NCBI RefSeq assembly: GCF_004323735.1 | Contig: NZ_CP036455.1 | Coordinates: 2,537,101-2,601,100, forward strand | Length of the DNA stretch: 64,000 nucleotides | Direction of reading: 5' to 3' | Source: Streptomonospora litoralis | Lineage (GTDB): Bacteria > Actinomycetota > Actinomycetes > Streptosporangiales > Streptosporangiaceae | Part shown: positions 1 to 64,000 of the stretch, in pieces | How positions within the stretch are numbered: the stretch's first letter is position 1 | Layout: each line of letters starts with the position of its first letter | Notes under the pieces: model-generated | Told to the model about the DNA's origin: nothing | Databases searched by the model: none | Seen by the model: only the letters and a program-made list of their open reading frames with translations | Made by a program: the position numbers and the translations under genes

Positions 1-181
1 TCTGCGGCAGCCACCGGATCTCGGCCAGGGCCGCGCTCGGCTGCAGCGCCGTGTTGACCATCCAGTACAGCGGGAACAGCAGGACGGCCAGCACGAGGAC
101 CCCGAAGACCAGGCTCGCGTAGTCCAGCCGCTTCGCGCGCGTCAGCCGCACGCCGGTCGTGGTGGTGTGCGTGCTGCTCAT
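1..181 (-). CDS. Carbohydrate ABC transporter permease (second permease, MalG type), 3' part outside window
   Basis: Only the first 60 codons are present; the gene continues past the left edge. The N-terminus is a short polar tail (MSSTHTTTTG) followed by one clear membrane helix (ASLVFGVLVLAVLLFPLYWM) and then VNTALQP, the usual start of MalG-type inner-membrane permeases that form a heterodimeric sugar channel with a MalF-type partner. Its ATG overlaps the stop of the upstream permease in an ATGA junction, so it is the last visible gene of a lacI-SBP-permease-permease operon. No ATPase gene is visible; many actinomycete sugar importers share one MsiK-type ATPase encoded elsewhere. Substrate unknown. 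Confidence 0.85.
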   Translation of the reverse strand, partial: MSSTHTTTTGVRLTRAKRLDYASLVFGVLVLAVLLFPLYWMVNTALQPSAALAEIRWLPQ

Positions 182-1140
182 CGTGCCATCCCTTCGCGGT
201 TGGCCCGCAGGTAGATCACCGCGAAGACCATGCTGACGAGGATCAGGACGTTGCCGACCACGGCTCCCTGGCCGAAGTCGAGTTGCAGGAACGACAGCTG
301 GTAGGTGTGCGTGCCCAGCGTCTCGGTCGCGTTGGCCGGGCCGCCGTTGGTCAGCGCCAGGATCAAATCCAGGATCTTCACCGTGGACATGAAGCCCAGC
401 ACCAGCACCACGGTGACCACCGGTTTGAGCATCGGCAGCGTCACGCCGAAGAACCGGCGGAAGAAGCCCGCGCCGTCCAGCACCGCGGCTTCGCGGATCT
501 CCCTGGGAATCTCCTGCAGCCCGCCGTAGAGGATCACCATGTTGAACGGGATCCCGATCCAGATGTTGACCAGGATCACCGACAGCAGCGCGAAGTCGGG
601 GCTGCTCAGCCACGGGATCGCGCCCGAGGTGAGGTTGAGGCCCTGCAGCGCCTCGTTGAGCACCCCGGTCTCCTGGTCCAGCACCCGGCGCCAGACCGTG
701 CCGGCCACCACCATCGGGATGAGCCACGGCAGCAGCAGGAGCGAGCGCATGACGCCCGACAGCGGGAAGCGCCGCGAGAAGAACAGCGCCAGCGCCATGC
801 CGATGACGAACTGGCCGGCCAGCGAGCCCGCCGTGAACACCAGGGTGTGCCACAGCGACGCCGCGAACAGTTCGTCGGTCAGCACCGCCCGCCAGTTGTC
901 CAGCCCGGTGAAGGGGGCCTCGCCGGTGAAGTAGGTGGCCGGTGTGTACTGCTGGAAGCTCATCACGACGTTGCGCACCAGCGGGTAGCTGAAGAAGACC
1001 AGCATGTAGGCGATCGCCGGGGCGATGAACAGCCACTGGGAGACGGCGCGCCGGCGGCGCGCGGCGGCGCCGGGATCGGCGGCGGTGCCGGGGGAGCGCT
1101 CCCGCACGGCCGGGCTCGGGGTGGGGGTGGTCGTCGTCAT
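178..1140 (-). CDS. Carbohydrate ABC transporter permease (first permease, MalF/UgpA type)
   Basis: 320 residues. A Pro/Thr-rich cytoplasmic N-terminus (about 1-45) precedes six predicted membrane helices starting at QWLFIAPAIAYMLVFF. The EAA loop that contacts the ATPase is visible near residue 210 as EAAVLDGAGFFRRFFGVTLP, a good match to the family's EAA-3x-G-9x-I-x-LP signature. It forms the channel with the downstream permease and receives sugar from the upstream lipoprotein. The ATG overlaps the stop of the solute-binding gene by four bases (ATGA), implying translational coupling. The start is fixed by that overlap. Length and topology are normal for binding-protein-dependent sugar permeases; the transported sugar cannot be read from the sequence. 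Confidence 0.93.
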   Translation of the reverse strand: MTTTTPTPSPAVRERSPGTAADPGAAARRRRAVSQWLFIAPAIAYMLVFFSYPLVRNVVMSFQQYTPATYFTGEAPFTGLDNWRAVLTDELFAASLWHTLVFTAGSLAGQFVIGMALALFFSRRFPLSGVMRSLLLLPWLIPMVVAGTVWRRVLDQETGVLNEALQGLNLTSGAIPWLSSPDFALLSVILVNIWIGIPFNMVILYGGLQEIPREIREAAVLDGAGFFRRFFGVTLPMLKPVVTVVLVLGFMSTVKILDLILALTNGGPANATETLGTHTYQLSFLQLDFGQGAVVGNVLILVSMVFAVIYLRANREGMAR

Positions 1141-2381
1141 CGCCGGCTCCTCAGCTCCTCCTCCACCTGGGACTGCGCCCGGGTGAGGGCCTGCTCGGGG
1201 GTCGCCTCGCCGGTCAGCGCGGCCTGCAGCGCGGTCCCGATGGCCTGCGAGTAGACGTTCCAGTCGGTGCCCACGTGCTCGGTGCGGCTGCGGGCGGTCT
1301 GCACCTGATCGGCGAAGGGCGCGAGCTCGGGCACCTGCTCGCGGTACTCCTCGGCGGCCTGCGGGTCCACCGGCACGTTGCTGCCCTTGAGCGACCAGTC
1401 GAGCTGGGCCTCGGGGGAGGTCATGCACGCGACGATCGCGCCCGCGGTGTCCTCGCGCTCGGGGTGCTCCTCGTTGACCGGCACCGTGAACGTCGTCCCG
1501 CCGATCGGAGCCACGGGGGTGTCGCCCGCCTCGGGGACCGGGACCTCCACCACTCCCCAGTCGATCTCGGGGTGCTCCTCCAGCACCGGCTTCTGCCAGG
1601 GGCCGTTGACCATCATGGCCGCGTTGCCCGCGATGAACTGGTCGTTGACGTCGGCCTGCGTCCAGTTCACCGCCGACCGCGACGCCGAACCGTCCTCGAT
1701 CAGCGAGGTCACGAACTCCAGCGCCTCCACCGCCTCGGGAGCGGCCAGCCGGCGCTCGTCGCCGCCGTTGGACCACAGCCACGGCAGGAACTGGTAGACG
1801 CCGTCGGCGGTGGACAGCGCGCTGATCGCCAGGCCGTAGCGTTCGCCCTCGGTCAGCTCGGCCGCCGTTTCGCTCAGCTCGGCCCAGGTCTGCGGCGGTT
1901 CGACGCCCTCCTCGGCGAGGATGTCCTTGTTGTACATCAGGCCCAGCGAGTTCACCGAGCGGGCCGCGCCGTAGTAGGTGCCGTCGTAGCCGCCGAACGA
2001 GCGGGCGCCCTCGGACAGGTTCTCGGTGGGCACGCCCACCTCGGCCAGCGGCACCAGGCCACCCGCCTCGGCGAACTGGGGCATGTCCGAGCCGTCGAGC
2101 ACCAGCACGTCGGGCAGCGAGTGCGACGAGGCCATGCGCAGCGCCTTGGGCACGAGCTGGTCCGCGGGCACGCTGATCTGGCGCACGGTCACGCCGACTT
2201 CTTCGCCGCAGCGGTCCATCGCCTCCTGGTCCCAGGAGTGGTACGGCTCGTCGGTGCTGGAGTTCATCACCGTGAACACGTCCGGCTCGGGCTCGGCGGC
2301 GCAGCCGGCGCCGAGCAGCGCCAGCACCGCGGCCGCGGCGGTCGGCGCGCCGCGCGGCGGCCGCCGGAAGCGGTATCTCAT
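1137..2381 (-). CDS. Extracellular sugar-binding lipoprotein of ABC importer (family 1)
   Basis: 414 residues. The chosen ATG gives a short basic N-terminus (MRYRFRRPP), a hydrophobic stretch (TAAAAVLALLGAG) and a Cys at about residue 30 (LLGAGC) that would be lipidated, followed by an acidic linker; the lipobox is slightly atypical, with Gly at -3. The mature part (DVFTVMNSST, then LYNKDILAEEGV, TWAELSETAAEL, AMMVNGPWQKP) carries the standard family-1 solute-binding motifs. It captures substrate outside the membrane and delivers it to the two downstream permeases, with which it overlaps. An upstream in-frame extension exists but would bury the signal peptide and was rejected. The preceding gene is a LacI repressor 120 bp upstream on the same strand. 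Confidence 0.92.
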   Translation of the reverse strand: MRYRFRRPPRGAPTAAAAVLALLGAGCAAEPEPDVFTVMNSSTDEPYHSWDQEAMDRCGEEVGVTVRQISVPADQLVPKALRMASSHSLPDVLVLDGSDMPQFAEAGGLVPLAEVGVPTENLSEGARSFGGYDGTYYGAARSVNSLGLMYNKDILAEEGVEPPQTWAELSETAAELTEGERYGLAISALSTADGVYQFLPWLWSNGGDERRLAAPEAVEALEFVTSLIEDGSASRSAVNWTQADVNDQFIAGNAAMMVNGPWQKPVLEEHPEIDWGVVEVPVPEAGDTPVAPIGGTTFTVPVNEEHPEREDTAGAIVACMTSPEAQLDWSLKGSNVPVDPQAAEEYREQVPELAPFADQVQTARSRTEHVGTDWNVYSQAIGTALQAALTGEATPEQALTRAQSQVEEELRSRR

Positions 2382-2500
2382 GGAAGTCCTCCGACATCGG
2401 GGGGCGGGATCATGGGGTGTCCCGTATCGAACAGGGGATCGGCGGGAAGCGGCCCGCTCCGCTGCGGCTGTCCGGACCGCCGCGGGGCGGGCCGCGCGGA

Positions 2501-3532
2501 TCACGGGGCGGGGGCGACGGTGGCCCCGCGGATGAGATGCGGTGCGATCAGCGTGTGCGGGGTGGCGCCGCCCGCGGGGGTGCCGGGGGCGGCGGCCTCC
2601 ACCGCGTCCGCGGCCAGCCGGGTCACGGCGGCCGACATCCGTGCGACGGGCAGCTCGACGCGGGTGACGTCGAGACCGCCGAGGTCCTCGGGGAAGCTGC
2701 CCACGGCCACCAGGGACACGTCGCGGGGCACCTCGATCCCGCGTGCGGCCAGGTGGCGCAGGATTCCGGGGATCGCCGCCGGGTGCTGCACGGCGAACGC
2801 GGTGGGCGCCTCCGCGGAGTCGAGCCGGGCGTCCAGCCGGCCGAACAGCTCCGCGGGGTCACCGGTGGAGTGGCAGACGTCGACGCTCGTGCCGAGCCCG
2901 GCGGCGGCCCGCTCGGCGCCGCGGATGCCGCGCACCGAGTAGCTGCGCCGGGCACGCACGTCCTCCTCGACCGTGGCCAGGTAGCACACCCTCTTGTGGC
3001 CCGCTTCGTGCAGGGCGCGCACCGCGACCAGCGCCGCCTCGTCCCAGTCCAGGTCGGTCCAGGGCGCGGCGGACTCGTCGGCGGGACGGCCGATGAGGGC
3101 GACGGGGAAGTCCAGCGCCCGCATGGCGTCGATGCGCGGGTCCTCCATCTGCACGCCCATGATCACCGCGGCATCGGCGAACCGGCTGCGCGCAGCCCGC
3201 TCCAGCCCGGCGTCGGGGTCCTCCTCGCCGGGCGGGGTCACCAGCAGCACCAGGTAGCCGAGCTGTCCGGCCGCCTCGCTCAGGCCGTACATGAAGCGCC
3301 CGCCCACCGGCAGATAGCCGCGCGCCGGCAGCGGAAGCGCGAGCGCGAGCACCCCGGTGCGCGTGCTGCGCAGCGAGCGGGCCCCGGCGTTGGGGTGGTA
3401 GCCGAGCTCGTCCACGGCCGCCTGCACAGCGGCGCGCGTCGCATCCGAGATCTTCCTGGACCCGCTCAGGACGTAGGAGACCGTACTCGGTGCCACACCG
3501 GCCGCCTGGGCGACGTCCTTGATGGTGACCAT
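2501..3532 (-). CDS. LacI-family transcriptional regulator of the sugar importer operon
   Basis: 343 residues. The N-terminal helix-turn-helix is textbook LacI: TIKDVAQAAGVAPSTVSYVLSG at residues 2-23, hinge-helix region NAGARSLRSTRTG near 48-60, then a periplasmic-binding-protein-like effector domain to the end. It should bind DNA as a dimer and release it on binding the imported sugar or a derivative. It is the first gene of the operon, 120 bp ahead of the binding-protein gene. Two copies of a GAATCGATTC palindrome lie 27-74 bp upstream of its start codon, so autoregulation of the whole operon is the simplest model. Inducer unknown. Confidence 0.93.
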   Translation of the reverse strand: MVTIKDVAQAAGVAPSTVSYVLSGSRKISDATRAAVQAAVDELGYHPNAGARSLRSTRTGVLALALPLPARGYLPVGGRFMYGLSEAAGQLGYLVLLVTPPGEEDPDAGLERAARSRFADAAVIMGVQMEDPRIDAMRALDFPVALIGRPADESAAPWTDLDWDEAALVAVRALHEAGHKRVCYLATVEEDVRARRSYSVRGIRGAERAAAGLGTSVDVCHSTGDPAELFGRLDARLDSAEAPTAFAVQHPAAIPGILRHLAARGIEVPRDVSLVAVGSFPEDLGGLDVTRVELPVARMSAAVTRLAADAVEAAAPGTPAGGATPHTLIAPHLIRGATVAPAP

Positions 3533-3558
3533 GGGGTTCGCGCCTCCTCGCCGGATCG

Positions 3559-3606
3559 TCGAATCGATTCGATGATCAAGCGGACTATTCCGTCGAATCG
3601 ATTCAC
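3559..3606. promoter_or_regulatory. Two LacI-type operators upstream of the lacI-ABC operon
   Basis: Two near-identical palindromes sit 34 bp apart centre to centre: TCGAATCGATTCGA at 3559-3572 (perfect 14-bp inverted repeat) and TCGAATCGATTCAC at 3593-3606 (perfect 10-bp core). The central CG with symmetrical A/T arms is the typical LacI-family operator form, and both lie just upstream of the LacI gene. Paired sites about three helical turns apart would allow cooperative binding. Confidence 0.75.
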
Positions 3607-4278
3607 GGACGCAAGCATGCTAGGCGTCACCGACCTCTGTGGCAAGCGGCACATCCCCCGAGCGCCGCCGGCGGGCCTGCCGCGCAGGCCGGGCGCGCGG
3701 CGATTGGGCCCGTAAGACCCGACATAAAGGACACCCGGGCGCCCGATCATCACCGAGACTGTCCCTGGGACCGGTTTCGGCGCCGAAACCGTCTCTGGAG
3801 CCGTTCTCGGCGCGCCGCCGGGCGCCCAGCCGTCGGGCACCCTGCCCGATACGCGCGGGCCCGGCCATCCGGCGCCGTGGCTGCCGCTTTTCCTCCAGAC
3901 CACCCGCCGCCCGGCAGGCTACAAGGCCGCCCAGCGGCCCGAGCCGCCTTGTCTGCCCACTGGTGCGCCTGGCCCGCCTGCCGCCACCAGCGACGCACTT
4001 AACGAAGTACTACCAGGATGGAGGCTCGAGAATCCGCCCAAGTACTTCACCGTCTACTGTCCGTGCGGTGACCACATGACCCAGCTTCACCTCACCCCTT
4101 CCAACCCGCGGCGGGTGTCGGCAACGTTAACGCCTTCCTGACGCTTCGGCCTGCGTTCGGCTCTGGCCCGCCGTGCCGCCGAGCGGCACGATGGGCTCGG
4201 GAACGCCGTTGCACGGCCGGTCGTGCTCCGCCCGTGCACGGTGCAGCGCTCACCCCGACGCCGCGAGGAGGATGCCTC
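3607..4278. other. 672-bp intergenic region with a 20-bp palindrome
   Basis: No convincing gene: the open frames here lack family motifs and change composition. It separates the divergently read lacI operon and the PEP-utilising enzyme gene. Visible structure is a perfect 20-bp palindrome (annotated separately) and an imperfect inverted repeat GTGCCG/CGGCAC around 4173-4189 close to the downstream gene. An AT-richer segment around 3995-4045 could hold a promoter, but I see no clear -35/-10 pair. Confidence 0.6.
3772..3791. promoter_or_regulatory. Perfect 20-bp palindrome (possible operator)
   Basis: CGGTTTCGGC followed directly by GCCGAAACCG, a perfect inverted repeat with no loop. The lack of a loop and of a T-run argues for a protein-binding site over a terminator. 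It lies 240 bp upstream of the lacI start and about 490 bp upstream of the enzyme gene at 4279, so its target is unclear. Confidence 0.4.
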
Positions 4279-6774
4279 ATGAACGTGGTCGCCCTGGACG
4301 AGATCGCGGCGGGGACGCACGGGGTCGTCGGCGGCAAGGCCGCCGGGCTCGGGGCCATGGCGGCGGCGGGGGAGCGGGTGCCGCCCGGCTTCTGCCTGAC
4401 CACCGCCGCCTACGAGGCGGGCCGGATTCCCGAGGACGACCTGCTCGCCGCCTACCGCGACCTCGGCGGCGGGCCGGTCGCCGTGCGCTCCAGCGCCACC
4501 TCCGAGGACCTGCCCGAGGCCAGCTTCGCCGGGCAGCAGGAGACCTGTCTGAACATCCGCGGCGAGCGCGAACTGCTCGACGCGGTGCGCCGGTGCTGGG
4601 ACTCGCTGAACACCGACCGCGCCCGCGCCTACCGCGAGGCGAACCTGCCCGAAGGCGCCGACGCGCGCATGGCCGTCGTCGTGCAGCGCATGGTCGACGC
4701 CGAGGCCGCCGGCGTCCTGTTCACCGCCGACCCCACCACCGGCAGCCGCTCGGCCATGGTCGTCGACGCCGCCTCCGGGCCGGGCACCGCGGTCGTCGAG
4801 GGCAGCGTCGTCCCCGACCACTACGTGCTGCGCTCCGAAAAGGCGCCCGAGGGTCCCGAGGGAGGCTGTCTGGGCCGTGCGCGACTCGCCGAGCTGTACG
4901 CCGCCGGCGAGCGCCTCCAAAGCCTGTTCTCGGCCCCCCAGGACGTCGAGTGGGCCTACGACCGCGACGGCGTCCTGTGGCTCCTGCAGTCGCGCGCCAT
5001 CACCGCGCTCTTCCCCCTGCCGCCGGACACCGGGCGTGCGAAACCCCGGTTCTTCCTGGAGATCGGCAACATGCAGGGGATGCTCCGCCCGCTCACCCCG
5101 ATGGGCGCGGCGACGATGGAGGCCGCTTGGCAGCACATCCGGGCGGTGGGCGGGCTCCACGGGGAGGACGTCGGGGAGTTCTTCGACATGGTCACCGTCG
5201 GCGGGCGGCTCTACACCGACATCACCGGTGTGCTGCGCACTCCGTGGATCCGTCCCGGCCTCGTCGAGGGGCTGGAGATCTACGGGCCGCGCGTGCAGGC
5301 GGCCGTGCGCGAGGTCCTGAAGGACGCCCGCTTCGCGGTCCCCTCCGCCACACCGTTCCCGGTCGCGCCGGTGGTGCTGATGGCGCTGCGCTTCGCTCCC
5401 ACGGCGGTCGGCGGACTCCTCGGCGCGCTCGCCCGGCCCGAGGCGGCGCGCGCCCGCGCGTGGGAGGGTGTCGAGGACTTCCGCCGGCACCGGGGGCCCG
5501 ACGAGTCCGCCTCCGCGTCGCAGCGGCTGCGCACCGTCTTCGACACCGGCTTCGCGCCGATGTTCGGCGCACCCATGGGCAAGGTGATCATGCCGACGAT
5601 GGCCGGTGTGGTCCTGCCCCAGCTGCTGCCCGCGCTGCTGAAAGGCATCGCCTCCGAGGAGGAGGCCGCGGCGGTGCTCACCGGTATGCCGCACAACGTC
5701 ACCACGGAGATGGACCTGGAGCTGTGGCGGATCGCCGCCGGCGCCGCCGAGCACCGCGACCTGCTGACGGATACCGACCCCGCCGAGCTGGCCGCCCGGT
5801 ACCGGGCGGGAACGCTGCCCGACATCGGCCTGGACGGATTCCTGCGCCGCTACGGCCACCGCGCCCCCGGCGAGATCGACGTCGGCGTGCCGCGCTGGGA
5901 CGACGACCCGGCCCCGCTGTTCGCCACCATCGCCAACTACCTGCGCCTGCGGGACGCCGAAGAGGCGCCGCCCCGGCGTTTCGAGCGCGCCGCCGCCAAC
6001 GCGGAGGCGACCGTCGCGGAGCTGTCGCGCCGGGCGCGGCGCGTGCGGCCGGTGCGCGGGCGCGTGGCGTCGTTCGTCATGCACCGCGCGCGGGAGCTGG
6101 CCGGTATGCGGGAGATGGCGAAGTTCGCGTGGCTGATCCCCTTGGCGGAGATGCGCCGCCAGCTGCTCCTCGCCGGTGCCGAACTCGCCGAGCAGCGCCT
6201 GCTGGAGGCCCCCGAGGACATCATGTTCCTCGACCTGGACGAGGCCCGCGCCGCCGCCGACCACGGAATGGACCAGCGGGAACTCGTCGCCGAGCGCAAG
6301 GCGCACTACACGCGCGAGCTGCGCCGCAGGCACGTGCCCGTCGCCCTGCTGTCCGACGGCACCGACGCCGAGGCCCTGGCCCCGCCGCCGCCCGCCGTCG
6401 AGGGAACGCTCACCGGCGCACCCGCCGCGGCGGGCCGGGCGACCGGCCGCGCCAGGGTCGTCGTCGACCCCGTAGGCGCCCGCATCGAACCCGGGGAGAT
6501 CCTGGTGGCCCCCACCACCGACCCGGGCTGGACCCCGCTGTTCATGACGGCGGCCGGCCTGGTCACCGAGACCGGTTCGGTGGTGGCCCACGGCCCCACC
6601 GTCGCCCGCGAGTACGGCATCCCCGCCGTGATCTGCCTCCCCGGCGCCACGCAGCGCATCTCCACCGGCGACGTGATCACCGTCGACGGAGGTACGGGCC
6701 GCGTGGTCGTCGAGCCGGAGGAGTCGTCCGGCACCCCGGACGCCGACGCCCGCTCCCAGACCGGCTCCGGTTGA
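4279..6774 (+). CDS. rph-like: PEP-utilising / PPDK-family enzyme, rifampicin phosphotransferase-like
   Basis: 831 residues. N-terminal ATP-grasp half: GGKAAGLGAM at about 19-28, VRSSATSEDLPEASFAGQQE near 75, and LQSRAITALFP near 240. The C-terminal half ends in a swivelling phospho-histidine domain (TTDPGWTPLF, then TGSVVAHGPTVAREYGIP) with the catalytic His at residue 771. This order, ATP-grasp then middle domain then His domain, and the individual motifs match rifampicin phosphotransferase, which moves the beta-phosphate of ATP through the His onto the antibiotic; phosphoenolpyruvate synthases place the His domain centrally. The ATG has a good GAGGAGG site seven bases upstream. Monocistronic. 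The antibiotic specificity is inferred; other dikinases of unknown substrate share this layout. I did not find a clear rifamycin-associated element upstream. Confidence 0.85.
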   Translation: MNVVALDEIAAGTHGVVGGKAAGLGAMAAAGERVPPGFCLTTAAYEAGRIPEDDLLAAYRDLGGGPVAVRSSATSEDLPEASFAGQQETCLNIRGERELLDAVRRCWDSLNTDRARAYREANLPEGADARMAVVVQRMVDAEAAGVLFTADPTTGSRSAMVVDAASGPGTAVVEGSVVPDHYVLRSEKAPEGPEGGCLGRARLAELYAAGERLQSLFSAPQDVEWAYDRDGVLWLLQSRAITALFPLPPDTGRAKPRFFLEIGNMQGMLRPLTPMGAATMEAAWQHIRAVGGLHGEDVGEFFDMVTVGGRLYTDITGVLRTPWIRPGLVEGLEIYGPRVQAAVREVLKDARFAVPSATPFPVAPVVLMALRFAPTAVGGLLGALARPEAARARAWEGVEDFRRHRGPDESASASQRLRTVFDTGFAPMFGAPMGKVIMPTMAGVVLPQLLPALLKGIASEEEAAAVLTGMPHNVTTEMDLELWRIAAGAAEHRDLLTDTDPAELAARYRAGTLPDIGLDGFLRRYGHRAPGEIDVGVPRWDDDPAPLFATIANYLRLRDAEEAPPRRFERAAANAEATVAELSRRARRVRPVRGRVASFVMHRARELAGMREMAKFAWLIPLAEMRRQLLLAGAELAEQRLLEAPEDIMFLDLDEARAAADHGMDQRELVAERKAHYTRELRRRHVPVALLSDGTDAEALAPPPPAVEGTLTGAPAAAGRATGRARVVVDPVGARIEPGEILVAPTTDPGWTPLFMTAAGLVTETGSVVAHGPTVAREYGIPAVICLPGATQRISTGDVITVDGGTGRVVVEPEESSGTPDADARSQTGSG

Positions 6775-6831
6775 TCCGGTGGTTCCAGTAAAACTCCGTT
6801 CGAGTTCCCGGTTCCGCGCGCCGATCCCCGC

Positions 6832-6858
6832 GGCCCGCCGCCGTCCGCGGCGGGGCCG
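6832..6858 (+). terminator. GC-rich hairpin after the rph-like gene
   Basis: GGCCC-GCCGC pairs with GCGGC-GGGGCC across a short loop, with a single bulged C. It lies 58 bp after the stop codon. There is no U-tract. Confidence 0.4.
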
Positions 6859-6924
6859 TCTCCCGGGAGCGGGCGGGACGCCACGTAGGACCGCCGTTTC
6901 GGGCGAGCAGCAGGACGGAGGAAA

Positions 6925-7581
6925 ATGCACGCAACCGCTTTACGCGAGGTCCTCGTCGTCGGGGGCACCGGCATGCTGCGGCCCGCCGTACACGAGTTGC
7001 TGGGCAGCGGTGCCCGGGTCGTCTGCGTGGCGCGTCGGCCTGAGCGGGCGGCCGCCGGCGCGCCTGACGCGGGGGAACTGGTGCAGGTGGCGGCGGATTG
7101 GGAGCAGCCGCGAAGCCTGGGGGAGGCGGTGGCCCGCGCTGCACGCACAGGGCGGTTCACCGAAGCGCTGCTGTGGGTGCACACTCCCTATGACGAGGCT
7201 GTACACCGCGAGCTGGACCCCGTGCTCAGCGGAAATGCGGCCGTGGTTCAGCTGTGGGGCAGCGCCGGGGCGGATCCGCGCCGCAGCCGGCCCGATCCGC
7301 CCCGCTACGCCCCGCCGCGCAGTTACCGCAGCGTGGTGCTCGGTTTCGCCGACGCAGCGCGGGGCACCCGATGGCTGACCGACCGCGAGATCTCCGACGC
7401 CGCACTGCGCGCCTTGGGCGACAGCACCCCCGAGCAGACGGCGGGCCGCGTCGAGCCGTGGTCGGACCGCCCGTGCGTCTGGTTGGCGCCGTCTTCGATC
7501 ACCCGCCGACCACGCCCCTTCCCGGATGTTGCCGGCGCCCTTTGCGTACGGCGACGGCCCCGGCCGATACGGGGCCGCTGA
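6925..7581 (+). CDS. Short Rossmann-fold (SDR-like) protein, function unknown
   Basis: 218 residues. The N-terminus VLVVGGTGMLRPAVHELLGSG shows a TGxxGxxG-like dinucleotide-binding loop (GGTGML at 13-18), followed by a beta-alpha unit ending in VVCVARRPER, where the arginines suggest NADP preference. The classical YxxxK catalytic pair of SDR enzymes is not evident, and the second half is short and Pro/Arg-rich, so it may be a binding protein or atypical reductase. The start has a strong GGAGG site (ACGGAGGAAA) just upstream. It stands alone between a hairpin and the convergent RpiR gene. Similar short proteins in actinomycetes are annotated only as oxidoreductases. Confidence 0.75.
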   Translation: MHATALREVLVVGGTGMLRPAVHELLGSGARVVCVARRPERAAAGAPDAGELVQVAADWEQPRSLGEAVARAARTGRFTEALLWVHTPYDEAVHRELDPVLSGNAAVVQLWGSAGADPRRSRPDPPRYAPPRSYRSVVLGFADAARGTRWLTDREISDAALRALGDSTPEQTAGRVEPWSDRPCVWLAPSSITRRPRPFPDVAGALCVRRRPRPIRGR

Positions 7582-7725
7582 TGCCGTGACCGGCGGCCCC
7601 GGTATGCGGCCCCTCCCACGACCCGCATGCCCGGACCACCGCATCCTGCGGCTGAGCTTGCGCCCGGGTCGTCCGGGTGCCGGCAGCCGAACGTCGCGGT
7701 GGCCCATGAGGCCCGTCAGGACGGC

Positions 7726-8682
7726 TCAGCCCGGACCGCCCTCCTCGCGCGTGCGGGGCGCGTCGCCGTTTTCGTCGGGATCGGGCGGCACGGCGCCCGG
7801 GTCGACGTCGGTGTCCATGGCGCCGCCCGTGATCGCTTCGCGCAGGCGGTTCAGGCGCTGGCGGGCGGCGACCGAGCCCGAGCGGTCGCGCGCGGCCAGT
7901 TCCATCGCCAGGGCGTGGGCGACCACCTGTTGGGCGAGGTTCTCGTCGGCGGCCCCCGTCGTGGACGGGGGAGTGGTCAGCACGGCGCGCACCCGTTCGC
8001 GCAGTTGCTCCCCAAGGGCCTCGGTGATCGCCACCACCGGAGCACCCGCCTCCTCGCAGTGCCCCAGCAGGGCCTCGATCTCGCGGAACATCCGCAGCGG
8101 AGCCACGACCACGACCACGTCGTCGCCGCCGATCCCCAGCAGGTCGTCGGCCAGGCGGAACCCCGAAGCCTCCAGCGCCAGGCTGCGCCGACCCAGCCGT
8201 CCCATTTCGATGGCCAGGTAGCGGGCCGTCGCCGAGGCCGGGCCGATGCCGTAGCACACCGTTCGCGGCGCTTGCGCGAGCAGATCGACCGCCACCGCGA
8301 ACGCGCCGGCGTCGAGGACCTCGGGCAGCCGCCGCAGCAGGTCGGTGCTGTCGGCGATCACCCGGTCCAGCACCGGTGCGCCGCCCAGGCCCTCCAGTCG
8401 CTGGTCGAGCACCATGGCGGGGTCGCGGCGCGCGGTGAGCATCTCCAGTACCGCGCGCTTGAGTTCGCGCAGCCCGCTGTAGCCCAGCGAGCGCGCCGTG
8501 CGCACCACGGTCGCGTCGCTGGTTCCGGTCAGTGCGGCGAGCTGCTGGGCCGAGGCGGTCACAGCCTCGGACGGGCGGTTGAGGACGAAGTCGGTGACCG
8601 CGCGCTCTCGGGGGGAGAGCGAATCCAACCGCGCCGTGACCCGGGCGCGGAAGCCGCCGTCCTCGTTGGATGAAATTTTCAT
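7726..8682 (-). CDS. MurR/RpiR-family transcriptional regulator
   Basis: 318 residues. The N-terminal RpiR helix-turn-helix covers about 20-80 (LSPRERAVTDFVLNRPSEA, then SAQQLAALTGTSDATVVRTA). A SIS sugar-isomerase-like sensor domain follows (about 120-260: VCYGIGPASATARYLAIEM and VVVVAPLRMFREIEALL), and a charged tail closes the protein. RpiR proteins usually bind phosphosugars, but some control amino-acid and amine catabolism. It is divergent from a DAO-type oxidase and a symporter, its probable targets. A palindrome (ATGAAA-T-TTTCAT) overlaps its own start codon, so autorepression is likely. No Shine-Dalgarno sequence precedes the ATG, so the transcript may be leaderless. Confidence 0.9.
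   Translation of the reverse strand: MKISSNEDGGFRARVTARLDSLSPRERAVTDFVLNRPSEAVTASAQQLAALTGTSDATVVRTARSLGYSGLRELKRAVLEMLTARRDPAMVLDQRLEGLGGAPVLDRVIADSTDLLRRLPEVLDAGAFAVAVDLLAQAPRTVCYGIGPASATARYLAIEMGRLGRRSLALEASGFRLADDLLGIGGDDVVVVVAPLRMFREIEALLGHCEEAGAPVVAITEALGEQLRERVRAVLTTPPSTTGAADENLAQQVVAHALAMELAARDRSGSVAARQRLNRLREAITGGAMDTDVDPGAVPPDPDENGDAPRTREEGGPG
8670..8682. promoter_or_regulatory. Palindrome over the RpiR start codon (candidate operator)
   Basis: ATGAAA-T-TTTCAT is a perfect odd-centred 13-bp inverted repeat whose right end is the start codon of the RpiR gene. It lies in the 69-bp divergent gap next to the oxidase gene, where a repressor could block both promoters. Confidence 0.5.
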
Positions 8683-8751
8683 GTCACTATTGATCCAAAC
8701 ATGAAGTGAACACTACTCTCACTGTGAAGCGGATCTCCTGCAAGGGCTCAG

Positions 8752-9888
8752 ATGATGAAACACCAGTTCGTGATTATCGGGGGCGGCGTCCACGGGTGCG
8801 CCGCCGCATGGATGCTCGCCGACTCCGGGGAGGACGTACTCCTCCTCGAAGCGGACGAGGTCGCCGCGGGCGCCTCCGGTGGCTTCGGTCGCCGCGGCGT
8901 CCGAGGAAACCGCCGCGACCTGCGCGAACTTCCGCTGATGCGAGCCTCCTACCGCCTGTGGCCCGCGCTGGCCGACCAGCTCGGGGCCGACACGTACTAC
9001 GAGCGCACCGGCGGCCTCAACCTCATCGAACAGGAGACCACGGGCACCAAGGGGGGCCTGGTCGCCGCCGAGGCCCATGCGGCGGTACAGAGCCGCAACG
9101 GCGTGCCCACCGAAGTGCTCACCCGCGACCGCCTGCTCGAACTCGAACCCAATCTGGGCCACGCGGTGCGCGGTGCGCTGTACTGCCCCTTCGACGGCAC
9201 CGCCGACCACGGCGCCACCACCGCGGCCTTCGCCGCCGCCGCCCGGGCGCGCGGCGCCGTCATCGAGGAGCACAGCCCTGTCACCGGTGTCGAGACCGCC
9301 GCGGGGAGAGTCACCGCCGTCACCACCGCCGGCGAGCGGCGCTACGAGGTCGGCCAGGCGCTGCTCGTCTTGGCCAACGCGGGGGCCGTTGACCTGCTGC
9401 GCGACCATTTCGGCGTCACGCTGCCCGTCTGGCGTATCCTCCCGCAGGCCCTGCGCGTCCGCGCCGGAGCCGAGCCGCCCATGCACCACCTCATCGGCCA
9501 CGACCACCGGTCGCTCTCCCTCAAGCCGCTGCCGGACGGCGGCGTCATGGTCAGCGGCGGCTGGCGCGGACGATGGAACGCCGAGCTGGGGCGCGGGGAG
9601 GAGATCGACGCCAACGTCCGCGGCAATCTGCGGGCCGCCGCGGAGGTCTACGCCGACCTGGCGGACGCCGAACTGGACTTCGCGGATGCCAGGCGGCCCG
9701 AATCCTGCAGCGCCGACGAGATCCCCGTCATCGACCGCGTCCCGGGAACCGCCAACGCCCTGGTGGGCACCGGCTGGACCGGGCACGGCTTCGCCATCGC
9801 ACCCGCGGTGGCCGAGGCCCTCGCCTTCTGGGCGCGCACGGGGGCGCGCCCGGAGAGCCTGTCCCCGTTCTCGGCGACGCGGTTCTGA
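8752..9888 (+). CDS. FAD-dependent oxidoreductase, DAO (glycine/sarcosine oxidase) family
   Basis: 378 residues. The dinucleotide-binding signature IIGGGVHGCAAAWMLADSG is at residues 8-26, followed by LLEADEVAAGASGG, where the Glu binds the ribose of FAD. The C-terminal FAD contact GTGWTGHGFAIAPAVAEAL is also clear. Family members oxidise the C-N bond of amino acids or secondary amines such as glycine, sarcosine, proline or opines to imine and hydrogen peroxide. The substrate is not readable, but the next gene is a sodium/glutamate-type symporter and the divergent gene a regulator, which suggests uptake and oxidation of an amino acid or N-substituted derivative. Two adjacent Met codons (8752, 8755) could start it. 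Confidence 0.88.
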   Translation: MMKHQFVIIGGGVHGCAAAWMLADSGEDVLLLEADEVAAGASGGFGRRGVRGNRRDLRELPLMRASYRLWPALADQLGADTYYERTGGLNLIEQETTGTKGGLVAAEAHAAVQSRNGVPTEVLTRDRLLELEPNLGHAVRGALYCPFDGTADHGATTAAFAAAARARGAVIEEHSPVTGVETAAGRVTAVTTAGERRYEVGQALLVLANAGAVDLLRDHFGVTLPVWRILPQALRVRAGAEPPMHHLIGHDHRSLSLKPLPDGGVMVSGGWRGRWNAELGRGEEIDANVRGNLRAAAEVYADLADAELDFADARRPESCSADEIPVIDRVPGTANALVGTGWTGHGFAIAPAVAEALAFWARTGARPESLSPFSATRF

Positions 9889-10009
9889 CCCGAACCGCGG
9901 CCTCGGGGACCGCACCCGCACACCCCCGAGGTCCGGCCGGACGACGCCTGCCCGCTCTCGCGGAAGGCCCCGCCCGACCCGCCCCACCTGATCACCCCCA
10001 AGGAGGGCC

Positions 10010-11383
10010 ATGTTCCCCACAGACGAAGTCGCCGGCGACACGGTCACCACTCTGCTGTTCGCCTTCACCGTGCTGGGCCTGCTGGTCCTCGCCGGGGTGG
10101 TGCTGCGATTGCTGGTCAAACCGCTGCGCCGCTTCTTCATCCCCGCAGCACTGATCGGCGGCGTCCTCGGCGCCGCGCTCGGTCCCTACGGCGCAGGCGT
10201 GTTCCCCGAAGGCATGACCGCCACCTGGTCGGCTCTGCCGGGCATCCTGATCACGGTCGTCTTCGCGCCGATGCTCATCGGTGTGCGCATGCCCGATGTG
10301 CGGCAGAGCTACCAGCTGATCGCGCCGCAACTGCTGTTCGGCTACATCGGCGATTTCCTGCTGATGGGCGTGCCCATGCTGCTATGTGCGGCGCTGCTGA
10401 TGCCCGTGTGGGGTGTCGACGCCATGTTCGGCACCATGGTCGAGATCGCGTGGCCCGGAGGCCACGGCACCGCCGGCGGAATGGCGCCGGTCTACACCGA
10501 ACTGGGGTGGGCCGACGGCGGTGCGCTCGCGCTGGCCGCGGCGACCGTCGGGCTCGTCTTCGGGATCGTCGTCGGCATGGTGCTCATCAACATCGGGGCA
10601 CGCCGGGGCGACGCGCCCAACGCCGCGGGGAGCCGGGACACCCCCGACCTGATCGGGCGCGAGGAGCGGCCCGGCCTGGGGCAGGTGACGCTCAACAAGG
10701 ACCTCGTCGACGGCCTGGCCTTCCACGGAGCCCTGATCGCGGTAGCGGTGTTCATCGGCTGGCTGCTGCAGTCGGCGCTGGAGCCGCTGGTGCCCGGACT
10801 TCCGCTGTTCCCGCTGGCGATGATCGGCGGGGCCCTCGTGCAAGCCGTGGTCGGCCGTACGCGGCTCGGCGACGCGGTGGATACCGGGAGCCTGCGCGCG
10901 ATCCAGGGCGCCGCGCTGGACCTGCTGGTCGTCTCGGCCGTGGCCTCGGTGTCGATTCCGGTCGTGCTGGACAACATCGTCCCGTTGAGCCTGCTGATGC
11001 TGGTGGCCGCCGCGGTCGCCGTCGGCTTCTTCTACTGGGCCGGCCCGCGGATGTTCCGCCGGTCCTGGTTCGAGCACGCCATCGTCAACTTCGGCACCCT
11101 GACGGCGGTCTCCTCGGTGGGCCTCATGCTGCTGCGCACCGCCGACCCGGAGCTCAAGACCGACGCCGCCCGCGCCTATGCGCTGCGGGCACCCTTCTTC
11201 AGCCCGCTGGTCGGGGGCGGACTCGTCACGGCTCTGCTGCCGGTGCTCGCCGTCAACTACGGCCCCTGGGCCGTGGGGATCGGCGCCTGCGCCGCGGCGG
11301 CGGTGCTGTGCCTGCTGGCCCGGCTGCTGGGCATCTGGCGGAGCCCCCGAAAGGCGCGCGAGGAGGCCGCCTCCCTCTCCTGA
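10010..11383 (+). CDS. Sodium/glutamate symporter family (GltS-like) transporter
   Basis: 457 residues, mostly membrane helices (about 11-12), in the two-repeat GltS layout. The repeat signature GGHGTAGGMAPVYTELGW near 155-172 is the re-entrant loop of sodium/glutamate carriers, and the second half carries a matching NFGTLTAVSSVGLMLLR loop. A hydrophilic linker (about 195-230) separates the halves. It probably imports a dicarboxylic amino acid or related organic acid with Na+. It lies 121 bp after the DAO oxidase with a strong AAGGAGGG site and probably shares its promoter. A large hairpin follows the stop. Confidence 0.87.
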   Translation: MFPTDEVAGDTVTTLLFAFTVLGLLVLAGVVLRLLVKPLRRFFIPAALIGGVLGAALGPYGAGVFPEGMTATWSALPGILITVVFAPMLIGVRMPDVRQSYQLIAPQLLFGYIGDFLLMGVPMLLCAALLMPVWGVDAMFGTMVEIAWPGGHGTAGGMAPVYTELGWADGGALALAAATVGLVFGIVVGMVLINIGARRGDAPNAAGSRDTPDLIGREERPGLGQVTLNKDLVDGLAFHGALIAVAVFIGWLLQSALEPLVPGLPLFPLAMIGGALVQAVVGRTRLGDAVDTGSLRAIQGAALDLLVVSAVASVSIPVVLDNIVPLSLLMLVAAAVAVGFFYWAGPRMFRRSWFEHAIVNFGTLTAVSSVGLMLLRTADPELKTDAARAYALRAPFFSPLVGGGLVTALLPVLAVNYGPWAVGIGACAAAAVLCLLARLLGIWRSPRKAREEAASLS

Positions 11384-11413
11384 CGTCCTCCTGACGTCGT
11401 CCGCCGTGCGTGT

Positions 11414-11454
11414 GCGCGCCGGTCCGGGGCCCGCGGGGCCGGGGACCGGCGCGC
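11414..11454. terminator. Bidirectional GC-rich terminator hairpin
   Basis: GCGCGCCGGTCC (11414-11425) pairs perfectly with GGACCGGCGCGC (11443-11454), and the intervening 17 bases fold further as GGGGCCC/GGGCC. It lies between convergent genes (symporter and haloperoxidase-like hydrolase) and can serve both. Confidence 0.7.
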
Positions 11455-11512
11455 GCCGCAAGGGCGGGCCGCAGGTCCCGGCCCCGGGCGCCTTGAGCCC
11501 GCGCTGGAGCCG

Positions 11513-12373
<861 letters not shown>

Positions 12374-12379
12374 TCAGTG

Positions 12380-12430
12380 GAGAACGATCGTTCTCCGATA
12401 TACCGGCTAGAGTAGAGAACGAACGTTCTC
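12380..12430. promoter_or_regulatory. Tandem TetR operators in the divergent promoter
   Basis: GAGAACGATCGTTCTC at 12380-12395 is a perfect 16-bp palindrome; GAGAACGAACGTTCTC at 12415-12430 is the same except at the centre. They lie 35 bp apart centre to centre inside the 91-bp gap between the hydrolase and tetR genes, so one repressor could close both promoters. Confidence 0.82.
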
Positions 12431-12446
12431 AAGGCAAGGGCGACAC

Positions 12447-13025
12447 ATGAGGGATGAGGAACAGATTCGCCGGCGCGTGCTGGAGGCGGCCGACCGCCTG
12501 TTCTACGCGTACGGCATCCAGGCGGTGGGGATGGACGCCGTCCGAGCCGAAGCGCAGGTGTCGCTGAAGCGGCTCTACTCGGCGTTCGGATCGAAGGACG
12601 CGCTGGTGGCGGCCTTTCTGCGGGACCGGTCCCGGCAGTGGGACGCGGGCCTCGCCGCGGCCGCCGAGCAGGCCGGCGACGACCCGCGCGAGCGCCTGCT
12701 GGCCGTCTACGACTTCCTCGGCACCTGGTTCGAGCAGGACGGGTTCCGCGGGTGCGCCTTCATCAACTCCTTCGGCGAGCTCGGCGGCGTCTCCGCGGAG
12801 ATCGCCGAGGCCGTGCGCGAGCAGAAGGCGTCGTTCCAGGACTACGTCGCCCGCCTGGCGGCCGAGGCCGGGGCGCCGCCGTCCCTGGCCCCGCAGCTGG
12901 CGATCCTGGCCGAGGGCGCCCAGAGCACCGCCGCCATCTCCGGCGACGGCGCCGCGGCGGCCGACGCCCGCGCCGCGGCCGAATCCCTCATCGACGCGGC
13001 GCTGGCCCCCGCGGGCGCCCGGTAG
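12447..13025 (+). CDS. TetR-family regulator of the haloperoxidase-like gene
   Basis: 192 residues. N-terminal TetR helix-turn-helix at about 5-50: VLEAADRLFYAYGIQAVGMD, AEAQVSLKRLYSAFGSKDAL. The rest is the helical ligand and dimer domain, with RGCAFINSFGELGG, a motif common in TetR proteins that control haloperoxidase or reductase genes. It has no strong Shine-Dalgarno sequence (AAGG 15 bases upstream). Divergent from the hydrolase and overlapping two 16-bp palindromes, it probably represses itself and its neighbour. Confidence 0.92.
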   Translation: MRDEEQIRRRVLEAADRLFYAYGIQAVGMDAVRAEAQVSLKRLYSAFGSKDALVAAFLRDRSRQWDAGLAAAAEQAGDDPRERLLAVYDFLGTWFEQDGFRGCAFINSFGELGGVSAEIAEAVREQKASFQDYVARLAAEAGAPPSLAPQLAILAEGAQSTAAISGDGAAAADARAAAESLIDAALAPAGAR

Positions 13026-13068
13026 CCGGGCAAGCGGTTGCGCCGAGCGGAGGCCGCGCCGCCCAGCT

Positions 13069-13098
13069 GCCGGGGGCGGCGCCCGTATCGCCCCCGGC
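13069..13098. terminator. Bidirectional terminator hairpin
   Basis: GCCGGGGGCG (13069-13078) and CGCCCCCGGC (13089-13098) form a perfect 10-bp stem with a 10-base loop between the convergent tetR and FGGY kinase genes. Confidence 0.65.
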
Positions 13099-13117
13099 GC
13101 GCCGACGAGGCCGCGCC

Positions 13118-14578
13118 CTAGGCGGGCGCGTCCGAACTCCACAGCGCACGCGCGCTGTCCAACTGGCCCCGGTAGCGGGCGTAGCCCTCCTCGTAGCGGC
13201 CGCGCAGGTCTGCGCGCGGTTCCACCCGGGCGCCCCGGGCCAGCCAGCGGGCGCCGTCGGCCTCCTCGCCCAAGGCCCGCCAGGCGGCGGCCGTGGCCCC
13301 GCGCACGCCGATCGCGTCGTCGGAGGGCAGGATCACCTCCCGGCCCAGCACGTCGGCGAAGACCTGCATCCACCCGCGCGAGCGGCTGCCCCCGCCGCAG
13401 ACCGCCAGCCGCCCCGTCAGCCCCGCCGCCTCCAGGCAGTGCCGGGCGGCATAGGCGATGCTCTCGCAGACCGCGCGCACGATGTCGGCGCGGTCGGTGC
13501 CCAGGTTGACGCCGGTGAGCTGGCCGCGCGCCCGCGGGTCCACGAACGGCGCGCGCTCGCCCGACTCGGCCAGAAACGGCAGCGCCGAGACACCGCGGGC
13601 ACCGGGCGGGCTCGCCTCCAGCAGCCGCTCCACGTCGCCGATGCCGATCCCCAGCAGCTCCAGCAGCCAGTCCAGCCCGGCGGTACCCACCATCGCCGGC
13701 ATCGCCCGGGAGAACCGGTCGGGGCGGTCGGTGCACAGCCACATGCCCGCGGGCTCGCCCGAAGGCTCGGCGGGCACGCGGTCGGCCACCACCTGGCAGG
13801 CCAGGGTCGTGCCCACGGTCAGCAGCCCGTCGCCCACCTCGCTGAGGCCGCTGCCCAGCAGGCAGGCGGGCAGGTCGAACGGTCCGCCGGTCACCGGGGT
13901 GCCCTCGGGCAGGTCCAGCAGGCGGGCGCCGCGCCCGTCCAGCCGGAACAGGCGGTCGGGCTCGGCCGGTTCGGGCAGCAGAGCGCGCCACCGCGAGACG
14001 CCGCACTCGGCCAGCGCGTCCGCGCTGTAGGTGCGGCTGCCCACGTCCAGGAAAGGCAGCGAGGCGTCGGAGGCGTCCACCGTGATCTCGCCGGTCAGGT
14101 GCTGCACCATCGCGTCGACGCAGTAGCCCGCCACCGCCGAGCGCTCCAGCACCTCGGGCTCCTCGGCGTCCAGCGCCGCCAGCAGCGGACCGTGCGCGCC
14201 GGGGAACATGCCCTGGCCGGTCAGCCGGTGCACCCGCGCCATGGTGCCGTTCTCGTACCACCGCCGCACCAGCGGGCCCGCGCGCCCGTCCAGCCAGGAG
14301 ACCGCGGGCCGCGTGGGCCGCCCCTGCTCGTCGCGCAGCCACAGGCCGTCGCCCTGGCCGGTCAGCGCGACGGCGGTGACCGGCTCCGCCTGCGCCGCGG
14401 CGACCTTGCGCACCACCGAGGACACGGTCGCCAGCACCTCGTCGAGGTCCTGCTCGACGCGGGCGCCGTCGAAGCGGTGCAGGGTGGTGGGCTCGTCGGC
14501 CTCGGCCACCGCGTGGCCGTCGCGGTCGAAGACGGCGGCCTTGGTCATCGTGGTGCCCACGTCGACGCCGATGATCAC
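13118..14578 (-). CDS. FGGY-family carbohydrate kinase, erythritol-kinase-like
   Basis: 486 residues. Phosphate loop IIGVDVGTTMTKAAVFD at residues 2-18; substrate-side motif VALTGQGDGLWLRDEQGRP near 70-88, whose TGQGDGxWL form is the one I associate with erythritol kinase (EryA); sugar-domain Asp in SWLDGRA; ATP-side GGGSRSRGWMQVFADVLG near 395 and GATAAAW near 440. It would phosphorylate a short polyol or sugar with ATP in the cytoplasm. The GTG start overlaps the upstream dehydrogenase stop (GTGA). It is the last gene of a five-gene operon with a DhaK-DhaL kinase, an RpiB isomerase, a HAD phosphatase and a hydroxyacid dehydrogenase. Other FGGY substrates such as xylulose or ribulose are possible; the context favours a four-carbon polyol. 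Confidence 0.85.
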   Translation of the reverse strand: MIIGVDVGTTMTKAAVFDRDGHAVAEADEPTTLHRFDGARVEQDLDEVLATVSSVVRKVAAAQAEPVTAVALTGQGDGLWLRDEQGRPTRPAVSWLDGRAGPLVRRWYENGTMARVHRLTGQGMFPGAHGPLLAALDAEEPEVLERSAVAGYCVDAMVQHLTGEITVDASDASLPFLDVGSRTYSADALAECGVSRWRALLPEPAEPDRLFRLDGRGARLLDLPEGTPVTGGPFDLPACLLGSGLSEVGDGLLTVGTTLACQVVADRVPAEPSGEPAGMWLCTDRPDRFSRAMPAMVGTAGLDWLLELLGIGIGDVERLLEASPPGARGVSALPFLAESGERAPFVDPRARGQLTGVNLGTDRADIVRAVCESIAYAARHCLEAAGLTGRLAVCGGGSRSRGWMQVFADVLGREVILPSDDAIGVRGATAAAWRALGEEADGARWLARGARVEPRADLRGRYEEGYARYRGQLDSARALWSSDAPA

Positions 14579-15627
14579 GCCCGCACCTCCCGCACCTCGG
14601 GGTTGGCCAGGTGGCGGGGCTCCCGGCCGCGCAGGTAGCGGCCGACCTCGGCGGCGACGATGCGCGCGGCGCGCTCGGCCGTCTGCCGGGTGGCGCCGGC
14701 CAGGTGCGGCGTGGTCACCACGTTGGGCAGCCCGCGCAGCGGCCAGTCGGCGGGTGGCGGCTCGACGTCGTAGACGTCCAGCGCGAGCGCGCCCAGTCGC
14801 CCGCTGCGCAGCGCCTCGGGCAGGGGAGCGTGGTCGAGCAGGCCGCCGCGCGCGGTGTTGACCAGCACCGCGCCGCGCGGCATGAGCGCGAGCCGGTCGG
14901 CGTCGATCAGGTTGCGCGTCTCCTCGGTGAGCCGCGCGTGCAGGCTGACGACCGTGCAGGAGGACAGCAGCTCCTCCAGGCCGACGAGGCGCACCCCGTC
15001 CTCGGCGGCGGTCGCCGCATCGGTGTAGGGGTCGGCCACCAGCACTTCGGCGTCGAAGGCGCGCAGGATGCGGGCCACGATCCGCCCGATGGCGCCGTAT
15101 CCGACGAGGCCGACGCTGGTGCCGCGCAGTTCGACGCCGGCCTGGTCGTAGGCGTAGAAATCGCCGCGCCAGCGGCCTTCGCGCAGTTCGGCGTCGGCGG
15201 CGGGGACCCGCCGCAGGGCGGCCAGGATCATGGCGATGGCGTACTCCGCCGCCGCGGTCGCGTTGCGGCCCGGCGCGTAGGTCACGGCGACGCCGGCGCG
15301 GGTGGCCGCCCGGAGGTCGACGTTGACGGGCCCGCCCCGGCACACCGATACCAGGCGCAGGTCGGGGCAGGCGTCGATCACCTTCGCCGTCACCGGCGCC
15401 ATCTGGGTCATGCAGACCTCGGCGCCGCGCAGCTGCTCGGCGACCTCCTCCTCGGTGCCGCTGGCCTCCTCGACCCCGCCGACGGGGCCGAACGGCTCCA
15501 CGGGCCAGGGCAGCCGCAGCCGGGCGGTCTCGGGCGGCGGCAGGCTGCCGGCGCGGACCTCCTCCTCCAAGGCGGCCACCAGCAGGTCGGGGCTGACGAA
15601 GTGGTCGCCCGCGGCCAGTACACGCAT
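14575..15627 (-). CDS. NAD-dependent D-2-hydroxyacid dehydrogenase
   Basis: 350 residues. The catalytic frame of the 2-hydroxyacid dehydrogenase family is intact: substrate-site VSVCRGGPVNVDL near 94, nucleotide-binding VGLVGYGAIGRIVARIL near 170 with the acidic residue after it (VLVADPYTD), the Arg site VNTARGGLLDH near 256, the Glu in DVYDVEPPPADWP near 285, and the His in TTPHLAGAT near 305. Family members reduce 2-keto acids or 3-phosphohydroxypyruvate-like compounds. It is coupled to the FGGY kinase by a four-base overlap and lies 82 bp after the isomerase gene. Its place in polyol catabolism is not obvious; it may handle a sugar acid or keto intermediate. Confidence 0.88.
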   Translation of the reverse strand: MRVLAAGDHFVSPDLLVAALEEEVRAGSLPPPETARLRLPWPVEPFGPVGGVEEASGTEEEVAEQLRGAEVCMTQMAPVTAKVIDACPDLRLVSVCRGGPVNVDLRAATRAGVAVTYAPGRNATAAAEYAIAMILAALRRVPAADAELREGRWRGDFYAYDQAGVELRGTSVGLVGYGAIGRIVARILRAFDAEVLVADPYTDAATAAEDGVRLVGLEELLSSCTVVSLHARLTEETRNLIDADRLALMPRGAVLVNTARGGLLDHAPLPEALRSGRLGALALDVYDVEPPPADWPLRGLPNVVTTPHLAGATRQTAERAARIVAAEVGRYLRGREPRHLANPEVREVRA

Positions 15628-15709
15628 GTCGGCTCCTGTTCACGTTCGCATCGGATACAAGCCCCGTCGGGGGTGTCCGCGGGTCGCCGCAGGGGAGGCC
15701 CGCCGCGGG

Positions 15710-16162
15710 TCAGGTCCGCTCGTACTCGCTGATACGGGCGACCTTGGCCGCACTGGCCGAAGCCGGGTCGAAGGCGTGGCCGATCCACTCGGCCACGATC
15801 CGCTTGGCCAGTTCCGGGCCGATCACCCGCGCCCCCATGGTGAGTACCTGGCAGTCGTTGGACTTGATCGACCGCTCGGCGGAGTAGGAGTCGTGGGCCA
15901 CGGTCGCGCGCACCCCGGCGACCTTGTTGGCCGAGATGCACATGCCGATCCCGGTGCCGCACACCAGCACGGCGCGGTCGGCGCGTCCGGCGGCGACCTC
16001 CTCGGCGGCCGCGATACCCAGTAGCGGGTAGGCGCGGTCGTCGGCGGCGTCGGGCACGCCCAGGTCGCTGACCTCGGTGATGCGGGTGTCGGTTCGCAGC
16101 AGCTCGCGCAGTTCGTCCTTGAGCGCCACACCGGCGCTGTCGGCGGCGACGGCGATTCTCAT
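15710..16162 (-). CDS. RpiB/LacAB-family sugar-phosphate isomerase
   Basis: 150 residues from the ATG that gives the family's usual N-terminus MRIAVAADSAGVALKDEL; an upstream start would overlap the previous gene by 29 bp. Diagnostic elements: VLVCGTGIGMCISANKV near 68-84 with the catalytic-base Cys, VAHDSYSAERSIKSNDCQVL near 92-111, and GARVIGPELAKRI. The family interconverts aldose and ketose phosphates through an enediolate. Beside a DhaK-DhaL kinase this is the arrangement described for erythrulose-4-phosphate isomerases in mycobacterial tetritol pathways, so erythrulose-4-P to erythrose-4-P is a reasonable guess; ribose-5-P isomerase activity is the alternative. Confidence 0.9.
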   Translation of the reverse strand: MRIAVAADSAGVALKDELRELLRTDTRITEVSDLGVPDAADDRAYPLLGIAAAEEVAAGRADRAVLVCGTGIGMCISANKVAGVRATVAHDSYSAERSIKSNDCQVLTMGARVIGPELAKRIVAEWIGHAFDPASASAAKVARISEYERT

Positions 16163-16169
16163 GGCGTGT

Positions 16170-17954
16170 TCACCGGCCTTCTTCAGTCGGGGCGGCATCG
16201 GGGACGGGGGGCGCCGAGCGGTGTTCGCCGAGGACCTCGGCGGCGGCTCGGGCCATCAGCGCCAGCGAGGTGGCGCCGGCGTCGGCGTGGCCCTTGCCGC
16301 GTTCACCCAGGCGGGCGGCGCGTCCGCGCTTGGCGGGCATGTCTGCGGTGGCGCGGGCCGCATCGGTCGCCGCGGCGGCGGCCGCCGACCAGGCGTCGGC
16401 CAGCACGGCGCCGGACCGTGCGCGCTCGGCCAGCACGTCGCGGAAGGGGGCGAGCGCATCCAGCATGGTCTTCTCGCCGACGGCACCGCCGCCCAGCTCG
16501 CACACGGCGTCGAACGCGGCGCCGACGGCGGTGGCGGCCAGTTCGGCGGTGACCGGCACCGGCCCGGCCTCCACCAGGGCGCCGCCCATCTCGGCCAGCA
16601 GCAGCCCGTAGAGCGCCCCCGAGGCGCCGCCGGCCGCGTCGGCCAGGGCCGTTCCGGCCAGCAGCAGCGCCCGGCCCGCCGACTCTGCGCCGTCGCCTTC
16701 CTCGCAGGTGCGGGCGGCCGCGACGGCCGCGCGCAGGCCGCGCACCATGCCCTGGCCGTGGTCGCCGTCCCCGGCGACCGCGTCGAGCCGGCCCAGCTCC
16801 TGCTCGTCGGCCTCGACGGCGGCCAGTGCCGCCGCCAGCGCCTCGGCGGCCACCCCGCCGCCCTGCGCCGCGTGGTCGGCGCCGGCGAGCGCGGCGCCGG
16901 AAGGGGCCGCGGCGGCCGCCGGCGCCGTGCGGGGTTCGGGCACGGCCGGCTCCGCCGCGGGGGTGGCGGTGAAGGCCGGGCTCTGGCACGGGTCGCCGTA
17001 GAGGTCGGCCAGTTCGTCGTCGAGGATCATCACCGACAGCGACAGCCCGGCCATGTCCAACGATGTGACGAACTCGCCCACCTCGGGGCGGTGCGGTGAG
17101 ACGCCGGCCCCGGCCAGTCGGCGGTGCACCCGGGAGTAGCAGATGAACAGGTCCTCGTAGGGCGTCCGGCCCAGTCCGTTGAGCAGCACCGCCGCGCGTT
17201 TCCCCGCCGCCTCGCCGAGCTCGGGCAGCAGCGTGTCCACGAGCACGTCGGCCAGGCCCGCCGGGTCCTGGGCGGGCGCCCGGCGCAGCCCGGGCTCGCC
17301 GTGGATGCCCAGGCCGAGCTCCATCGTCTGGGCCGGCACGGTGAACAGCGGCTCGTTCTGGCCGGGCAGCGTGCATCCGCCGAAGGCCGCGCCGAAGGTG
17401 CGGGTCATGGCGTTGGCACGGGCGGCTACGCGGGCGACGCCGTCGAGGTCGTAGCCGCGCGCCGCGGCCGCCGCGGCGATCCGGTAGACGAAGAACCCGC
17501 CGGCGACTCCTCGGCGCGCCCCGGTGTCCTCGGCGGAGCCGCTGGCGACGTCGTCGGTCACCAGCACGGTGCGGGAGTCGACGCCCTCGGCCGCGAGCCG
17601 CCGGGCGGCCAGCCCGAAGTGCATCACGTCGCCGGCGTAGTTGCCGTAGCTGAACAGCACGCCCGCTCCGCCGTCGACGGCGCGCGCGGTGCGGTAGACC
17701 TGCTCGGCGCTGGGGCTGGTGAACACGTCGCCGATCACGGCCGCGTCGACCAGGCCGGGACCCACCAGGCCGGCGAACGCCGGGTAGTGGCCGCAGCCGC
17801 CGCCGATGACGACGGCCACCCGGCCGGGCTCGGGCGAGCCCGTGCTCATCACGCCGTGCGCATCGGGAACGGGCGCGACCAGCCGGGAGTAGGAGGTGAC
17901 GAGGCCCTCCACCCAGGCGGACTTGAAGGCGGCGGCGTCGGTGGTGGAGGGCAT
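16170..17954 (-). CDS. Fused DhaK-DhaL kinase (dihydroxyacetone/erythrulose kinase family)
   Basis: 594 residues. The N-terminal DAK1 domain (1 to about 330) has GGGCGHYPAFAGLVGPG near 45, SYGNYAGDVMHFGLA near 98, and GIHGEPG near 210 with the His that binds the keto substrate as a hemiaminal. An Ala/Pro-rich linker (about 330-365) leads to the C-terminal ATP-binding DAK2 domain, with the metal-binding DGDHGQGMVRGL near 395, GGASGALYG near 440, GAVGEKTMLDALAPF near 495 and GERGKGHADAGATSLAL near 560. The fusion means it uses ATP, not the PTS. In actinomycetes such fusions phosphorylate dihydroxyacetone, D- or L-erythrulose. Its start overlaps the HAD gene stop by one base (TGATG) and it ends 7 bp before the isomerase start. 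Confidence 0.92.
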   Translation of the reverse strand: MPSTTDAAAFKSAWVEGLVTSYSRLVAPVPDAHGVMSTGSPEPGRVAVVIGGGCGHYPAFAGLVGPGLVDAAVIGDVFTSPSAEQVYRTARAVDGGAGVLFSYGNYAGDVMHFGLAARRLAAEGVDSRTVLVTDDVASGSAEDTGARRGVAGGFFVYRIAAAAAARGYDLDGVARVAARANAMTRTFGAAFGGCTLPGQNEPLFTVPAQTMELGLGIHGEPGLRRAPAQDPAGLADVLVDTLLPELGEAAGKRAAVLLNGLGRTPYEDLFICYSRVHRRLAGAGVSPHRPEVGEFVTSLDMAGLSLSVMILDDELADLYGDPCQSPAFTATPAAEPAVPEPRTAPAAAAAPSGAALAGADHAAQGGGVAAEALAAALAAVEADEQELGRLDAVAGDGDHGQGMVRGLRAAVAAARTCEEGDGAESAGRALLLAGTALADAAGGASGALYGLLLAEMGGALVEAGPVPVTAELAATAVGAAFDAVCELGGGAVGEKTMLDALAPFRDVLAERARSGAVLADAWSAAAAAATDAARATADMPAKRGRAARLGERGKGHADAGATSLALMARAAAEVLGEHRSAPPVPDAAPTEEGR

Positions 17955-18649
17955 CAGCTGCTCCTCTGCGGCGCCGGGCGGCCGAGCAGCCGCAGCAGCC
18001 GCTCGCGGACGTCGGCCAGATCGCGCGCCTCCTCCGCGGCCAGCGCCAGCGCGTCGGGGGCGGGGCGGTAGCCGGGGGCGGGGTTGGGCAGCGCGACGAC
18101 CGCCATGCCTGCGGCGTGGGCCGCGCGGATGCCGTTCGAGGAGTCCTCCACCGCGGCGCACTCGGTGCCGTGGCGGCGGATCCGCGCGGCCGCCTCCAGG
18201 TAGACGTCGGGGGAGGGCTTGCCGCGCTCGACCTCTTCGCTGGAGACCGTCGCGGTGAACCGGTCGGCCAGGCCGTGGCCGCGCAGCACGGCGTCGATGA
18301 GCCGGCGCGGCGCCGAGGACGCGAGCGCGATCGGCACTTCGGCGCTTACGGCCTCGACGGTCTCCCGCGCGCCGGGCAGCAGTCCGACGCGCTCCTGCTC
18401 GAAGGCGGCGACCATGCCGTCGACGACGGTGCGCCCGGTGTCGGCGACCGACTCCCGCGTCCGCGACATCCGGTTCAGGTAGTCGGCCCACTCGCGCGAG
18501 CTCATGCCCTGGACGGTCTTGGTGTCCTCGGAGCCCCACTCGACGCCGTGGCGCGCGGCGTAGCCGGACCACATCTCTTCCCAGAGGTGGTCGCTCTCGA
18601 CCAGCACGCCGTCGAGGTCGAACACCACCGCGTGGAGTCTGCTGCTCAT
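17954..18649 (-). CDS. HAD superfamily hydrolase (beta-phosphoglucomutase-like subfamily)
   Basis: 231 residues. HAD motif I FDLDGVLVESDHLWEE starts at residue 10 with nucleophile Asp11 and Asp13; motif II Ser is in ALASSAP near 112; motif III Lys is in VERGKPSPDVYLEAA near 148; motif IV acidic residues are in CAAVEDSSNGIRAA near 170. A small helical cap sits between I and II. It probably dephosphorylates a small sugar or polyol phosphate, or acts as a mutase. It is the first gene of the kinase/isomerase operon, divergent from the deoR gene, with a TGATG overlap to the next gene. Its exact role in the pathway (phosphate salvage, detoxification) is not clear. Confidence 0.9.
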   Translation of the reverse strand: MSSRLHAVVFDLDGVLVESDHLWEEMWSGYAARHGVEWGSEDTKTVQGMSSREWADYLNRMSRTRESVADTGRTVVDGMVAAFEQERVGLLPGARETVEAVSAEVPIALASSAPRRLIDAVLRGHGLADRFTATVSSEEVERGKPSPDVYLEAAARIRRHGTECAAVEDSSNGIRAAHAAGMAVVALPNPAPGYRPAPDALALAAEEARDLADVRERLLRLLGRPAPQRSS

Positions 18650-18683
18650 CGCGTCCTCTCATCCACCTTTATGACATCGATGG

Positions 18684-18696
18684 TGTTAAATTAACA
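18684..18696. promoter_or_regulatory. Candidate DeoR operator in the divergent promoter
   Basis: TGTTAA-A-TTAACA is a perfect 13-bp odd palindrome, AT-rich against its surroundings, 35 bp upstream of the HAD gene and 134 bp upstream of deoR. The wider pattern GTGTTAA...CAC...GTTAT recurs upstream of the MFS gene, supporting a shared regulator. Confidence 0.68.
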
Positions 18697-18829
18697 TCAC
18701 ATGCGTTATTAAGCTAGGCCCCGGTGTTATCCGCTGCGGCGCGGGAAGCCTCCGATACCGTCTGACGGGCAGTGCCGTCCGCGGGCTGCGCCCGCCATCA
18801 GCCACCCGGACTTCGAGGACAGTGGTCCC

Positions 18830-19621
18830 ATGAGTACCCGACGCGGCGACGCCCGCCCCCAGGAAGCGCGCCAGCAGGCCATCGCCGAGTTCGTCGCCCG
18901 GCAGGGCTCGGCCACGGCCGTCGAGCTGGCCGAACTCACCGGCGTCAGCGTGATGACCGTGCACCGCGACCTCGACGAGCTCGCCCGCCGCGGTCTGCTG
19001 CGCAAGTTCCGCGGCGGAGTCTCCGCCCAGCCCTCCACGGTCTTCGAGAGCGACGCCGAATACCGCCTCAACGCCCGCATCGAGCAGAAGCGCGCGATCG
19101 CCGCCCGCGCCGCGGCCTACGTCGAGCCCGGCGGCTCGATCATGCTCGACGACTCCACCACCGCCCTGCAGCTCGCCGCGCTGCTGGAGCCGCTCGCGCC
19201 GCTGACGGTGGTCACCAACTACCGGCGCACCATCGACCAGGTGTGCGCGATGAAGGACGTGCGGCTGATCGCGCTTGGCGGCGACTACTCGCGCACCCAC
19301 GACTCCTTCAACGGCCTGCCCTGCACCGAGGCGATCTCCTCGGTCAGCGTCGACACCGCCTTCATCAGCACCTCCGCCATGACCGCGCAGATGACCTACC
19401 ACCAGGAGCAGGAGATCGTCGTGGTCAAGCGGGCGATGCTCGCCTCGGCCCAGAGCCGGGTGCTGCTCATGGACTCCAGCAAGATGCCGCGCACCGCGCT
19501 GCACCATCTGGCCCCCGTCGACGCCTACGACCGCGTCATCGTCGACGACGGCGTCGAGGACGGGCTGCTCGACGAGCTGCGCGACCGCGTCACCGTCGAG
19601 GTCACGCCGACGAAACAGTGA
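18830..19621 (+). CDS. DeoR/GlpR-family regulator of the polyol cluster
   Basis: 263 residues. N-terminal DeoR winged helix at about 8-60: RQQAIAEFVARQGSATAVEL, then GVSVMTVHRDLDELARRGLLR, the DeoR family signature. The C-terminal sugar-phosphate sensor domain carries SIMLDDSTTALQLA near 104, TNYRRTIDQ near 130, VDTAFISTSAM near 175 and LLMDSSKMPRTAL near 215; the Lys of the last motif typically contacts a phosphosugar. It lies between the catabolic operon (divergent) and the permease gene (same strand, 200 bp downstream), and similar palindromes precede both, so it probably represses both until the phosphorylated intermediate builds up. Confidence 0.92.
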   Translation: MSTRRGDARPQEARQQAIAEFVARQGSATAVELAELTGVSVMTVHRDLDELARRGLLRKFRGGVSAQPSTVFESDAEYRLNARIEQKRAIAARAAAYVEPGGSIMLDDSTTALQLAALLEPLAPLTVVTNYRRTIDQVCAMKDVRLIALGGDYSRTHDSFNGLPCTEAISSVSVDTAFISTSAMTAQMTYHQEQEIVVVKRAMLASAQSRVLLMDSSKMPRTALHHLAPVDAYDRVIVDDGVEDGLLDELRDRVTVEVTPTKQ

Positions 19622-19632
19622 ATCACGTATTG

Positions 19633-19649
19633 CGTGTTAATTTCACACG
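19633..19649. promoter_or_regulatory. Second candidate DeoR site, upstream of the MFS permease
   Basis: CGTGT (19633-19637), TAATTTC, ACACG (19645-19649), followed by GTTAT. It shares GTGTTAA, a CAC block and GTTAT with the site at 18684 and is the only AT-rich stretch before the permease gene. Confidence 0.5.
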
Positions 19650-19820
19650 AGTTATGTTCTCTTCCGTGATGTAGGTGAGACCTGGATCACGCGGCGCCCC
19701 CCGCTCGGTACGGCCCGCGGCCCGCGCGGCGCGCGGGCCCACCCCAGCGTGCCCGGCGCCTCGGCCGAAGCACCGGCGCCCGGTGACCCGGCCACCGCCC
19801 ACCCCCAGCGAGGAGAGACC

Positions 19821-21191
19821 ATGGACGAGCCGGCGAGTTCCCGCCAGCCGCAGCGACCCCCCTCCAGTCCCGCCGAGCCCGCGTCAGCGCCGCTGCGCGG
19901 CATCGAGCGGATCGGCATCCCCAGGCCGCTGGTCTGGGGTTTCGTCGGCGTGCTGATCTACATGATCGGCGACGGCGTGGAGATCAGCTACCTCACCGAC
20001 TACCTCCAGCAGCCCGACGGGGGAGGGCTCGCCGGCGAGCAGGCCACCTTCGCCACGGTGACCATCTACGGTGTCGCCGTCATGGTGGCCTCGTGGCTGT
20101 CGGGCACCCTCTCGGCCATCTGGGGGCCGCGCCGGGTGATGTGGCTGGGCGCCGCGTGGTGGGTGGTCTTCGAGGCCATCTTCCTGTTCGCCGCCATCCC
20201 CACGCAGAACTTCGCGTTCATCGTCACCGTCTACGGCATCCGCGGCTTCGCCTACCCGCTGTTCGCCTTCGCCTTTCTGGTCTGGGTGCAGACCACCAGC
20301 CACGAGCGCATGCGCGGATCGGCCGCCGGCTGGTTCTGGTTCGCCTTCACCGGCGGCCTGCCCACCCTGGGTGCGGGGGTCGCTGCGCTGGCCGTGGGCC
20401 CGCTGGGCCTGTCCCTCTACGACACCCTCATCCTGTCCATGGTGCTGGTGGCCATCGGCGGCGCCTTGGGCTCCTTCGCCTGCCGCGAGCCCAACGGCCT
20501 CAAGCCCATCGCCGACGAGTCGGTGCAGAACCCGACCAGCTACCGCCGCCTGCTGGAGGGTGTCGACATCCTCTGGCGCGACCGCCGCGTGCTGGCGGGC
20601 GGGCTGACGCGCATCGTCAACACCGCGCCCCAGTACGGCTTCTTCGCGATGTTCCCGTTCACACTCGGCAACGCCGGCGGCAACGACGGGTTCCTCAGCG
20701 TCGCCCAGATCGCCACGCTGACCGCGCTCACCTACGGCTCCAACATCGCCGCGAACCTGTTCTTCGGCGTCTTCGGCGACTACTTCGGCTGGCGGCGCAC
20801 CGTGACGATCTTCGGCTGCCTGGGCTGCGCCGCGGCCACACCGCTGTGGTACTTCGCCGCGGTGTCCACCGAGAGCTTCGCGATCACCATCGCCATGGGC
20901 TGCCTGTACGGTGTGCTGCTCGCCGGGTTCGTCCCGCTGTCGGCGCTGATGCCGTCGATGGTGCAGCACAAGGACAAGGGCGCGGCGCTGGCGATCCTCA
21001 ACTTCGGCGCGGGCGGCGCCGCCTTCGTGGGTCCCGTCGTGGTCACCCTGTTCTACCCGCTGGTCGGCGGCGGCGGTGTGGCTCTGATCTTCAGCGGCCT
21101 GTACCTGGCGGTCGCGGCCCTGTCGACCCGGCTGAAGGATCCCAGCGACCCGGCCGAGAAGCGCGCCGCCGCGGTCGCCGAGGCCGCCTGA
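19821..21191 (+). CDS. MFS permease, RbtT/DalT/CsbX (polyol) type
   Basis: 456 residues from the ATG preceded by CGAGGAGAG; an upstream GTG would add a Pro-rich stretch without a site. About 12 membrane helices. The first helix reads GFVGVLIYMIGDGVEISYL, the MIGDGxE form of the polyol permease family, then the loop between helices 2 and 3 carries the MFS Arg motif (SAIWGPRRVMWLG). The hydrophilic centre (about 215-250) divides two six-helix halves. It should bring the cluster's polyol into the cell by proton symport. A candidate DeoR site lies in the 200-bp leader and a 46-bp palindromic terminator follows. Confidence 0.87.
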   Translation: MDEPASSRQPQRPPSSPAEPASAPLRGIERIGIPRPLVWGFVGVLIYMIGDGVEISYLTDYLQQPDGGGLAGEQATFATVTIYGVAVMVASWLSGTLSAIWGPRRVMWLGAAWWVVFEAIFLFAAIPTQNFAFIVTVYGIRGFAYPLFAFAFLVWVQTTSHERMRGSAAGWFWFAFTGGLPTLGAGVAALAVGPLGLSLYDTLILSMVLVAIGGALGSFACREPNGLKPIADESVQNPTSYRRLLEGVDILWRDRRVLAGGLTRIVNTAPQYGFFAMFPFTLGNAGGNDGFLSVAQIATLTALTYGSNIAANLFFGVFGDYFGWRRTVTIFGCLGCAAATPLWYFAAVSTESFAITIAMGCLYGVLLAGFVPLSALMPSMVQHKDKGAALAILNFGAGGAAFVGPVVVTLFYPLVGGGGVALIFSGLYLAVAALSTRLKDPSDPAEKRAAAVAEAA

Positions 21192-21206
21192 GCCCACGAG
21201 CACCCG

Positions 21207-21252
21207 GCGGCCCCGGGCCCCTCGCGCCGCGGCGCGAGGGGCCCGGGGCCGC
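21207..21252. terminator. 46-bp perfect palindrome, bidirectional terminator
   Basis: Two perfectly complementary 23-base arms meet without a loop at 21229/21230 (core CTCGCGCCG/CGGCGCGAG, outer arms rich in CCCCGGGCCC/GGGCCCGGGG). It sits 15 bp after the MFS stop and 158 bp before the convergent GH106 stop. Nearly pure GC, with no U-tract, the form commonly seen as actinomycete terminators. Confidence 0.75.
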
Positions 21253-21410
21253 TCATGAGCGCGGATAGCGCCCGGTACGGGCAGCCGCACCACCGCCGGC
21301 GGGATGCGCCCGCCGAGGCGCCGCGCGACTCCGCGGCCCCGGCGCGGCCCGTGCGCGCCTGCCCGTCCGCCCGGCTGGGACCCGGGCGGACGGGTGCGCC
21401 GGGCCTGCGC

Positions 21411-24400
21411 TCAGAGGTCCGCCTCGCCGTAGGGGAGCAGCCGGACCGGTCCCATCAGGCCGTACTCCTGGCGGCCGACGTCGCCGTAGACGTCCGGGCG
21501 GAAGACGCGCATCCGGTTGATGAGGGTGGTGGAGACCTCGACCTCGATCCGGTTGGCGCCGCGGCGGAGGTGCCCGCCGAGGTCGACCACCGGATCCAGC
21601 TGGTCGCCGGGCGGCAGGTCCTCCCCGTTCACGCTGACCCGGAAGACGTCGCTGACCCGGCCCAGGTCGAGGTAGGCTCCGTGGCCGCCGGTCCAGCCCG
21701 CGCCAAGCTCGACCGTCGTCGAATAGCGCCCGATGCCGGAGACGTCGGCAAGCCCCTCCAGCTCGGTCCAGGGCGCCAGGGCCTTCAGTTCCAGCTCGTG
21801 GGTGCGCACCTCGGTCTCGGTGGCCGACGCGCCCGGCCGCCAGTCCTCGACCTCCAGCCGCCACTCCCTCAGCTCCCGCGGATCGGCGACGGAGTCGACG
21901 ACCGTGGTGTGGGAGCGGCCGTCGTCCCGGGTCGTGGTGTAGGAGCCGGGCGCCGCGGCCCGCACCTTCGGGTCGCGCCCGGATAGGCGCACATCGTCGG
22001 CGTCGGTGCCGCTGAGCCGGAGCTTGCGCAGTTGCCCCGGGGGCATGTGCTTGCCCGACCCGGCGGCGTGCGGTGCCCACTGCGGGCGCGCGATCGCCAC
22101 GGCCGTCGACGCGCCGGGCGCCAGCCGCACACGCAGCCGGACGCCGCCGTCCTCGACGCGGTGCAGGAGCACGGGTTCGGCCTCACCGGTCCACAGGTCG
22201 ACGGAGAACGGGTAGGCGTGGCGCATCCCCGTTGCGAAGGTGACGTCGTGGTCCACGGCGGTGTCGTCGGAGGAGTTGGTCAGGAAGTAGAAGTCCGCGT
22301 GCCGCGACCGCCGCCGCGCGTGCAATAGCGGCGAGTCCTTCGCGTAGCTCACGGCCGGCGCGGCTCCGAGGGCGGCGATGCCGTCGGGGATGGCGGCGCG
22401 GTCGGCGACGCGGTGCACCGTGGGCTGGTCGAGCAGCGCCTCCACGGTCGCGGCGAGCTCGTCGGCGTCGTCCTGGTCGATCCCGGGCTGCTGAGGGGAG
22501 CTCCAGTCGCCCACGACGACGATCCGCAGCCCCGCCTCGGCGTAGCGCAGCAGTCGCCGGGCGGTCTCCAGCGGTAGCGTCGTCACCCGGCCGTTGAACG
22601 CGTCGCCCTCGAAGACGAGCAGGCTGTAGGCGGGTCCGTCGGGGGCGAGCACGCCGTCGGTGACCGGTGGGTCGGTGATCTCCAGCAGGTGCGGGCTGAC
22701 GAACTGGTGGGTCCAGCCCGACCGCACGCCCTCCTTGCTGAAGTAGGCCGCGCCGAATCCGGAACCCGCATAGCCCTTCTGCCGCAGGAACGCGACGTCG
22801 ACGGTGGAGGTGCCCCACTGCAGGCCCTGCTGCGAACGGGCGAGGAATCCCGCGACGTCGGCGACGTGCTGCCAGGCCGGATGGCGCGGCCCCCACGACT
22901 CGCTGTAGCCGACGCCCCCGTCGTAGGGGGTGAACGCGGCGAAGCCGGGCCAGCGGGCGCCGGGGGCGTCGGCATAGGAGAACCCGTGCAGCACCGCCTG
23001 GTTGACGCCGGCGGCGTACTCGCGCGAGACGGTGCGGACGGTTTCGCGCCAGGTCGTGCTGTAGGAGCCGCCGTAGACCGCTCCGGCCTCACTGGAGAGC
23101 ACCGTGTTGCCGCCCAGATCGCGGCCTCCGGCCAGGGAGCGGAAGTCGTCGAGGTTGTTGAAGCCCAGCGACTCGCCCTCGGGGATGTCCACCACGGCGG
23201 ACTTCGCGGCGGCGTCGGTCTGCAGGCCGTAGGGCTGGATGCGGTAGCGCAGGCCGAGCCCGTGCGCCCATTCCTTCAGCGGTCTGATGTGGTGGTCGAT
23301 GTAGAGCCGGGTGAGGACGCCGTTGTAGTCGTCGCCGGCCCGCCGGTCGGTCTCGGAGCCGTAGCTGAAGACCTTGTCCTCGTGGGCGCGCACCAGCACC
23401 GGCAGGTAGGGCCCCAGGTCGTAGCCCGTGTGCTCGGCGAACGCCTCCGGCATGCCCGCGGTCCACAGGGTCGCCTCGGTCTCCATCTCGATGGAGTCCT
23501 CGAAGAGGGCCCCGCCGGCGGGGCCCTGCAGGAGGCGGCGGATGCGCGGAGTCAGGATGCGCTCGTCCCAGAAGTCGGTGACGGCGCGCGTTCCCGCCGC
23601 GCCGAAGTGGTCCACGACATAGGACACCGGCTCGGTGTGCGGCCCGCGCTCGGGCCGCTGCCCGCTGCCGCGCTCCCAGTAGGCGATGAGCGCCCAGGTG
23701 CCGCCTCCTTCGGCGGGCGCGCTCCAGGACAGCTCCTCGCCGTCGGCGGAGGACGTCAGCTCGACCAGGCTGTCGGCCACCAGCGCGCACGGGGTGTCCT
23801 GGGGCGACGCGCCGTCGGCGAGCCGCAGCGCCTGGACGGCGAAGAGGGACCGGTCGCTTACGCCCTCGCCGGGTTCGACGGCGGGCTCGGGCAGCGCTCC
23901 GCCGACGTCCTCGCCGGCAGCGACGAAGCGCACGCCGTGGGCGAGTTCGCGTGCGGCCGCGGCGTCCTGCGGTGTGACGGTGGGGACCGCGGCGGGCCAG
24001 GCGGGCCCGATGGTCAGGTCGACGCTGAGCCCGCGCCGGCGCGCGCGGGCCAGCGCCGCCTCCAGCGCCTCGCGCCACGGCTTCGTGCCCCAACCGGTGC
24101 GCTCGGGGGCGAGGTCGTCCTCGACGCTGTGGTGGACGTCGGCGATCTCCACACCGCCGAATCCGGCGTCGGCGATCTGGTCGATCTCCCGGCGGATCTC
24201 GGCGGGGTCGACCATGCCGTGCGGCCACCACCAGCGGAACTTGGCCTGGACGGCGCGTTCGGGGCTGCGCAGCCCGGCCGCCAGTTCGCGGCCGCCGGGT
24301 GCGGCCGCCGCTGCGGGCAGGCCGACGGCGGGCTGCAGGGCCGCGGCGGTGCCGACCGCGGCTCCGGCGCCGATGAAGGATCGGCGGGAGAGCCGAGTGG

Positions 24401-24434
24401 GCGTCGGGCGGTCGGCGCTGTCGTCGGCGGGCAT
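21411..24434 (-). CDS. Secreted glycoside hydrolase, GH106 (alpha-L-rhamnosidase) type, Tat substrate
   Basis: 1007 residues. Twin-arginine signal at 14-45: RLSRRSFIGAGAAVGTAAAL, then a neutral region ending AAAAAPGG. Start chosen at the ATG with GGAAGGAGC upstream; the frame runs further but would displace the signal. The mature protein begins with FRWWWPHGMVDPAEIRREID, the metal-dependent barrel start of GH106 proteins. LFEDSIEME (near 300) and LSSEAGAVYGGSY (near 445) provide plausible acidic catalytic residues. The last 200 residues (RYSTTVELGAGWTG..., LDLGRVSDVFRVSVNGEDL, RRGANRIEVEVSTTLINRM) form a galactose-binding-like beta domain. It probably trims rhamnose-containing plant or microbial glycans outside the cell. 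Monocistronic; LacI-like boxes lie upstream. Confidence 0.87.
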   Translation of the reverse strand: MPADDSADRPTPTRLSRRSFIGAGAAVGTAAALQPAVGLPAAAAAPGGRELAAGLRSPERAVQAKFRWWWPHGMVDPAEIRREIDQIADAGFGGVEIADVHHSVEDDLAPERTGWGTKPWREALEAALARARRRGLSVDLTIGPAWPAAVPTVTPQDAAAARELAHGVRFVAAGEDVGGALPEPAVEPGEGVSDRSLFAVQALRLADGASPQDTPCALVADSLVELTSSADGEELSWSAPAEGGGTWALIAYWERGSGQRPERGPHTEPVSYVVDHFGAAGTRAVTDFWDERILTPRIRRLLQGPAGGALFEDSIEMETEATLWTAGMPEAFAEHTGYDLGPYLPVLVRAHEDKVFSYGSETDRRAGDDYNGVLTRLYIDHHIRPLKEWAHGLGLRYRIQPYGLQTDAAAKSAVVDIPEGESLGFNNLDDFRSLAGGRDLGGNTVLSSEAGAVYGGSYSTTWRETVRTVSREYAAGVNQAVLHGFSYADAPGARWPGFAAFTPYDGGVGYSESWGPRHPAWQHVADVAGFLARSQQGLQWGTSTVDVAFLRQKGYAGSGFGAAYFSKEGVRSGWTHQFVSPHLLEITDPPVTDGVLAPDGPAYSLLVFEGDAFNGRVTTLPLETARRLLRYAEAGLRIVVVGDWSSPQQPGIDQDDADELAATVEALLDQPTVHRVADRAAIPDGIAALGAAPAVSYAKDSPLLHARRRSRHADFYFLTNSSDDTAVDHDVTFATGMRHAYPFSVDLWTGEAEPVLLHRVEDGGVRLRVRLAPGASTAVAIARPQWAPHAAGSGKHMPPGQLRKLRLSGTDADDVRLSGRDPKVRAAAPGSYTTTRDDGRSHTTVVDSVADPRELREWRLEVEDWRPGASATETEVRTHELELKALAPWTELEGLADVSGIGRYSTTVELGAGWTGGHGAYLDLGRVSDVFRVSVNGEDLPPGDQLDPVVDLGGHLRRGANRIEVEVSTTLINRMRVFRPDVYGDVGRQEYGLMGPVRLLPYGEADL

Positions 24435-24562
24435 GGTGCTCCTTCCCACGCCGCTGGGCGGCGGGGTGGTGTTCGTGCGGGGGACGGGGATGGGGGTGGG
24501 GTGCGCGGACGGACGGGGGCCGTCCGCGCGGTTCGGGAGCGGTGCGTGATCGGCACCACTCT

Positions 24563-24574
24563 TAAAACGTTTCA
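24563..24574. promoter_or_regulatory. LacI-like operator upstream of GH106
   Basis: TAAAACGTTTCA, whose reverse complement TGAAACGTTTTA is a standard LacI-family half-symmetric box with a central CG. It lies 129 bp upstream of the GH106 start. No lacI gene is adjacent; the nearest is 21 kb away and its own operators have a different core (AATCGATT). Confidence 0.5.
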
Positions 24575-24702
24575 GTGAAGTTACTGATGAACGCCTGAGG
24601 TGATCAACGGTGTGGCCGGATGCGGCCACGGCACTTGCGGTAAGTGGCTGTGATCGGGGTCAATGTCGTTTTGAGGTGTCGCGACGTGCAGCCGAGGGAA
24701 TG

Positions 24703-24713
24703 TGAACGTTTTA
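24703..24713. promoter_or_regulatory. Second LacI-like box, opposite orientation
   Basis: TGAACGTTTTA, one A shorter than the reverse complement of the box at 24563. The two are 140 bp apart in opposite orientation, which would suit looping by a tetrameric LacI-type repressor. The one-base deletion makes this copy weaker evidence. Confidence 0.35.
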
Positions 24714-25174
24714 GTTCGGCGTGGCTGCCGTCGGCGGGACCTCAGGCCGGCACGGCGGCTGCAGCGGTCCGCCGACAAACGATGGACCGGCCGCACCCGG
24801 CGCGGACCTCTGCTGCGGTGCTACTCCCCGCGGCCGTCGTCGACGCGGCCGGGCGGCGGCGAGGGACGTCGGCGCGTGCGGCCGTGCCTGGTCCGCCCCC
24901 GGCGGGTCGCGGCTCGCGCCCGACCGGCGGATACTGTCGGTGCCCCGACTCCGCCTCGCCGCGGGCTCCTCCGGGGCCGCCCCAGCCTGATCCCCGCGGC
25001 TCGGATTCGCGTTTCGGCAGATGAGCGCGTTGTCCGCAGCGTCCCGGCGAATCGTTCGCGATTTCCGGGTGATTTTTTGTTGTCTGCGGGTTCGGACGCC
25101 GTCTCCAGAAGTGGAGCGGGACACAGGGCCGCAGTCGCCCCGCGTCCGCACAAGCCACCGAAGGGAAACCGCCG

Positions 25175-27199
25175 ATGAGTCACGAGCCCCAGGCCGGGCC
25201 GGACGTCTCGCTGGTGGCCGCCGCGCGGCGCGGCGACCCCCAGGCGGTCGAAGGGCTGCTCGCGCAGTCGCTGCCGCTCGTCTACAACATCGTCGGCCGC
25301 GCCCTGGCGGGCCATAGCGACGTGGACGACGTGGTGCAGGAGAGCCTGCTGTGCATCGTGCGCGGGCTGGAGCAGCTGGAGCGGCCGGAGTCGTACCGAT
25401 CGTGGATGGTGGCCGTTACCGTGCGGCAGGTGCGCGACTGGATCCGCGTCCAGCAGCGGACGCGACAGCGGCTCCAGCCACTGCCGGAGGCCGAGCAGCT
25501 GCCCGACGACTCCGACTTCGCGTCGCTGACCATCCTGCGGCTCAACCTGAGCGACCAGCGCCGCGAGGTCGCCGAGGCCACCCGCTGGCTGGAGGCCGAC
25601 GACCGCGAACTGCTGTCCCTGTGGTGGCTGGAGGAGACGGGCCGGCTCGAACGCGCCGAGCTGGCCGCCGCCCTCGGGCTGTCCGAGCGGCACGCCGCCA
25701 TGCGGGTGCGCCGCCTCAAGGATCGGATCGAGGTGGGCCGCGGCATCGTGCGCGCGCTGGCGGCCCGACCGCCGTGTCCGGACCTGGAGCGCGATACCCG
25801 CGGCTGGGACGGCGTTCCCGGCCCGCTGTGGCGCAAGCGGCTGGCGCGCCACGTGCGCGACTGCGCCGCCTGCGGCCGGAGCGGCGGCCGCGCCGGTCGG
25901 CTCGCGCCGGTGGAAGGACTGCTGCGCGGCCTGCCGCTCATCACCCCGCCCCCCGCTCTCCACCAGGCCCTCGCCGAGGCCGCCCGCGCCGCCACCCCGC
26001 ACGCTGCGGCCGGGGCGGCCGGAGGCGAGGCGCCGGCCGGCCCGCAGGATCCGCCTCCGACGCCCGCAGACGGCGTGCCGAGCGGATCCGGGCCGGCCGG
26101 CAGCGCGCACGGTGCCGCCCTGCCCTCGCGGCGCCGTGCGCTTTCGTCGGGGCACCGCCGGTCGCGCCCGCCCGCCGCCCGGAGGAACGCCCTGGCCGCC
26201 ACGGGGGCGGGGGCGGTCGCCATGGGAGTCCTGGCCGCGGTCGCCGTCGCGGGCGGCGGACCCTCGGCTCCGCAGGCGAACGCCCCCGCCCCGGGCCCCC
26301 TCGCGGCTCAGGCGTCCCCGGCTGAGGACGACCGCCCCGCCCCCTCGCCGTCCGCGTCGCCGAGCCCGGCGCCCGCGGCCTCGTCCGCGGCGCCCTCGCC
26401 ATCGGCGGCGGCTCCGCCGTCCGCGACCGCCGCCGTCCCCGAACCGGAGGCGGCCCCGGACGCCGCCTCCTCCGGCAGGGGCGTCGGGGTCTGGGAGTTC
26501 GACGGTGACGACGCGGCGCTGCGGCGCTCGGGGGCCGACTGGTACTACACCTGGGCCACCGGGCATCCGGGCGTGGCCGCCCCCGCCGGCACCGAGTTCG
26601 TGCCTATGATCTGGGGCGCCGAGTCCGTCACCCCCCGGGCCCTGGCCGAAGCGGAGGCCGCCGGTCCCTACCTGCTCGGTTTCAACGAACCGGACATGAC
26701 CGGCCAGGCCGACATGGGCGTCGAAAAGGCGCTTTCCCTGTGGCCCCGGTTGGAGGAGACGGGCAGCACGCTGGGGAGTCCGGCTGTGGCCTACGGCGCC
26801 GATACCGAGGGCGGATGGCTCGAGCGGTTCATGGACGGCGTCGAGCAGCGCGGCTACCGCGTGGACTTCATCGCCGTGCACTGGTACGGCGCCGACTTCC
26901 GCACCGGTCCGGCCGTCGACCAGCTGCGCCAATACCTCACAGCGGTGCACCGGAAGTACGGCAAGCCGATCTGGCTCACCGAGTACGCGCTGATCGACTT
27001 CTCCCAGGGCACGCGCTATCCCGCGCCGAGCGAGCAGGCCGCCTTCGTCACCGCCTCCGCCGAGATGCTGGCGGAGCTGCCCTTCGTCCGGCGCCACGCC
27101 TGGTTCGGCCTGGGCACCGGCGAGTCGGGGCCGACCACTGCGCTGTTCCGCGGCTCCAGCCCGACACAGATGGGCCGCGCCTTCCTGGCAGCCGGCTGA
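25175..27199 (+). CDS. Single-polypeptide ECF sigma factor with zinc anti-sigma motif, membrane helix and extracellular GH128-like domain
   Basis: 674 residues, five parts in order. Sigma region 2 at about 15-95 (LVYNIVGRALAGHSDVDDVV, SYRSWMVAVTVRQVRDWIRV). Sigma region 4 at about 140-195 (LSLWWLEETGRLERAELAAA, LGLSERHAAMRVRRLKDRI). A zinc anti-sigma-type motif, Cys near 202 then H226-x3-C230-x2-C233. One membrane helix at about 339-362 (ALAATGAGAVAMGVLAAVAV) after a basic stretch. A Pro/Ala/Ser linker (about 370-430) as would span a cell wall. A C-terminal GH128-type domain (about 435-674) with the expected acid/base Glu505 in GFNEPD and nucleophile Glu603 in WLTEYAL. GH128 enzymes cleave beta-1,3-glucan. 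The layout suggests a glucan sensor that holds and releases its own sigma domain. Start is preceded by GAAGGGAAA. No separate anti-sigma gene is adjacent. Confidence 0.9.
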   Translation: MSHEPQAGPDVSLVAAARRGDPQAVEGLLAQSLPLVYNIVGRALAGHSDVDDVVQESLLCIVRGLEQLERPESYRSWMVAVTVRQVRDWIRVQQRTRQRLQPLPEAEQLPDDSDFASLTILRLNLSDQRREVAEATRWLEADDRELLSLWWLEETGRLERAELAAALGLSERHAAMRVRRLKDRIEVGRGIVRALAARPPCPDLERDTRGWDGVPGPLWRKRLARHVRDCAACGRSGGRAGRLAPVEGLLRGLPLITPPPALHQALAEAARAATPHAAAGAAGGEAPAGPQDPPPTPADGVPSGSGPAGSAHGAALPSRRRALSSGHRRSRPPAARRNALAATGAGAVAMGVLAAVAVAGGGPSAPQANAPAPGPLAAQASPAEDDRPAPSPSASPSPAPAASSAAPSPSAAAPPSATAAVPEPEAAPDAASSGRGVGVWEFDGDDAALRRSGADWYYTWATGHPGVAAPAGTEFVPMIWGAESVTPRALAEAEAAGPYLLGFNEPDMTGQADMGVEKALSLWPRLEETGSTLGSPAVAYGADTEGGWLERFMDGVEQRGYRVDFIAVHWYGADFRTGPAVDQLRQYLTAVHRKYGKPIWLTEYALIDFSQGTRYPAPSEQAAFVTASAEMLAELPFVRRHAWFGLGTGESGPTTALFRGSSPTQMGRAFLAAG

Positions 27200-27242
27200 C
27201 CGGCGGCGGGCAGCGGTGCCGATGGCGGGCGAGCCGCCGGTC
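27198..27242 (+). terminator. Long-loop hairpin after the sigma/GH128 gene
   Basis: GACCGGCGGC overlapping the stop codon pairs perfectly with GCCGCCGGTC at 27233-27242 across a 25-base loop. A plausible intrinsic or processing hairpin. Confidence 0.5.
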
Positions 27243-27526
27243 ACACGCCGTCGGCCTGCCGGGGCACCGGTGGCTTCTCCCGACCCAGGACCAAATCTAC
27301 AAAGTAAAGGTGGTCCACGACCGCTCATCCAACAACCACCAGACACATCCACGGGCGAGTGAGTCCCTGAAACGGCGGATCCGGGCCGATAGGGTCGTGA
27401 TCGCCGCCCGGCGGCGGCCGCAGCCCGCCCGGATCGTCCGGTATCGAACGGCGCGGTGCCGCGCGGGGCAGACCGGGTTTCGCCCGCCGGCATACCTTCG
27501 CCACGTGCAACGCAGAGGGAGCGCTC
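27243..27526. other. Intergenic leader of the dienelactone hydrolase gene
   Basis: Contains GGACCA (27287-27292) and TGGTCC (27310-27315) as inverted arms around an A/T-rich core CTACAAAGTAAAG, which could be an operator/promoter unit. Nothing else is recognisable. Confidence 0.35.
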
Positions 27527-28282
27527 ATGGCCACCGTGCATGGCTCGACCGTGGACATCACCACCGAGGACGGCACCGCCGACGCCTACCTGGCGCATCC
27601 CGACGACGGCGCCGCGCACCCCGGCGTCCTGATGTACATGGACGCATTCGGCCTGCGCCCCCGATTGCACGAGATGGCCGAGCGCCTCGCCGGAGCCGGG
27701 TACACGGTGCTCGTGCCCAACGTCTTCTACCGCCACGGCCGCTCCCCGGTCGTGGAGCTGCCCGAGTTCATCGACCCCGGTCAGCGTCCGGAGGTCTTCG
27801 AGCGTCTCGGCCCGATCATGCAGTCGCTGACCCCCGAGCTCGCCGTCCGCGACGCCGACGCCTACCTGAACCGCCTCGCGGACTTCCCCGAGACCGCCGG
27901 CGGGCCCGTCGGCGTGGTCGGGTACTGCATGGGCGCCGCCCTGGCGCTGCGCACGGCCGGGGCCCACCCGGACCGGGTGGCCGCGATGGCCGGCTTCCAC
28001 GGCGGCAACCTGGCCACCACCGACTCCGACAGCCCGCACCTGCTCGCCGACCGGATCGGCGCCGAGCTCTACTTCGCCCATGCCGACCAGGACGGGGCGA
28101 TGCCGCCGGAGCAGATCGACCGGTTGGAGGGGGCCCTGGCGGCCGCGGGAGTCCGCTACAAGGCCGAGGTCTACGCGGGCGCCCACCACGGATACACCCA
28201 GGCCGACACCGCCAGCTACGACGCCGGAGCGGCCGAGCGGCACTGGGCGGCGCTGCTGGACCTGTTCGGCCGCACCCTGTAG
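27527..28282 (+). CDS. Dienelactone hydrolase family protein
   Basis: 251 residues, cytoplasmic alpha/beta hydrolase. Nucleophile elbow GVVGYCMGAALALR with Cys134, the hallmark of true dienelactone hydrolases (most relatives have Ser). Acid Asp is in YFAHADQDGAMPP near 187, and the His is in VYAGAHHGYT near 218. Family members open the lactone ring of dienelactones in chlorocatechol breakdown; many bacterial homologues act on other lactones or esters. It has AGAGGGAG upstream of its ATG. Stands alone, convergent with the alcohol dehydrogenase. There is no catechol pathway nearby, so the substrate is open. Confidence 0.9.
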   Translation: MATVHGSTVDITTEDGTADAYLAHPDDGAAHPGVLMYMDAFGLRPRLHEMAERLAGAGYTVLVPNVFYRHGRSPVVELPEFIDPGQRPEVFERLGPIMQSLTPELAVRDADAYLNRLADFPETAGGPVGVVGYCMGAALALRTAGAHPDRVAAMAGFHGGNLATTDSDSPHLLADRIGAELYFAHADQDGAMPPEQIDRLEGALAAAGVRYKAEVYAGAHHGYTQADTASYDAGAAERHWAALLDLFGRTL

Positions 28283-28312
28283 TTCGTTGGGCGGCGGGGT
28301 GCCTTGGGCGCA

Positions 28313-28336
28313 GCCGCCGCGCTCGGACGCGGCGGC
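28313..28336. terminator. Bidirectional hairpin between convergent genes
   Basis: GCCGCCGCG (28313-28321) pairs perfectly with CGCGGCGGC (28328-28336) across a six-base loop, between the hydrolase and alcohol dehydrogenase stops. Confidence 0.6.
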
Positions 28337-28345
28337 CGTCGACCG

Positions 28346-29374
28346 TCACTGCCCCGTGGCCAGGACCATCCGGAACCGTGCGTCGTTGGACAGCATCCGG
28401 TCGTAGGCTTCCGCGGCCCGCTCCAGCGGCATGGTCTCGATTATCGCGCGAGCGCCCGTGATCGTGCAGTAGCGCATGGTGTCCTCGGAGCCCTTCGACG
28501 TGCCCGAGGGGTGTCCGGCGATGGAGGCGGCGGGGCTGATCAGGCTCATCGCGTCGAGTTCGATGGGCGATTCGGCGGCACCCAGCACTACCACCCGGCC
28601 GCGCGGAGCCAGCCCGGCGACCGCCGAGGCGACGGCCGAACCGCTGGAGGTGGTCGACAGCACGACCTCGGCTCCACCGAGCCCGGTGAGCGCCTCGCCG
28701 GCGTCCTGCGCCGTGGAGTCGATGTAGTGGTGGGCGCCGAGTTCACGGGCGAGCCCGGCCTTGTCCGGGCCGCGCGAGATCGCGACGACCTCGCAGCCCA
28801 TCTTCGCGGCGAACTGGATCCCCAGGTGGCCGAGGCCGCCCACACCGACCACGGCGACGCGGTCGCCCGGCCGCGCGGGGCTGGAGCGCAGGCTGTGGAA
28901 CGTGGTGACCCCCGCGCACAGCAGCGGCGCAGCGTCCTCGGCCGAGAGCTCGTCGGGGACCCGCGCCAGTGCGTCGGCCGGCACCACGACGGTCTCGGCG
29001 TAGCCGCCGTCGAACGTGATACCGGGAATCCGCCCGTTCTCGCAGGTGATGAAGTCTCCGCGACGGCAGCGATCACAGCGGTAGCAGGCGCCGCCGAACC
29101 AGCCCACGCCGACGCGCTCGCCTCGCGACCAGGAGCCGAAGACCCGCGGGCCCACCTCGTCGACCGTCCCGACGACCTCGTGGCCGGGGATGATGGGAAA
29201 CGGTGTGGCCTCGCCCATGACGCCCTCCTTGGCGAACATGTCCGAGTGGCACACCCCGCACGCCTGCACGCGCACCCGCACCTCGCCGTCACCGGGCTCG
29301 GGGACATCGCGCTCGACGAGTTCAAGCGGTCCTCCGGCCTCGGGCACCTGCACCGCACGCATCGTGGTCATCAT
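28346..29374 (-). CDS. Zinc-dependent alcohol dehydrogenase (MDR superfamily)
   Basis: 342 residues. Catalytic zinc ligands: ACGVCHSDMF with Cys42, PGHEVVGTVDEVG with His near 64, and LLCAGVT with Cys near 152. The structural zinc loop GACYRCDRCRRGDFITCENG (near 95-114) supplies four Cys. NAD(P)-binding GVGGLGHLGIQFAAKMG is near 177, followed by AISRGPDK, where Arg suggests NADP. It oxidises primary alcohols or reduces aldehydes. It is divergent from an alkyl sulfatase, which releases primary alcohols, so it could take the next step. Two adjacent Met codons could start it. Confidence 0.92.
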   Translation of the reverse strand: MMTTMRAVQVPEAGGPLELVERDVPEPGDGEVRVRVQACGVCHSDMFAKEGVMGEATPFPIIPGHEVVGTVDEVGPRVFGSWSRGERVGVGWFGGACYRCDRCRRGDFITCENGRIPGITFDGGYAETVVVPADALARVPDELSAEDAAPLLCAGVTTFHSLRSSPARPGDRVAVVGVGGLGHLGIQFAAKMGCEVVAISRGPDKAGLARELGAHHYIDSTAQDAGEALTGLGGAEVVLSTTSSGSAVASAVAGLAPRGRVVVLGAAESPIELDAMSLISPAASIAGHPSGTSKGSEDTMRYCTITGARAIIETMPLERAAEAYDRMLSNDARFRMVLATGQ

Positions 29375-29827
29375 GTCCGCCCTTCCAGGTCGGCCTGCTG
29401 CGTTCCCCGCTCCCCGAAGCCGCGGCGCGGATTCCCGCCTGCCCCGGCGACAGCGGCCGCGGTCGGGACGCCGTGACTCGCAGCGGTCCCGGCGGCCCCG
29501 AGGCCGCTGCGATGCGGCCGCCTACCCCGGCGGCGCCCCGACCATGCCCCGCGGGCGTCGTCTGGACCACCGTCGACCCCGCTGGTGCGCCGGAGACCGT
29601 CGGCCAGCCGCCCCTTCAGACGCCCCATCCCGCTGTGCTGGATCGTGCCTCGGCTGGCGAGTCGGTCCGGGGCGGGATGCGGTCGCCTCGGGCGGACGCG
29701 TTTTGCTCGGTGCACGAGGCGTTGACCGCCTCTTGGCCGTAGCCGGGGATTCGCCGGGGTAGGTGCCGGGCGCGTTTTCCCCGGTCTCCGGCGGCCGCCG
29801 GCGGCCTCGTGCACCATAGGAGGGCCG
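29375..29827. other. 453-bp divergent region between ADH and alkyl sulfatase
   Basis: Promoters for both genes should be here. I see no palindrome strong enough to call an operator and no believable gene. TTGACC at 29722 is the only -35-like element for the sulfatase direction, without a matching -10. Confidence 0.4.
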
Positions 29828-31726
29828 ATGACCCGTCGAACCCAGGACTCCGCGCAGACCCCGGATGTGCCCCGGCCGGCGACGCCGGATGGGGACCGTA
29901 TCGGCGGCGAAGGGCCGTCCTTCTCCGACACCGCCGATTTCGACGACGCCCGCCGCGGCTTCATCGCCCCCGCGCCCCTCACCGTGACCGACGCCGACGG
30001 CAGGACGGTCTGGGACCTGGGTTCCTTTTCGTTCCTGCACGACGGCGACGGTGCCCCTCCCGACACGGTGCACCCGCACCTGTGGCGCCAGGGCCGGCTG
30101 ACCTCGATCGCGGGGCTGTTCGAGGTGGTCGAGGGCGTCTACCAGGCCCGCGGCATGGACCTGTCCAACATGACGCTGATCGAGGGCCGTGAGGGCGTCG
30201 TCGTGGTGGATCCGCTGGTCTCCGCCGAGGTCGCCGCCGCGGCGCTGGCGCTGTACCGCGAGCACCGATCCGACCGCCCGGTCAGTGCGGTGGTCTACAC
30301 CCACCCCCACATCGACCACTTCGGCGGCGTCCTCGGCGTCGCCGACGAGGCCGAGGTGCGGGCGGGCAGGGTGCCGATCGCGGCCCCGGAGCACTTTATG
30401 GCCCACGCCGTCTCGGAGAACGTCTATGCGGGCACGGCGATGATCCGGCGCGGTATGTACTTCGGCGCCTTCGACCTGCCCCCGGGCCCTGCCGGCCGGG
30501 TCGGTATGGGCCTGGGCATCGCGACCTCCAGCGGGCAGGTCGGATTGATCCCGCCCACCCTCGACATCACCCGCACCGGCCAGGAGGAGGTGCTCGACGG
30601 CGTCCGGTTCGTCTTCCAGATGACTCCGGGGACCGAGGCTCCCGCGGAGATGAACTTCTACCTCCCCGGCAGCCGCGCCCTGTGCACGGCCGAGAACGCC
30701 TGCCACACGCTGCACAACCTGCTGACTCTGCGCGGCGCGCAGGTGCGCGACGCCCGGATGTGGTCGCGCTACCTCAACGAGGCGATCCAGCTCTTCGGCG
30801 ACCGCTCCGACGTCGTCTTCGCCTCCCACCACTGGCCCGTTTGGGGCGGTGACAGGATCCGCAGCTTCCTCGCCGAACAGCGGGACGTCTACGGCTACCT
30901 GCACGACCAGACCCTGCGGATGATGAACAGCGGCGCCACGGGAGACGAGATCGCCGAGGAGCTGCCGCTGCCGCCCGGCTTGGAACGGGCGTGGAGCGTG
31001 CGCGGCTACTACGGTTCGATCTCGCACGACATCAAGGCCGTCTACCAGCGCTACATGGGCTGGTTCGACGGCAACCCGGCGCACCTGTGGCAGCACCCGC
31101 CTCAAGCCAAGGCCCGTCGCTACGCCCGTGCCGTGGGCGGCGTGGACGCCCTGGTCGAGCAGGCCCGCGCCTTCGCCGACGAAGGGGATCCGCGTTTCGC
31201 CGCCGAGTTGGCATCCCACGCCGTCTTCGCCGATCCGGACCACTCCGCAGCGCGCGAACTGCTGGCCGGGGTGCTCACCCGGCTGGGTTACGGCGCCGAG
31301 TGCGCCACCTGGCGCAACTTCTACCTGGTGGGTGCCCGGGAGCTCCGCGGCGGGGTCCCGCCCACCGCCATCGCGCTGGCGGAAAGCCTGCTCCCGGCCC
31401 TCGACGTCACCCAGATCCTGGACTCGGTGGCGATCCGCGTGGACGGGCCCCGCGCCTGGCGGGAGGAGGTGTGCATCGACATCCACATGGCCGACAGCGG
31501 CGAGCGCTACCGGGCGATGCTCTCCAACGGCGTCCTCATCCACCATCCCGACCCCCGGGGCGGCGGCGCCGACCTGACGCTGCGGTTGACCAAGCAGGAG
31601 CTGCTCGGGGTCCTGGAGCAGTGGGACCTCGCCGGTGTGGAGTACGAAGGCGACCCGGGTGCGCTGCGCCGACTTGCGGCGGTCCTGGAGGAGCCGAGGA
31701 GCGACTTCCCCGTCGTCGCGCCCTGA
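29828..31726 (+). CDS. SdsA1-type alkyl sulfatase (class III, metallo-beta-lactamase fold)
   Basis: 632 residues, close to the usual length of this family. The metal-binding signature is THPHIDHFGG, with His159, His161, Asp163 and His164. Further ligands lie in MNFYLPGSRALCTAENACHT (near 275-295) and ASHHWPVWGG near 335. A helical dimerisation region follows, then a C-terminal SCP2-like lipid-binding domain (about 500-630: RGGVPPTAIALAESLLPALD onward) that holds the alkyl chain. It splits primary alkyl sulfates such as SDS to alcohol and sulfate. No signal peptide is visible, so action in the cytoplasm is likely, whereas Pseudomonas SdsA1 is exported. The start has a perfect AGGAGG site. Confidence 0.93.
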   Translation: MTRRTQDSAQTPDVPRPATPDGDRIGGEGPSFSDTADFDDARRGFIAPAPLTVTDADGRTVWDLGSFSFLHDGDGAPPDTVHPHLWRQGRLTSIAGLFEVVEGVYQARGMDLSNMTLIEGREGVVVVDPLVSAEVAAAALALYREHRSDRPVSAVVYTHPHIDHFGGVLGVADEAEVRAGRVPIAAPEHFMAHAVSENVYAGTAMIRRGMYFGAFDLPPGPAGRVGMGLGIATSSGQVGLIPPTLDITRTGQEEVLDGVRFVFQMTPGTEAPAEMNFYLPGSRALCTAENACHTLHNLLTLRGAQVRDARMWSRYLNEAIQLFGDRSDVVFASHHWPVWGGDRIRSFLAEQRDVYGYLHDQTLRMMNSGATGDEIAEELPLPPGLERAWSVRGYYGSISHDIKAVYQRYMGWFDGNPAHLWQHPPQAKARRYARAVGGVDALVEQARAFADEGDPRFAAELASHAVFADPDHSAARELLAGVLTRLGYGAECATWRNFYLVGARELRGGVPPTAIALAESLLPALDVTQILDSVAIRVDGPRAWREEVCIDIHMADSGERYRAMLSNGVLIHHPDPRGGGADLTLRLTKQELLGVLEQWDLAGVEYEGDPGALRRLAAVLEEPRSDFPVVAP

Positions 31727-31735
31727 GTGAGTGCC

Positions 31736-31764
31736 CCCGGCGGCGCGGGCCCCGCACCGCCGGG
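31736..31764 (+). terminator. Terminator hairpin after the alkyl sulfatase
   Basis: CCCGGCGG (31736-31743) pairs perfectly with CCGCCGGG (31757-31764); the loop can extend the stem. Confidence 0.6.
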
Positions 31765-31810
31765 TCGGGCTCCCGCGCTGCCGCGGCCGGTCGCCGCGCC
31801 GCCTGCGGCG

Positions 31811-32050
31811 TCAGGCGCCGACCCGGCCCGCGTCTATGCGTTCGCCCCGCGTCGTCTCCACGACGACGGCCATCCGGTCGGGCACGCGCCCCTGCAAGTC
31901 GGACAGCAGCACCTCCACCGGGGGAGGCGGCTCGGGGGAGAGGGCGCGGATGTGCATCGTGCGCGAGGCCAGGTCCACGCGCGTCACCGTGGCGTCCGGC
32001 CGCGCCGCCGGCCACCGCTCGGCCGCGTCCTCCGCCCGCTCCGTCCACAC
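31811..32050 (-). CDS. Small hypothetical protein downstream of the uvrA-like gene
   Basis: 79 residues from a GTG, 30 bp after the uvrA-like stop on the same strand. The sequence is soluble with alternating beta-like segments (TVTRVDLASRTMHIRAL, VEVLLSDLQGRV, MAVVVETTRGERIDAG). No family recognised and no clear Shine-Dalgarno site. It could be a real operon partner, the remnant of a longer gene, or chance; the beta-rich pattern and the tight position slightly favour a gene. Confidence 0.35.
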   Translation of the reverse strand: MWTERAEDAAERWPAARPDATVTRVDLASRTMHIRALSPEPPPPVEVLLSDLQGRVPDRMAVVVETTRGERIDAGRVGA

Positions 32051-32080
32051 GCCGAGTAGGGCGGCGCGACGGGTTCGCCC

Positions 32081-34471
32081 TCAGGTGGCGACGTAGGCGG
32101 CGAGCTGCTCGCCGGTGAGGGTGGAGCGGTCGGCGACGAGATCGGCCGGGGTGCCCTCGAAGACGACCTGCCCGCCGTCGTGGCCGGCGCCGGGGCCGAG
32201 GTCGATGAGCCAGTCGGCGTGGGCCATGACCGCCTGGTGGTGCTCGACGACGATCACCGACTTGCCGGAGTCGACCAGCCGGTCGAGCAGCCCGAGCAGC
32301 TGTTCGACGTCGGCGAGGTGGAGGCCGCTGGTCGGTTCGTCGAGGACGTAGACACCGCCTTTCTCACCCATGTGGGTGGCCAGCTTGAGCCGCTGCCGCT
32401 CACCGCCGGACAGCGTCGTCAGCGGCTGGCCCAGGGAGAGGTAGCCCAGACCGACGTCGGCGAGCCGGCTGAGGATGCGGTGCGCCGCCGGCGTGCGCGC
32501 CTCGCCCTCCCCGAAGAACTCCCGGGCCTCGTCCACCGCCATCGCGAGGACTTCGCTGATGTCGCGTCGGCCGAGGCGGTGCTCCAGCACCGACCCCTCG
32601 AACCGCTTTCCCTCGCACTCCTCGCAGGTGGCGGAGACGCCGGCCATCATGCCCAGGTCGGTGTAGACGACGCCGGCGCCGTTGCAGTTGGGGCAGGCGC
32701 CCTCGGAGTTGGCGCTGAACAGGCCCGGCTTCACGCCGTTGGCCTTGGCGAACGCCTTGCGGATCGGGTCGAGCAGTCCGGTGTAGGTGGCCGGGTTGCT
32801 GCGCCGCGAGCCGCGGATCGGGCTCTGGTCGACCGAGACCACGCCCTCCCCCGCGGGGATGGACCCGTGCACCAGCGAGCTCTTGCCGGACCCGGCGACA
32901 CCGGTGACCACGGCCAGCACGCCGAGCGGGATGTCGACGTCGACGCTGCGCAGGTTGTGCGCCGTCGCGCCGCGGATCTCCAGGGCGCCCGTCGGCTTGC
33001 GCACCGCCTCCTTGACGGCGGACCGGTCGTCGAAGTGGCGGCCGGTGCGGGTGCCGCTGGACCGCAGCCCGTCCACGGTTCCTTCGAAGCACACGGTGCC
33101 GCCCGCCGTACCGGCGCCGGGGCCGAGGTCGACCACGTGGTCGGCGATCTCGATCGTGGCCGGCTTGTGCTCCACGACGAGCACCGTGTTGCCCTTGTCG
33201 CGCAGCCGCAGCAGGAGGTCGTTCATCCGCTGGATGTCGTGCGGGTGCAGGCCCACGGTGGGCTCGTCGAAGACGTAGGTGACGTCGGTGAGCGACGAGC
33301 CGAGGTGGCGGATCATCTTGGTGCGCTGCGCCTCGCCGCCCGACAGCGTGCCGGCGGGCCGGTCCAGCGAGAGGTAGCCCAGCCCGATCTCCACGAACGA
33401 CTCGAGGGTGTGCCGCAGCGAGGCCAGCAGCGGCGCGACCGACGGCTCGTCGCGGCCGCGGACCCATTCGACCAGGTCGCGGATCTCCATCGCGCAGGCG
33501 TCGGCGATGTTGATGCCGGCGATCTTCGACGACCGGGCTTCCGCGCTGAGCCGCGTGCCGTCGCAGTCGGGGCAGGTGGTGAAGGTGACCGCCCGGTCGA
33601 CGAACGCCCGGATGTGCGGCTGCATCCCCTCCCGGTCCTTGGACAGGAACGACTTCTGGATCTTGGGGATCAGACCCTCGTAGGTGAGGTTCACCCCCTC
33701 GACCTTCACCTTGGTCGGCTCGTGGTAGAGGAAGTCCCGCATCTCCTGCTCGGTGAATTCGCGGATCGGCTTGTTCGGGTCGAGGAAGCCCGACGCGGCG
33801 TAGACCCCCGTGGTCCACCAGCTGTCCGATTTCCAACCGGGGATGGTGAACGCGCCCTCGGCGATCGATTTGGTGTCGTCGTAGAGCTGGGTGAGGTCGA
33901 TGTCGGAGACCGTTCCCCGGCCTTCGCAGCGCGGGCACATGCCGCCGGTCCGGGTGAAGCTCACCTTCTCCGCCTTCTTGTTGCCCCGCTCGACGGTGAT
34001 CGCGCCTTTCGCGTGGACCGAGGGCGTGTTGAAGGAGAACGCGTTGGGCGAGCCGATGTGCGGATCGCCGAGTCGGCTGAAGAGGATCCGCAGCATCGCG
34101 TTGGCGTCGGTGGCGGTGCCGACGGTGGAGCGGGGGTCGGCCCCCATGCGCTGCTGGTCGACGATGATCGCCGTGGTCAGCCCGTCGAGCACGTCGACCT
34201 GGGGCCGCGCCAGCGTCGGCATGAAGCCCTGCAGGAACGCGCTGTAGGTCTCGTTGATCAGCCGCTGGGACTCCGCGGCGATCGTGCTGAACACCAGCGA
34301 AGTCTTGCCCGACCCGGAGACGCCGGTGAACACCGTCAGCCGGCGCTTCGGGATCTCGATGCTGACGTCCTTGAGGTTGTTCTCGCGCGCGCCGTGCACG
34401 CGGATCATGTCGTGGCTGTCGGCGGAGTGCAGCGCGGGCGACTGCGTATCCGTGCTGGTGGCAGTGCTCAT
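32081..34471 (-). CDS. Short UvrA-type ABC ATPase (drug-resistance / class III excinuclease A)
   Basis: 796 residues against about 940-960 for canonical UvrA. Two ABC ATPase modules: first Walker [13 protein letters not shown] near 50 and signature [13 protein letters not shown] near 390 with [10 protein letters not shown]; second Walker [13 protein letters not shown] near 500 and [13 protein letters not shown] near 690 with [10 protein letters not shown]. Zinc modules are visible as [16 protein letters not shown] and CPNCNGAG...CEECEGKR. The missing length and the sequence directly after the first Walker A ([20 protein letters not shown]) are typical of the UvrA-like group that includes DrrC and other resistance proteins against DNA-binding drugs. 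GGATGGAG precedes the ATG. Cytoplasmic. Confidence 0.9.
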
Positions 34472-34726
34472 GGTGTCTCCATCCGTCGGGCAGGTCGCTT
34501 CCGCGGGTCGCCGTCGGTGCCGCCTGACTCGGGCTGAACAGCTTAGAGCAGTACGTCCGGTTCCCTTCGGTTCCGGCGCGCGTCCCGGTGGCCGCTCTCG
34601 GCCAACGCAGTCCGGGAGGCTCGCTCCGCGTCCGGGAGAACCGCACGGCGGGGCCGCGTCCATGGAGCTCACGTTAGGCGCGGCGCGGCGGTGGGCGCTT
34701 CTCGATTCCTGACCGGTGCGGCCGAA
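34472..34726. other. Upstream region of the uvrA-like gene
   Basis: The frame upstream of the chosen uvrA start stays open through this region, but the encoded residues are Arg/Pro-rich and unlike any UvrA N-terminus, so it is treated as non-coding leader. I see no clear promoter. Confidence 0.45.
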
Positions 34727-34890
34727 GCGGCGCGGGTGGTCGCGGCGCGCTGCCGGCCCGGCCGCCGACCCGGCGGATGTCGAGGCGGCCCGCAGGCGGA
34801 GGAGGTAGCGCCGAAGTGACCGGGTCCACTGCCCGCGTCTTCGCCTCGGGTGCATTTCGGTCGCGCTTCGGACTCCCTTCATCCGCGGGA
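34727..34890. repeat. Dispersed intergenic repeat, copy A
   Basis: Forty bases at 34727-34766 are identical to 38097-38136. After a 35-base stretch absent from the other copy, similarity resumes: AGCGCCGAAGTG, then TCGCCTC-GGTG, TTTCGGT, TTCG and TTCATC-GCGGG in the same order. This copy ends four bases before the P450 stop codon. Read on the minus strand both copies begin ATGAA and open into similar Arg-rich frames (ATExHxRRR...AAGPAARRDHPRR), so a small conserved peptide or RNA cannot be excluded. Confidence 0.75.
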
Positions 34891-34893
34891 CGG

Positions 34894-36063
34894 TCAAAAC
34901 AGCCGCACCGGGAGGCTGTCCAGCGTGCGCGCCGGGCCGGGCCGCCAGGTGGGGGGCGCCTCCGGGTGGGCGAGCGCGAGGTCGGGGAAGCGGCGCAGCA
35001 GTTCGGTGAAGACGATCTGCAGTTCGGCACGGGCCAGGGCGGCGCCCAGGCAGTAGTGGATGCCGTGCCCGAAGCCGAGGTGGTCGCTCCGGCCGCGGTC
35101 CAGCCGCAGCTCCGACGGCTGAGAGAAGGTGCGCGGGTCGCGGTTGGCACCGAAGTACAGCGGCATCACCGGCTCACCGGCCGGGATGGTGACCCCGCCC
35201 AGCTCCACGGGCTCCAGTGTGAAGCGGAACACGCCGACGTCCGCGGCCCCGTTGTACCGCAGGAACTCCTCGACGGCATCGGCCACACCGTCCGGGGCGG
35301 CAGCGAGCCGCTCCCGTTGCTCGGGCCGGGTCAGCAGCAACAGCACACCGGCGGAGATCACCGCGACCGTGGTCTCGTGCCCGGCCAGCAGGATACTTAG
35401 CGCCAGCGAAGCGATCTCGCCCTCGGTCAGCTCGTCGTGGGCGACGAGGGCGGACAGCAGGTCCTCGCCGGGATTCGCGCGCTTGGCCGCGATCAGCTCC
35501 CGGATGTAGGCGACCAGCCCCCGGGAGCCGGCGGCCACGGTCTCCAGGTCGGGCCCGCCCATGCCGCGCGACCACTGTTGCCAGCGCTCCCGATCCTCCA
35601 GCGGTACGCCGAGCAGTTCGCAGATGACCCGGATCGGCAGCGGGTAGGCCAAGTCCGCGACGATGTCGGTCTCCTGGGGCAGCGCATCGAGCAGTTCGTC
35701 GGCGATCTGCCGAATCCGCGGCCTGAGCCGCTCCACGCGACGGAAGGTGAACTCCCTGGACACCAGCCGGCGCAGCCGCGTGTGGTCTGGCGGGTCCTGG
35801 GCGCCCAGCGCCGCCATGAAGTAGGGCCGCACGTCCTCGGGCAGCCCCGCCGCACCCGAGAGGTCGAGCTTGGTCTGCTTGTGCACGTCGTTGCTGAACC
35901 GGGGGTCGGTCAGAACCTGCATGACCTCCTCGTATCCCGAGACGAGGTGGATGGGAGTCCCGTCGAAGTATGTGGCGGTCTTGACCGCGGAACCTGCGCA
36001 CAGCCTTTCCAGTGCGGCGTCGCGATCGGGCGAGGTGAGGGCGGAGATCAGGTCGACGTGCAT
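34894..36063 (-). CDS. Cytochrome P450, bacterial class (CYP105/107-like)
   Basis: 389 residues from the ATG that starts MHVDLISALTS; a longer frame begins with a hydrophobic stretch unsuited to soluble bacterial P450s. I-helix oxygen-binding motif LLAGHETTVAVIS near 235, K-helix ExxR in VEEFLR near 275, and the heme-ligand loop FGHGIHYCLGAALARAE near 335 with the axial Cys. DPPDHTRLRRLVSREFT near 88 is the usual helix C region. It needs ferredoxin and reductase, not encoded nearby. It is divergent from a TetR gene. With the methyltransferase beyond, it may belong to a small secondary-metabolism or xenobiotic unit, but no scaffold enzyme is present. Confidence 0.93.
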   Translation of the reverse strand: MHVDLISALTSPDRDAALERLCAGSAVKTATYFDGTPIHLVSGYEEVMQVLTDPRFSNDVHKQTKLDLSGAAGLPEDVRPYFMAALGAQDPPDHTRLRRLVSREFTFRRVERLRPRIRQIADELLDALPQETDIVADLAYPLPIRVICELLGVPLEDRERWQQWSRGMGGPDLETVAAGSRGLVAYIRELIAAKRANPGEDLLSALVAHDELTEGEIASLALSILLAGHETTVAVISAGVLLLLTRPEQRERLAAAPDGVADAVEEFLRYNGAADVGVFRFTLEPVELGGVTIPAGEPVMPLYFGANRDPRTFSQPSELRLDRGRSDHLGFGHGIHYCLGAALARAELQIVFTELLRRFPDLALAHPEAPPTWRPGPARTLDSLPVRLF

Positions 36064-36179
36064 GGCCACTCCAGAAAACCATATGAACAGAAAGATTTTT
36101 TGGTTACAAGGAACCATGCGGCACCGGCGGCGTCAAGTAGGTTGGAAACAGTCGAACAGTCCGTTTTCCTGGAGGTGCC
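36064..36179. promoter_or_regulatory. Divergent P450/tetR promoter region
   Basis: An unusually A/T-rich 116-bp gap (AGAAAGATTTTTTGGTTACAAGG). Imperfect inverted repeats GGTT-ACAAGG-AACC (36099-36112) and AAAC-...-GTTT (36147-36167) are candidate TetR sites; neither is perfect. Confidence 0.45.
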
Positions 36180-36800
36180 GTGCCCTCGTTCAGCAGCGCC
36201 GAGCGCGAGCGGATCACCTCCCGGCTGCGCGTCGTCGGCGCCGAGCTGTTCGCCCGTCAGGGGCTGCGCAAGACCACGCTGGAGGACCTGGCGCGTCCAG
36301 CCGGGATATCCAAGGCCGGCTTCTACTCCTTCTTCGACAGCAAGGAGGCCCTGTTCCTGGACCTGATGCTGGAGCAGGCCGAGGACATCGGATCCCGGCT
36401 GGCCGCGGCCGCGACGGGTCCGGCCGACGCCCGCGAGGGGATCGCGGCGCTGCTGCGCGAGATCGCGACCGTGCTGGACACCAACCCGCTGTACCGCCGT
36501 CTGCTCGCCAACCCCGAGGAACTGCGGGCGGTCCGGGCCAGGATGGGCGACGCCGAGGTCGACCGGGCGAGCCGGGCACTACTCCAGCCGCTGAGCCGCT
36601 TCATCGAGTCCGCCCAGCGCGAGGGCCGGATCGTCAGTGCCGACCCCGGTGCCGTCCTCGGCGTGCTGCGCGCCGCCCTCCTGCCCGTCCTGCACCGCGA
36701 CGAACTGGACCCGGACGCACACACCGACACGCTGGACCTGCTGTTCCGCACGATCGCCGTCGGGCTCACCGCGCCGGAGGCGGAGAACCCGGTCCCGTGA
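36180..36800 (+). CDS. TetR-family regulator next to P450
   Basis: 206 residues from a GTG with GGAGG four bases upstream. TetR helix-turn-helix at about 10-58: RLRVVGAELFARQGLRKTTL, ARPAGISKAGFYSFFDSKEA. The C-terminal half is a helical ligand domain (LLREIATVLDTNPLYRRLLANPE) similar to the TetR subgroup with a conserved NPxL...PEEL segment. It is divergent from the P450 gene, the likely target. Convergent with the methyltransferase gene. Confidence 0.92.
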   Translation: MPSFSSAERERITSRLRVVGAELFARQGLRKTTLEDLARPAGISKAGFYSFFDSKEALFLDLMLEQAEDIGSRLAAAATGPADAREGIAALLREIATVLDTNPLYRRLLANPEELRAVRARMGDAEVDRASRALLQPLSRFIESAQREGRIVSADPGAVLGVLRAALLPVLHRDELDPDAHTDTLDLLFRTIAVGLTAPEAENPVP

Positions 36801-36846
36801 GCCGTCGATGCGCCGCATGCCGGGCGGTTCCCGGACCGGTTCGGCC

Positions 36847-36865
36847 CGCGATCATCCCGATCGCG
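36847..36865. terminator. Short hairpin between tetR and methyltransferase genes
   Basis: CGCGATC-ATCCC-GATCGCG, a perfect seven-base stem with a five-base loop between convergent stops. Confidence 0.45.
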
Positions 36866-36889
36866 AGCCGGGTGATCGAGATGCGGGGC

Positions 36890-37741
36890 TCACTGAGCGG
36901 TGGGCTCGGCGGTCCCGGGCAGGCGGCCGAGGCCGCACAGGAACACGCGCTGGTCTTCGCGTACGTCTACAAGGCCCTCGGGGCGCCATTCGGGGAGGTG
37001 GCAGATACCGAACTCGTCGGTCTCCAGGCCGTCGAAGAAAGCGGTGATCTCGGCCCGGCTCCGGAACCGGCCGCTGCCCAGGCTCGTGAGCACGATCTCC
37101 TCGCTGGACCGGGCCTTGGCCCGCACCCGTTCCCCGACGGGGCCCGTCAGATCGGCGCCGTCGTAGAAATGGCTCAGGGCCAGCATCGACCCGGGAGCCA
37201 GGTGCTGCAGGTAGGAGCGCACCAGCGCGTGCGGGTCGTCGGCGTCGTCTAGATGGTGCACGATACTGATCATCAAGAGTCCGACCGGCCGGGACAAGTC
37301 GAGCAGGCGCCGGGTTTCGGGGGCGGCGAAGACCGTCTCGACATCGCGCAGGTCGGACACGACTACACGGGTGGAGTCGTCGTCCTCAAGCAGTGCGCGG
37401 CCGTGGACGAGTACGACGGGATCGTTGTCGACGTAGACGACGCGGGCGTCGGGGGCGATGCGCTGGGCGGCCTGATGGGTCTTGTCCATGGTGGGTAGCC
37501 CCGCCCCCAGGTCCAGGAACTGGGTGATGCCGGAGCGGGCCATGTGGCCCACCGCGCGAATGAGGAAGTCGCGGTTGTCTCGGGCGACCACCCGCGCTTG
37601 GGGGACCGAGGCCGTAATCGCGTCGGCGATGTCGCGATCGACCGCGTAGTTGTCGTTGCCGCCGAGCACGGCGTCATAGACCCGCGCCACCGTGGGTGTC
37701 TGCGGCGGATACGGCGGGGGGACCGGGGCGTCGCTGGTCAT
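36890..37741 (-). CDS. SAM-dependent methyltransferase, DUF574/SAV2177 family
   Basis: 283 residues. Family hallmarks: the N-terminal TPTVARVYDAVLGGNDNYAVDR (about 15-36), the SAM-binding ITQFLDLGAGLPTMDKTHQ (about 72-90), then VVYVDNDPVVLVHGRALL and MISIVHHLDDADDPHALVRS near 155-175. These proteins are multiplied in actinomycete genomes, with few known substrates. The start ATG follows a run of unrelated intergenic DNA, 880 bp from the next gene, so it is likely monocistronic. Its link with the P450 is only proximity; the two are convergent across the tetR gene. Confidence 0.9.
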   Translation of the reverse strand: MTSDAPVPPPYPPQTPTVARVYDAVLGGNDNYAVDRDIADAITASVPQARVVARDNRDFLIRAVGHMARSGITQFLDLGAGLPTMDKTHQAAQRIAPDARVVYVDNDPVVLVHGRALLEDDDSTRVVVSDLRDVETVFAAPETRRLLDLSRPVGLLMISIVHHLDDADDPHALVRSYLQHLAPGSMLALSHFYDGADLTGPVGERVRAKARSSEEIVLTSLGSGRFRSRAEITAFFDGLETDEFGICHLPEWRPEGLVDVREDQRVFLCGLGRLPGTAEPTAQ

Positions 37742-38621
37742 GATCGTGTCCTTCGCGGGCTTAGTGTCCGGGACTGCGGTTTCGGCGCCCGCAGGCGCCG
37801 GGTGCGCGACCGCCGACCGGTGCGGGGACGGCGACTGCAGCGAAGGATATTCTGCCGCCGGCAGCGTGTCCCGCCCGCCGCAAGCGGTTGCCGTGGGCGC
37901 AGGCGCCCACCGGTGACACCGGCCGCCACCGGGGCCATAGTCGGGCGGAAACCCGCACCGTCAAAGCGCTGAGCGTGGGGGCCTCGGCTTCCCGTACGCG
38001 GCTCGAGCGGTGCGCATCCGCCGCCATGTCACCGACTCGCTCACCGGAAAGGTGTCGTGGGCCTGCGCCTTCGCGGTCACCAGCCTTCGGCGATGCGCGG
38101 CGCGGGTGGTCGCGGCGCGCTGCCGGCCCGGCCGCCCGACGAAGCAGCGCCGAAGTGCCCGGGCTTGGCCACCGCCTATGTCGTCGCCTCAGGTGGGTTT
38201 CGGTTGCGGTTCGAATTCTGTTCATCGCGGGTTATCGGCAGAAATCGGCGGTCGAATGCGTGCAATCGTCCCGGCTGAAGTCGCGTGCCCTGGAAAAACC
38301 GGCGCCGGCGGCTGTGGTCCACCGCGGTCTGGTGCCCGGAAACGCGTGGCGGTTGTCACCCGGATCTCGGCCCTTTCGGGTGGTTGGCAAGCCGCAGGCA
38401 CGGGTTTTAAGGTTCGGCCTCCCCGCCCGGCGGGATTGTTGAATGAATTGGGTGATATGTCCGATTTGTAACTGGTATAGCCCTTCATCAGCGTTAATAT
38501 GCCGACGAGAAATCGATTCGAGAAAATCCGTCATTTCGTATGGACCGACCGGCTTTCGCATAAGTACGCTCGGGCCGCCGCGGCTCGACTCGCAAGGCCG
38601 CGGAAACTCGAGAGGAGAACC
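37742..38621. other. 880-bp intergenic region with a repeat copy and an AT-rich promoter zone
   Basis: The left part is GC-rich and has no supported gene. Copy B of the dispersed repeat lies at 38097-38231. From about 38400 the sequence becomes markedly A/T-rich (GTGATATGTCCGATTTGTAA, GCGTTAATATG), with TAATAT at 38495-38500 as a possible -10 for the secreted-protein cluster, leaving a leader of about 115 bases. No ideal -35 is present. Confidence 0.5.
38097..38231. repeat. Dispersed intergenic repeat, copy B
   Basis: Second copy of the element at 34727-34890: 40 identical bases (38097-38136), then interrupted but collinear similarity up to TTCATCGCGGG. It lacks about 35 bases present in copy A. 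The two copies bracket the P450, tetR and methyltransferase genes in direct orientation. Confidence 0.75.
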
Positions 38622-39134
38622 ATGACCCCCGTTCTCAAAAGGATGAGCGCGGTCGCCATCGGAGCGGCCACCGCCGCCGGCGTCCTGGCGCCGGCCCAAC
38701 TCGCGGCGGCCGAGCCCGCCGCATCGGCGCCCCATGCCCCCGCCGCCGCCACCCAAGCGCAGACCATGGGCGTCAGGATCGATCTCGGCAGCGCCGTTGT
38801 CGGCATCACCGACAAGATCTACAGCATCGCCGTCAACGCGATCGAGCGGAGCCAGAACCGCAGCGGCTACGTCAAGAGCCTGACGGAGGGCGCGTTCTAC
38901 GACGCGGGCCAGACCTACAACGTGATGGTCGTCAAGGCCGACCACCCCTACTCCCACGACCTGGACAACATCGTCTACGACGGGACGGTGCACGCATCGG
39001 GGTACCCCACCTTCCGGGTGCTGGTCTTCGACTCCGGTGTCTTCACCAACGAAGGCGACGGCGGCTACATCAACTGGGCGTTCAAAGGCTGGTTCGACCG
39101 CAGCGGCATGACCGTCGACTTCCGCAAGCCCTGA
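38622..39134 (+). CDS. Small secreted protein 1 of the tandem GDGGY-x-NWAF family
   Basis: 170 residues with AGAGGAG upstream. Sec signal peptide at 1 to about 30 (VLKRMSAVAIGAATAAGVLAPAQLAAAEPA), an Ala/Pro-rich spacer (about 31-55), then a globular part: NRSGYVKSLTEGAFYDAGQT near 84, YNVMVVKADHPYSHDLDN near 105, and the C-terminal core EGDGGYINWAFKGWFDRSG near 148. No Cys in the mature part. I recall similar actinomycete secreted proteins carrying only a generic 'stress protein' label; no activity is known to me. First of four tandem paralogues 20-30 bp apart, almost certainly one transcript. Confidence 0.9.
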   Translation: MTPVLKRMSAVAIGAATAAGVLAPAQLAAAEPAASAPHAPAAATQAQTMGVRIDLGSAVVGITDKIYSIAVNAIERSQNRSGYVKSLTEGAFYDAGQTYNVMVVKADHPYSHDLDNIVYDGTVHASGYPTFRVLVFDSGVFTNEGDGGYINWAFKGWFDRSGMTVDFRKP

Positions 39135-39157
39135 CCCGCAGGCGAGAGGACAGCACC

Positions 39158-39643
39158 ATGCAGTACCGCAAAGCCCTCGCCGTCGCGCCGCTGGCCGCTC
39201 TGGCGCTCCTCGGCGCGACCGCGGGCACCGCACAGGCCGAGACGCAGGCCCCGGCCCAGACCCAGGCGGCGGCCGCGGTCGCCCAGAGCCCGAGTGTGAC
39301 CGTCCACCTCGACGACGCTGCCAACGGCTTCCAGGTGGCCCGCGCGGTCAGCGCCCTCGACGAGGACAACCGCGGCGAGTTCGTCCGCCGCGCCGTCGAG
39401 GCTGCGTTCGAGGCCAGTGGCGGCCGCTACAGCGTGATCATGATGAACCTCAGCCAGGGCTACGAGGAGCGGCTGGAGACCAAGCGGCTCTACGCCAACG
39501 TCCGCTGGGGCAACATCAACTACGGCCTGTGGATCGCGGAGGCGGGCCGGTTCACCAACACCGGTGACGGCGGCTACATCAACTGGGCGTTCAAAGGCTG
39601 GTTCGACCGCGACGGCGGCACCGTTCACTTCCACCGCCCCTGA
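39158..39643 (+). CDS. Small secreted protein 2 of the tandem GDGGY-x-NWAF family
   Basis: 161 residues. Signal peptide MQYRKALAVAPLAALALLGA...AQA, about 25 residues. The mature part follows the same plan as the previous gene: NRGEFVRRAVEAAFEASGG, then RYSVIMMNLSQGYEERLE, and the ending TGDGGYINWAFKGWFDRDG. Forty-five bases coding this ending (39566-39610) are identical to 39057-39101 in gene 1 while the rest has diverged strongly, suggesting gene conversion or strong constraint. No Cys in the mature part. Lies 23 bp after gene 1. Confidence 0.9.
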   Translation: MQYRKALAVAPLAALALLGATAGTAQAETQAPAQTQAAAAVAQSPSVTVHLDDAANGFQVARAVSALDEDNRGEFVRRAVEAAFEASGGRYSVIMMNLSQGYEERLETKRLYANVRWGNINYGLWIAEAGRFTNTGDGGYINWAFKGWFDRDGGTVHFHRP

Positions 39644-39665
39644 GAACTGAAAAGGAAGGCAGCAC

Positions 39666-40082
39666 ATGAACATCGCGAAGCTGATCGCCGCCTTCGCCAC
39701 GGCGGTGGTCGCCGTGACCGGCGCGGCGGCGGTCGCCGCGCCGCAGCCCGCCGCGGCGCAACCAACGACGATGGCGTTCGACGCCTGCGATCTGCGGGTG
39801 AAGCTGCGCGAACTGCGCGGCTGGGACGCCAACGACCGGTACAACATCATGGTCTGGAAGGAGTCCGCGCGGGCTTCCAGCCACTTCGACGGCATCGTCT
39901 CGCAGGGGCACACCACCGCAGACGAATGCGACGGATTCTTCGGCAACGACATCGACTTCTTCTGGGTCGTGTTCAGCGGCGGAGGCGCATTCACCCGCCA
40001 AGGCGACGGCGGCTACCGCAACTGGGCCTTCTACGGCGTCTGGGAGCGCAACGGCAAGCACGTCGAGTTCTCCCCCCGATGA
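39666..40082 (+). CDS. Small secreted protein 3 of the tandem family (two-Cys form)
   Basis: 138 residues with AAGGAAGG upstream. Signal peptide about 1-31 (IAKLIAAFATAVVAVTGAAA...AAAQ). The mature part is shorter than in genes 1 and 2 and has two Cys (FDACDLRVKL and ADECDGFFG) likely to form a disulfide. Core motifs: YNIMVWKESARASSHFDGIV, FFWVVFSGGGAF, and QGDGGYRNWAFYGVWERNG. Closest relative is gene 4, with which it shares several 20-26-base identical stretches. Ends with PR two codons after the motif. Confidence 0.88.
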   Translation: MNIAKLIAAFATAVVAVTGAAAVAAPQPAAAQPTTMAFDACDLRVKLRELRGWDANDRYNIMVWKESARASSHFDGIVSQGHTTADECDGFFGNDIDFFWVVFSGGGAFTRQGDGGYRNWAFYGVWERNGKHVEFSPR

Positions 40083-40114
40083 CTACCGCTGAGCGACGAA
40101 AGGACCGCCCCGCG

Positions 40115-40510
40115 ATGCAGTTGACGAAGAAGGCGGCAGCGGTGCTGGCGCTCGCCGGCGCCGCGACAGCAGGAGCCCCGGCCGCCGCACAGGCGTCGGA
40201 CTACCTCGACCCCTGCGACCTGCGCACCAAGATCGACGAGCTCCAGGGCTGGGGTTCGGACACCTCTAAGAACATCATCGTCTACAAGGCGACCGCCCGG
40301 GAGTCCAGCCACTTCGAGGGCGTTGTGAGCAGGGGCACTACCCAAGCCAAGCCGTGCGAGAACTTCTGGCCGAGCGAGCACGACTACCACTGGGTCGTGT
40401 TCAGCGGCGACGGCGAGTTCGTCCGCAAGGGCGACGGCGGCTACCGCAACTGGGCGTTCTTCGGCGTGTTCACCCGCGACGGCAACGTCGTGGATTTCCA
40501 CGCCAGGTGA
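40115..40510 (+). CDS. Small secreted protein 4 of the tandem family (two-Cys form)
   Basis: 131 residues; signal peptide MQLTKKAAAVLALAGAATAG...AQA. Same two-Cys plan as gene 3: LDPCDLRTKIDELQGWG, NIIVYKATARESSHFEGVV, KPCENFWPSEHDYHWVVFSG, KGDGGYRNWAFFGVFTRDG. The N-terminal segment xxCDLRxKLxELxGW is shared only by genes 3 and 4. Start chosen at the ATG that gives a clean signal peptide. A 14-bp perfect terminator stem follows, closing the four-gene unit. Confidence 0.88.
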   Translation: MQLTKKAAAVLALAGAATAGAPAAAQASDYLDPCDLRTKIDELQGWGSDTSKNIIVYKATARESSHFEGVVSRGTTQAKPCENFWPSEHDYHWVVFSGDGEFVRKGDGGYRNWAFFGVFTRDGNVVDFHAR

Positions 40511-40550
40511 ACGACAGCTAGCCCGCTGCGGCGCGGGTCCATATCCTGCC

Positions 40551-40581
40551 GGATCCACGGCGCCTCGGGCGCCGTGGATCC
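40551..40581 (+). terminator. Terminator of the secreted-protein cluster
   Basis: GGATCCACGGCGCC (40551-40564) pairs perfectly with GGCGCCGTGGATCC (40568-40581) around a three-base loop, 40 bp after the last stop. Confidence 0.8.
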
Positions 40582-40605
40582 CAACGCGGCTCCCATAGAT
40601 GCGAA

Positions 40606-40636
40606 AAGGGGTACCGCCGAGTCGGCGATACCCCTT
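40606..40636 (-). terminator. Intrinsic terminator of the tRNA-Pro gene
   Basis: On the minus strand AAGGGGTA-x-CGCCG pairs with CGGCG-x-TACCCCTT (one internal mismatch, three-base loop) and is followed by TTTT. It lies 11 bp past the tRNA 3' end. Confidence 0.78.
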
Positions 40637-40646
40637 CTGATCTGCG

Positions 40647-40720
<74 letters not shown>

Positions 40721-40933
40721 GCGTCCGGTGGGCTGCTGGTCGCTGCCCTGTGGACGAGTAAGACTCTATCGCATCTGCAGGGCTGGTTGTGACGGCTTTA
40801 GGCGGCGGGCCGCTCCGGGGCCGGTGGGCCGTCGCTGCGGTGCTGGGCGGGGCGAGCGTTTGGGGTGGGCACCGCGAGGTTACTGGGGCAGGGAGGAGGC
40901 AGCACCGTTGGCCGGGTAAGGAGTTGGTGCGCC

Positions 40934-41254
40934 ATGAGCGGGAGTACCCGAGAGAAGGGTCTGGACACCGGGCTGGAGGCGATCGGGGGTCTGACCGAGC
41001 TCGTGCCCGCCCAGGCCCGTCCCGTCGACCTGGTCTACCGCTCCTTGGGCACCTCCGGGACCGATAGCGACGGCCAGCACGACATCGCGGCCGCCGCCGC
41101 GCGTACCGCGGTGGCCGGGGAGATCGAGCGGCTGCGTCCCGGCGAACCCTACGTGCTGCATCTTGGCCCTGCTGCCGACTATCCGGGGCTCGCGCCGGAG
41201 TCGACCGAGGCGGAGCTGCTCGTACTGGGAGTGGTCTACCGGTTCGGCGAGTGA
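40934..41254 (+). CDS. Hypothetical protein
   Basis: 106 residues from an ATG with TAAGGAG ten bases upstream; a longer frame has no site. Soluble, acidic, no signal or membrane segment. Segments: LDTGLEAIGGLTELVPAQA, VDLVYRSLGTSGTDSDGQHD, AAAAARTAVAGEIERLRPGE, PYVLHLGPAADYPG and ELLVLGVVYRFGE. The family was not recognised. It stands between the tRNA gene and an aldo/keto reductase, with codon use like its neighbours. Probably a real gene of unknown function. Confidence 0.6.
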   Translation: MSGSTREKGLDTGLEAIGGLTELVPAQARPVDLVYRSLGTSGTDSDGQHDIAAAAARTAVAGEIERLRPGEPYVLHLGPAADYPGLAPESTEAELLVLGVVYRFGE

Positions 41255-41555
41255 GGCCGGTGAGCGGGCCCAGCCGCGCTCTCCGGGCGGTCGGCAGGCA
41301 CCCCGCGGCGGGCGAAACGCCCTGCCGCGTCCGCCGTCGAAACGTCCCGCAGCCTCGCCGCAAGTCCGCGGCCCGCCGCGGTGTCCGCATCGCCGGCCCG
41401 TTGCGTGTCCGCCCCGCGCGACGACCCCGGCGACGCCGCACCGCCCGGGAAGTGGCACTGTGCACACCGCCCGCAGCGTCGGAATGCGGCACAGACGGCG
41501 TGCGGTTACCGCTGTGGGTAAGAAGATCGTGCACCTGAGCAATGGGGGAGGATTC
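41255..41555. other. Intergenic region upstream of the aldo/keto reductase
   Basis: No gene, repeat or clear promoter element recognised in this 301-bp stretch. Confidence 0.4.
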
Positions 41556-42386
41556 ATGTCCACGGTTCCCGAAGTGACGCTGAACAACGGCGTGCGTATC
41601 CCGCAGCTGGGCTTCGGCGTCTGGCAGGTCGGGAGCGACGAGGTCACCGACGCCGTCAGCACCGCCCTGGAGACCGGGTACCGCAGCATCGACACCGCTG
41701 CCGCCTACGGCAACGAAGAAGGGGTCGGTGAGGCCCTGCAGCGCTCCGGGATCGCTCGCGACGAGCTGTTCGTGACCTCGAAGCTCTGGAACAGCGACCA
41801 CGGCTTCGACAACACGCTGCGCGCCTTCGACGCGACCCTGGAACGGCTCAATCTGGAGCACCTGGACCTCTACCTGATCCACTGGCCCATGCCGGCCCAC
41901 GACACCTCCGTGAGCAGCTGGAAGGCCATGGAGCGGCTCTACGCCGAGGGACGTGTCCGAGCGATCGGCGTCTCCAACTTCCACGCCGAGCACGTGCGCC
42001 GGCTCCTCGACGAGGGCGGCCTGGTGCCCACGGTCAACCAGATCGAGCTGCACCCGCGGCTGACCCAGCAGGAGATGCGCAGCTTCAACAAGGAGCACGA
42101 CATCGCCACGGAGGCGTGGAGCCCGCTGGGGCAGGGACAGCTGCTGCAGGACTCGACGCTCGCCAAGATCGCCGAGGCCTACGGCAAGACCACGGCCCAG
42201 GTGATCTTGCGGTGGCACCTGCAGATCGGCAACATCGCCATTCCGAAGTCGGTGACGCCCGAGCGGATCCGCTCGAACTTCGACGTCTTCGACTTCGAGC
42301 TCTCCAGCGGCGACCTCGACGCGATCTCCGGCCTCAACGAGGACCAGCGTTTCGGCCCGGACCCGGCGACGATGAACGCGGCCTGA
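41556..42386 (+). CDS. Aldo/keto reductase (2,5-diketo-gluconate reductase type)
   Basis: 276 residues with GGGGGAGGA upstream. The complete AKR catalytic tetrad is visible: Asp and Tyr in YRSIDTAAAYGNEEGVGEAL (about 42-61), Lys in FVTSKLWNSDHG near 73, and His in DLYLIHWPMP near 107. NADPH-binding ending IPKSVTPERIRSNFDVFDF near 235. Barrel fold, cytoplasmic, monocistronic. These enzymes reduce aldehydes and keto sugars with NADPH; the family is too broad to name a substrate. Confidence 0.93.
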   Translation: MSTVPEVTLNNGVRIPQLGFGVWQVGSDEVTDAVSTALETGYRSIDTAAAYGNEEGVGEALQRSGIARDELFVTSKLWNSDHGFDNTLRAFDATLERLNLEHLDLYLIHWPMPAHDTSVSSWKAMERLYAEGRVRAIGVSNFHAEHVRRLLDEGGLVPTVNQIELHPRLTQQEMRSFNKEHDIATEAWSPLGQGQLLQDSTLAKIAEAYGKTTAQVILRWHLQIGNIAIPKSVTPERIRSNFDVFDFELSSGDLDAISGLNEDQRFGPDPATMNAA

Positions 42387-42487
42387 CCCACCCCCGCGTG
42401 CCTGCCCGGCAGCCGCGTACCCGGCGAGAGGCGCCGAGCGAACGAAGCCGAACCCGGCACCGGCTCGGTGGCACCGAGGGCACCCGA

Positions 42488-42542
42488 CGACGCGCAGCGG
42501 TCGACCGCCCCGCGGCCCCGGGCGGTCGACCGCTGCGCGTCG
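42488..42542 (+). terminator. Strong terminator after the aldo/keto reductase
   Basis: A 22-bp perfect stem (42488-42509 with 42521-42542), core CAGCGGTCGACCGCC/GGCGGTCGACCGCTG, around an 11-base GC loop. One of the longest perfect stems in the window. Confidence 0.8.
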
Positions 42543-42661
42543 CGGCCGGTCCAAGGTGTGGCGGGCGGCGGCGACGGGCGGTTTGCGGGCGCGGGTGCTG
42601 CGGCGGCGCCGTGGCGACGAAGGCGGACCGCAGCGGCCGACCGGCGACACGCCGGAGCCGA

Positions 42662-42820
42662 TCAGGCGAGTTCGCGCCGCTTGGCCGCGTCGGCGAGCGT
42701 GGCCTGCGTGCCGCGCCTGGCCAGCCGCATCACATAGGCGATCCCGCCGGCGAGGATCGCCACAGGCACTCCCATAATGGCGATCAGCGCGATCAGACCG
42801 AGGATTCCGAGTTCTCCCAT
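42662..42820 (-). CDS. Small single-pass membrane protein
   Basis: 52 residues: MGELGILGLIALIAIMGVPV, then AILAGGIAYVMRLARRGTQA, ending TLADAAKRRELA. An N-terminal helix of about 28 hydrophobic residues is followed by a basic amphipathic tail, so it should anchor in the membrane with the tail inside. There is no good Shine-Dalgarno site before the ATG. Codon third positions are strongly GC, as in real genes. No family recognised. It is short enough to be missed by gene callers and stands alone between the aldo/keto reductase terminator and a divergent esterase gene. Confidence 0.68.
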   Translation of the reverse strand: MGELGILGLIALIAIMGVPVAILAGGIAYVMRLARRGTQATLADAAKRRELA

Positions 42821-43085
42821 GGCTTCATGCTAGGCGAGGACGCCCCGCGCGGCGACGGAATCCCACGGCGTTGTGGATCACGCCGCGGCGTTCGGTCGGC
42901 TCCGCCGGAGACCGCTCGCATGCCGCCCCGGCGTGACCGCCCAGTCGCGCGCGGCGACAAGGGAAGGTGAAAGGCTCGGCGCATACCACCACGCACCGAA
43001 CGTCCCCATACGGCCGGGAACGGTACAGGTGCCGGTGGGCGGCGGTGCGGCCGATCCGCCGCCGGACGCCCAGCAGGGAGGCGCT

Positions 43086-43826
43086 ATGGCGAACAGGCAC
43101 GTCTTCGCGTACGGAGAGCACCCCAGCCGACTGATCCAGGTCTGGCAACCCGATGACGACGCCGCCGCTCCCTTCCCCATGGCGGTCCTGCTGCACGGCG
43201 GCTGGTGGCGCGACGCCCATGACCTGCGCCTGATGGACGGCCTCGCCGCCGCCCTCGCCGACTCCGGCAGGCTCGTCTGGAATGTCGAGTACCGGCGCAC
43301 CGGAGACGACGGCGGCGGCTGGCCGCAGACCCTGGAAGACGTGCAAGCCGCCCTGAACCTCCTCGGAGACCGGCTGAGGGAGGGCGCCGAACCGGGCGAC
43401 CCGCACCGGGTGGTCGGCATCGGCCACTCCGCCGGCGGCCACCTGGCGCTGCTGGCCGCGGCCGGATCCCCGCTGACCGGCGTCATCGGTCTCGCCCCGG
43501 TCACCGACCTGCGCGCCGCCGCGACGGCCGGGCTCGGTGAGGGGGCCGTCGCCGACTTCCTCGGTGCCGCCCCCGCCGACAGCACCTACACCGAAGCCGC
43601 GCCGCTGCACCGCCTGCCCATCGGAGTTCCGCAGTTGATCGTGCACGGGGACGCCGACCGGCGGGTCCCCGTCGAGCACAGCCGCGCCTACGCCGAGGCG
43701 GCGCGCGCAGCGGGCGATCCCGTCGAGTACGCGGAGATCGCCGGTGCCGACCACTTCGCCGTCGTCGATCCGCAGCAGCAGGCGTGGCGGTCGGCGGGGG
43801 AGTGGCTGCAGCGTGCGGGAGTGTAG
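43086..43826 (+). CDS. Alpha/beta hydrolase (esterase / kynurenine-formamidase-like)
   Basis: 246 residues with AGGGAGG just upstream. Oxyanion-hole motif LLHGGWWRD near 35, the HGGxW form of hormone-sensitive-lipase and kynurenine-formamidase-like proteins; nucleophile elbow GIGHSAGGHLALL near 115; acid Asp in IVHGDADRRVP near 190; His in IAGADHFAVVDP near 220. Cytoplasmic. No tryptophan-degradation genes are nearby, so a general esterase is as likely as formamidase. Followed by a nested hairpin and then the IS607 element. Confidence 0.88.
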   Translation: MANRHVFAYGEHPSRLIQVWQPDDDAAAPFPMAVLLHGGWWRDAHDLRLMDGLAAALADSGRLVWNVEYRRTGDDGGGWPQTLEDVQAALNLLGDRLREGAEPGDPHRVVGIGHSAGGHLALLAAAGSPLTGVIGLAPVTDLRAAATAGLGEGAVADFLGAAPADSTYTEAAPLHRLPIGVPQLIVHGDADRRVPVEHSRAYAEAARAAGDPVEYAEIAGADHFAVVDPQQQAWRSAGEWLQRAGV

Positions 43827-43838
43827 CAGCCGGCCCGT

Positions 43839-43880
43839 CCTGCCTTCGCACGGAGGCGGAACCCTCCGCACGAGGGCAGG
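43839..43880 (+). terminator. Nested hairpin after the esterase gene
   Basis: Outer arms CCTGCC/GGCAGG (43839-43844 and 43875-43880) and inner stem CGGAGG-CGGAAC-CCTCCG. Confidence 0.5.
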
Positions 43881-44047
43881 GGCGCGGCAGGCGGGTGGGC
43901 CCCGCTTCCGAATTCACGGGCCTCACATGTCACGAATCGGGTCGGCCGTTCGTCTCAGGTACCAGGGCGGCGCTCGGATCGAGGAAGGGATTCGGAACTG
44001 TTCGCTTGGATGTGCAAAGCTGGGTAATTTTATGTTAAACCGTCCCC

Positions 44048-44623
44048 ATGAAGTTGACGGAGTGGGCTCGAAAGCAGGGCGTGTCCTACCGCAGTGCCTT
44101 GAACTGGTTCCATGCGGGGACCCTGCCTGTGGCCGCCCGCCAACTGGCCACCGGCACCATCCTCGTCGAGGAGCCGGTGACTACCGGCGGTCGCGCTGCC
44201 GCCTACTGCCGGGTTTCCAGCGCTGGCCGGAAACCCGACCTGGAGCGTCAGGCGGGGCGAGTCGCCGCCGCCTGCACCGAACGCGGAATCACGCTGGACC
44301 AAGTGGTCACCGAAGTCGGTTCCGGACTCAACGGCAACCGTCCCAAGCTTCACGCGTTGCTGCGCGACGCGTCGGTGTCGGTGATCGTGGTCGAGCACCG
44401 CGACCGGCTGGCCCGCTTCGGGACAGAGCACGTTGAATCGGCCCTGGCCGCCTCGGGGCGGTCGCTGGTGGTACTCGACGATAGCGAGGTCGATGACGAT
44501 CTGGTGCGCGACATAACCGAGGTGCTGACGTCGATGTGCGCCCGGCTGTATGGGAAACGGTCGGCGGGGAAACGCGCCGCCCAGGGGGTGGCCGCCGCAA
44601 CACGGAAGGAGGGCCCGGCGTGA
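44048..44623 (+). CDS. tnpA: IS607-family serine recombinase (TnpA)
   Basis: 191 residues. IS607 serine recombinases carry the DNA-binding domain N-terminally, as here: MerR-like helix-turn-helix MKLTEWARKQGVSYRSALNWFHAG at 1-24, then the catalytic domain starting AAYCRVSSAGRKPDLERQAG (nucleophile Ser57 or Ser58), VVTEVGSGLNGNRPKLHALL near 99, and VVEHRDRLARFGTEHVESAL near 128 with the conserved Arg residues. It cuts and rejoins DNA for transposition with little target specificity. Its stop overlaps the tnpB start. Complete and apparently functional. Confidence 0.95.
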   Translation: MKLTEWARKQGVSYRSALNWFHAGTLPVAARQLATGTILVEEPVTTGGRAAAYCRVSSAGRKPDLERQAGRVAAACTERGITLDQVVTEVGSGLNGNRPKLHALLRDASVSVIVVEHRDRLARFGTEHVESALAASGRSLVVLDDSEVDDDLVRDITEVLTSMCARLYGKRSAGKRAAQGVAAATRKEGPA

Positions 44624-46029
44624 ACGGCGCCCACCATCAGGCCTACCTGTTCGCGCTTGATGCCGCCCCTGAGCAGGAACAGGCGTTGTCCTCCCATGCC
44701 GGGGCGGCCCGGTTCGCCTACAACTGGGGGCTGGCCCGCGTCAAAGCCAACCTGACCCGACGCGCCGCCGAGCGCACCTACGGCCTGGACGAGGCGGATC
44801 TGACCCCGGGCCTGAACTGGTCGGCCTACAGCCTGCGCAAAGACTGGAACACCGCCAAGCACGAGGCGGCGCCCTGGTGGGGCGAGAACTCCAAAGAGGC
44901 CTACTCCTGCGGCCTGGCGAACCTCGCCCAGGCGCTGAAGAACTGGAGCGCCTCCCGCGCCGGCAAGCGCACCGGAAAGAAGACCGGGTTTCCGAAGTTC
45001 AAGTCCAAGCGGTCCCGGAAGTCGTTTCGTATCACCACCGGAGCCTTCGGGTTGGCCCCCGGCGACAACCGGCATGTGAAGCTGCCCCGCATCGGGGTGG
45101 TGCGCACCCACGAGTCCACCCGCAAGCTCGCCCGCCACCTGGCTCGTGGCTCCGCCCGCATCCTCGCGGCCACCGTCAGCTTCCAGCGCGGCCGGTGGCA
45201 CGTGTCCTTCACCGTGGAGAAGCGCACCCCCGCACCGGCCCCGGCCACCGGCGGCGCCGTCGGCGTCGACCTGGGCGTCAAGCACCTGGCGGTGCTCTCC
45301 ACCGGAGAGGCCGTGGACAACCCCGAACACCTCGACCGCGCCCAACGGAAGATGCGCCGCGCCCAACGGCGGGCCGCGCGCCGCACCGGCCCCGACCGGC
45401 GCACCGGACAAACCCCGTCCAACCGGTGGCGCAAAGCCCGCGCCGCCGCCGACCGGCTGCACACGAAGACCGCAAACGCCCGCCGCGACGGGCTCCACAA
45501 ACTCACCACCCGCCTGACCAACGCGTTCTCCACGATCGTGATCGAGGACCTGAACGTGGCCGGGATGGCGGCCAACCGCTCGCTGGCCCGCGCGGTCTCC
45601 GATACCGGAATGGGCGAACTGCGCCGCCAGTTGGAATACGAAACCGCCTGGTCCGGGCGCCACCTGGTGGTGGCCGACCGGTGGTTTCCCTCGTCCAAGA
45701 CCTGCAACGACTGCGGCGCGGTGAAAGCCAAGCTGCGCCTGTCGGAGCGGACGTTTACGTGTGAGGCGTGCGGGATGGTCGCCGACCGCGACGCCAACGC
45801 CGCCGCCGACCTCGCCGACCTCGCCGAGGTCGCCGAGGTCGCCGAGGTCGCCTCCTCCCCGGGTTGCGGGGCGAGGATAAACGAGCCGCTGGAAACCCAC
45901 GTAAGCCCGCCCCTGGTGGCTATGGGTACCGCCACGGGAAGACCCCGCCCGGTCGGGCGGGGTCAACGCAGCGCCGCAAGGCGACGGCTCAGGACACGTT
46001 TTCACACGTTTCCTGAACGGCACCGATGA
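44620..46029 (+). CDS. tnpB: TnpB RNA-guided nuclease of the IS607 element
   Basis: 469 residues from the GTG that overlaps tnpA. N-terminal FKFLL-like wedge/REC region (about 1-190: HQAYLFALDAAPEQEQALSS, WWGENSKEAYSCGLANLAQA, KFKSKRSRKSFRITTG). All RuvC residues are present: Asp217 in GVDLGVKHLAV, Glu309 in VIEDLNVAGM, Asp391 in MVADRDANAA. The zinc ribbon SKTCNDCGAV...FTCEACGMV is intact. TnpB uses the element's 3'-end RNA to cut at the donor or target site, favouring retention. The tail after residue 393 holds a five-unit AD/E-L/V-A repeat and runs to the ECF41 start, where TGA sits inside ATGA. The last part of the protein is probably encoded by right-end and flanking DNA. Confidence 0.93.
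   Translation: MNGAHHQAYLFALDAAPEQEQALSSHAGAARFAYNWGLARVKANLTRRAAERTYGLDEADLTPGLNWSAYSLRKDWNTAKHEAAPWWGENSKEAYSCGLANLAQALKNWSASRAGKRTGKKTGFPKFKSKRSRKSFRITTGAFGLAPGDNRHVKLPRIGVVRTHESTRKLARHLARGSARILAATVSFQRGRWHVSFTVEKRTPAPAPATGGAVGVDLGVKHLAVLSTGEAVDNPEHLDRAQRKMRRAQRRAARRTGPDRRTGQTPSNRWRKARAAADRLHTKTANARRDGLHKLTTRLTNAFSTIVIEDLNVAGMAANRSLARAVSDTGMGELRRQLEYETAWSGRHLVVADRWFPSSKTCNDCGAVKAKLRLSERTFTCEACGMVADRDANAAADLADLAEVAEVAEVASSPGCGARINEPLETHVSPPLVAMGTATGRPRPVGRGQRSAARRRLRTRFHTFPERHR
45805..45849 (+). repeat. Five 9-bp tandem units with internal inverted symmetry in tnpB
   Basis: GCCGACCTC twice followed by GCCGAGGTC three times. GACCTC and GAGGTC are reverse complements, so the block folds into a hairpin as RNA. 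It codes for ADLADLAEVAEVAEVA just after the last RuvC motif. Confidence 0.8.
45850..46018 (+). ncRNA. Candidate omega (right-end) RNA of TnpB
   Basis: In TnpB systems the guide-scaffold RNA overlaps the 3' end of tnpB and runs to the right end, with the guide taken from flanking DNA. The expected place here is this stretch, perhaps with the hairpin-forming repeat just upstream. The position is by analogy only; I cannot fold it reliably by eye. Confidence 0.3.
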
Positions 46030-47006
46030 CGCGGGAGACGACGGGAGACGGGACGGATTTCGAGGAACTGCGGCCGCTGCTGTTCTCGATCTCCTACCGG
46101 ATCCTGGGCAGCGCGACCGAGGCCGAGGACGCCGTACAGGAGACCTGGCTGCGCTACGCGGCGAGTTCGACGCGACCGCGGTCCCTCAAAACGTTCCTCG
46201 CGACGACGACCACCCGCATCTCGATCGACGTGCTGCGTTCCGCCCGGATGCGCCGGGAGGAGTACATCGGTCCGTGGTTCCCCGAACCGCTGCTCGCCGA
46301 CCCCTACCAGGACCCGGAACGCTCCGCCGACCTGGCCGACTCGGTGTCCATGGCGGCGCTGCTGCTGATGGAGCGGCTCAGCCCGCCCGAACGCGCCGTC
46401 TTCGTCCTCCGGGAGGTGTTCGGATTCGCTTTCGCGGACGTCGCCTCGGCGGTGGACCGATCCGAGGCGGCCTGCCGACAGCTCGCCTCGCGGGCACGCC
46501 GCCACATGCGCGACGGCCGGCCCCGTTTCGAGTCCGACCGCACGAAGCGCACGGAACTCGCCGACAGGTTCCTCGACGCGCTCAGGGACGGCGACGTCGA
46601 CGGCCTGCGCGAGCTCCTCGCCGCCGACGCGCAGCTGGTCAGCGACGGCGGCGGCAAGGTCGGCCAGAAGACCCCCGTCCAGGGCATCGACCGGGTCGTC
46701 CGGGTGCTGGCCGCCGCCGTACCCCCGTACATCCATATCGGCGCCGTGATAGAGCCACACGAGGTCAACGGCCAGCCGGGCGCGATCCTCCGCGACCGCG
46801 GAGGAAGGATCGTCGCCACCTGGGCGCTCGACATCGTCGACGGACGCATCCAGACCGTCCGCTCGGTGATCAACCCGGACAAACTCGGGCATCTCGGCCC
46901 TGTCGCCGACGCCCGCGCGGTCATCCGCGAAAAGAACCTGGCCCGCCGGCGGCCGGAGCGCACCCACCGGGCCCCGGGTCCAGCTCGTAGCGACCGACGT
47001 AGGTGA
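46026..47006 (+). CDS. ECF41-family RNA polymerase sigma factor (SigJ-like)
   Basis: 326 residues. Sigma region 2 at about 12-80 (LRPLLFSISYRILGSATEAE, DAVQETWLRYAAS), the linker GPWFPEPLLADP near 82 (the W-x-PEP motif of ECF41), sigma region 4 at about 120-175 (LSPPERAVFVLREVFGFAFA, ACRQLASRARRHM), and a SnoaL-like C-terminal domain with DGGGKVGQKTPVQG near 208 and NPDKLGHLG near 284, both ECF41 signatures. The C-terminal domain takes the role of an anti-sigma factor. The usual neighbour, a carboxymuconolactone-decarboxylase-type or oxidoreductase gene, is missing; the IS607 element abuts the start codon instead. No Shine-Dalgarno site is visible, so translation may depend on tnpB. Confidence 0.93.
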   Translation: MTRETTGDGTDFEELRPLLFSISYRILGSATEAEDAVQETWLRYAASSTRPRSLKTFLATTTTRISIDVLRSARMRREEYIGPWFPEPLLADPYQDPERSADLADSVSMAALLLMERLSPPERAVFVLREVFGFAFADVASAVDRSEAACRQLASRARRHMRDGRPRFESDRTKRTELADRFLDALRDGDVDGLRELLAADAQLVSDGGGKVGQKTPVQGIDRVVRVLAAAVPPYIHIGAVIEPHEVNGQPGAILRDRGGRIVATWALDIVDGRIQTVRSVINPDKLGHLGPVADARAVIREKNLARRRPERTHRAPGPARSDRRR

Positions 47007-47049
47007 CCGGCCCACTCCCTCCCGCTCCCGGCCCCGCGGGACCGCCCTT

Positions 47050-47065
47050 GGGCGCCTTCGCGCCC
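47050..47065. terminator. Short hairpin between convergent genes
   Basis: GGGCGC-CTTC-GCGCCC, a six-base perfect stem with a stable tetraloop, between the sigma factor and sulfotransferase stops. Confidence 0.45.
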
Positions 47066-47103
47066 TTCGCGGCAGGCATGATCGCAGCCACCCGCTACGC
47101 CGC

Positions 47104-47991
47104 TCAGCGCCCCTTGGCGTAGCCCAGTCGCTTCAGTTCCGCGCCCGCGACGGAGCGGACCTCCTCGCGCTGCTCCGCGTTGAGGCGGTTGCGCCAGGCT
47201 CCGATGCCCGGTGAGTCGGTGCGCACCAGCTCGACGGCCGAGACCCGGGCGCCGGTGAACTCGCGCAGTCGCTCGGCCGCCGCGACCTCGCCGCCGAAGA
47301 CGTCCTCGTAGCGCAGCGTCATCAGCCGGTCGGCCCCCAGCGAACCGCGCAGCCGGGCCGACAGCCGCACCGCGCCGCGCCAGCGCAGCGCGCATTTGGC
47401 CGCGACGGACAGCTTCGGGTAGCGCGTGCGCTCCTCCTCGCTCTCGATTCCGAAGAAGGGGTTGGGCATCTCCTCCGCCAGGTTCGACAGCGCCGGGCGG
47501 AACCACGAGAGCGCATGCTCGTCTGCCAGCATCTCGGTCGCCACGTCGCGCCCGTCCCGGATGATCTGCACGAACACGGCGTCCTCGAACGCCGTCTGCA
47601 GCGCGGCGGCGCTGTAGATCAGATCCGGGCTCGCGTCGCCGTACCGGCTGACGTCGCCGGCGTGCCGGCAGGGCGCTGCCGCTTCGCGGGCGGGCACCGG
47701 TCGGGCCGGGCAGTAGGGGCACGTGCGCGGGGTCAGCTGCCAGGACTCCGCGAACGCCGCCCGCAGCAGCGCCGCGGTGCCCGAGGCGCGCTCCTCGGCG
47801 ATCGACGGCCGCCGCGCCAGGGCGTAGGCCGCGTCGAGCACGGTGCCGTGGCCCGCGCCGACGTGGAAGCCCGGTGCTTTGCCCAGGGCGCGGCCGATGA
47901 GCTCCACGCCGGAATGCGGCGCACCCAGGACGAAGACCGGCCTGCGGACCTTCGTCCCGTTCACCAGGAGGATGTAGGGCGGCTGTTTCAT
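47104..47991 (-). CDS. Sulfotransferase-like protein with a Cys-rich insert
   Basis: 295 residues from the ATG; a TTG six bases upstream adds MP. The N-terminal RRPVFVLGAPHSGVELIGRA corresponds to the PAPS 5'-phosphosulfate loop, though the usual Arg-Ser-Gly-Thr is changed to Pro-His-Ser-Gly. The 3'-phosphate motif VQIIRDGRDVATEML near 140 is clear, and LMTLRYEDVFGGEVAAAERL near 222 is the usual later element. Between them (about 88-112) lies TCPYCPARP...APCRH, a CxxC...CxH pattern that could bind zinc and is not a normal sulfotransferase feature. There is no clear Shine-Dalgarno site. Substrate unknown. Convergent with ECF41. Confidence 0.8.
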   Translation of the reverse strand: MKQPPYILLVNGTKVRRPVFVLGAPHSGVELIGRALGKAPGFHVGAGHGTVLDAAYALARRPSIAEERASGTAALLRAAFAESWQLTPRTCPYCPARPVPAREAAAPCRHAGDVSRYGDASPDLIYSAAALQTAFEDAVFVQIIRDGRDVATEMLADEHALSWFRPALSNLAEEMPNPFFGIESEEERTRYPKLSVAAKCALRWRGAVRLSARLRGSLGADRLMTLRYEDVFGGEVAAAERLREFTGARVSAVELVRTDSPGIGAWRNRLNAEQREEVRSVAGAELKRLGYAKGR

Positions 47992-48514
47992 GGGCAAGGA
48001 GATTTCGGCACTGTTCGGCGGGTCCTGTGCGGTTCGGAGCTTTCCGGGGCCGGTGCGCCCTGTGGCCGCTCCGTCCGCGGTCGTCTGGTCCCAGCGAACC
48101 CCATCGGCGTCGAGCGACCTCCGCTTTCCCCGGAATCGGCGCGTCGCCGAGGTCCTCCTCGGCCGGGCACCCGCGAGCGCTTCCCGCGTCCCCGCTGTGA
48201 GCAGAGATTACCGCGAAGTTCCGCATGCACCGTTATGTCCGCTCCCTTCGTCGGCGAGAAGTGGTGGATACGTGATCTTCCCGTGAGCCTGCACACCCGG
48301 CCGCCGACTCGGGCGAGCCCGCAGACGGGCCGGGTCCGCTCGCCACTCGGGCCCCGCGGCGCTGCCACAATGGGCGCAGATCGACTACGGCCGCGGGCCC
48401 CGGGCGGGGGACAGCGGGGACGCGGGTCGGCGCCCGGCGGCGGCCACGGCCGCGGGCCCCGGTGCCGCACCCCGGCCGGGACGCGGCCGCCGCACCCGAC
48501 GCCGAGGACCGCAC
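47992..48514. other. 523-bp intergenic region
   Basis: Divergent space between the sulfotransferase-like and sirtuin genes. An open plus-strand frame near 47990-48286 has no family motif or Shine-Dalgarno context and was not accepted. No strong palindrome seen; the sequence around 48205-48290 is slightly more A/T-rich and may hold a promoter. Confidence 0.4.
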
Positions 48515-49288
48515 ATGACCGCAGCCGCCAGCCCCGCCGACGCCGCGCACCTGCTCGCCGGCGCCGAGCGGATCACCGTGCTCACCGGGGCCGGTATCTC
48601 CACCGATTCCGGCATCCCGGACTTCCGCGGGCCGCAGGGCGTGTGGACCAAGGACCCGGGCGCGGCCGCCCTGTTCGACTACGACACCTACATGGCCGAC
48701 GCGAACGTCCGCCGCACGGTGTGGCAGATGCGCCGCGACCACCCCGCCTGGCAGGCCGCCCCCAACGCCGCCCACCGCGCCCTTGCCGAGCTGGACGCCG
48801 CCGGGCGCCTGCGCGCACTGGTCACCCAGAACATCGACGGCCTCCACCAGGCCGCCGGTGTCGCCGACGACCACGTCATCGAGGTGCACGGCACCATGAA
48901 GCAGGTGGCGTGCATGAAGTGCGGCCACCGCACGCCCGCGCCGGAGGTGCTGGAGCGGCTGGAGGAGGAGTCCGACCCGCGCTGCCTCGTGTGCGGCGGC
49001 ATCCAAAAGGCCGACACCATCTCCTTCGGCCAGCGCCTCAAACCCGACGTGCTCGACGCCGCCGTGCAGGCCGCCGCCGAGGGGGCGGTGTTCGTGGCGG
49101 TCGGGACGTCGCTGGCGGTGCACCCGGTGGCCGGGTTGTGCGACATCGCGCTGGAGAACGGGGTTCCGCTGGTCGTCGTCAACGCCGAGGAGACGCCGTA
49201 CGACGGCGTCGCGGAGGTGGTCCTGCGCGGCCAGATCAGCGAGGTGGTGCCGGAGCTGGTGAAGTACGCGTTGGGGACGGCGGGGTAG
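48515..49288 (+). CDS. Sir2-family NAD-dependent protein deacylase (sirtuin)
   Basis: 257 residues. NAD-binding GAGISTDSGIPDFRGPQGVW at about 25-44, TQNIDGLHQAAG near 107 and the catalytic His in EVHGTMKQVACMKCG near 124. Zinc Cys pairs CMKC and CLVC, then GTSLAVHPVAGLC near 200 and VVNAEETPYD. Removes acetyl or other acyl groups from lysines with NAD, cytoplasmic. The sequence ADALF-like Tyr/Arg pair of class III desuccinylases is not obvious, so deacetylase activity is the default. Ends 44 bp before the convergent NACHT gene. Confidence 0.95.
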   Translation: MTAAASPADAAHLLAGAERITVLTGAGISTDSGIPDFRGPQGVWTKDPGAAALFDYDTYMADANVRRTVWQMRRDHPAWQAAPNAAHRALAELDAAGRLRALVTQNIDGLHQAAGVADDHVIEVHGTMKQVACMKCGHRTPAPEVLERLEEESDPRCLVCGGIQKADTISFGQRLKPDVLDAAVQAAAEGAVFVAVGTSLAVHPVAGLCDIALENGVPLVVVNAEETPYDGVAEVVLRGQISEVVPELVKYALGTAG

Positions 49289-49332
49289 GCGCTGGACGCG
49301 GGACGAGCCCGGGGTGCCCGGGACGCGGTGTG

Positions 49333-52300
49333 TCAGGCGGAGCCCCACCGGCTGCTGTCACCGCTGCCGTCGGCGGCATCTCCGTAGAATCGCGCGGGGT
49401 GGTCGTCCGCGAGCGGCTGTCCGTCCGGGTTCCGGTTGCTGCGCGGGCGGAGCGCCGCCCGGCGCGTTTGGCCCCTGGGCGCCGCATTCGACGAGGCGCC
49501 GGACCTCGCCGAGGACACGGGGGTGCCGGCCGCCTCCGATCCGGGCTCCTCACCCGTCGCAGCGGCGGTCAAGGCCAGGATGCGTTCCCGGGCGGCCTCG
49601 AAGTCCGCCCGGTGATCCCCCGCGTATGGGTGCAGCCGGTCCAGTGTTGCGGGTAGCGCGGTGGCGGCAGGAGACTTCAGCACCTCCCCGACGCCGGCGA
49701 GGTAGGTGACGACGGTCCGTATCAGGGCGGAGGAGTAGTCGTGCGGCCCGGCTTCCTCGGCGCGGGTGTAGTCGAGGTCCTCCGCCGCCTGGCGCAGGAC
49801 CACCGCCTCCAGCCTGCCCAGCAACCGGTGCGACAGCAGCCTCTCGTAGAGCCGCAGCCGCTTACTCAGCTTCTCCGGATCAGGTGGCGAGGGCGGTCCC
49901 AAGCGCAGTTCCAGTACGTCGTGCGCTTCGGCCCACGCGGTGCCCTGCTCCGAGTCCTCCAGCCAGGCCACCGGTTCGCCCGATACCCAGGCCGCATAGG
50001 GGAGCAGCACCATCACCATGCGGGCCGCGGTCCCGTTGAGCCGCAGCGCGGTCGAGCGCAGCATCGCCGAGGTAGCCGGGGCGTCGTGGAGGGTGATCGT
50101 GTAGGGGTCGGTCACCGACACCGGATCCCGCGTGTCGGAGGTGAGTTCGAAGCCCACACACTCGCCTACGTTCACGGGCGCGCGGTCTTCGCGGAAGACG
50201 ACGGTGCGCGGATCGTCACCGCCGTAGCCCAGATGGCGGACGCGGACGTGGTCGAGCAGGCCGTGCCACTGGTGGTTCGGCAGGCCGCGCCACTGGTTCG
50301 CCAGGCTGCGCCAGCGCCACGGGGCTCCGCCGCTGCGGTCGAAAAGTTCGGAGACCTCGATCCCCTCCGACTCGATGCGTGTCAGCAGGATGATCAGGTT
50401 GGCCGTATACGTGGCCTGCCGCTCGGTAATGGGCAGGCGGCGGGGCTGGTAGCCGCCGTAGGAGCGGCCGGTCGCCGGGTAGGGCGCCTCGCGGAACAGG
50501 TCGATGAGCAGTTCGCGGTACTCGGTGCGCTCCTCGGGTTGTTCGGCGAGCCGCCGGTCGAGCAGGTCGTGGGCGAACTCGACCAGCGCCGCGCTGCTAC
50601 CGAGCACGGAGAACGACGTCAGCGCGTAGAACAGCCCGTCGTCCATGGGCGGCGCGGCCCGCGGCCGTCGCGCGGCGAACCGGCGGGCCGCCAGCAGTTC
50701 CGCCAGTTCGGCGGTGACGGCGCGTGCCACCAGGTACTCGCCGAAGGTCGCGTGCAGGAACTCGAACACGCTGGCGGTGCGCGACTCGACCTGTGCCCGC
50801 GACTCGTGCACGAAGAAGAAGCGGCCGAGCACCTGGTGGGCGTCGGTGACAGCCCCGTGCAGGTCGGCGTCCGCGGGGCGCAGAGCGGCGTCGGGCATGA
50901 GGACGGCCAGGTCGCGTTCCAGCTCGTCGGCGGCGACGCTCTGCCGCTGGCGGGCGAACATCGCGACGGCGACGACCTCCAGCCGGTGCAGCTCGTCCTC
51001 GATCGCGCGGGCCAGCTCCGGGGAGCCGAGATTCGACCGGTGCTTGCGCACCTCACGTTCGGCGAACATGGTCAGCAGATGTTCATACAGCGCGCTGCGG
51101 GAGAGTTCGCCGCCGGAGCGCTGCAAGGCGTTGTCCTCGGCGTCGTAGACCAGCAGCATGAGCAGCAGCAGCGGCTGTGTGGCGAGTTCGCGGTAGGGCA
51201 GCAGTGCTTCGACGGTGGGTGGCTGCAGTCCGCGTGCGGTATACGCGTCGGGGTTGGCCTCGTTCCAGATCTGCACCATGCCGGCGAGCTGGCGGTCGTC
51301 GAAGGGTTCCAGGCGCAGGATCGGGATCCCGTCGGGGATCCTGGCACGGTCGGCGACGACCGTCCGGCTCGTCACGATGACCGCCACCGGCTGGCCCAGC
51401 GCCTCCTGCTGCCGCTGGAACTCCTGCACCTGCTCCAGGTAGTCGGAGCGGTTGACCCCGCTGGCCTGCAGCAGTTCGTCGAACCCGTCCAGAATGACGA
51501 CGGGCAGCGCGCCGTTCGCCGACTCGGCCAGCGTCCGCCACTGCACGGTGGTGTTCAGCATGGCCGCGACACCCTCCTCGATCTGGGTGTGGATCGGCGC
51601 GTTGGGCGGTACCGCCCGCAGCTCCACCCGCAGCGCGAAGAAGTCGGCGGTGGACAGCCGCGCGGCGAGCATCTCGGTCAGCACCGACTTGCCGGCCCCG
51701 GGATGACCGAGGACGACGATGGGGGACCCCGTCACCTGCTCCAGGGTGAGCATCCCGGCGAGGAGGGATTGGAGATCGTCGTGGAGCGGGACATCGGCCC
51801 ACCATGCGTCGGCGGACGGCATACTCCCCGCCCCGGCGACTGCGAATCGGCCCCGCGGCGCGAGATAGGCCGTTTCGAGGGTCGGCAGTTCCAGGCCCGC
51901 CGGCGCGGCGGACGAGCGCAGCACCCGCCGGCTCAGCGCGGCGCGGTAGACCCCGGCGAGTTCCCTGCGCCGCCGGTCGAGGACGCGCTGCGAGTCCATC
52001 CCCTCGACCAGTCCGCGGAGGACGGCCAACCCGGTGTCGATCTCCCCGACGCGCCGCTGCGTGGCCTCGTGCGCGGCCATGTTCGCCCACACGCCGAATT
52101 CGGGGACGTCGGCGGCCAATCGGCGGTAGGACTCCAGGAAGCGCCGCTCGGCGCGATCGGGAAGACGGTTCTGAATGCTGTGCTGAGCGGACGCACGTGC
52201 GGTCTCGTCCAGTTCCTCCCATACCGCGAGGCCGAGCAGGAAGTTGATCAGCACATCAGCGGTCGAGGCGGCTTCTTCGCCCGTCGAGATCCACCGCACC

Positions 52301-52707
52301 TGCCCGTCGAAGGCCACACCGCGCAAGGCGGGCATGCCGCCGAGGAACCGCTCCGACAGCTGCAGCTGCTCGTCCGCGCTCAGCTGAAGGTCCGACAGGC
52401 GCAACTGTGCGCGGGAGTCCTGCAGCACCTCGTCCAGCGCCTCGAAGACCGAGACGGTCACCAGCACGTTGAACGCCGCCGAGACCCGCTCGGTGCGGTC
52501 CATCCGGCTGATTCCGGTGATCTTCTCCCGGATGCCGGTCAGCGCCTGATGCCCCATGTGGGCGATCGCCCCGCCCGCGCCCGCGACACCGGGCAGCCCG
52601 AGCGAGCCAAGCGCGCCCTCGGTCAGCTTCTCCGCGAAGCCGACGACCGCCGGGTCGTCCTGCCCCAGCATCTTCAGCGCGTCGGCGTAACCGAGCCTCT
52701 TGGCCAT
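49333..52707 (-). CDS. NACHT/STAND NTPase, probable NNH7-type immune-like protein
   Basis: 1124 residues. The N-terminus MAKRLGYADALKMLGQDDPAVVGF begins a helical domain (about 1-290) that resembles the actinobacterial 'NACHT N-terminal helical domain 7' group, from memory. The NACHT core follows: Walker A VLGHPGAGKSVLTEM near 330, Walker B LPVVILDGFDELLQ near 402, sensor VIVTSRTVV near 445, PLLLLMLL near 495. A winged-helix/arm region (ASVFEFLHATFGEYLVARAV near 655) then a long helical C-terminal part without recognisable leucine-rich or TPR repeats. The tail is disordered. NACHT proteins in bacteria act as switches in antiviral defence and programmed death. Single gene, GGAGAGG upstream. 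The target and effector step are unknown. Confidence 0.85.
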   Translation of the reverse strand: MAKRLGYADALKMLGQDDPAVVGFAEKLTEGALGSLGLPGVAGAGGAIAHMGHQALTGIREKITGISRMDRTERVSAAFNVLVTVSVFEALDEVLQDSRAQLRLSDLQLSADEQLQLSERFLGGMPALRGVAFDGQVRWISTGEEAASTADVLINFLLGLAVWEELDETARASAQHSIQNRLPDRAERRFLESYRRLAADVPEFGVWANMAAHEATQRRVGEIDTGLAVLRGLVEGMDSQRVLDRRRRELAGVYRAALSRRVLRSSAAPAGLELPTLETAYLAPRGRFAVAGAGSMPSADAWWADVPLHDDLQSLLAGMLTLEQVTGSPIVVLGHPGAGKSVLTEMLAARLSTADFFALRVELRAVPPNAPIHTQIEEGVAAMLNTTVQWRTLAESANGALPVVILDGFDELLQASGVNRSDYLEQVQEFQRQQEALGQPVAVIVTSRTVVADRARIPDGIPILRLEPFDDRQLAGMVQIWNEANPDAYTARGLQPPTVEALLPYRELATQPLLLLMLLVYDAEDNALQRSGGELSRSALYEHLLTMFAEREVRKHRSNLGSPELARAIEDELHRLEVVAVAMFARQRQSVAADELERDLAVLMPDAALRPADADLHGAVTDAHQVLGRFFFVHESRAQVESRTASVFEFLHATFGEYLVARAVTAELAELLAARRFAARRPRAAPPMDDGLFYALTSFSVLGSSAALVEFAHDLLDRRLAEQPEERTEYRELLIDLFREAPYPATGRSYGGYQPRRLPITERQATYTANLIILLTRIESEGIEVSELFDRSGGAPWRWRSLANQWRGLPNHQWHGLLDHVRVRHLGYGGDDPRTVVFREDRAPVNVGECVGFELTSDTRDPVSVTDPYTITLHDAPATSAMLRSTALRLNGTAARMVMVLLPYAAWVSGEPVAWLEDSEQGTAWAEAHDVLELRLGPPSPPDPEKLSKRLRLYERLLSHRLLGRLEAVVLRQAAEDLDYTRAEEAGPHDYSSALIRTVVTYLAGVGEVLKSPAATALPATLDRLHPYAGDHRADFEAARERILALTAAATGEEPGSEAAGTPVSSARSGASSNAAPRGQTRRAALRPRSNRNPDGQPLADDHPARFYGDAADGSGDSSRWGSA

Positions 52708-52860
52708 CAGCGGGCGACCTCTCCTGTTGTACGCGCCGTGCACACGGGGCCTACACGCCTGCACCCCCAGGCCAATTCAAGTACGGGACTTCGCCGCCCC
52801 ACAAACCCGCGCACGACGGGAATCCGGCCGCATCCGGCCACGCTCGGGCAGCGCGGTGCC

Positions 52861-53535
52861 CTACGGCAGCCGCCAGTCCAGCGGCTCGGCGCCCTGCTCC
52901 TGCAACGAGGCGTTCGCGCGGCTGAACGGGCGCGAGCCGAAGAACCCGTTGTGCGCCGACATCGGGCTGGGGTGGGTCGACTCCACACAGGGCACGCCCG
53001 GCATGAGCGGGCGCAGGCTCCGTGCGTCGCGCCCCCACAGGATGCCCACCAGTGGTGCGTCGCGCTCGGCCAGGGCGCGGATGGCCTGGTCGGTGACCTC
53101 CTCCCAGCCCTTGCCGCGGTGCGAGGCGGGCTTGCCGGGCCGTACGGTGAGCGCGCGGTTGAGCAGCAGGACGCCCTGCTTGGTCCACGGGCTCAGGTCG
53201 CCGCTGGAGGGCATCGGCAGGCCGAGGTCGTCGCTGTACTCCTGGAAGATGTTGCGCAGGCTCCCGGGCGGCTTGACATCGGGTGCCACCGAGAAGCTCA
53301 GGCCCACCGCGTGCCCCGGCGTGGGGTAGGGGTCCTGGCCCACGATGAGCACCCGCACGTCGTCGAAGGGCTGCTGGAAGGCGCGCAGCACGTTCTCGCC
53401 GGAGGGCAGGTAGGTGCGGCCGGCGGCGACCTCCTCCCGGAGGAACCCGCCCATCCGGCCGATCGTCTCGGCCACCGGTGCGAGGGCCTGGGCCCAGCGG
53501 TCGTCCATCACGTCGGTCAAGGGTCGTCCTGGCAT
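52861..53535 (-). CDS. ung: Uracil-DNA glycosylase, family 1
   Basis: 224 residues, normal length. Catalytic water-activating loop [20 protein letters not shown] near 60-79 with the catalytic Asp, FSVAP, uracil pocket [10 protein letters not shown] near 125, and the minor-groove loop [20 protein letters not shown] near 188 (canonical HPSPLS with Met for Leu). Removes uracil from DNA arising by cytosine deamination, frequent in high-GC genomes. Reading starts at the ATG giving [19 protein letters not shown] housekeeping gene between the NACHT ATPase and MgtC; no operon overlap. Confidence 0.96.
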
Positions 53536-53627
53536 GGCAGCACCCTAGCGGCCCCCGCGGACGGTGCGGGCCTGCTCGCCGATGCCGCGCGCGAGCGGCA
53601 GGGGTACCGCCCGCGCGCCCGCTCTCC

Positions 53628-54371
53628 TCACTCCTCGTCCGCCGGTTCGCCCGCGCGCACCGACACCACACCCGGGGTCTCCGTCAGCGCCGCCGCCAGT
53701 TCCTGGAACCCGTGCCGGCCCGCGCCGCCGCGCACCTGCAGGGTCAGGTCGATGAGGGCGCCGTGCGGGTGTCCGGAGTCGCTGCTCTGGGTGTGCACCT
53801 CCAGCACCCGGAACCCGCGCTCGGTGACCTCGGCCAGGATGGAGCGCAGTGTGCCGCGGCCGTCCTCGTAGGCCAGGCGGAGGGGGGCGGTGGAGGGGCG
53901 CCGGCGGGTGACCAGCCGCAGCACCGGGGGGTAGCCCAGCGAAACGAGGTAGTGAGCGGCCGTAACGGCGGCGGCCACCAGCCACAGCCCGGCCCCGGCC
54001 GCGGTACCCACGGCCGCGGCCACCCAGATCGTGGCCGCGGTGGTCAGTCCGCGGACGATGTCCTGGCGCACGAAGATGACGCCGGCGCCGATGAAGCCGA
54101 CGCCCGACGCGATCTGCGCGGCCACCCGGGAGGGATCCAGGGCGATGCCTTCGTCGTCGATGACGTCGAAGAACGCGTACTTGCTGACCACCATGAACAG
54201 CGCGGCGCCGACGCCGACCAGGGTGTGGGTGCGCAGTCCCGCGTTCTTCTGCCGCAGCTCGCGCTCCAGCCCGATGAGCGTGCACAGCACGAGCGCGACG
54301 GCCAGGGCCAGGACCTGCGCCCAGCCCTGGCCCTGGAAGCTCGCCATGAAGTCGTCCATGTCCATGTCCAT
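53628..54371 (-). CDS. MgtC/SapB-family membrane protein
   Basis: 247 residues. The N-terminal half is the MgtC membrane domain (about 15-145) with the signature LCTLIGLERELRQKNAGLRTH and GVGFIGAGVIFVRQDIVRGL TTAA-type loops. The C-terminal half (about 160-247) is a soluble ACT-like domain (RGTLRSILAEVTERGFRVLE, PGVVSVRAGE). MgtC proteins affect magnesium homeostasis and, in pathogens, inhibit the F1Fo ATPase; transport itself is unproven. Starts MDMDMDD, with several possible Met starts. Not obviously linked to its neighbours. Confidence 0.92.
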   Translation of the reverse strand: MDMDMDDFMASFQGQGWAQVLALAVALVLCTLIGLERELRQKNAGLRTHTLVGVGAALFMVVSKYAFFDVIDDEGIALDPSRVAAQIASGVGFIGAGVIFVRQDIVRGLTTAATIWVAAAVGTAAGAGLWLVAAAVTAAHYLVSLGYPPVLRLVTRRRPSTAPLRLAYEDGRGTLRSILAEVTERGFRVLEVHTQSSDSGHPHGALIDLTLQVRGGAGRHGFQELAAALTETPGVVSVRAGEPADEE

Positions 54372-54492
54372 GACCGACTGCTACCCGCGCCGGGGCGCAC
54401 ATTCGCGCCTGCAGCGCCGCCTCGTGCGCGGGCCGGGGCGCCGCGGCCCGCGCTGCGCGGACGGCAGGCGGGGGGAGGAGAGTGCGCCGGAT

Positions 54493-56292
54493 TCAGACCG
54501 CGGGTTCGCCGCGACGGAGGCCGTTCTGGTGGGAGAGGTTGAGCGCGGTGGTGACGAGCGGCACGTGGCTGAACGCCTGCGGGAAATTGCCGACCAGGCG
54601 GCCCTTCTTCGCCTCGTACTCCTCGGCCAGCAGCCCGACGTCGTTGCGCAGGGCCAGCAGCCGGTCGAACAGCTCGCGGGCCTCCTTCTCGCGGCCGATC
54701 GACAGCAGCGCGTTGGCCATCCAGAAGCTGCAGGCCAAAAACGCGCCCTCTTCGCCGGGCAGGTGGTCGGCGGCGTCGTCGCGGTCGGTGCGGTAGCGCA
54801 TGACGAAGCCGTCGATCATCAGGTCGTCGCGGATGGCTTCGATGGTGCCGACGATGCGGGGGTCGCTGTAGGGGAGGAAGCCGACCTCGGGCATGAGCAG
54901 CAGCGCGGCGTCGAGCTCCTTGCCGCCGTAGTACTGGGTGAAGGTGTTGCGGCGGGCGTCGAAGCCGTATTCGCAGACCTCGGCGTGGATGGTGTCGCGC
55001 AGCGCCCGCCAGCGCTCGAGGGGCCCCTCCTTGCCGAAGTCCTCGATCATGCGCACCGCGCGGTCGGCGGCCACCCAGGCCATGACCTTGGAGTGGACGA
55101 AGTGCTGGCGCGGCCCGCGGACTTCCCACAGCCCTTCGTCGGGCTCGTCCCAGCACCATTCCAGGTAGTTGACCAGGGAGCGCTGCAGCCCCCAGACGTG
55201 TTCGCCGCCCTGCAGGCCGCTGCGCCGCGCCAGGTGCAGCACGTCCATGACCTCTCCGTAGACGTCGAGCTGGTACTGGCCCACCGCGGCGTTCCCGATG
55301 CGCACCGGGCGGGAGTCCTCGTAGCCGGGCAGCCAGTCGGCCTCCCATTCGGCCAGCCGGCGCTCGCCGCGCACGCCGTACATGATCTGCATGTGCTGGG
55401 GTTCGCCGGCCACCGCGCGCACCAGCCACTCGCGCCAGGCCTGGGCCTCGTCGGTGTAGCCGCTGCGGATGAGCGCCTCCAGCGTGATGGTGGCGTCGCG
55501 CAGCCAGCAGTAGCGGTAGTCCCAGTTGCGCACCCCGCCGACCTCCTCGGGCAGGGAGGTGGTGGGCGCGGCCACGATCCCGCCGGTGGGGCGGTAGGTC
55601 AGCGCCTTCAGCGTGATCAGGGAGCGGACCACGGCGTCGCGGTACTCGCCCTCGTAGCTGCACTGGTCCACCCACTGGCGCCAGAAGCGCTCGGTGCGCG
55701 AGAGCGCCTTCTCGGCGTCGAGGTGGTCGGACTCCTCGACCTGGGAGGGGTGCCAGGTCATGACGAAGGGGACGCGCTGTCCGGCGCTGACGGTGAAGGT
55801 GGCGTCGTGGACGAAGTTGTGGCCCTCCATGGGCACCGGGGAGCTCATCCACACCGCGTCGGGCCCGGCGATGGCCACCAGTTCGGTGCCGCTGCGGTGG
55901 ATCCAGGGCACCACGTTGCCGTAGTCGAAGCGCACCCGCATCGCGGTCTGCATCCGCACGGTGCCGGCCAGGCCTTCGACGATGCGCACGAGGTGGGGGG
56001 CGCCGCCGCGCGGCGGCATGAAGTCGATGACGCGCACCGAGCCCTCGGGGGTGTCCCACTCGGATTCCAGGATGAGCGTCTCGGGCCGGTAGCGCCGCCG
56101 CGCCGCGCGGGGCTCGCCGCTGGCCGGGCGCATCCACCAGTTGCCGTTCTGCTCGTCGCCCAGCAGCGCGGCGAAGCAGGAAGGGGAGTCGAAGTGGGGA
56201 AGGCAGAGCCAGTCCACGGAGCCGTCGCGCCCCACGAGAGCTGCGGTCTGCATGTCGCCGATCAGCGCGTAATCCTCAATCCAGCCGGACAC
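54493..56292 (-). CDS. GH15 glycosidase (trehalase/glucoamylase-like)
   Basis: 599 residues from the GTG that gives VSGWIEDYALIGDMQTAALV, the usual beginning of actinobacterial GH15 trehalase-like proteins; this GTG has GAGAAGGGGG about ten bases upstream. N-terminal beta-sandwich (1 to about 220), then an (alpha/alpha)6 barrel. Barrel motifs: VRNWDYRYCWLRDATITLEA near 280, AEWEADWLPGYEDSRPVRIG near 340, WEVRGPRQHFVHSKVMAWVA near 405 (first catalytic Glu), and LPGEEGAFLACSFWM near 535 (second). No signal peptide, so it acts on internal trehalose or small maltosides. The frame is open further upstream, but those starts lack support. Confidence 0.92.
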   Translation of the reverse strand: MSGWIEDYALIGDMQTAALVGRDGSVDWLCLPHFDSPSCFAALLGDEQNGNWWMRPASGEPRAARRRYRPETLILESEWDTPEGSVRVIDFMPPRGGAPHLVRIVEGLAGTVRMQTAMRVRFDYGNVVPWIHRSGTELVAIAGPDAVWMSSPVPMEGHNFVHDATFTVSAGQRVPFVMTWHPSQVEESDHLDAEKALSRTERFWRQWVDQCSYEGEYRDAVVRSLITLKALTYRPTGGIVAAPTTSLPEEVGGVRNWDYRYCWLRDATITLEALIRSGYTDEAQAWREWLVRAVAGEPQHMQIMYGVRGERRLAEWEADWLPGYEDSRPVRIGNAAVGQYQLDVYGEVMDVLHLARRSGLQGGEHVWGLQRSLVNYLEWCWDEPDEGLWEVRGPRQHFVHSKVMAWVAADRAVRMIEDFGKEGPLERWRALRDTIHAEVCEYGFDARRNTFTQYYGGKELDAALLLMPEVGFLPYSDPRIVGTIEAIRDDLMIDGFVMRYRTDRDDAADHLPGEEGAFLACSFWMANALLSIGREKEARELFDRLLALRNDVGLLAEEYEAKKGRLVGNFPQAFSHVPLVTTALNLSHQNGLRRGEPAV

Positions 56293-56769
56293 GCGGCTCA
56301 CCCCCTTCTCAACCAAGATCACGTCTACGCGGACGTACCGTATCCAACTCCGGGCCGCCGCGCGGACATGCGGAAGTGGCCCCTTTCCGCGATGCGGTGG
56401 CGGTATCCGCGCGGGCGGCCGGTGTCGCGGTGGGCCGGTCGGCTGCGCGGGCCGGTGCGGCCCGCTTCGGTCACGCTACCGGTTGAAGCGCTTTCCCAGG
56501 TGACGGACCGGATAAATGTGTTCTGGGAGATACCCGCCTCGGGCCCTGTGCCACCCCGGCGGAGCCGCGGGGCCGCGCGCCGGGCCGCCGCGCGGCCGTG
56601 CGCAGCGCCGCCGGCGGCTGTACCTGGGAGTTCGCGCCTGGGAATCCGTTATTGCGACGTGATCCCGCCCGGCGTGCGCAGCGCTGGGAGGCCGCCTGTG
56701 ATGTCCGCTTTCGGATGATCCGATCTCGCACGGGGGCGGGGTTCGGCGCCCGGTGCCGGCGGTGCGGGT
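56293..56769. other. 477-bp intergenic region upstream of GH15
   Basis: No gene supported. Contains one LacI-like box (annotated separately) and several GC-rich inverted repeats of low complexity that are expected by chance at this composition. Confidence 0.4.
56484..56496. promoter_or_regulatory. LacI-like box upstream of GH15
   Basis: TGAAGCGCTTTCC with perfect core AAGCGCTT, similar to the sugar-operon box TGAAAGCGCTTTCA. It lies 192 bp upstream of the GH15 start. Single site, so weak evidence. Confidence 0.33.
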
Positions 56770-57450
56770 TCACCTCGGTTCGCGCGCCCCGGTCGCACCG
56801 CGATCGGCGGCGCCCACCGTCAGCAGCGGCAGGAAGAGCTGGGTCAGCGGGCCGATCGCCACGGCGAAGAGCAGGGTGCCCACGCCCAGTGTGCCGCCGA
56901 GCAGGGCGCCGGCGACCACCACGGCGACCTCGATGGCGGTGCGGGCGGTGCGCACCGACAACCGGGTGCGCTCGGCCAGCCCGACCATGAGCCCGTCGCG
57001 CGGTCCGGGGCCCAGCCGGGCGCCGATGTAGCACCCGGTGGCCAGGCCCGTGAGCACGGTCCCCGCCGCCAGCGCGGCCCAGCGGGCGGCGAGACCCTCC
57101 GGTTCCGGCAGCAGCCACAGCGAGGCGTCCACCGAGAGCCCGACAACCACGGCGTTGCTGAGAGTGCCCACCCCCACCCGCCGGCGCAGCGGAATCCACA
57201 GCAGCATCGTGGCCGCCGAGGTGAGGATGCTGCAGGCGCCCACCGACAGCCCCGTGCGCCGGGCCAGGCCCTGGTGCAGCACGTCCCACGGCATAGCGCC
57301 CAGCTGCGAGGAGATGAGCAGCGCGCAGCCGAGCCCGAACGCGCACAGGCCCGCGTACAGCTGCACCAGGCGCCGGCCGCGCGGCGGCGGCAGGAGCGGA
57401 ACGTCGAACAGGCGGCGCACGAAACCGGACAGCAGCGGCAGCGCAGACAC
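56770..57450 (-). CDS. YczE/YitT-type integral membrane protein
   Basis: 226 residues from a GTG with AAAAGG seven bases upstream. Five membrane segments in the family pattern: LVQLYAGLCAFGLGCALLIS, then the conserved LGAMPWDVLHQGLARRTGLS loop, MLLWIPLRRRVGVGTLSNAV, ATGCYIGARLGPGPRDGLMV and LFAVAIGPLTQLFLPLL. The repeated G-P-x-D-x-L loops are diagnostic. Function unproven. In many actinomycetes and bacilli such a gene is divergent from a MocR-type regulator that controls it, exactly as here. A small ligand linked to vitamin B6 or amino acids may be exported or imported. Confidence 0.88.
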   Translation of the reverse strand: MSALPLLSGFVRRLFDVPLLPPPRGRRLVQLYAGLCAFGLGCALLISSQLGAMPWDVLHQGLARRTGLSVGACSILTSAATMLLWIPLRRRVGVGTLSNAVVVGLSVDASLWLLPEPEGLAARWAALAAGTVLTGLATGCYIGARLGPGPRDGLMVGLAERTRLSVRTARTAIEVAVVVAGALLGGTLGVGTLLFAVAIGPLTQLFLPLLTVGAADRGATGAREPR

Positions 57451-57501
57451 GGGGCACCTTTTCAGGTCGGGGTGTGGAAGCAGGCCACTCGGATATTGTT
57501 G

Positions 57502-57515
57502 GAACCGTACGATTC
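57502..57515. promoter_or_regulatory. Imperfect palindrome in the YczE/MocR divergent promoter
   Basis: GAACCGTACGATTC, arms GAA-x-CGT and ACG-x-TTC with one mismatched pair, between the divergent genes. It overlaps a possible -10 (TACGAT), suiting an operator for the MocR regulator. Confidence 0.45.
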
Positions 57516-57551
57516 GGAAATAAAGCGCCAATTTGGGAAAGTGGCACCGTC

Positions 57552-58976
57552 GTGGTTGGTGAGCGCCGTATCAACGGCCACCTGCTGGCCCGCCTGGTCG
57601 GTCCCGACGCCGGCGGCCGGCCCTACTACCGCACGCTCGGCCGGGCCGTCAGCGGCCTCATCCTGGACGGCCGGGTGCCCACCTTCACCCGGCTGCCCGC
57701 CGAACGGGACCTCGCCGCGGCCCTGGGGGTCAGCCGCAACACCGTCACCGCCGCCTACACCTGGCTGCGCGAGAACGGCTTTCTGGACAGCCGCCAGGGC
57801 GCGGGCAGCTGGACCGTACTGCCCGACGGCGGCACGTCGTCGGGCGTGCTGCTGCCCCGCACCGAGCACGTCGACCTGGGCGTGGCCGCCCCGGCCGCCG
57901 TCGACGGCATCCAGCACGCCGCCCGGCTGGCCGTGGACCAGCTGGCCGCCCACGTCGGCGGCATCGGCTACAACCCCCGCGGGCTGCCCGAGCTGCGCCA
58001 CGCCATCGCGCGGCGCTACGTCGAGCGGGGTCTACCCACCGGTCCCGAGCAGATCTTCGTCACCGGCGGCGCCATGCACGCCGTCGCGATGCTCATGGAC
58101 ATGCTCACGGAACCGGGCGACAGCCTGCTGATGGAGTCGCCCACCTACCCCCACGCCGTCGACGCCGCCCGGCGCCTGGAGGCCCGGGTGCGCACCGTCG
58201 GGGTCACACCCTCCGGTTGGGACATGGAGCACGTGCTCGACGCCTTCCGCCGCATCAAGCCCGCTGCCGCCTACCTCATCCCCGACTTCCAGAACCCCAC
58301 GGGTGTGCTGATGGACGACGAGGAGCGCGCCGCGGTGGCGGCCGAGGCCCGGCGCGCGGGCAGCATGCTCGTCGTCGACGAAGGCGTGGCCGAGCTCGCC
58401 ATCGACTCCGGCGACCTGCCCGCCCCGCTGGCCGCCCACGACACCGACGGCCGCATCTTCACCGTGGGATCGGCGGCCAAGACCTTCTGGGGCGGCCTGC
58501 GCATCGGCTGGATCCGCACCACCCCGCCCATGGTCGAGCGCCTGACCTCCGCCCGCCAGCGTCTGGACCTGTCCAGCTCGCTGCTGGACCAGCTCACCGT
58601 CACCCATCTGCTCGCCGACACCCTGCGCATCCGCGCCGAACGCAGCCGCCAGCTGCGCCGCAACCGCGACGCCCTGGTCACCGCGCTGCGCGAGCACCTG
58701 CCCGGCTGGGAGTTCACCCGGCCCTCCGGCGGGCTGGTGCTGTGGGCGGGGCTGCCCCGCGCCGCCGCCACCGCGCTGGCCGACAGCGCCGCCGAGCACG
58801 GCGTCCACCTGGCGCCCGGGCCGCTGTTCGGCGCCGACGGAACGCTGGAGCGCCGCGTGCGCCTGGCCTACACCCATCCGCCCGAGGTACTGGCCGAGGG
58901 CGTCGAGCGGCTCGCCCGCGCCTGGGCGCAGACCCTGTCTCGCCCCGCCCGACCCGGCAGCGGCCTCTACGTCTGA
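57552..58976 (+). CDS. MocR-type regulator (GntR helix-turn-helix fused to PLP aminotransferase fold)
   Basis: 474 residues from GTG at 57552; a start at 57474 is possible but would overlap the operator. GntR winged helix at about 20-90 (PYYRTLGRAVSGLILDGRVP, RDLAAALGVSRNTVTAAYTW). The aminotransferase class-I domain follows: GGIGYNPRGLPELRHAIARR near 135, FVTGGAMHAVAMLMDMLTEP near 165, AYLIPDFQNPTGVLM near 235, and the PLP Lys in TVGSAAKTFWGGLRIGW near 305. MocR proteins sense PLP or amino-acid adducts and usually control an adjacent divergent gene, here yczE-like. It is unlikely to be a working aminotransferase. Confidence 0.92.
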   Translation: MVGERRINGHLLARLVGPDAGGRPYYRTLGRAVSGLILDGRVPTFTRLPAERDLAAALGVSRNTVTAAYTWLRENGFLDSRQGAGSWTVLPDGGTSSGVLLPRTEHVDLGVAAPAAVDGIQHAARLAVDQLAAHVGGIGYNPRGLPELRHAIARRYVERGLPTGPEQIFVTGGAMHAVAMLMDMLTEPGDSLLMESPTYPHAVDAARRLEARVRTVGVTPSGWDMEHVLDAFRRIKPAAAYLIPDFQNPTGVLMDDEERAAVAAEARRAGSMLVVDEGVAELAIDSGDLPAPLAAHDTDGRIFTVGSAAKTFWGGLRIGWIRTTPPMVERLTSARQRLDLSSSLLDQLTVTHLLADTLRIRAERSRQLRRNRDALVTALREHLPGWEFTRPSGGLVLWAGLPRAAATALADSAAEHGVHLAPGPLFGADGTLERRVRLAYTHPPEVLAEGVERLARAWAQTLSRPARPGSGLYV

Positions 58977-59123
58977 TCGCCTGCCGCCGCCCGCTGCGGC
59001 ACCACCCCTTCGCCCGCCTGCGGCCCGATCCCCGCGCCGGCGACGCTTGCGGCTGCACCGGCGGCGTGGTCCGATAAGCGCAACCGGAGTGATCTGGACC
59101 ACATCCGAGGGCGGGAGTCCCAG

Positions 59124-61013
59124 ATGGAGCACAGCGGCAGCGGCACAAGCGGCGTCCTGCGCGCACGCCAGGACGTCGAGAACGAGATCGAGGGCCGGAC
59201 CCTGGTGGACTGGCTCCGCCAGGCGGCCGAGGAGCACGGCCACCTGCCCGCGCTCTCCCAGCGCGCGCCCGAGGGCACGGGCGCCGAGTGGACCACCCTG
59301 ACCTGGGCCGAGTACCGCCGCGCCGCGCTGGAGACCGCGGCCGCGCTGATCGCCCACGGCCTGCGGCCCACCGATGTGGTCGCGCTGATGCTTCCCAACC
59401 GCCCCGAGCACCTCGTGGCCGACATGGGCGCCGTGCACGCGGGCGGCGTCCCGCTCACCGTCTACGCCACCTTCGCACCCGAGCAGATCGAGTTCGTGGC
59501 CCGCGACTGCGGCGCCGCCGTCGCCGTGCTGGAGGGAGCCGCGGAGCTGGAGCGGTGGCGCCCCGCCCTGGAACGGCTGCCGGGCCTGCACACCGTCGTC
59601 CTGCTCGACGCCGGGGCCGTGCCCGCCGAACCCGACGGCACCGGAACCGCCTTCATCAGCTGGTCGCAGTTTCGCGAGACCGGTCGCAGCCGCTACGCCG
59701 CCGACCCCGGCGCCGTGCACGAGCGCATGGCCGCACTGCGGCCCGAGGACGACGCCACCCTCCTCTACACCTCCGGCACCACCGGCGATCCCAAGGGCGT
59801 GCCGGAGACTCACCACCAGGTGCTGTTCCAGTCGACCATCACCCTGCGGGCCAGCCCGCTGCCGGTGGGCGGGTCGTCCATCTCCTACCTGCCGCTGGCC
59901 CACATCGCCGAGCGTGTGCTCAGCGTCTACCTGCCTATCCGGGTGGCCGGGCACCTGCACTTCTGCCCCGACTCGGCCCAGCTGAGCGCCTATCTGGGCA
60001 TGGTCCGACCGCACTCGCTCTTCGGGGTGCCGCGGGTGTGGGAGAAGCTGCAGGCGGGGCTGTCGGGCGCACTGGCCGCCGCCCCCGAGGAGCGGCGCCA
60101 GGCCGTGGCCGAGGCGTCCGAGACCGCGCGCGCCTACCTGGAGGCCGGCCAGTACGGCCGCACCCGCGGGTCCGAGCTGGAGGAGCGCTTCGCCGACGCC
60201 GACGAGCGGGTGCTGGCCCCCATCCGCGCGATGATCGGGCTGGACCGCTGCAAGCACTTCATCACCGCCGCGGCACCCATGCCCGAGGACACGCTGCGCT
60301 TCTTCACGGGGCTGGGCGTGCTCCTGCGCGACGTCTACGGGATGACGGAGAACTGCGGCGCCGTCACCGCCAACCGTTCCGACGCCTACCGCTTCAACAG
60401 CGTAGGGCGGCCCTCCGACGGCATGGAGGTCGCGGCCGCCGCCGACGGCGAACTGCTGGTGCGCGGACCGGTCAACACCGCCGGCTACCTCAACCGGCCC
60501 GCCGACAGCGAGGCGCTGCTCGACTCCGACGGCTGGCTGCACACCGGCGACATCGGCTGGATCGACGAGGACGGCTTCGTGTTCGTGCTCGACCGCAAGA
60601 AGGAGCTGATCATCACCGCCGGGGGCGAGAACATCGCCCCCGCCGCCATCGAGAACCGCCTCAAGGAGCACGCGCTCATCGGCCAGGCGCTGGCCTGCGG
60701 TGACGGGCGCCCCTACCCCGTGGCGCTGCTGACCCTGGACGCCGAGGCCGCCCCGGCCTGGGCCGCGGCCCGGAGCATCGCCGAGACCGAGCTGTCCGCC
60801 CTGGCCGAGCACCCGGCGGTGCTGGCCGAGGTGGAGCGGGCGGTCGAGGCGGCCAACGCCCGACTCGCCCGGGTCCAGCAGATCAAGCGCTGGCGGCTGT
60901 TGCCGGTGGAGTGGAGCGTGGAGGGGGACGAGCTGACCCCTTCGCTCAAGCTCAAGCGCCGCGTGGTGCAGACCAGGTACGCCGACGCGATCAGCGAACT
61001 CTACGCCGACTGA
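59124..61013 (+). CDS. Long-chain fatty-acyl-CoA/AMP ligase (FadD15-like)
   Basis: 629 residues. AMP-binding P-loop LLYTSGTTGDPKGVPETHHQ near 214 (the usual signature), YLPLAHIAERV near 255, RDVYGMTENCGAVTANRSDA near 402 (A5 motif), GWLHTGDIGWIDEDGFVFVL near 475 (A7), DRKKELIITAGGENIAPAAI near 494 (A8) and the late Lys in SLKLKRR near 610. Activates long-chain fatty acids to acyl-CoA through acyl-adenylate. Membrane-associated without a signal. It could use fatty acids freed by the convergent monoacylglycerol-lipase-like enzyme. GGGAG precedes the ATG. Confidence 0.93.
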   Translation: MEHSGSGTSGVLRARQDVENEIEGRTLVDWLRQAAEEHGHLPALSQRAPEGTGAEWTTLTWAEYRRAALETAAALIAHGLRPTDVVALMLPNRPEHLVADMGAVHAGGVPLTVYATFAPEQIEFVARDCGAAVAVLEGAAELERWRPALERLPGLHTVVLLDAGAVPAEPDGTGTAFISWSQFRETGRSRYAADPGAVHERMAALRPEDDATLLYTSGTTGDPKGVPETHHQVLFQSTITLRASPLPVGGSSISYLPLAHIAERVLSVYLPIRVAGHLHFCPDSAQLSAYLGMVRPHSLFGVPRVWEKLQAGLSGALAAAPEERRQAVAEASETARAYLEAGQYGRTRGSELEERFADADERVLAPIRAMIGLDRCKHFITAAAPMPEDTLRFFTGLGVLLRDVYGMTENCGAVTANRSDAYRFNSVGRPSDGMEVAAAADGELLVRGPVNTAGYLNRPADSEALLDSDGWLHTGDIGWIDEDGFVFVLDRKKELIITAGGENIAPAAIENRLKEHALIGQALACGDGRPYPVALLTLDAEAAPAWAAARSIAETELSALAEHPAVLAEVERAVEAANARLARVQQIKRWRLLPVEWSVEGDELTPSLKLKRRVVQTRYADAISELYAD

Positions 61014-61021
61014 TGCCGAGC

Positions 61022-61038
61022 GGACCGCGCCGCGGTCC
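61022..61038. terminator. 17-bp palindrome between convergent fadD-like and lipase genes
   Basis: GGACCGCG-C-CGCGGTCC, perfect arms with a single central base, eight bp after the ligase stop. Confidence 0.5.
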
Positions 61039-61089
61039 CCCGCCCCGCCGAGGCGCGGCCGCGGCTGTCCCGGCGGCCGCCCGCACGGC

Positions 61090-61929
61090 TCAACCGCGGG
61101 CCAGGTGGGCGGCGGCGCAGCGCCGGGCGAAGCGCACGACCTCCTCCAGCACCTCGTCGCGGTTGGTCTCGTTGAACACCTCGTGCCGGGCGCCGGGGAA
61201 GATCCGCACGGTGACGTCGTCCCCGGCGAACTCCTCGACGCCCACCCGGCTGTCGGAGACCGGCACCACGGCGTCCTCGGAGCCGTGCACCCACAGCAGC
61301 GGAGTGGCTGTCAGCCGGCCGTGCTCGGCGATGCGCTCCAGCTCCGTGACGAGTGCCTCCAGCAGCCCGCGTTTGAAGCCGCCGTGCCAGACGAGGTCGT
61401 CGGCGGTGTAGTCCGCGGCCACCTGCGGATCGCGCGACAGGGCGGAGGCGTCCAGCGGGGCGTCGGGGATCTCGTCGGCGGCCAGCAGTTCGCGCGCTGC
61501 GCTCCAGCGGCCCAGCACCGGCCCCGACAGCACCAGCCCGGCGAGCTGTTCGGGGTGCTGCTGGGCGTAGCGCGCCGCGATCATGCCCCCCATCGAGTGG
61601 CCGACGAGCACCAGCGGCAGGGTGCTGTAGGCGGTGCGGGCCTGGGTGACCAGCCGGTGCAGGTCCTCGACCACGCCGTCGAAGTCGTCGACGAGCACCC
61701 GCTCGCCCGAGGAGCGGCCGTGCCCGCGGTGGTCCAGCCCGTAGACGACCGCGCCGCCCTCGCACAGCGCGGCGGCGGTGTGCTCGTAGCGCCCGATGTG
61801 TTCGCCGTAGCCGTGCACCAGCACCGCCAGCCACGCGGGCGCGGCGCTCTGCGGCGCCCACGCCCGCGCGTAGAGCCGTTCGGCTCCGCCGCTGCCGCCG
61901 GCCAGGTGCCATTCGCGCGAGGTGACCAC
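61090..61929 (-). CDS. Alpha/beta hydrolase, monoacylglycerol lipase type
   Basis: 279 residues from a GTG with AGGAG six bases upstream. VLVHGYGEHIGRYEHTAAAL near 36 and GLDHRGHGRSSGERVLVDDF near 63 are the family signature of monoacylglycerol lipases. The nucleophile elbow is LVGHSMGGMIAARYA near 113; the acid Asp is in LWVHGSEDAVVP near 218 and the His in PGARHEVFNE near 247. Splits monoglycerides to fatty acid and glycerol, cytoplasmic or membrane-surface. Convergent with the acyl-CoA ligase gene, which could activate its product. Confidence 0.92.
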   Translation of the reverse strand: MVTSREWHLAGGSGGAERLYARAWAPQSAAPAWLAVLVHGYGEHIGRYEHTAAALCEGGAVVYGLDHRGHGRSSGERVLVDDFDGVVEDLHRLVTQARTAYSTLPLVLVGHSMGGMIAARYAQQHPEQLAGLVLSGPVLGRWSAARELLAADEIPDAPLDASALSRDPQVAADYTADDLVWHGGFKRGLLEALVTELERIAEHGRLTATPLLWVHGSEDAVVPVSDSRVGVEEFAGDDVTVRIFPGARHEVFNETNRDEVLEEVVRFARRCAAAHLARG

Positions 61930-62379
61930 TGCGTCTCCTGATCCTTTCGGGGGTGGGCCGTCGCGGGCAGACTAACGGCGACGGCGCGCTCGTCGGCATC
62001 CGCCGCGCACGGCGAGGGCCGGCGCCGGGATCTGAGCCGGGTCGAGCTTGCGCGCGCGTTGTGTCGCGGTGCGGCGGGTGCGGGCAGGGTGCGGGCACCG
62101 CCGAACGGCCGCCACGGATCGGCCGCGCCGGGCTTGCCGCCGCTGCGACGATTCGTAGGATTGTATACAGGCAAGTGGTGGCCGCAGTAGTATGCAAGCC
62201 GGACGTCGATTCGCTGAACGGAAAAATTGCCAATATCAGCCCAGTGATCTACAGAAGCGACCTACCGGGCATCTTTTAGGCTGGAGCTGTGCCGGGAACC
62301 ACCTGAGCAGACGTCGCCGCCGACGCCTTGCGCTTCGCTGACGCTGGACGGCCACCCGAAACAGAAGAGGTGACGCCCC
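61930..62379. other. 450-bp divergent region between lipase and moaA
   Basis: No gene supported. TTGTATACAG at 62161-62170 has a perfect GTATAC centre and resembles a GntR-type half-palindrome or a strong -10. An A/T-rich zone at 62215-62280 (GGAAAAATTGCCAATATCAG, ATCTTTTAGG) probably holds the moaA promoter. I could not make out a molybdenum-cofactor riboswitch. Confidence 0.42.
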
Positions 62380-63369
62380 ATGCTGGCCGATTCCTATGGA
62401 AGGGTCGCCACCGACCTGAGGGTCTCGCTCACCGACCGCTGCAATCTGCGCTGCAGCTACTGCATGCCGCCCGAAGGGCTGGAGTGGCTGCCCAAGGACG
62501 AGGTCCTCACCGACGACGAGGTGAACCGGCTCATCCGCATCGGTGTCACCATGCTCGGCATCGAGGAGGTCCGCTTCACCGGCGGAGAACCGCTGCTGCG
62601 CCGCGGCCTCACCGGAATCTTGGCCGCGGCCACCGCCTTGCAGCCCCGCCCGCAGACCGCGCTGACCACGAACGGGATCGGCCTGGACCGCACCGCCGGC
62701 GCCCTGGCCGAAGCCGGGCTGGACCGCGTCAACGTCTCCCTGGACACGCTGCGCCCCGACGTCTTCGAGCAGCTCGCCCGCCGCCGCAGGCTGCCCGACG
62801 TGCTCAACGGCATGGCCGGGGCGGCCGCGGCCGGACTGACCCCGGTCAAGGTCAACGCGGTGCTGATGCGCGACATCAACGACGTCGAGGCCCCCGATCT
62901 GCTGCGCTACTGCCTCGACCACGGCTACCAGCTCCGCTTCATCGAGCAGATGCCGCTGGACGCCCAGCACGGCTGGCGCCGCGACACCATGATCACCGCC
63001 GACGAGATCCTGGACCGCCTGGGCACCGCGTTCCACCTGGAGCCCGCCGACGACCACACCCGCGGCAGCGCCCCGGCCGAGCTGTTCTACGTCGACGGCG
63101 GCCCCGAGACCGTCGGCGTCATCGGCTCGGTCACCCGCCCCTTCTGCGGCGCCTGCGACCGGGTGCGGCTGACCGCCGAGGGCGAGATCCGCAACTGCCT
63201 GTTCGCCCGCGAGGAGTCCGACCTGCGCACGCTGCTGCGCAACGGCTCCGGCGACGAGGAGATCGCCGAACGGTGGCGCGCCGCCGTCGCCACCAAGCTG
63301 CCCGGCCACGGCATCAACGACCCCAGCTTCCTCCAGCCCTCCCGCCCGATGTCGGCCATCGGGGGCTGA
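62380..63369 (+). CDS. moaA: GTP 3',8-cyclase (molybdenum cofactor biosynthesis protein A)
   Basis: 329 residues, normal length. Radical-SAM cluster Cys motif LTDRCNLRCSYCMPPEG at 17-33; VRFTGGEPLLRRGL near 65 (SAM-binding GGE); LTTNGIGLDR near 88; VNVSLDTLRP near 112. C-terminal second Fe-S cluster in RPFCGACDRVRLTAEGEIRN CLF-type ligands near 252-271. It ends in GG, the conserved C-terminal glycines. Converts GTP to 3',8-cyclo-GTP in the first step of Moco synthesis with MoaC. Start has AGAAGAGG upstream. moaC is not in the window. Monocistronic. Confidence 0.97.
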   Translation: MLADSYGRVATDLRVSLTDRCNLRCSYCMPPEGLEWLPKDEVLTDDEVNRLIRIGVTMLGIEEVRFTGGEPLLRRGLTGILAAATALQPRPQTALTTNGIGLDRTAGALAEAGLDRVNVSLDTLRPDVFEQLARRRRLPDVLNGMAGAAAAGLTPVKVNAVLMRDINDVEAPDLLRYCLDHGYQLRFIEQMPLDAQHGWRRDTMITADEILDRLGTAFHLEPADDHTRGSAPAELFYVDGGPETVGVIGSVTRPFCGACDRVRLTAEGEIRNCLFAREESDLRTLLRNGSGDEEIAERWRAAVATKLPGHGINDPSFLQPSRPMSAIGG

Positions 63370-63602
63370 AGAGCCGCCGAGACCGCCGTCCCGGGGGCCG
63401 GTCGCCGCGGAACACCTCGGCGCCGGCGGCGGCGACCGCAGCAACTGTGTGGATGTGGCCGACGCTGCGTGTGCGGCTGCGGTCCGCGATTCGCAGCGTC
63501 CCGACCGGGGGCTCTTGATGTTCCCGGCGGGCGTCCTGGTGGCGATCGCCGGCCGCGAGGTGTGACTCGCGCTGATCCGCGGAGGGATTTGGCCCTCGGA
63601 CG

Positions 63603-63637
63603 ACGAAGAGCCCGAGGCGTGGCTTGGGGCTCTTCGT
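63603..63637. terminator. Hairpin between moaA and the right-edge genes
   Basis: ACGAAGAGCCC (63603-63613) pairs perfectly with GGGCTCTTCGT (63627-63637) across a 13-base loop. It lies 48 bp past the end of the minus-strand small gene and could end either unit. Confidence 0.62.
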
Positions 63638-63684
63638 GTACCTATTCCCGATAGAGGGCGTGTGGGTGGGGGCCGATGCAGCGG

Positions 63685-63816
63685 CTAGTTCGGCTGCTTA
63701 CCCGAACCGTTGCACATTGGGCACGGGATCTTCACCCGGTCCCCGTCCCGCCACTCGTCGATTGTCTTCTTGCCGCCGCACCCCGGGCAGTTCACTTCCT
63801 TCTGGTGCTTGCCCAT
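63685..63816 (-). CDS. Small DnaJ-type zinc-finger protein
   Basis: 43 residues: MGKHQKEVNCPGCGGKKTID followed by EWRDGDRVKIPCPMCNGSGK and QPN. Two CxxCxG motifs (CPGCGG and CPMCNGSG) form one DnaJ-like zinc centre. Such single-zinc mini-proteins are common in actinobacterial phages, plasmids and integrative elements. The ATG overlaps the previous gene's stop (TGATG) and AGGTGG lies just upstream. A longer frame upstream would read through that gene and was rejected. Function unknown, probably a protein- or nucleic-acid-binding accessory. Confidence 0.8.
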   Translation of the reverse strand: MGKHQKEVNCPGCGGKKTIDEWRDGDRVKIPCPMCNGSGKQPN

Positions 63817-64000
63817 CAGACCACCTCTGCCTTGATCGGGTTGTCCGGTTCGTCCAACCACACCCACTGGTCGGCCGGGGTGATCGTCACCCCGAACCGG
63901 TTGCAATCTGGGACCTTGCCGGATTCCCACGCCTCACGTAGCCGGTTGACGTCTCCGGTGTCGACACGTTGGGAGTCCAGCGGCATGAACTGTGCCGGGC
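63816..64000 (-). CDS. Partial hypothetical protein, 5' end outside window
   Basis: Sixty-one codons of the C-terminal end are present, in a frame clearly coupled to the zinc protein (stop 63816-63818). Readable parts: FMPLDSQRVDTGDVNRLREA, WESGKVPDCNRFGVTITPAD, QWVWLDEPDNPIKAEVV. Tolerant codon choice (AAC, AAG, TTG, CAA, GGA, CGT, CTA) differs from the strongly GC-ending codons of the chromosomal genes, as expected for phage-like DNA. No family recognised; such short proteins often lie in replication or early regions of integrative elements. Confidence 0.6.
   Translation of the reverse strand, partial: PAQFMPLDSQRVDTGDVNRLREAWESGKVPDCNRFGVTITPADQWVWLDEPDNPIKAEVV

Follow-up and report, generated by a model that had tools for sequence, protein, structure and literature searches.

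The question raised by this locus is whether a single gene can encode a complete transmembrane sensor, in which the domain that would meet a polysaccharide outside the cell and the sigma factor that would respond inside it belong to one chain. The gene lies in a 64,000-nucleotide stretch of Streptomonospora litoralis DNA (hereafter, the window), and the original prediction, made from the sequence alone, described it as an extracytoplasmic function (ECF) sigma factor joined through a zinc anti-sigma motif and a membrane helix to an external GH128-like glucanase. Computational analysis established the fusion, its conservation, its promoter and the genes that stand behind the same promoter in related bacteria.

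Domain architecture of the fusion protein

The gene is a single open frame of 674 amino acids with no stop inside, and the proposed order of sigma factor, zinc domain, membrane segment, spacer and GH128 domain was confirmed by profile matches, hydropathy and alignment (Table 1). The sigma part has the regions 2 and 4 only that characterize ECF sigma factors: it matched the TIGR02937 sigma70-ECF model over residues 24 to 186 with 58 bits (cut-off 42.9) and Sigma70_r2 (PF04542) above its cut-off, and region 4 gave a sub-threshold Pfam helix-turn-helix match only. In a Foldseek search it resembled the SigE chain (1or7_A) of the SigE-RseA complex (E 4.3e-5). The AlphaFold model of the whole fusion, built from 46 rows, has a mean pLDDT of 76; its confident portions are sigma 2, sigma 4, residues 433-674 and the beginning of the zinc domain (about residues 191-230).

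Table 1. Coordinates of the fusion gene, its domains and its upstream signals in the window
Feature	Position	Strand	Basis or detail
Predicted autoregulatory ECF promoter	25078..25106	+	EM motif search upstream of fusions
-35 element TGTTGTC	25078-25084	+	16-bp spacer follows
-10 element GTCTCC	25101-25106	+	
Shine-Dalgarno-like GAAGGGA	25160..25166	+	Sequence; ATG 8 bases further on
Sigma-zinc domain-membrane segment-GH128 fusion gene	25175..27199	+	674 codons plus stop
Sigma-70 region 2, residues 30-96	25262..25462	+	PF04542, E 3.6e-10
Sigma region 4 helix-turn-helix, residues about 143-182	25601..25720	+	Within TIGR02937 match 24-186; model helices
Zinc anti-sigma-like domain, residues 201-262	25775..25960	+	Four invariant ligands
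Zinc ligand codon C201	25775-25777	+	
Zinc ligand codon H226	25850-25852	+	
Zinc ligand codon C230	25862-25864	+	
Zinc ligand codon C233	25871-25873	+	
Single hydrophobic membrane segment, residues 340-358	26192..26248	+	Hydropathy and charge asymmetry
Pro/Ala/Ser-rich external linker, residues 359-432	26249..26470	+	About 25% Pro; pLDDT mostly <50
GH128 subgroup-I domain, residues 433-674	26471..27196	+	Profile, fold, conserved Glu
Catalytic Glu505 codon	26687-26689	+	
Catalytic Glu603 codon	26981-26983	+	

The zinc motif H226-x3-C230-x2-C233 is present as claimed, and an upstream cysteine that had been overlooked, C201, is likely to be the fourth ligand: C201-x24-H226-x3-C230-x2-C233 is invariant in all 46 intact copies of the fusion (the window's and 45 others), and the same four residues are invariant in a 68-row alignment of the zinc domain. 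The zf-HC2 family (PF13490) was found in one of the 46. With the zinc-domain profile, the best PDB match was the anti-sigma factor DdvA, weak at E 0.61 with the Cys and His residues aligned, and a fold search with a model of the isolated domain (mean pLDDT 74) returned no match.

A single membrane anchor had been proposed at about residues 339-362. We place it at residues 340-358, predicted to run N-in/C-out; the AlphaFold model does not build it as a helix, and the assignment rests on hydropathy and charge because pLDDT is mostly <50 over residues 274-432. The segment has a Kyte-Doolittle mean of 2.04, with eight positive charges in the preceding 25 residues and none in the following 25. All 46 copies have a hydrophobic segment past residue 265 with a mean of at least 1.6, and positive charges are more numerous before it than after it in 39 of them (equal in five, fewer in two).

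The external part matched the Glyco_hydro_cc/GH128 profile over residues 450-670 (E 1.1e-46), and residues 429-674 are similar to AmGH128_I (6uaq; E 5.7e-82), an endo-β-1,3-glucanase of Amycolatopsis mediterranei, with which Foldseek aligned the domain at a TM-score of 0.97 by target and 57% identity. The survey of homologs that the original prediction had proposed found both catalytic residues, Glu505 and Glu603, retained in every one of the 46 intact fusions. The modeled fold and the two glutamates place the domain in GH128 subgroup I, with a predicted endo-β-1,3-glucanase activity. The likeness to AmGH128_I extends over fold, both catalytic residues and identity; the difference is that the ten nearest relatives of AmGH128_I in 80 genomes of Lentzea's family are standalone frames, whereas the window's domain is anchored to a sigma factor.

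Conservation of the fusion and exchange of its external head

Relatives were collected from one contig scan, of which the best 80 of 426 confirmed were kept, so that the number of fusions is a lower bound; the record titles of all 80 loci are actinobacterial. At least 45 further intact sigma-zinc-GH128 fusions were found, with 45-61% identity, in 15 named genera (Streptomyces, Actinacidiphila, Micromonospora, Actinoplanes, Paractinoplanes, Asanoa, Hamadaea, Planotetraspora, Acrocarpospora, Streptosporangium, Sphaerisporangium, Planomonospora, Trebonia, Actinospica, and Lentzea) and two MAGs. Five more loci were left out of the alignment and included in the promoter and neighbor counts: L036 and L045 are cut by a contig end before the head, and in L023, L033, and L041 the sigma and GH parts are in different frames, either through natural frameshifts or through assembly errors. 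These three split copies, lying broken between the sigma and GH parts, are what could be held in favor of a misassembly or a chance open frame in the window; conservation of the promoter, and of the fusion in 45 other intact copies, refutes that explanation, which we regard as practically impossible. With no stop in the frame, a hydrophobic segment in every intact copy and the parts fused across many genera, the predicted architecture stands.

Among the same best 80 of 426 relatives, 22 more intact proteins share the sigma factor and zinc domain and bear another head: a CAP domain in 14, an AbfB domain in five and no recognized family in three. The sigma-zinc chassis is therefore modular.

A conserved promoter upstream of the fusion genes

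A two-block EM search of 47 of the 51 upstream regions (four near-copies were dropped) found the motif TGTTRTC-N16/17-GTCTCC, the general form of which is YGTTRTC-N16/17-GTCTCC. The motif or a close form stands before 44 of the 46 intact fusions, including the window's, where it ends 68 bases upstream of the ATG. With the three split and two cut copies the count is 49 of 51; in the two other regions searched, those of L015 and L056, the motif is absent. Because the motif precedes nearly all intact fusions, the fusion gene is likely to activate itself.

Across the 1.29 Mb made up of the window and the 80 loci, a strict pattern, YGTWRTC-N16/17-GTCTCC, matched 65 times; four first-order Markov replicates averaged 1.0 matches. 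The next gene was a GH128-type sigma gene for 37 matches, another or a truncated sigma gene for nine, a thaumatin gene for seven, a DUF1996 gene for four, a secreted GH128 gene for three, and an AbfB-lyase gene for one; the remaining four have no called start within 400 bases, and two of these, at L023 and L033, precede split fusions. A position weight matrix (PWM) learned from sigma promoters only scored at least 8 upstream of 47 of 49 GH128-type sigma genes and 19 of 31 sigma genes of other types. Since the CAP- and AbfB-headed paralogs share the promoter, a site alone does not prove which sigma factor reads it, and cross-reading is possible.

Thaumatin and glucanase genes adjacent to the fusions

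Fourteen of 50 fusion loci have thaumatin genes next to the fusion, against none of 29 other loci (p 0.0014, a value that treats loci singly, those of one genus not being independent); the 29 comprise 22 loci with another head, five cut by a contig end, one that ends early and one near-copy. The 14 loci hold 18 thaumatin-family genes, that of L041 being a fragment. Pfam assigned five of the 18 to PF00314 (E about 1e-59 to 1e-63), and the others were recognized by similarity. Among solved structures, the best relatives of one of the 18 belong to the thaumatin-like proteins (3zs3, E 2e-40), and the same list includes zeamatin and osmotin. A PS00316-like thaumatin signature is strict in 8 of 25, the other 17 consisting of one fragment and 16 variants. 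In Hamadaea, two thaumatin genes with overlapping ends follow the fusion, and in Streptosporangiaceae the neighbors include secreted F5/8C-GH128 and F5/8C-DUF1996 proteins.

A PWM score of at least 8 was reached before 13 of the 18 thaumatin genes (seven strict, five with GTCACC, one with GGTAATC; Fisher p 2e-20) and before four of five DUF1996 genes, all strict (Fisher p 8e-8), against 9 of 1013 other neighbor genes, of which five adjoin fusions of the AbfB type or with an unrecognized head. The cluster of secreted GH128 neighbors gave two of six, three of the six being downstream halves of split fusions; a fourth, at L015, has its site 354 bases upstream. DUF305 and ferric-reductase genes were rejected as targets, with no such site before 12 and four neighbors, respectively. 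At three AbfB-type loci (L048, L051, and L060) a divergent secreted gene has a near-match site, CGTTATG, and the product at L048, the one examined of the three, has an AbfB domain at its end, which hints at a match between head and target.

Sites elsewhere in fusion-bearing genomes

In 19 fusion-bearing genomes the strict pattern, own promoters included, matched 114 times and the reversed pattern six times. We examined 41 sites at 40 places, namely every one of the 25 places outside known loci that have an extra C after a YGTTRTC -35 element, and 15 chosen from those that lack it. Eighteen sites are intergenic and 23 intragenic; the reversed pattern therefore gives too low an estimate of chance matches in coding DNA. 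Sites with YGTTGTC or YGTAGTC were discarded as targets, 22 of the 26 examined lying inside genes. The 41 include every YGTTATC site outside known loci, 15 in all, of which 14 are intergenic, preceding genes for GH16, GH64, GH128, thaumatin, and CBM2 proteins (one each), three DUF1996 proteins, two alginate-lyase-like proteins, a sigma paralog, a 700-aa secreted protein, a 65-aa frame, and a phosphoesterase.

After this first set the pattern was narrowed to YGTTATC-N16/17-GTCTCC and run on 27 further fusion-bearing genomes, whose fusion promoters had been part of the motif training and whose distant targets had not. It gave 38 matches in 22 of the 27, against two for the reversed pattern. Fifteen lie in loci already analyzed; the other 23 were all examined, 22 being intergenic and one lying within the last bases of the preceding gene. 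The next gene encodes a thaumatin in six cases, a GH128 enzyme in four, GH16 in two, and DUF1996 and a GH128-sigma fusion in one each. The rest precede sigma paralogs, alginate-lyase-like genes, homologs of the 700-aa protein, and BTAD regulators (two each; the regulators were identified by Pfam at L245 and by like sequence at L247), and a galactokinase-like gene 303 bases away. Identities in this set were mostly assigned by similarity, and by Pfam at L244, L245, L248, L256, L262, and L266.

By hand tally, 30 of the 46 genomes (11 of 19 and 19 of 27) carry at least one gene for a glucanase, a thaumatin, or a DUF1996 protein that either adjoins the fusion or follows a site, L004 and L041 being counted by adjacency without a site; the other 16 of the 46 searched have no such target. 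A promoter common to the fusion gene and to other genes delineates a predicted regulon in the relatives.

The window's own genome

The 5.81-Mb genome of the window's organism has one strict site only, the promoter of the fusion itself. The proposal that the sigma part switches on glycanase genes thus divides: the same promoter precedes secreted glycanases in relatives, but in this genome it precedes only the fusion. The suggested search for promoters with the gene's own -35 and -10 elements likewise succeeded in relatives and, at strict stringency, returned only the gene itself at home. Allowing one mismatch gives 48 sites with a 16-bp spacer, a figure that includes the strict one, and 13 with a 17-bp spacer, against eight and six for the reversed pattern; of the 59 distinct one-mismatch sites analyzed, 17 are intergenic, and none of these precedes a recognizable secreted glycanase. 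A one-mismatch site before a DeoR gene, at positions 18725-18753 of the window, was considered as a second target and set aside as doubtful.

The fusion is the only PF11790 gene of the genome. A search for PF00314 gave no match there, and none in its control genomes either. The GH106 gene noted across a 740-bp divergent interval is there as stated, and a connection with the fusion was not supported: it has no site, no GH106 relative recurs beside fusions, and it was rejected as a target. At L036 a divergent neighbor is a rhamnosidase belonging to a different family, and it too lacks a site. In the window's organism the gene itself is the only clear target, and the protein may be sensor and effector in one.

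A candidate mechanism and its alternatives

The reading we favor, with moderate confidence, is that the fusion is a one-protein transmembrane switch for β-1,3-glucan; the ligand, the holding of the sigma factor in cis, its proteolytic release, and the output are inferred. At rest, the fused zinc domain would hold the sigma part inside the cell as class I anti-sigma domains do, a role assigned to it because of its motif, models and profiles being weak here. The single helix would join the sigma part to the external GH128 domain, and this head would contact β-1,3-glucan from a fungal or plant wall or another source, a ligand suggested by the 57% identity to an endo-β-1,3-glucanase and by the target set. 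On contact the sigma part would be set free, probably through proteolysis in several steps, and the freed sigma factor would read YGTTRTC-N16/17-GTCTCC promoters. Its first target would be its own gene, so that the switch would amplify itself and place more glucanase on the surface; many relatives would add secreted GH128, GH16, and GH64 β-1,3-glucanases, thaumatin-like proteins, and DUF1996 proteins to the targets. Glucanases and thaumatins make a coherent set because thaumatin-like proteins of plants have been described to bind and hydrolyze fungal β-1,3-glucan (PMC8949454), the bacterial role being putative.

The GH128 domain could instead be only the payload of a surface enzyme with a stress-type switch, in which envelope stress, protease activity, or the medium acts on the zinc domain or linker and the sigma factor makes more anchored glucanase. 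Both catalytic glutamates are kept throughout, and the window's genome has its sole GH128 and its sole strict site at the same gene, as such a switch would have it. The same promoter nevertheless stands before other secreted glucanases and thaumatins in relatives, and both the exchange of heads and the AbfB-ending target at the AbfB-headed locus L048 fit a substrate sensor better, which leaves this explanation rather unlikely. Quite improbable, in our judgment, is that the protein senses self-made glucan or a developmental change of the wall in aerial hyphae, spores, or sporangia, its targets remodeling the cell's own surface. These bacteria are not generally known to make β-1,3-glucan. A similarly built ECF52 protein, SCO4117, does control development and antibiotic production (PMC5826349), but the target set of GH128, GH16, GH64, and thaumatin-like proteins points to β-1,3-glucan, and by inspection no developmental gene was recognized among those adjacent to sites. 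A variant of the glucan switch itself, possible if somewhat doubtful, makes the head a decoy that binds and hardly cuts, the glutamates serving binding. The GH10 domain of RsgI6 is reported to bind in this way with very low catalytic activity (PMC4711584); the window's domain, however, closely matches a solved enzyme, and in the tree GH128 enzymes fall at two points among the sensor domains.

If the transmembrane glucan switch holds, actinomycetes would respond to β-1,3-glucan through a single protein that governs glucanases and thaumatin-like proteins, with relevance to contacts between bacteria and fungi and to biocontrol. We tentatively extend it to a fungus-surveillance system, in which detection of glucan would lead to secretion of a set resembling plant pathogenesis-related (PR) proteins: the thaumatin-like proteins would correspond to PR-5, the glucanases would be PR-2-like and the CAP head PR-1-like, and the AbfB head would bind arabinose polymers. 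The heads would be exchanged among paralogs, and in the window's organism the system would have shrunk to a one-gene, self-amplifying regulon whose single protein is both the detector and the weapon.

Relation to known sigma factor systems

According to PMC10766802, which credits Huang 2015 and Pinto 2019, certain members of ECF52 and ECF53 are predicted, without experimental validation, to contain GH catalytic domains and carbohydrate-binding domains. Their common build is an ECF sigma factor, a zinc finger, a membrane segment, a proline-rich stretch, and an external carbohydrate-related domain (PMC10766802, PMC8999054, PMC5826349), and a proteolytic cascade has been proposed for them (PMC8999054, PMC5826349). 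By its features, the window's fusion agrees with what is listed for these groups, namely a C-terminal zinc domain, one or two membrane segments, an external carbohydrate-related domain, and occurrence in Actinobacteria (PMC8999054, PMC5826349). It differs from what is known of them in its predicted targets, secreted glucanases and thaumatin-like proteins. The characterized ECF52 protein of Streptomyces coelicolor, SCO4117, has a carbohydrate-binding module where the window's fusion has a GH128 domain, and its proposed motif, CSGYN-17-SRHA, differs from the fusion's promoter.

SigI6/RsgI6 of Clostridium thermocellum is alike in its external GH10 domain as a polysaccharide sensor, its self-activation, and the sensor-related enzymes of its regulon (PMC4711584). 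It differs in consisting of two proteins, in that SigI is not an ECF sigma factor and resembles one in part, and in a GH10 domain that is reported to be nearly inactive. RsgI undergoes autocleavage and is then processed by RseP and ClpXP (PMC12203970). The window's fusion, one chain with an ECF-type sigma factor, is not a SigI/RsgI biosensor; by analogy it would work like one. IutY of Pseudomonas putida likewise has sigma and anti-sigma factors in one chain and is activated by proteolysis (PMC8999054). Its signal, unlike the one proposed here, is the iron carrier aerobactin. IutY is not known to have a GH domain.

An architecture of this kind has been predicted in print for ECF52/ECF53; the promoter, the target set, the thaumatin adjacency, and the head exchange are new here. 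No earlier description of the promoter, target set, or head exchange was found in the literature searched, in which most subscription papers are lacking. ECF classification papers list predicted group promoters, and the motif may therefore be known already. For one kind of GH-bearing sigma factor there is now a concrete promoter, together with a set of predicted targets and a candidate for the ligand. If the proposed switch is right, exchange of its head points a way toward sensors for other polysaccharides.

Standalone GH128 enzymes and the family of Lentzea

In a phylogenetic tree, eight GH128 enzyme copies nest among the sensor domains in two places, and a single clade of sensor domains apart from the enzymes was rejected. 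The tree places AmGH128_I beside a Lentzea sensor domain (support 97/70). The idea that AmGH128_I was cut out of a sigma-GH128 fusion was not upheld: in 80 genomes of Lentzea's family, its ten nearest relatives are standalone frames of 272-329 codons with 71-77% identity. Eighteen of these genomes have this GH128. None of 15 standalone GH128 genes in the family has the site, including five in four genomes that also hold a fusion, and GH128 enzymes are therefore not always under this sigma factor. Of the eight fusions in the family, one has a strict site, four have an ATCTCC variant, and three have neither, and the -10 element seems to have drifted there.

Genes preceded by the predicted promoter

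The predicted promoter of the fusion, YGTTRTC-N16/17-GTCTCC or a close form, also precedes genes of other kinds in relatives' genomes. The form CGTTATG-N16-GTCTCC is found at the secreted-protein genes divergent to AbfB-headed sigma fusions (L048, L051, and L060). At L048, the one examined among these three, the divergent protein ends in an AbfB domain, so the fusion head and its target share a domain. At the A2 loci, the sigma part and zinc domain are fused to an external domain of the CAP (PR-1-type) kind, and the predicted promoter of the GH128 fusion, in the same form, precedes several of these fusion genes themselves.

Alginate-lyase-like proteins also lie behind the promoter, as called by PF05426 at L082, L128, and L149 and by similarity at L258 and L259; the L082 protein additionally carries AbfB and directly follows a sigma fusion whose head was not assigned to the GH128, CAP, or AbfB type. 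A family of ~700-aa proteins (L150, L257, and L260) has the site as well, and at L150 and L257 a perfect copy lies 5 to 6 bases ahead of the called start, which may be wrong. TGTTATC-N16-GTCTCC precedes large BTAD-type transcriptional regulators in Paractinoplanes/Actinoplanes, a possible second tier of control. In the window, TGTTATC-N16-GCCTCC, with one mismatch, lies 76 bases ahead of a DeoR regulator gene, with an MFS transporter gene next and sugar-phosphate genes alongside; this match is probably due to chance.

Coordinates of features, within each locus or in the window
Feature	Coordinates
AbfB-headed sigma fusion	L048:7995-9551
Divergent secreted-protein gene	L048:6151-7590 (-)
CAP-headed sigma fusions (examples)	L047:7986-9575; L256:3098-4879
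Alginate-lyase-like protein	L082:4796-6415
~700-aa proteins	L150:1853-3955; L257:3029-5140
BTAD-type regulators	L245:3-2921; L247:2-2905
One-mismatch site	window 18725-18753
Divergent rhamnosidase (PF17389)	L036:4943-7699 (-)
DUF305 proteins (among others)	L005:3519-4064; L007:9866-10534; L015:9141-9764

Neighboring genes and split fusions

A divergent alpha-L-rhamnosidase adjoins the sigma fusion at L036, where the fusion head is cut off, and in the window; the window's enzyme is GH106, whereas that of L036 is PF17389. The site is absent before the rhamnosidase gene in both of these two cases. In Micromonospora and Streptosporangiaceae, genes for DUF305 proteins are repeatedly found close to the fusion; none of 12 such genes has its own site, and those in Micromonospora are possibly co-transcribed. 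At L023, L033, and L041, the sigma and GH parts of the fusion occupy two different frames; this GC-rich DNA either carries frameshifts there or was misassembled.
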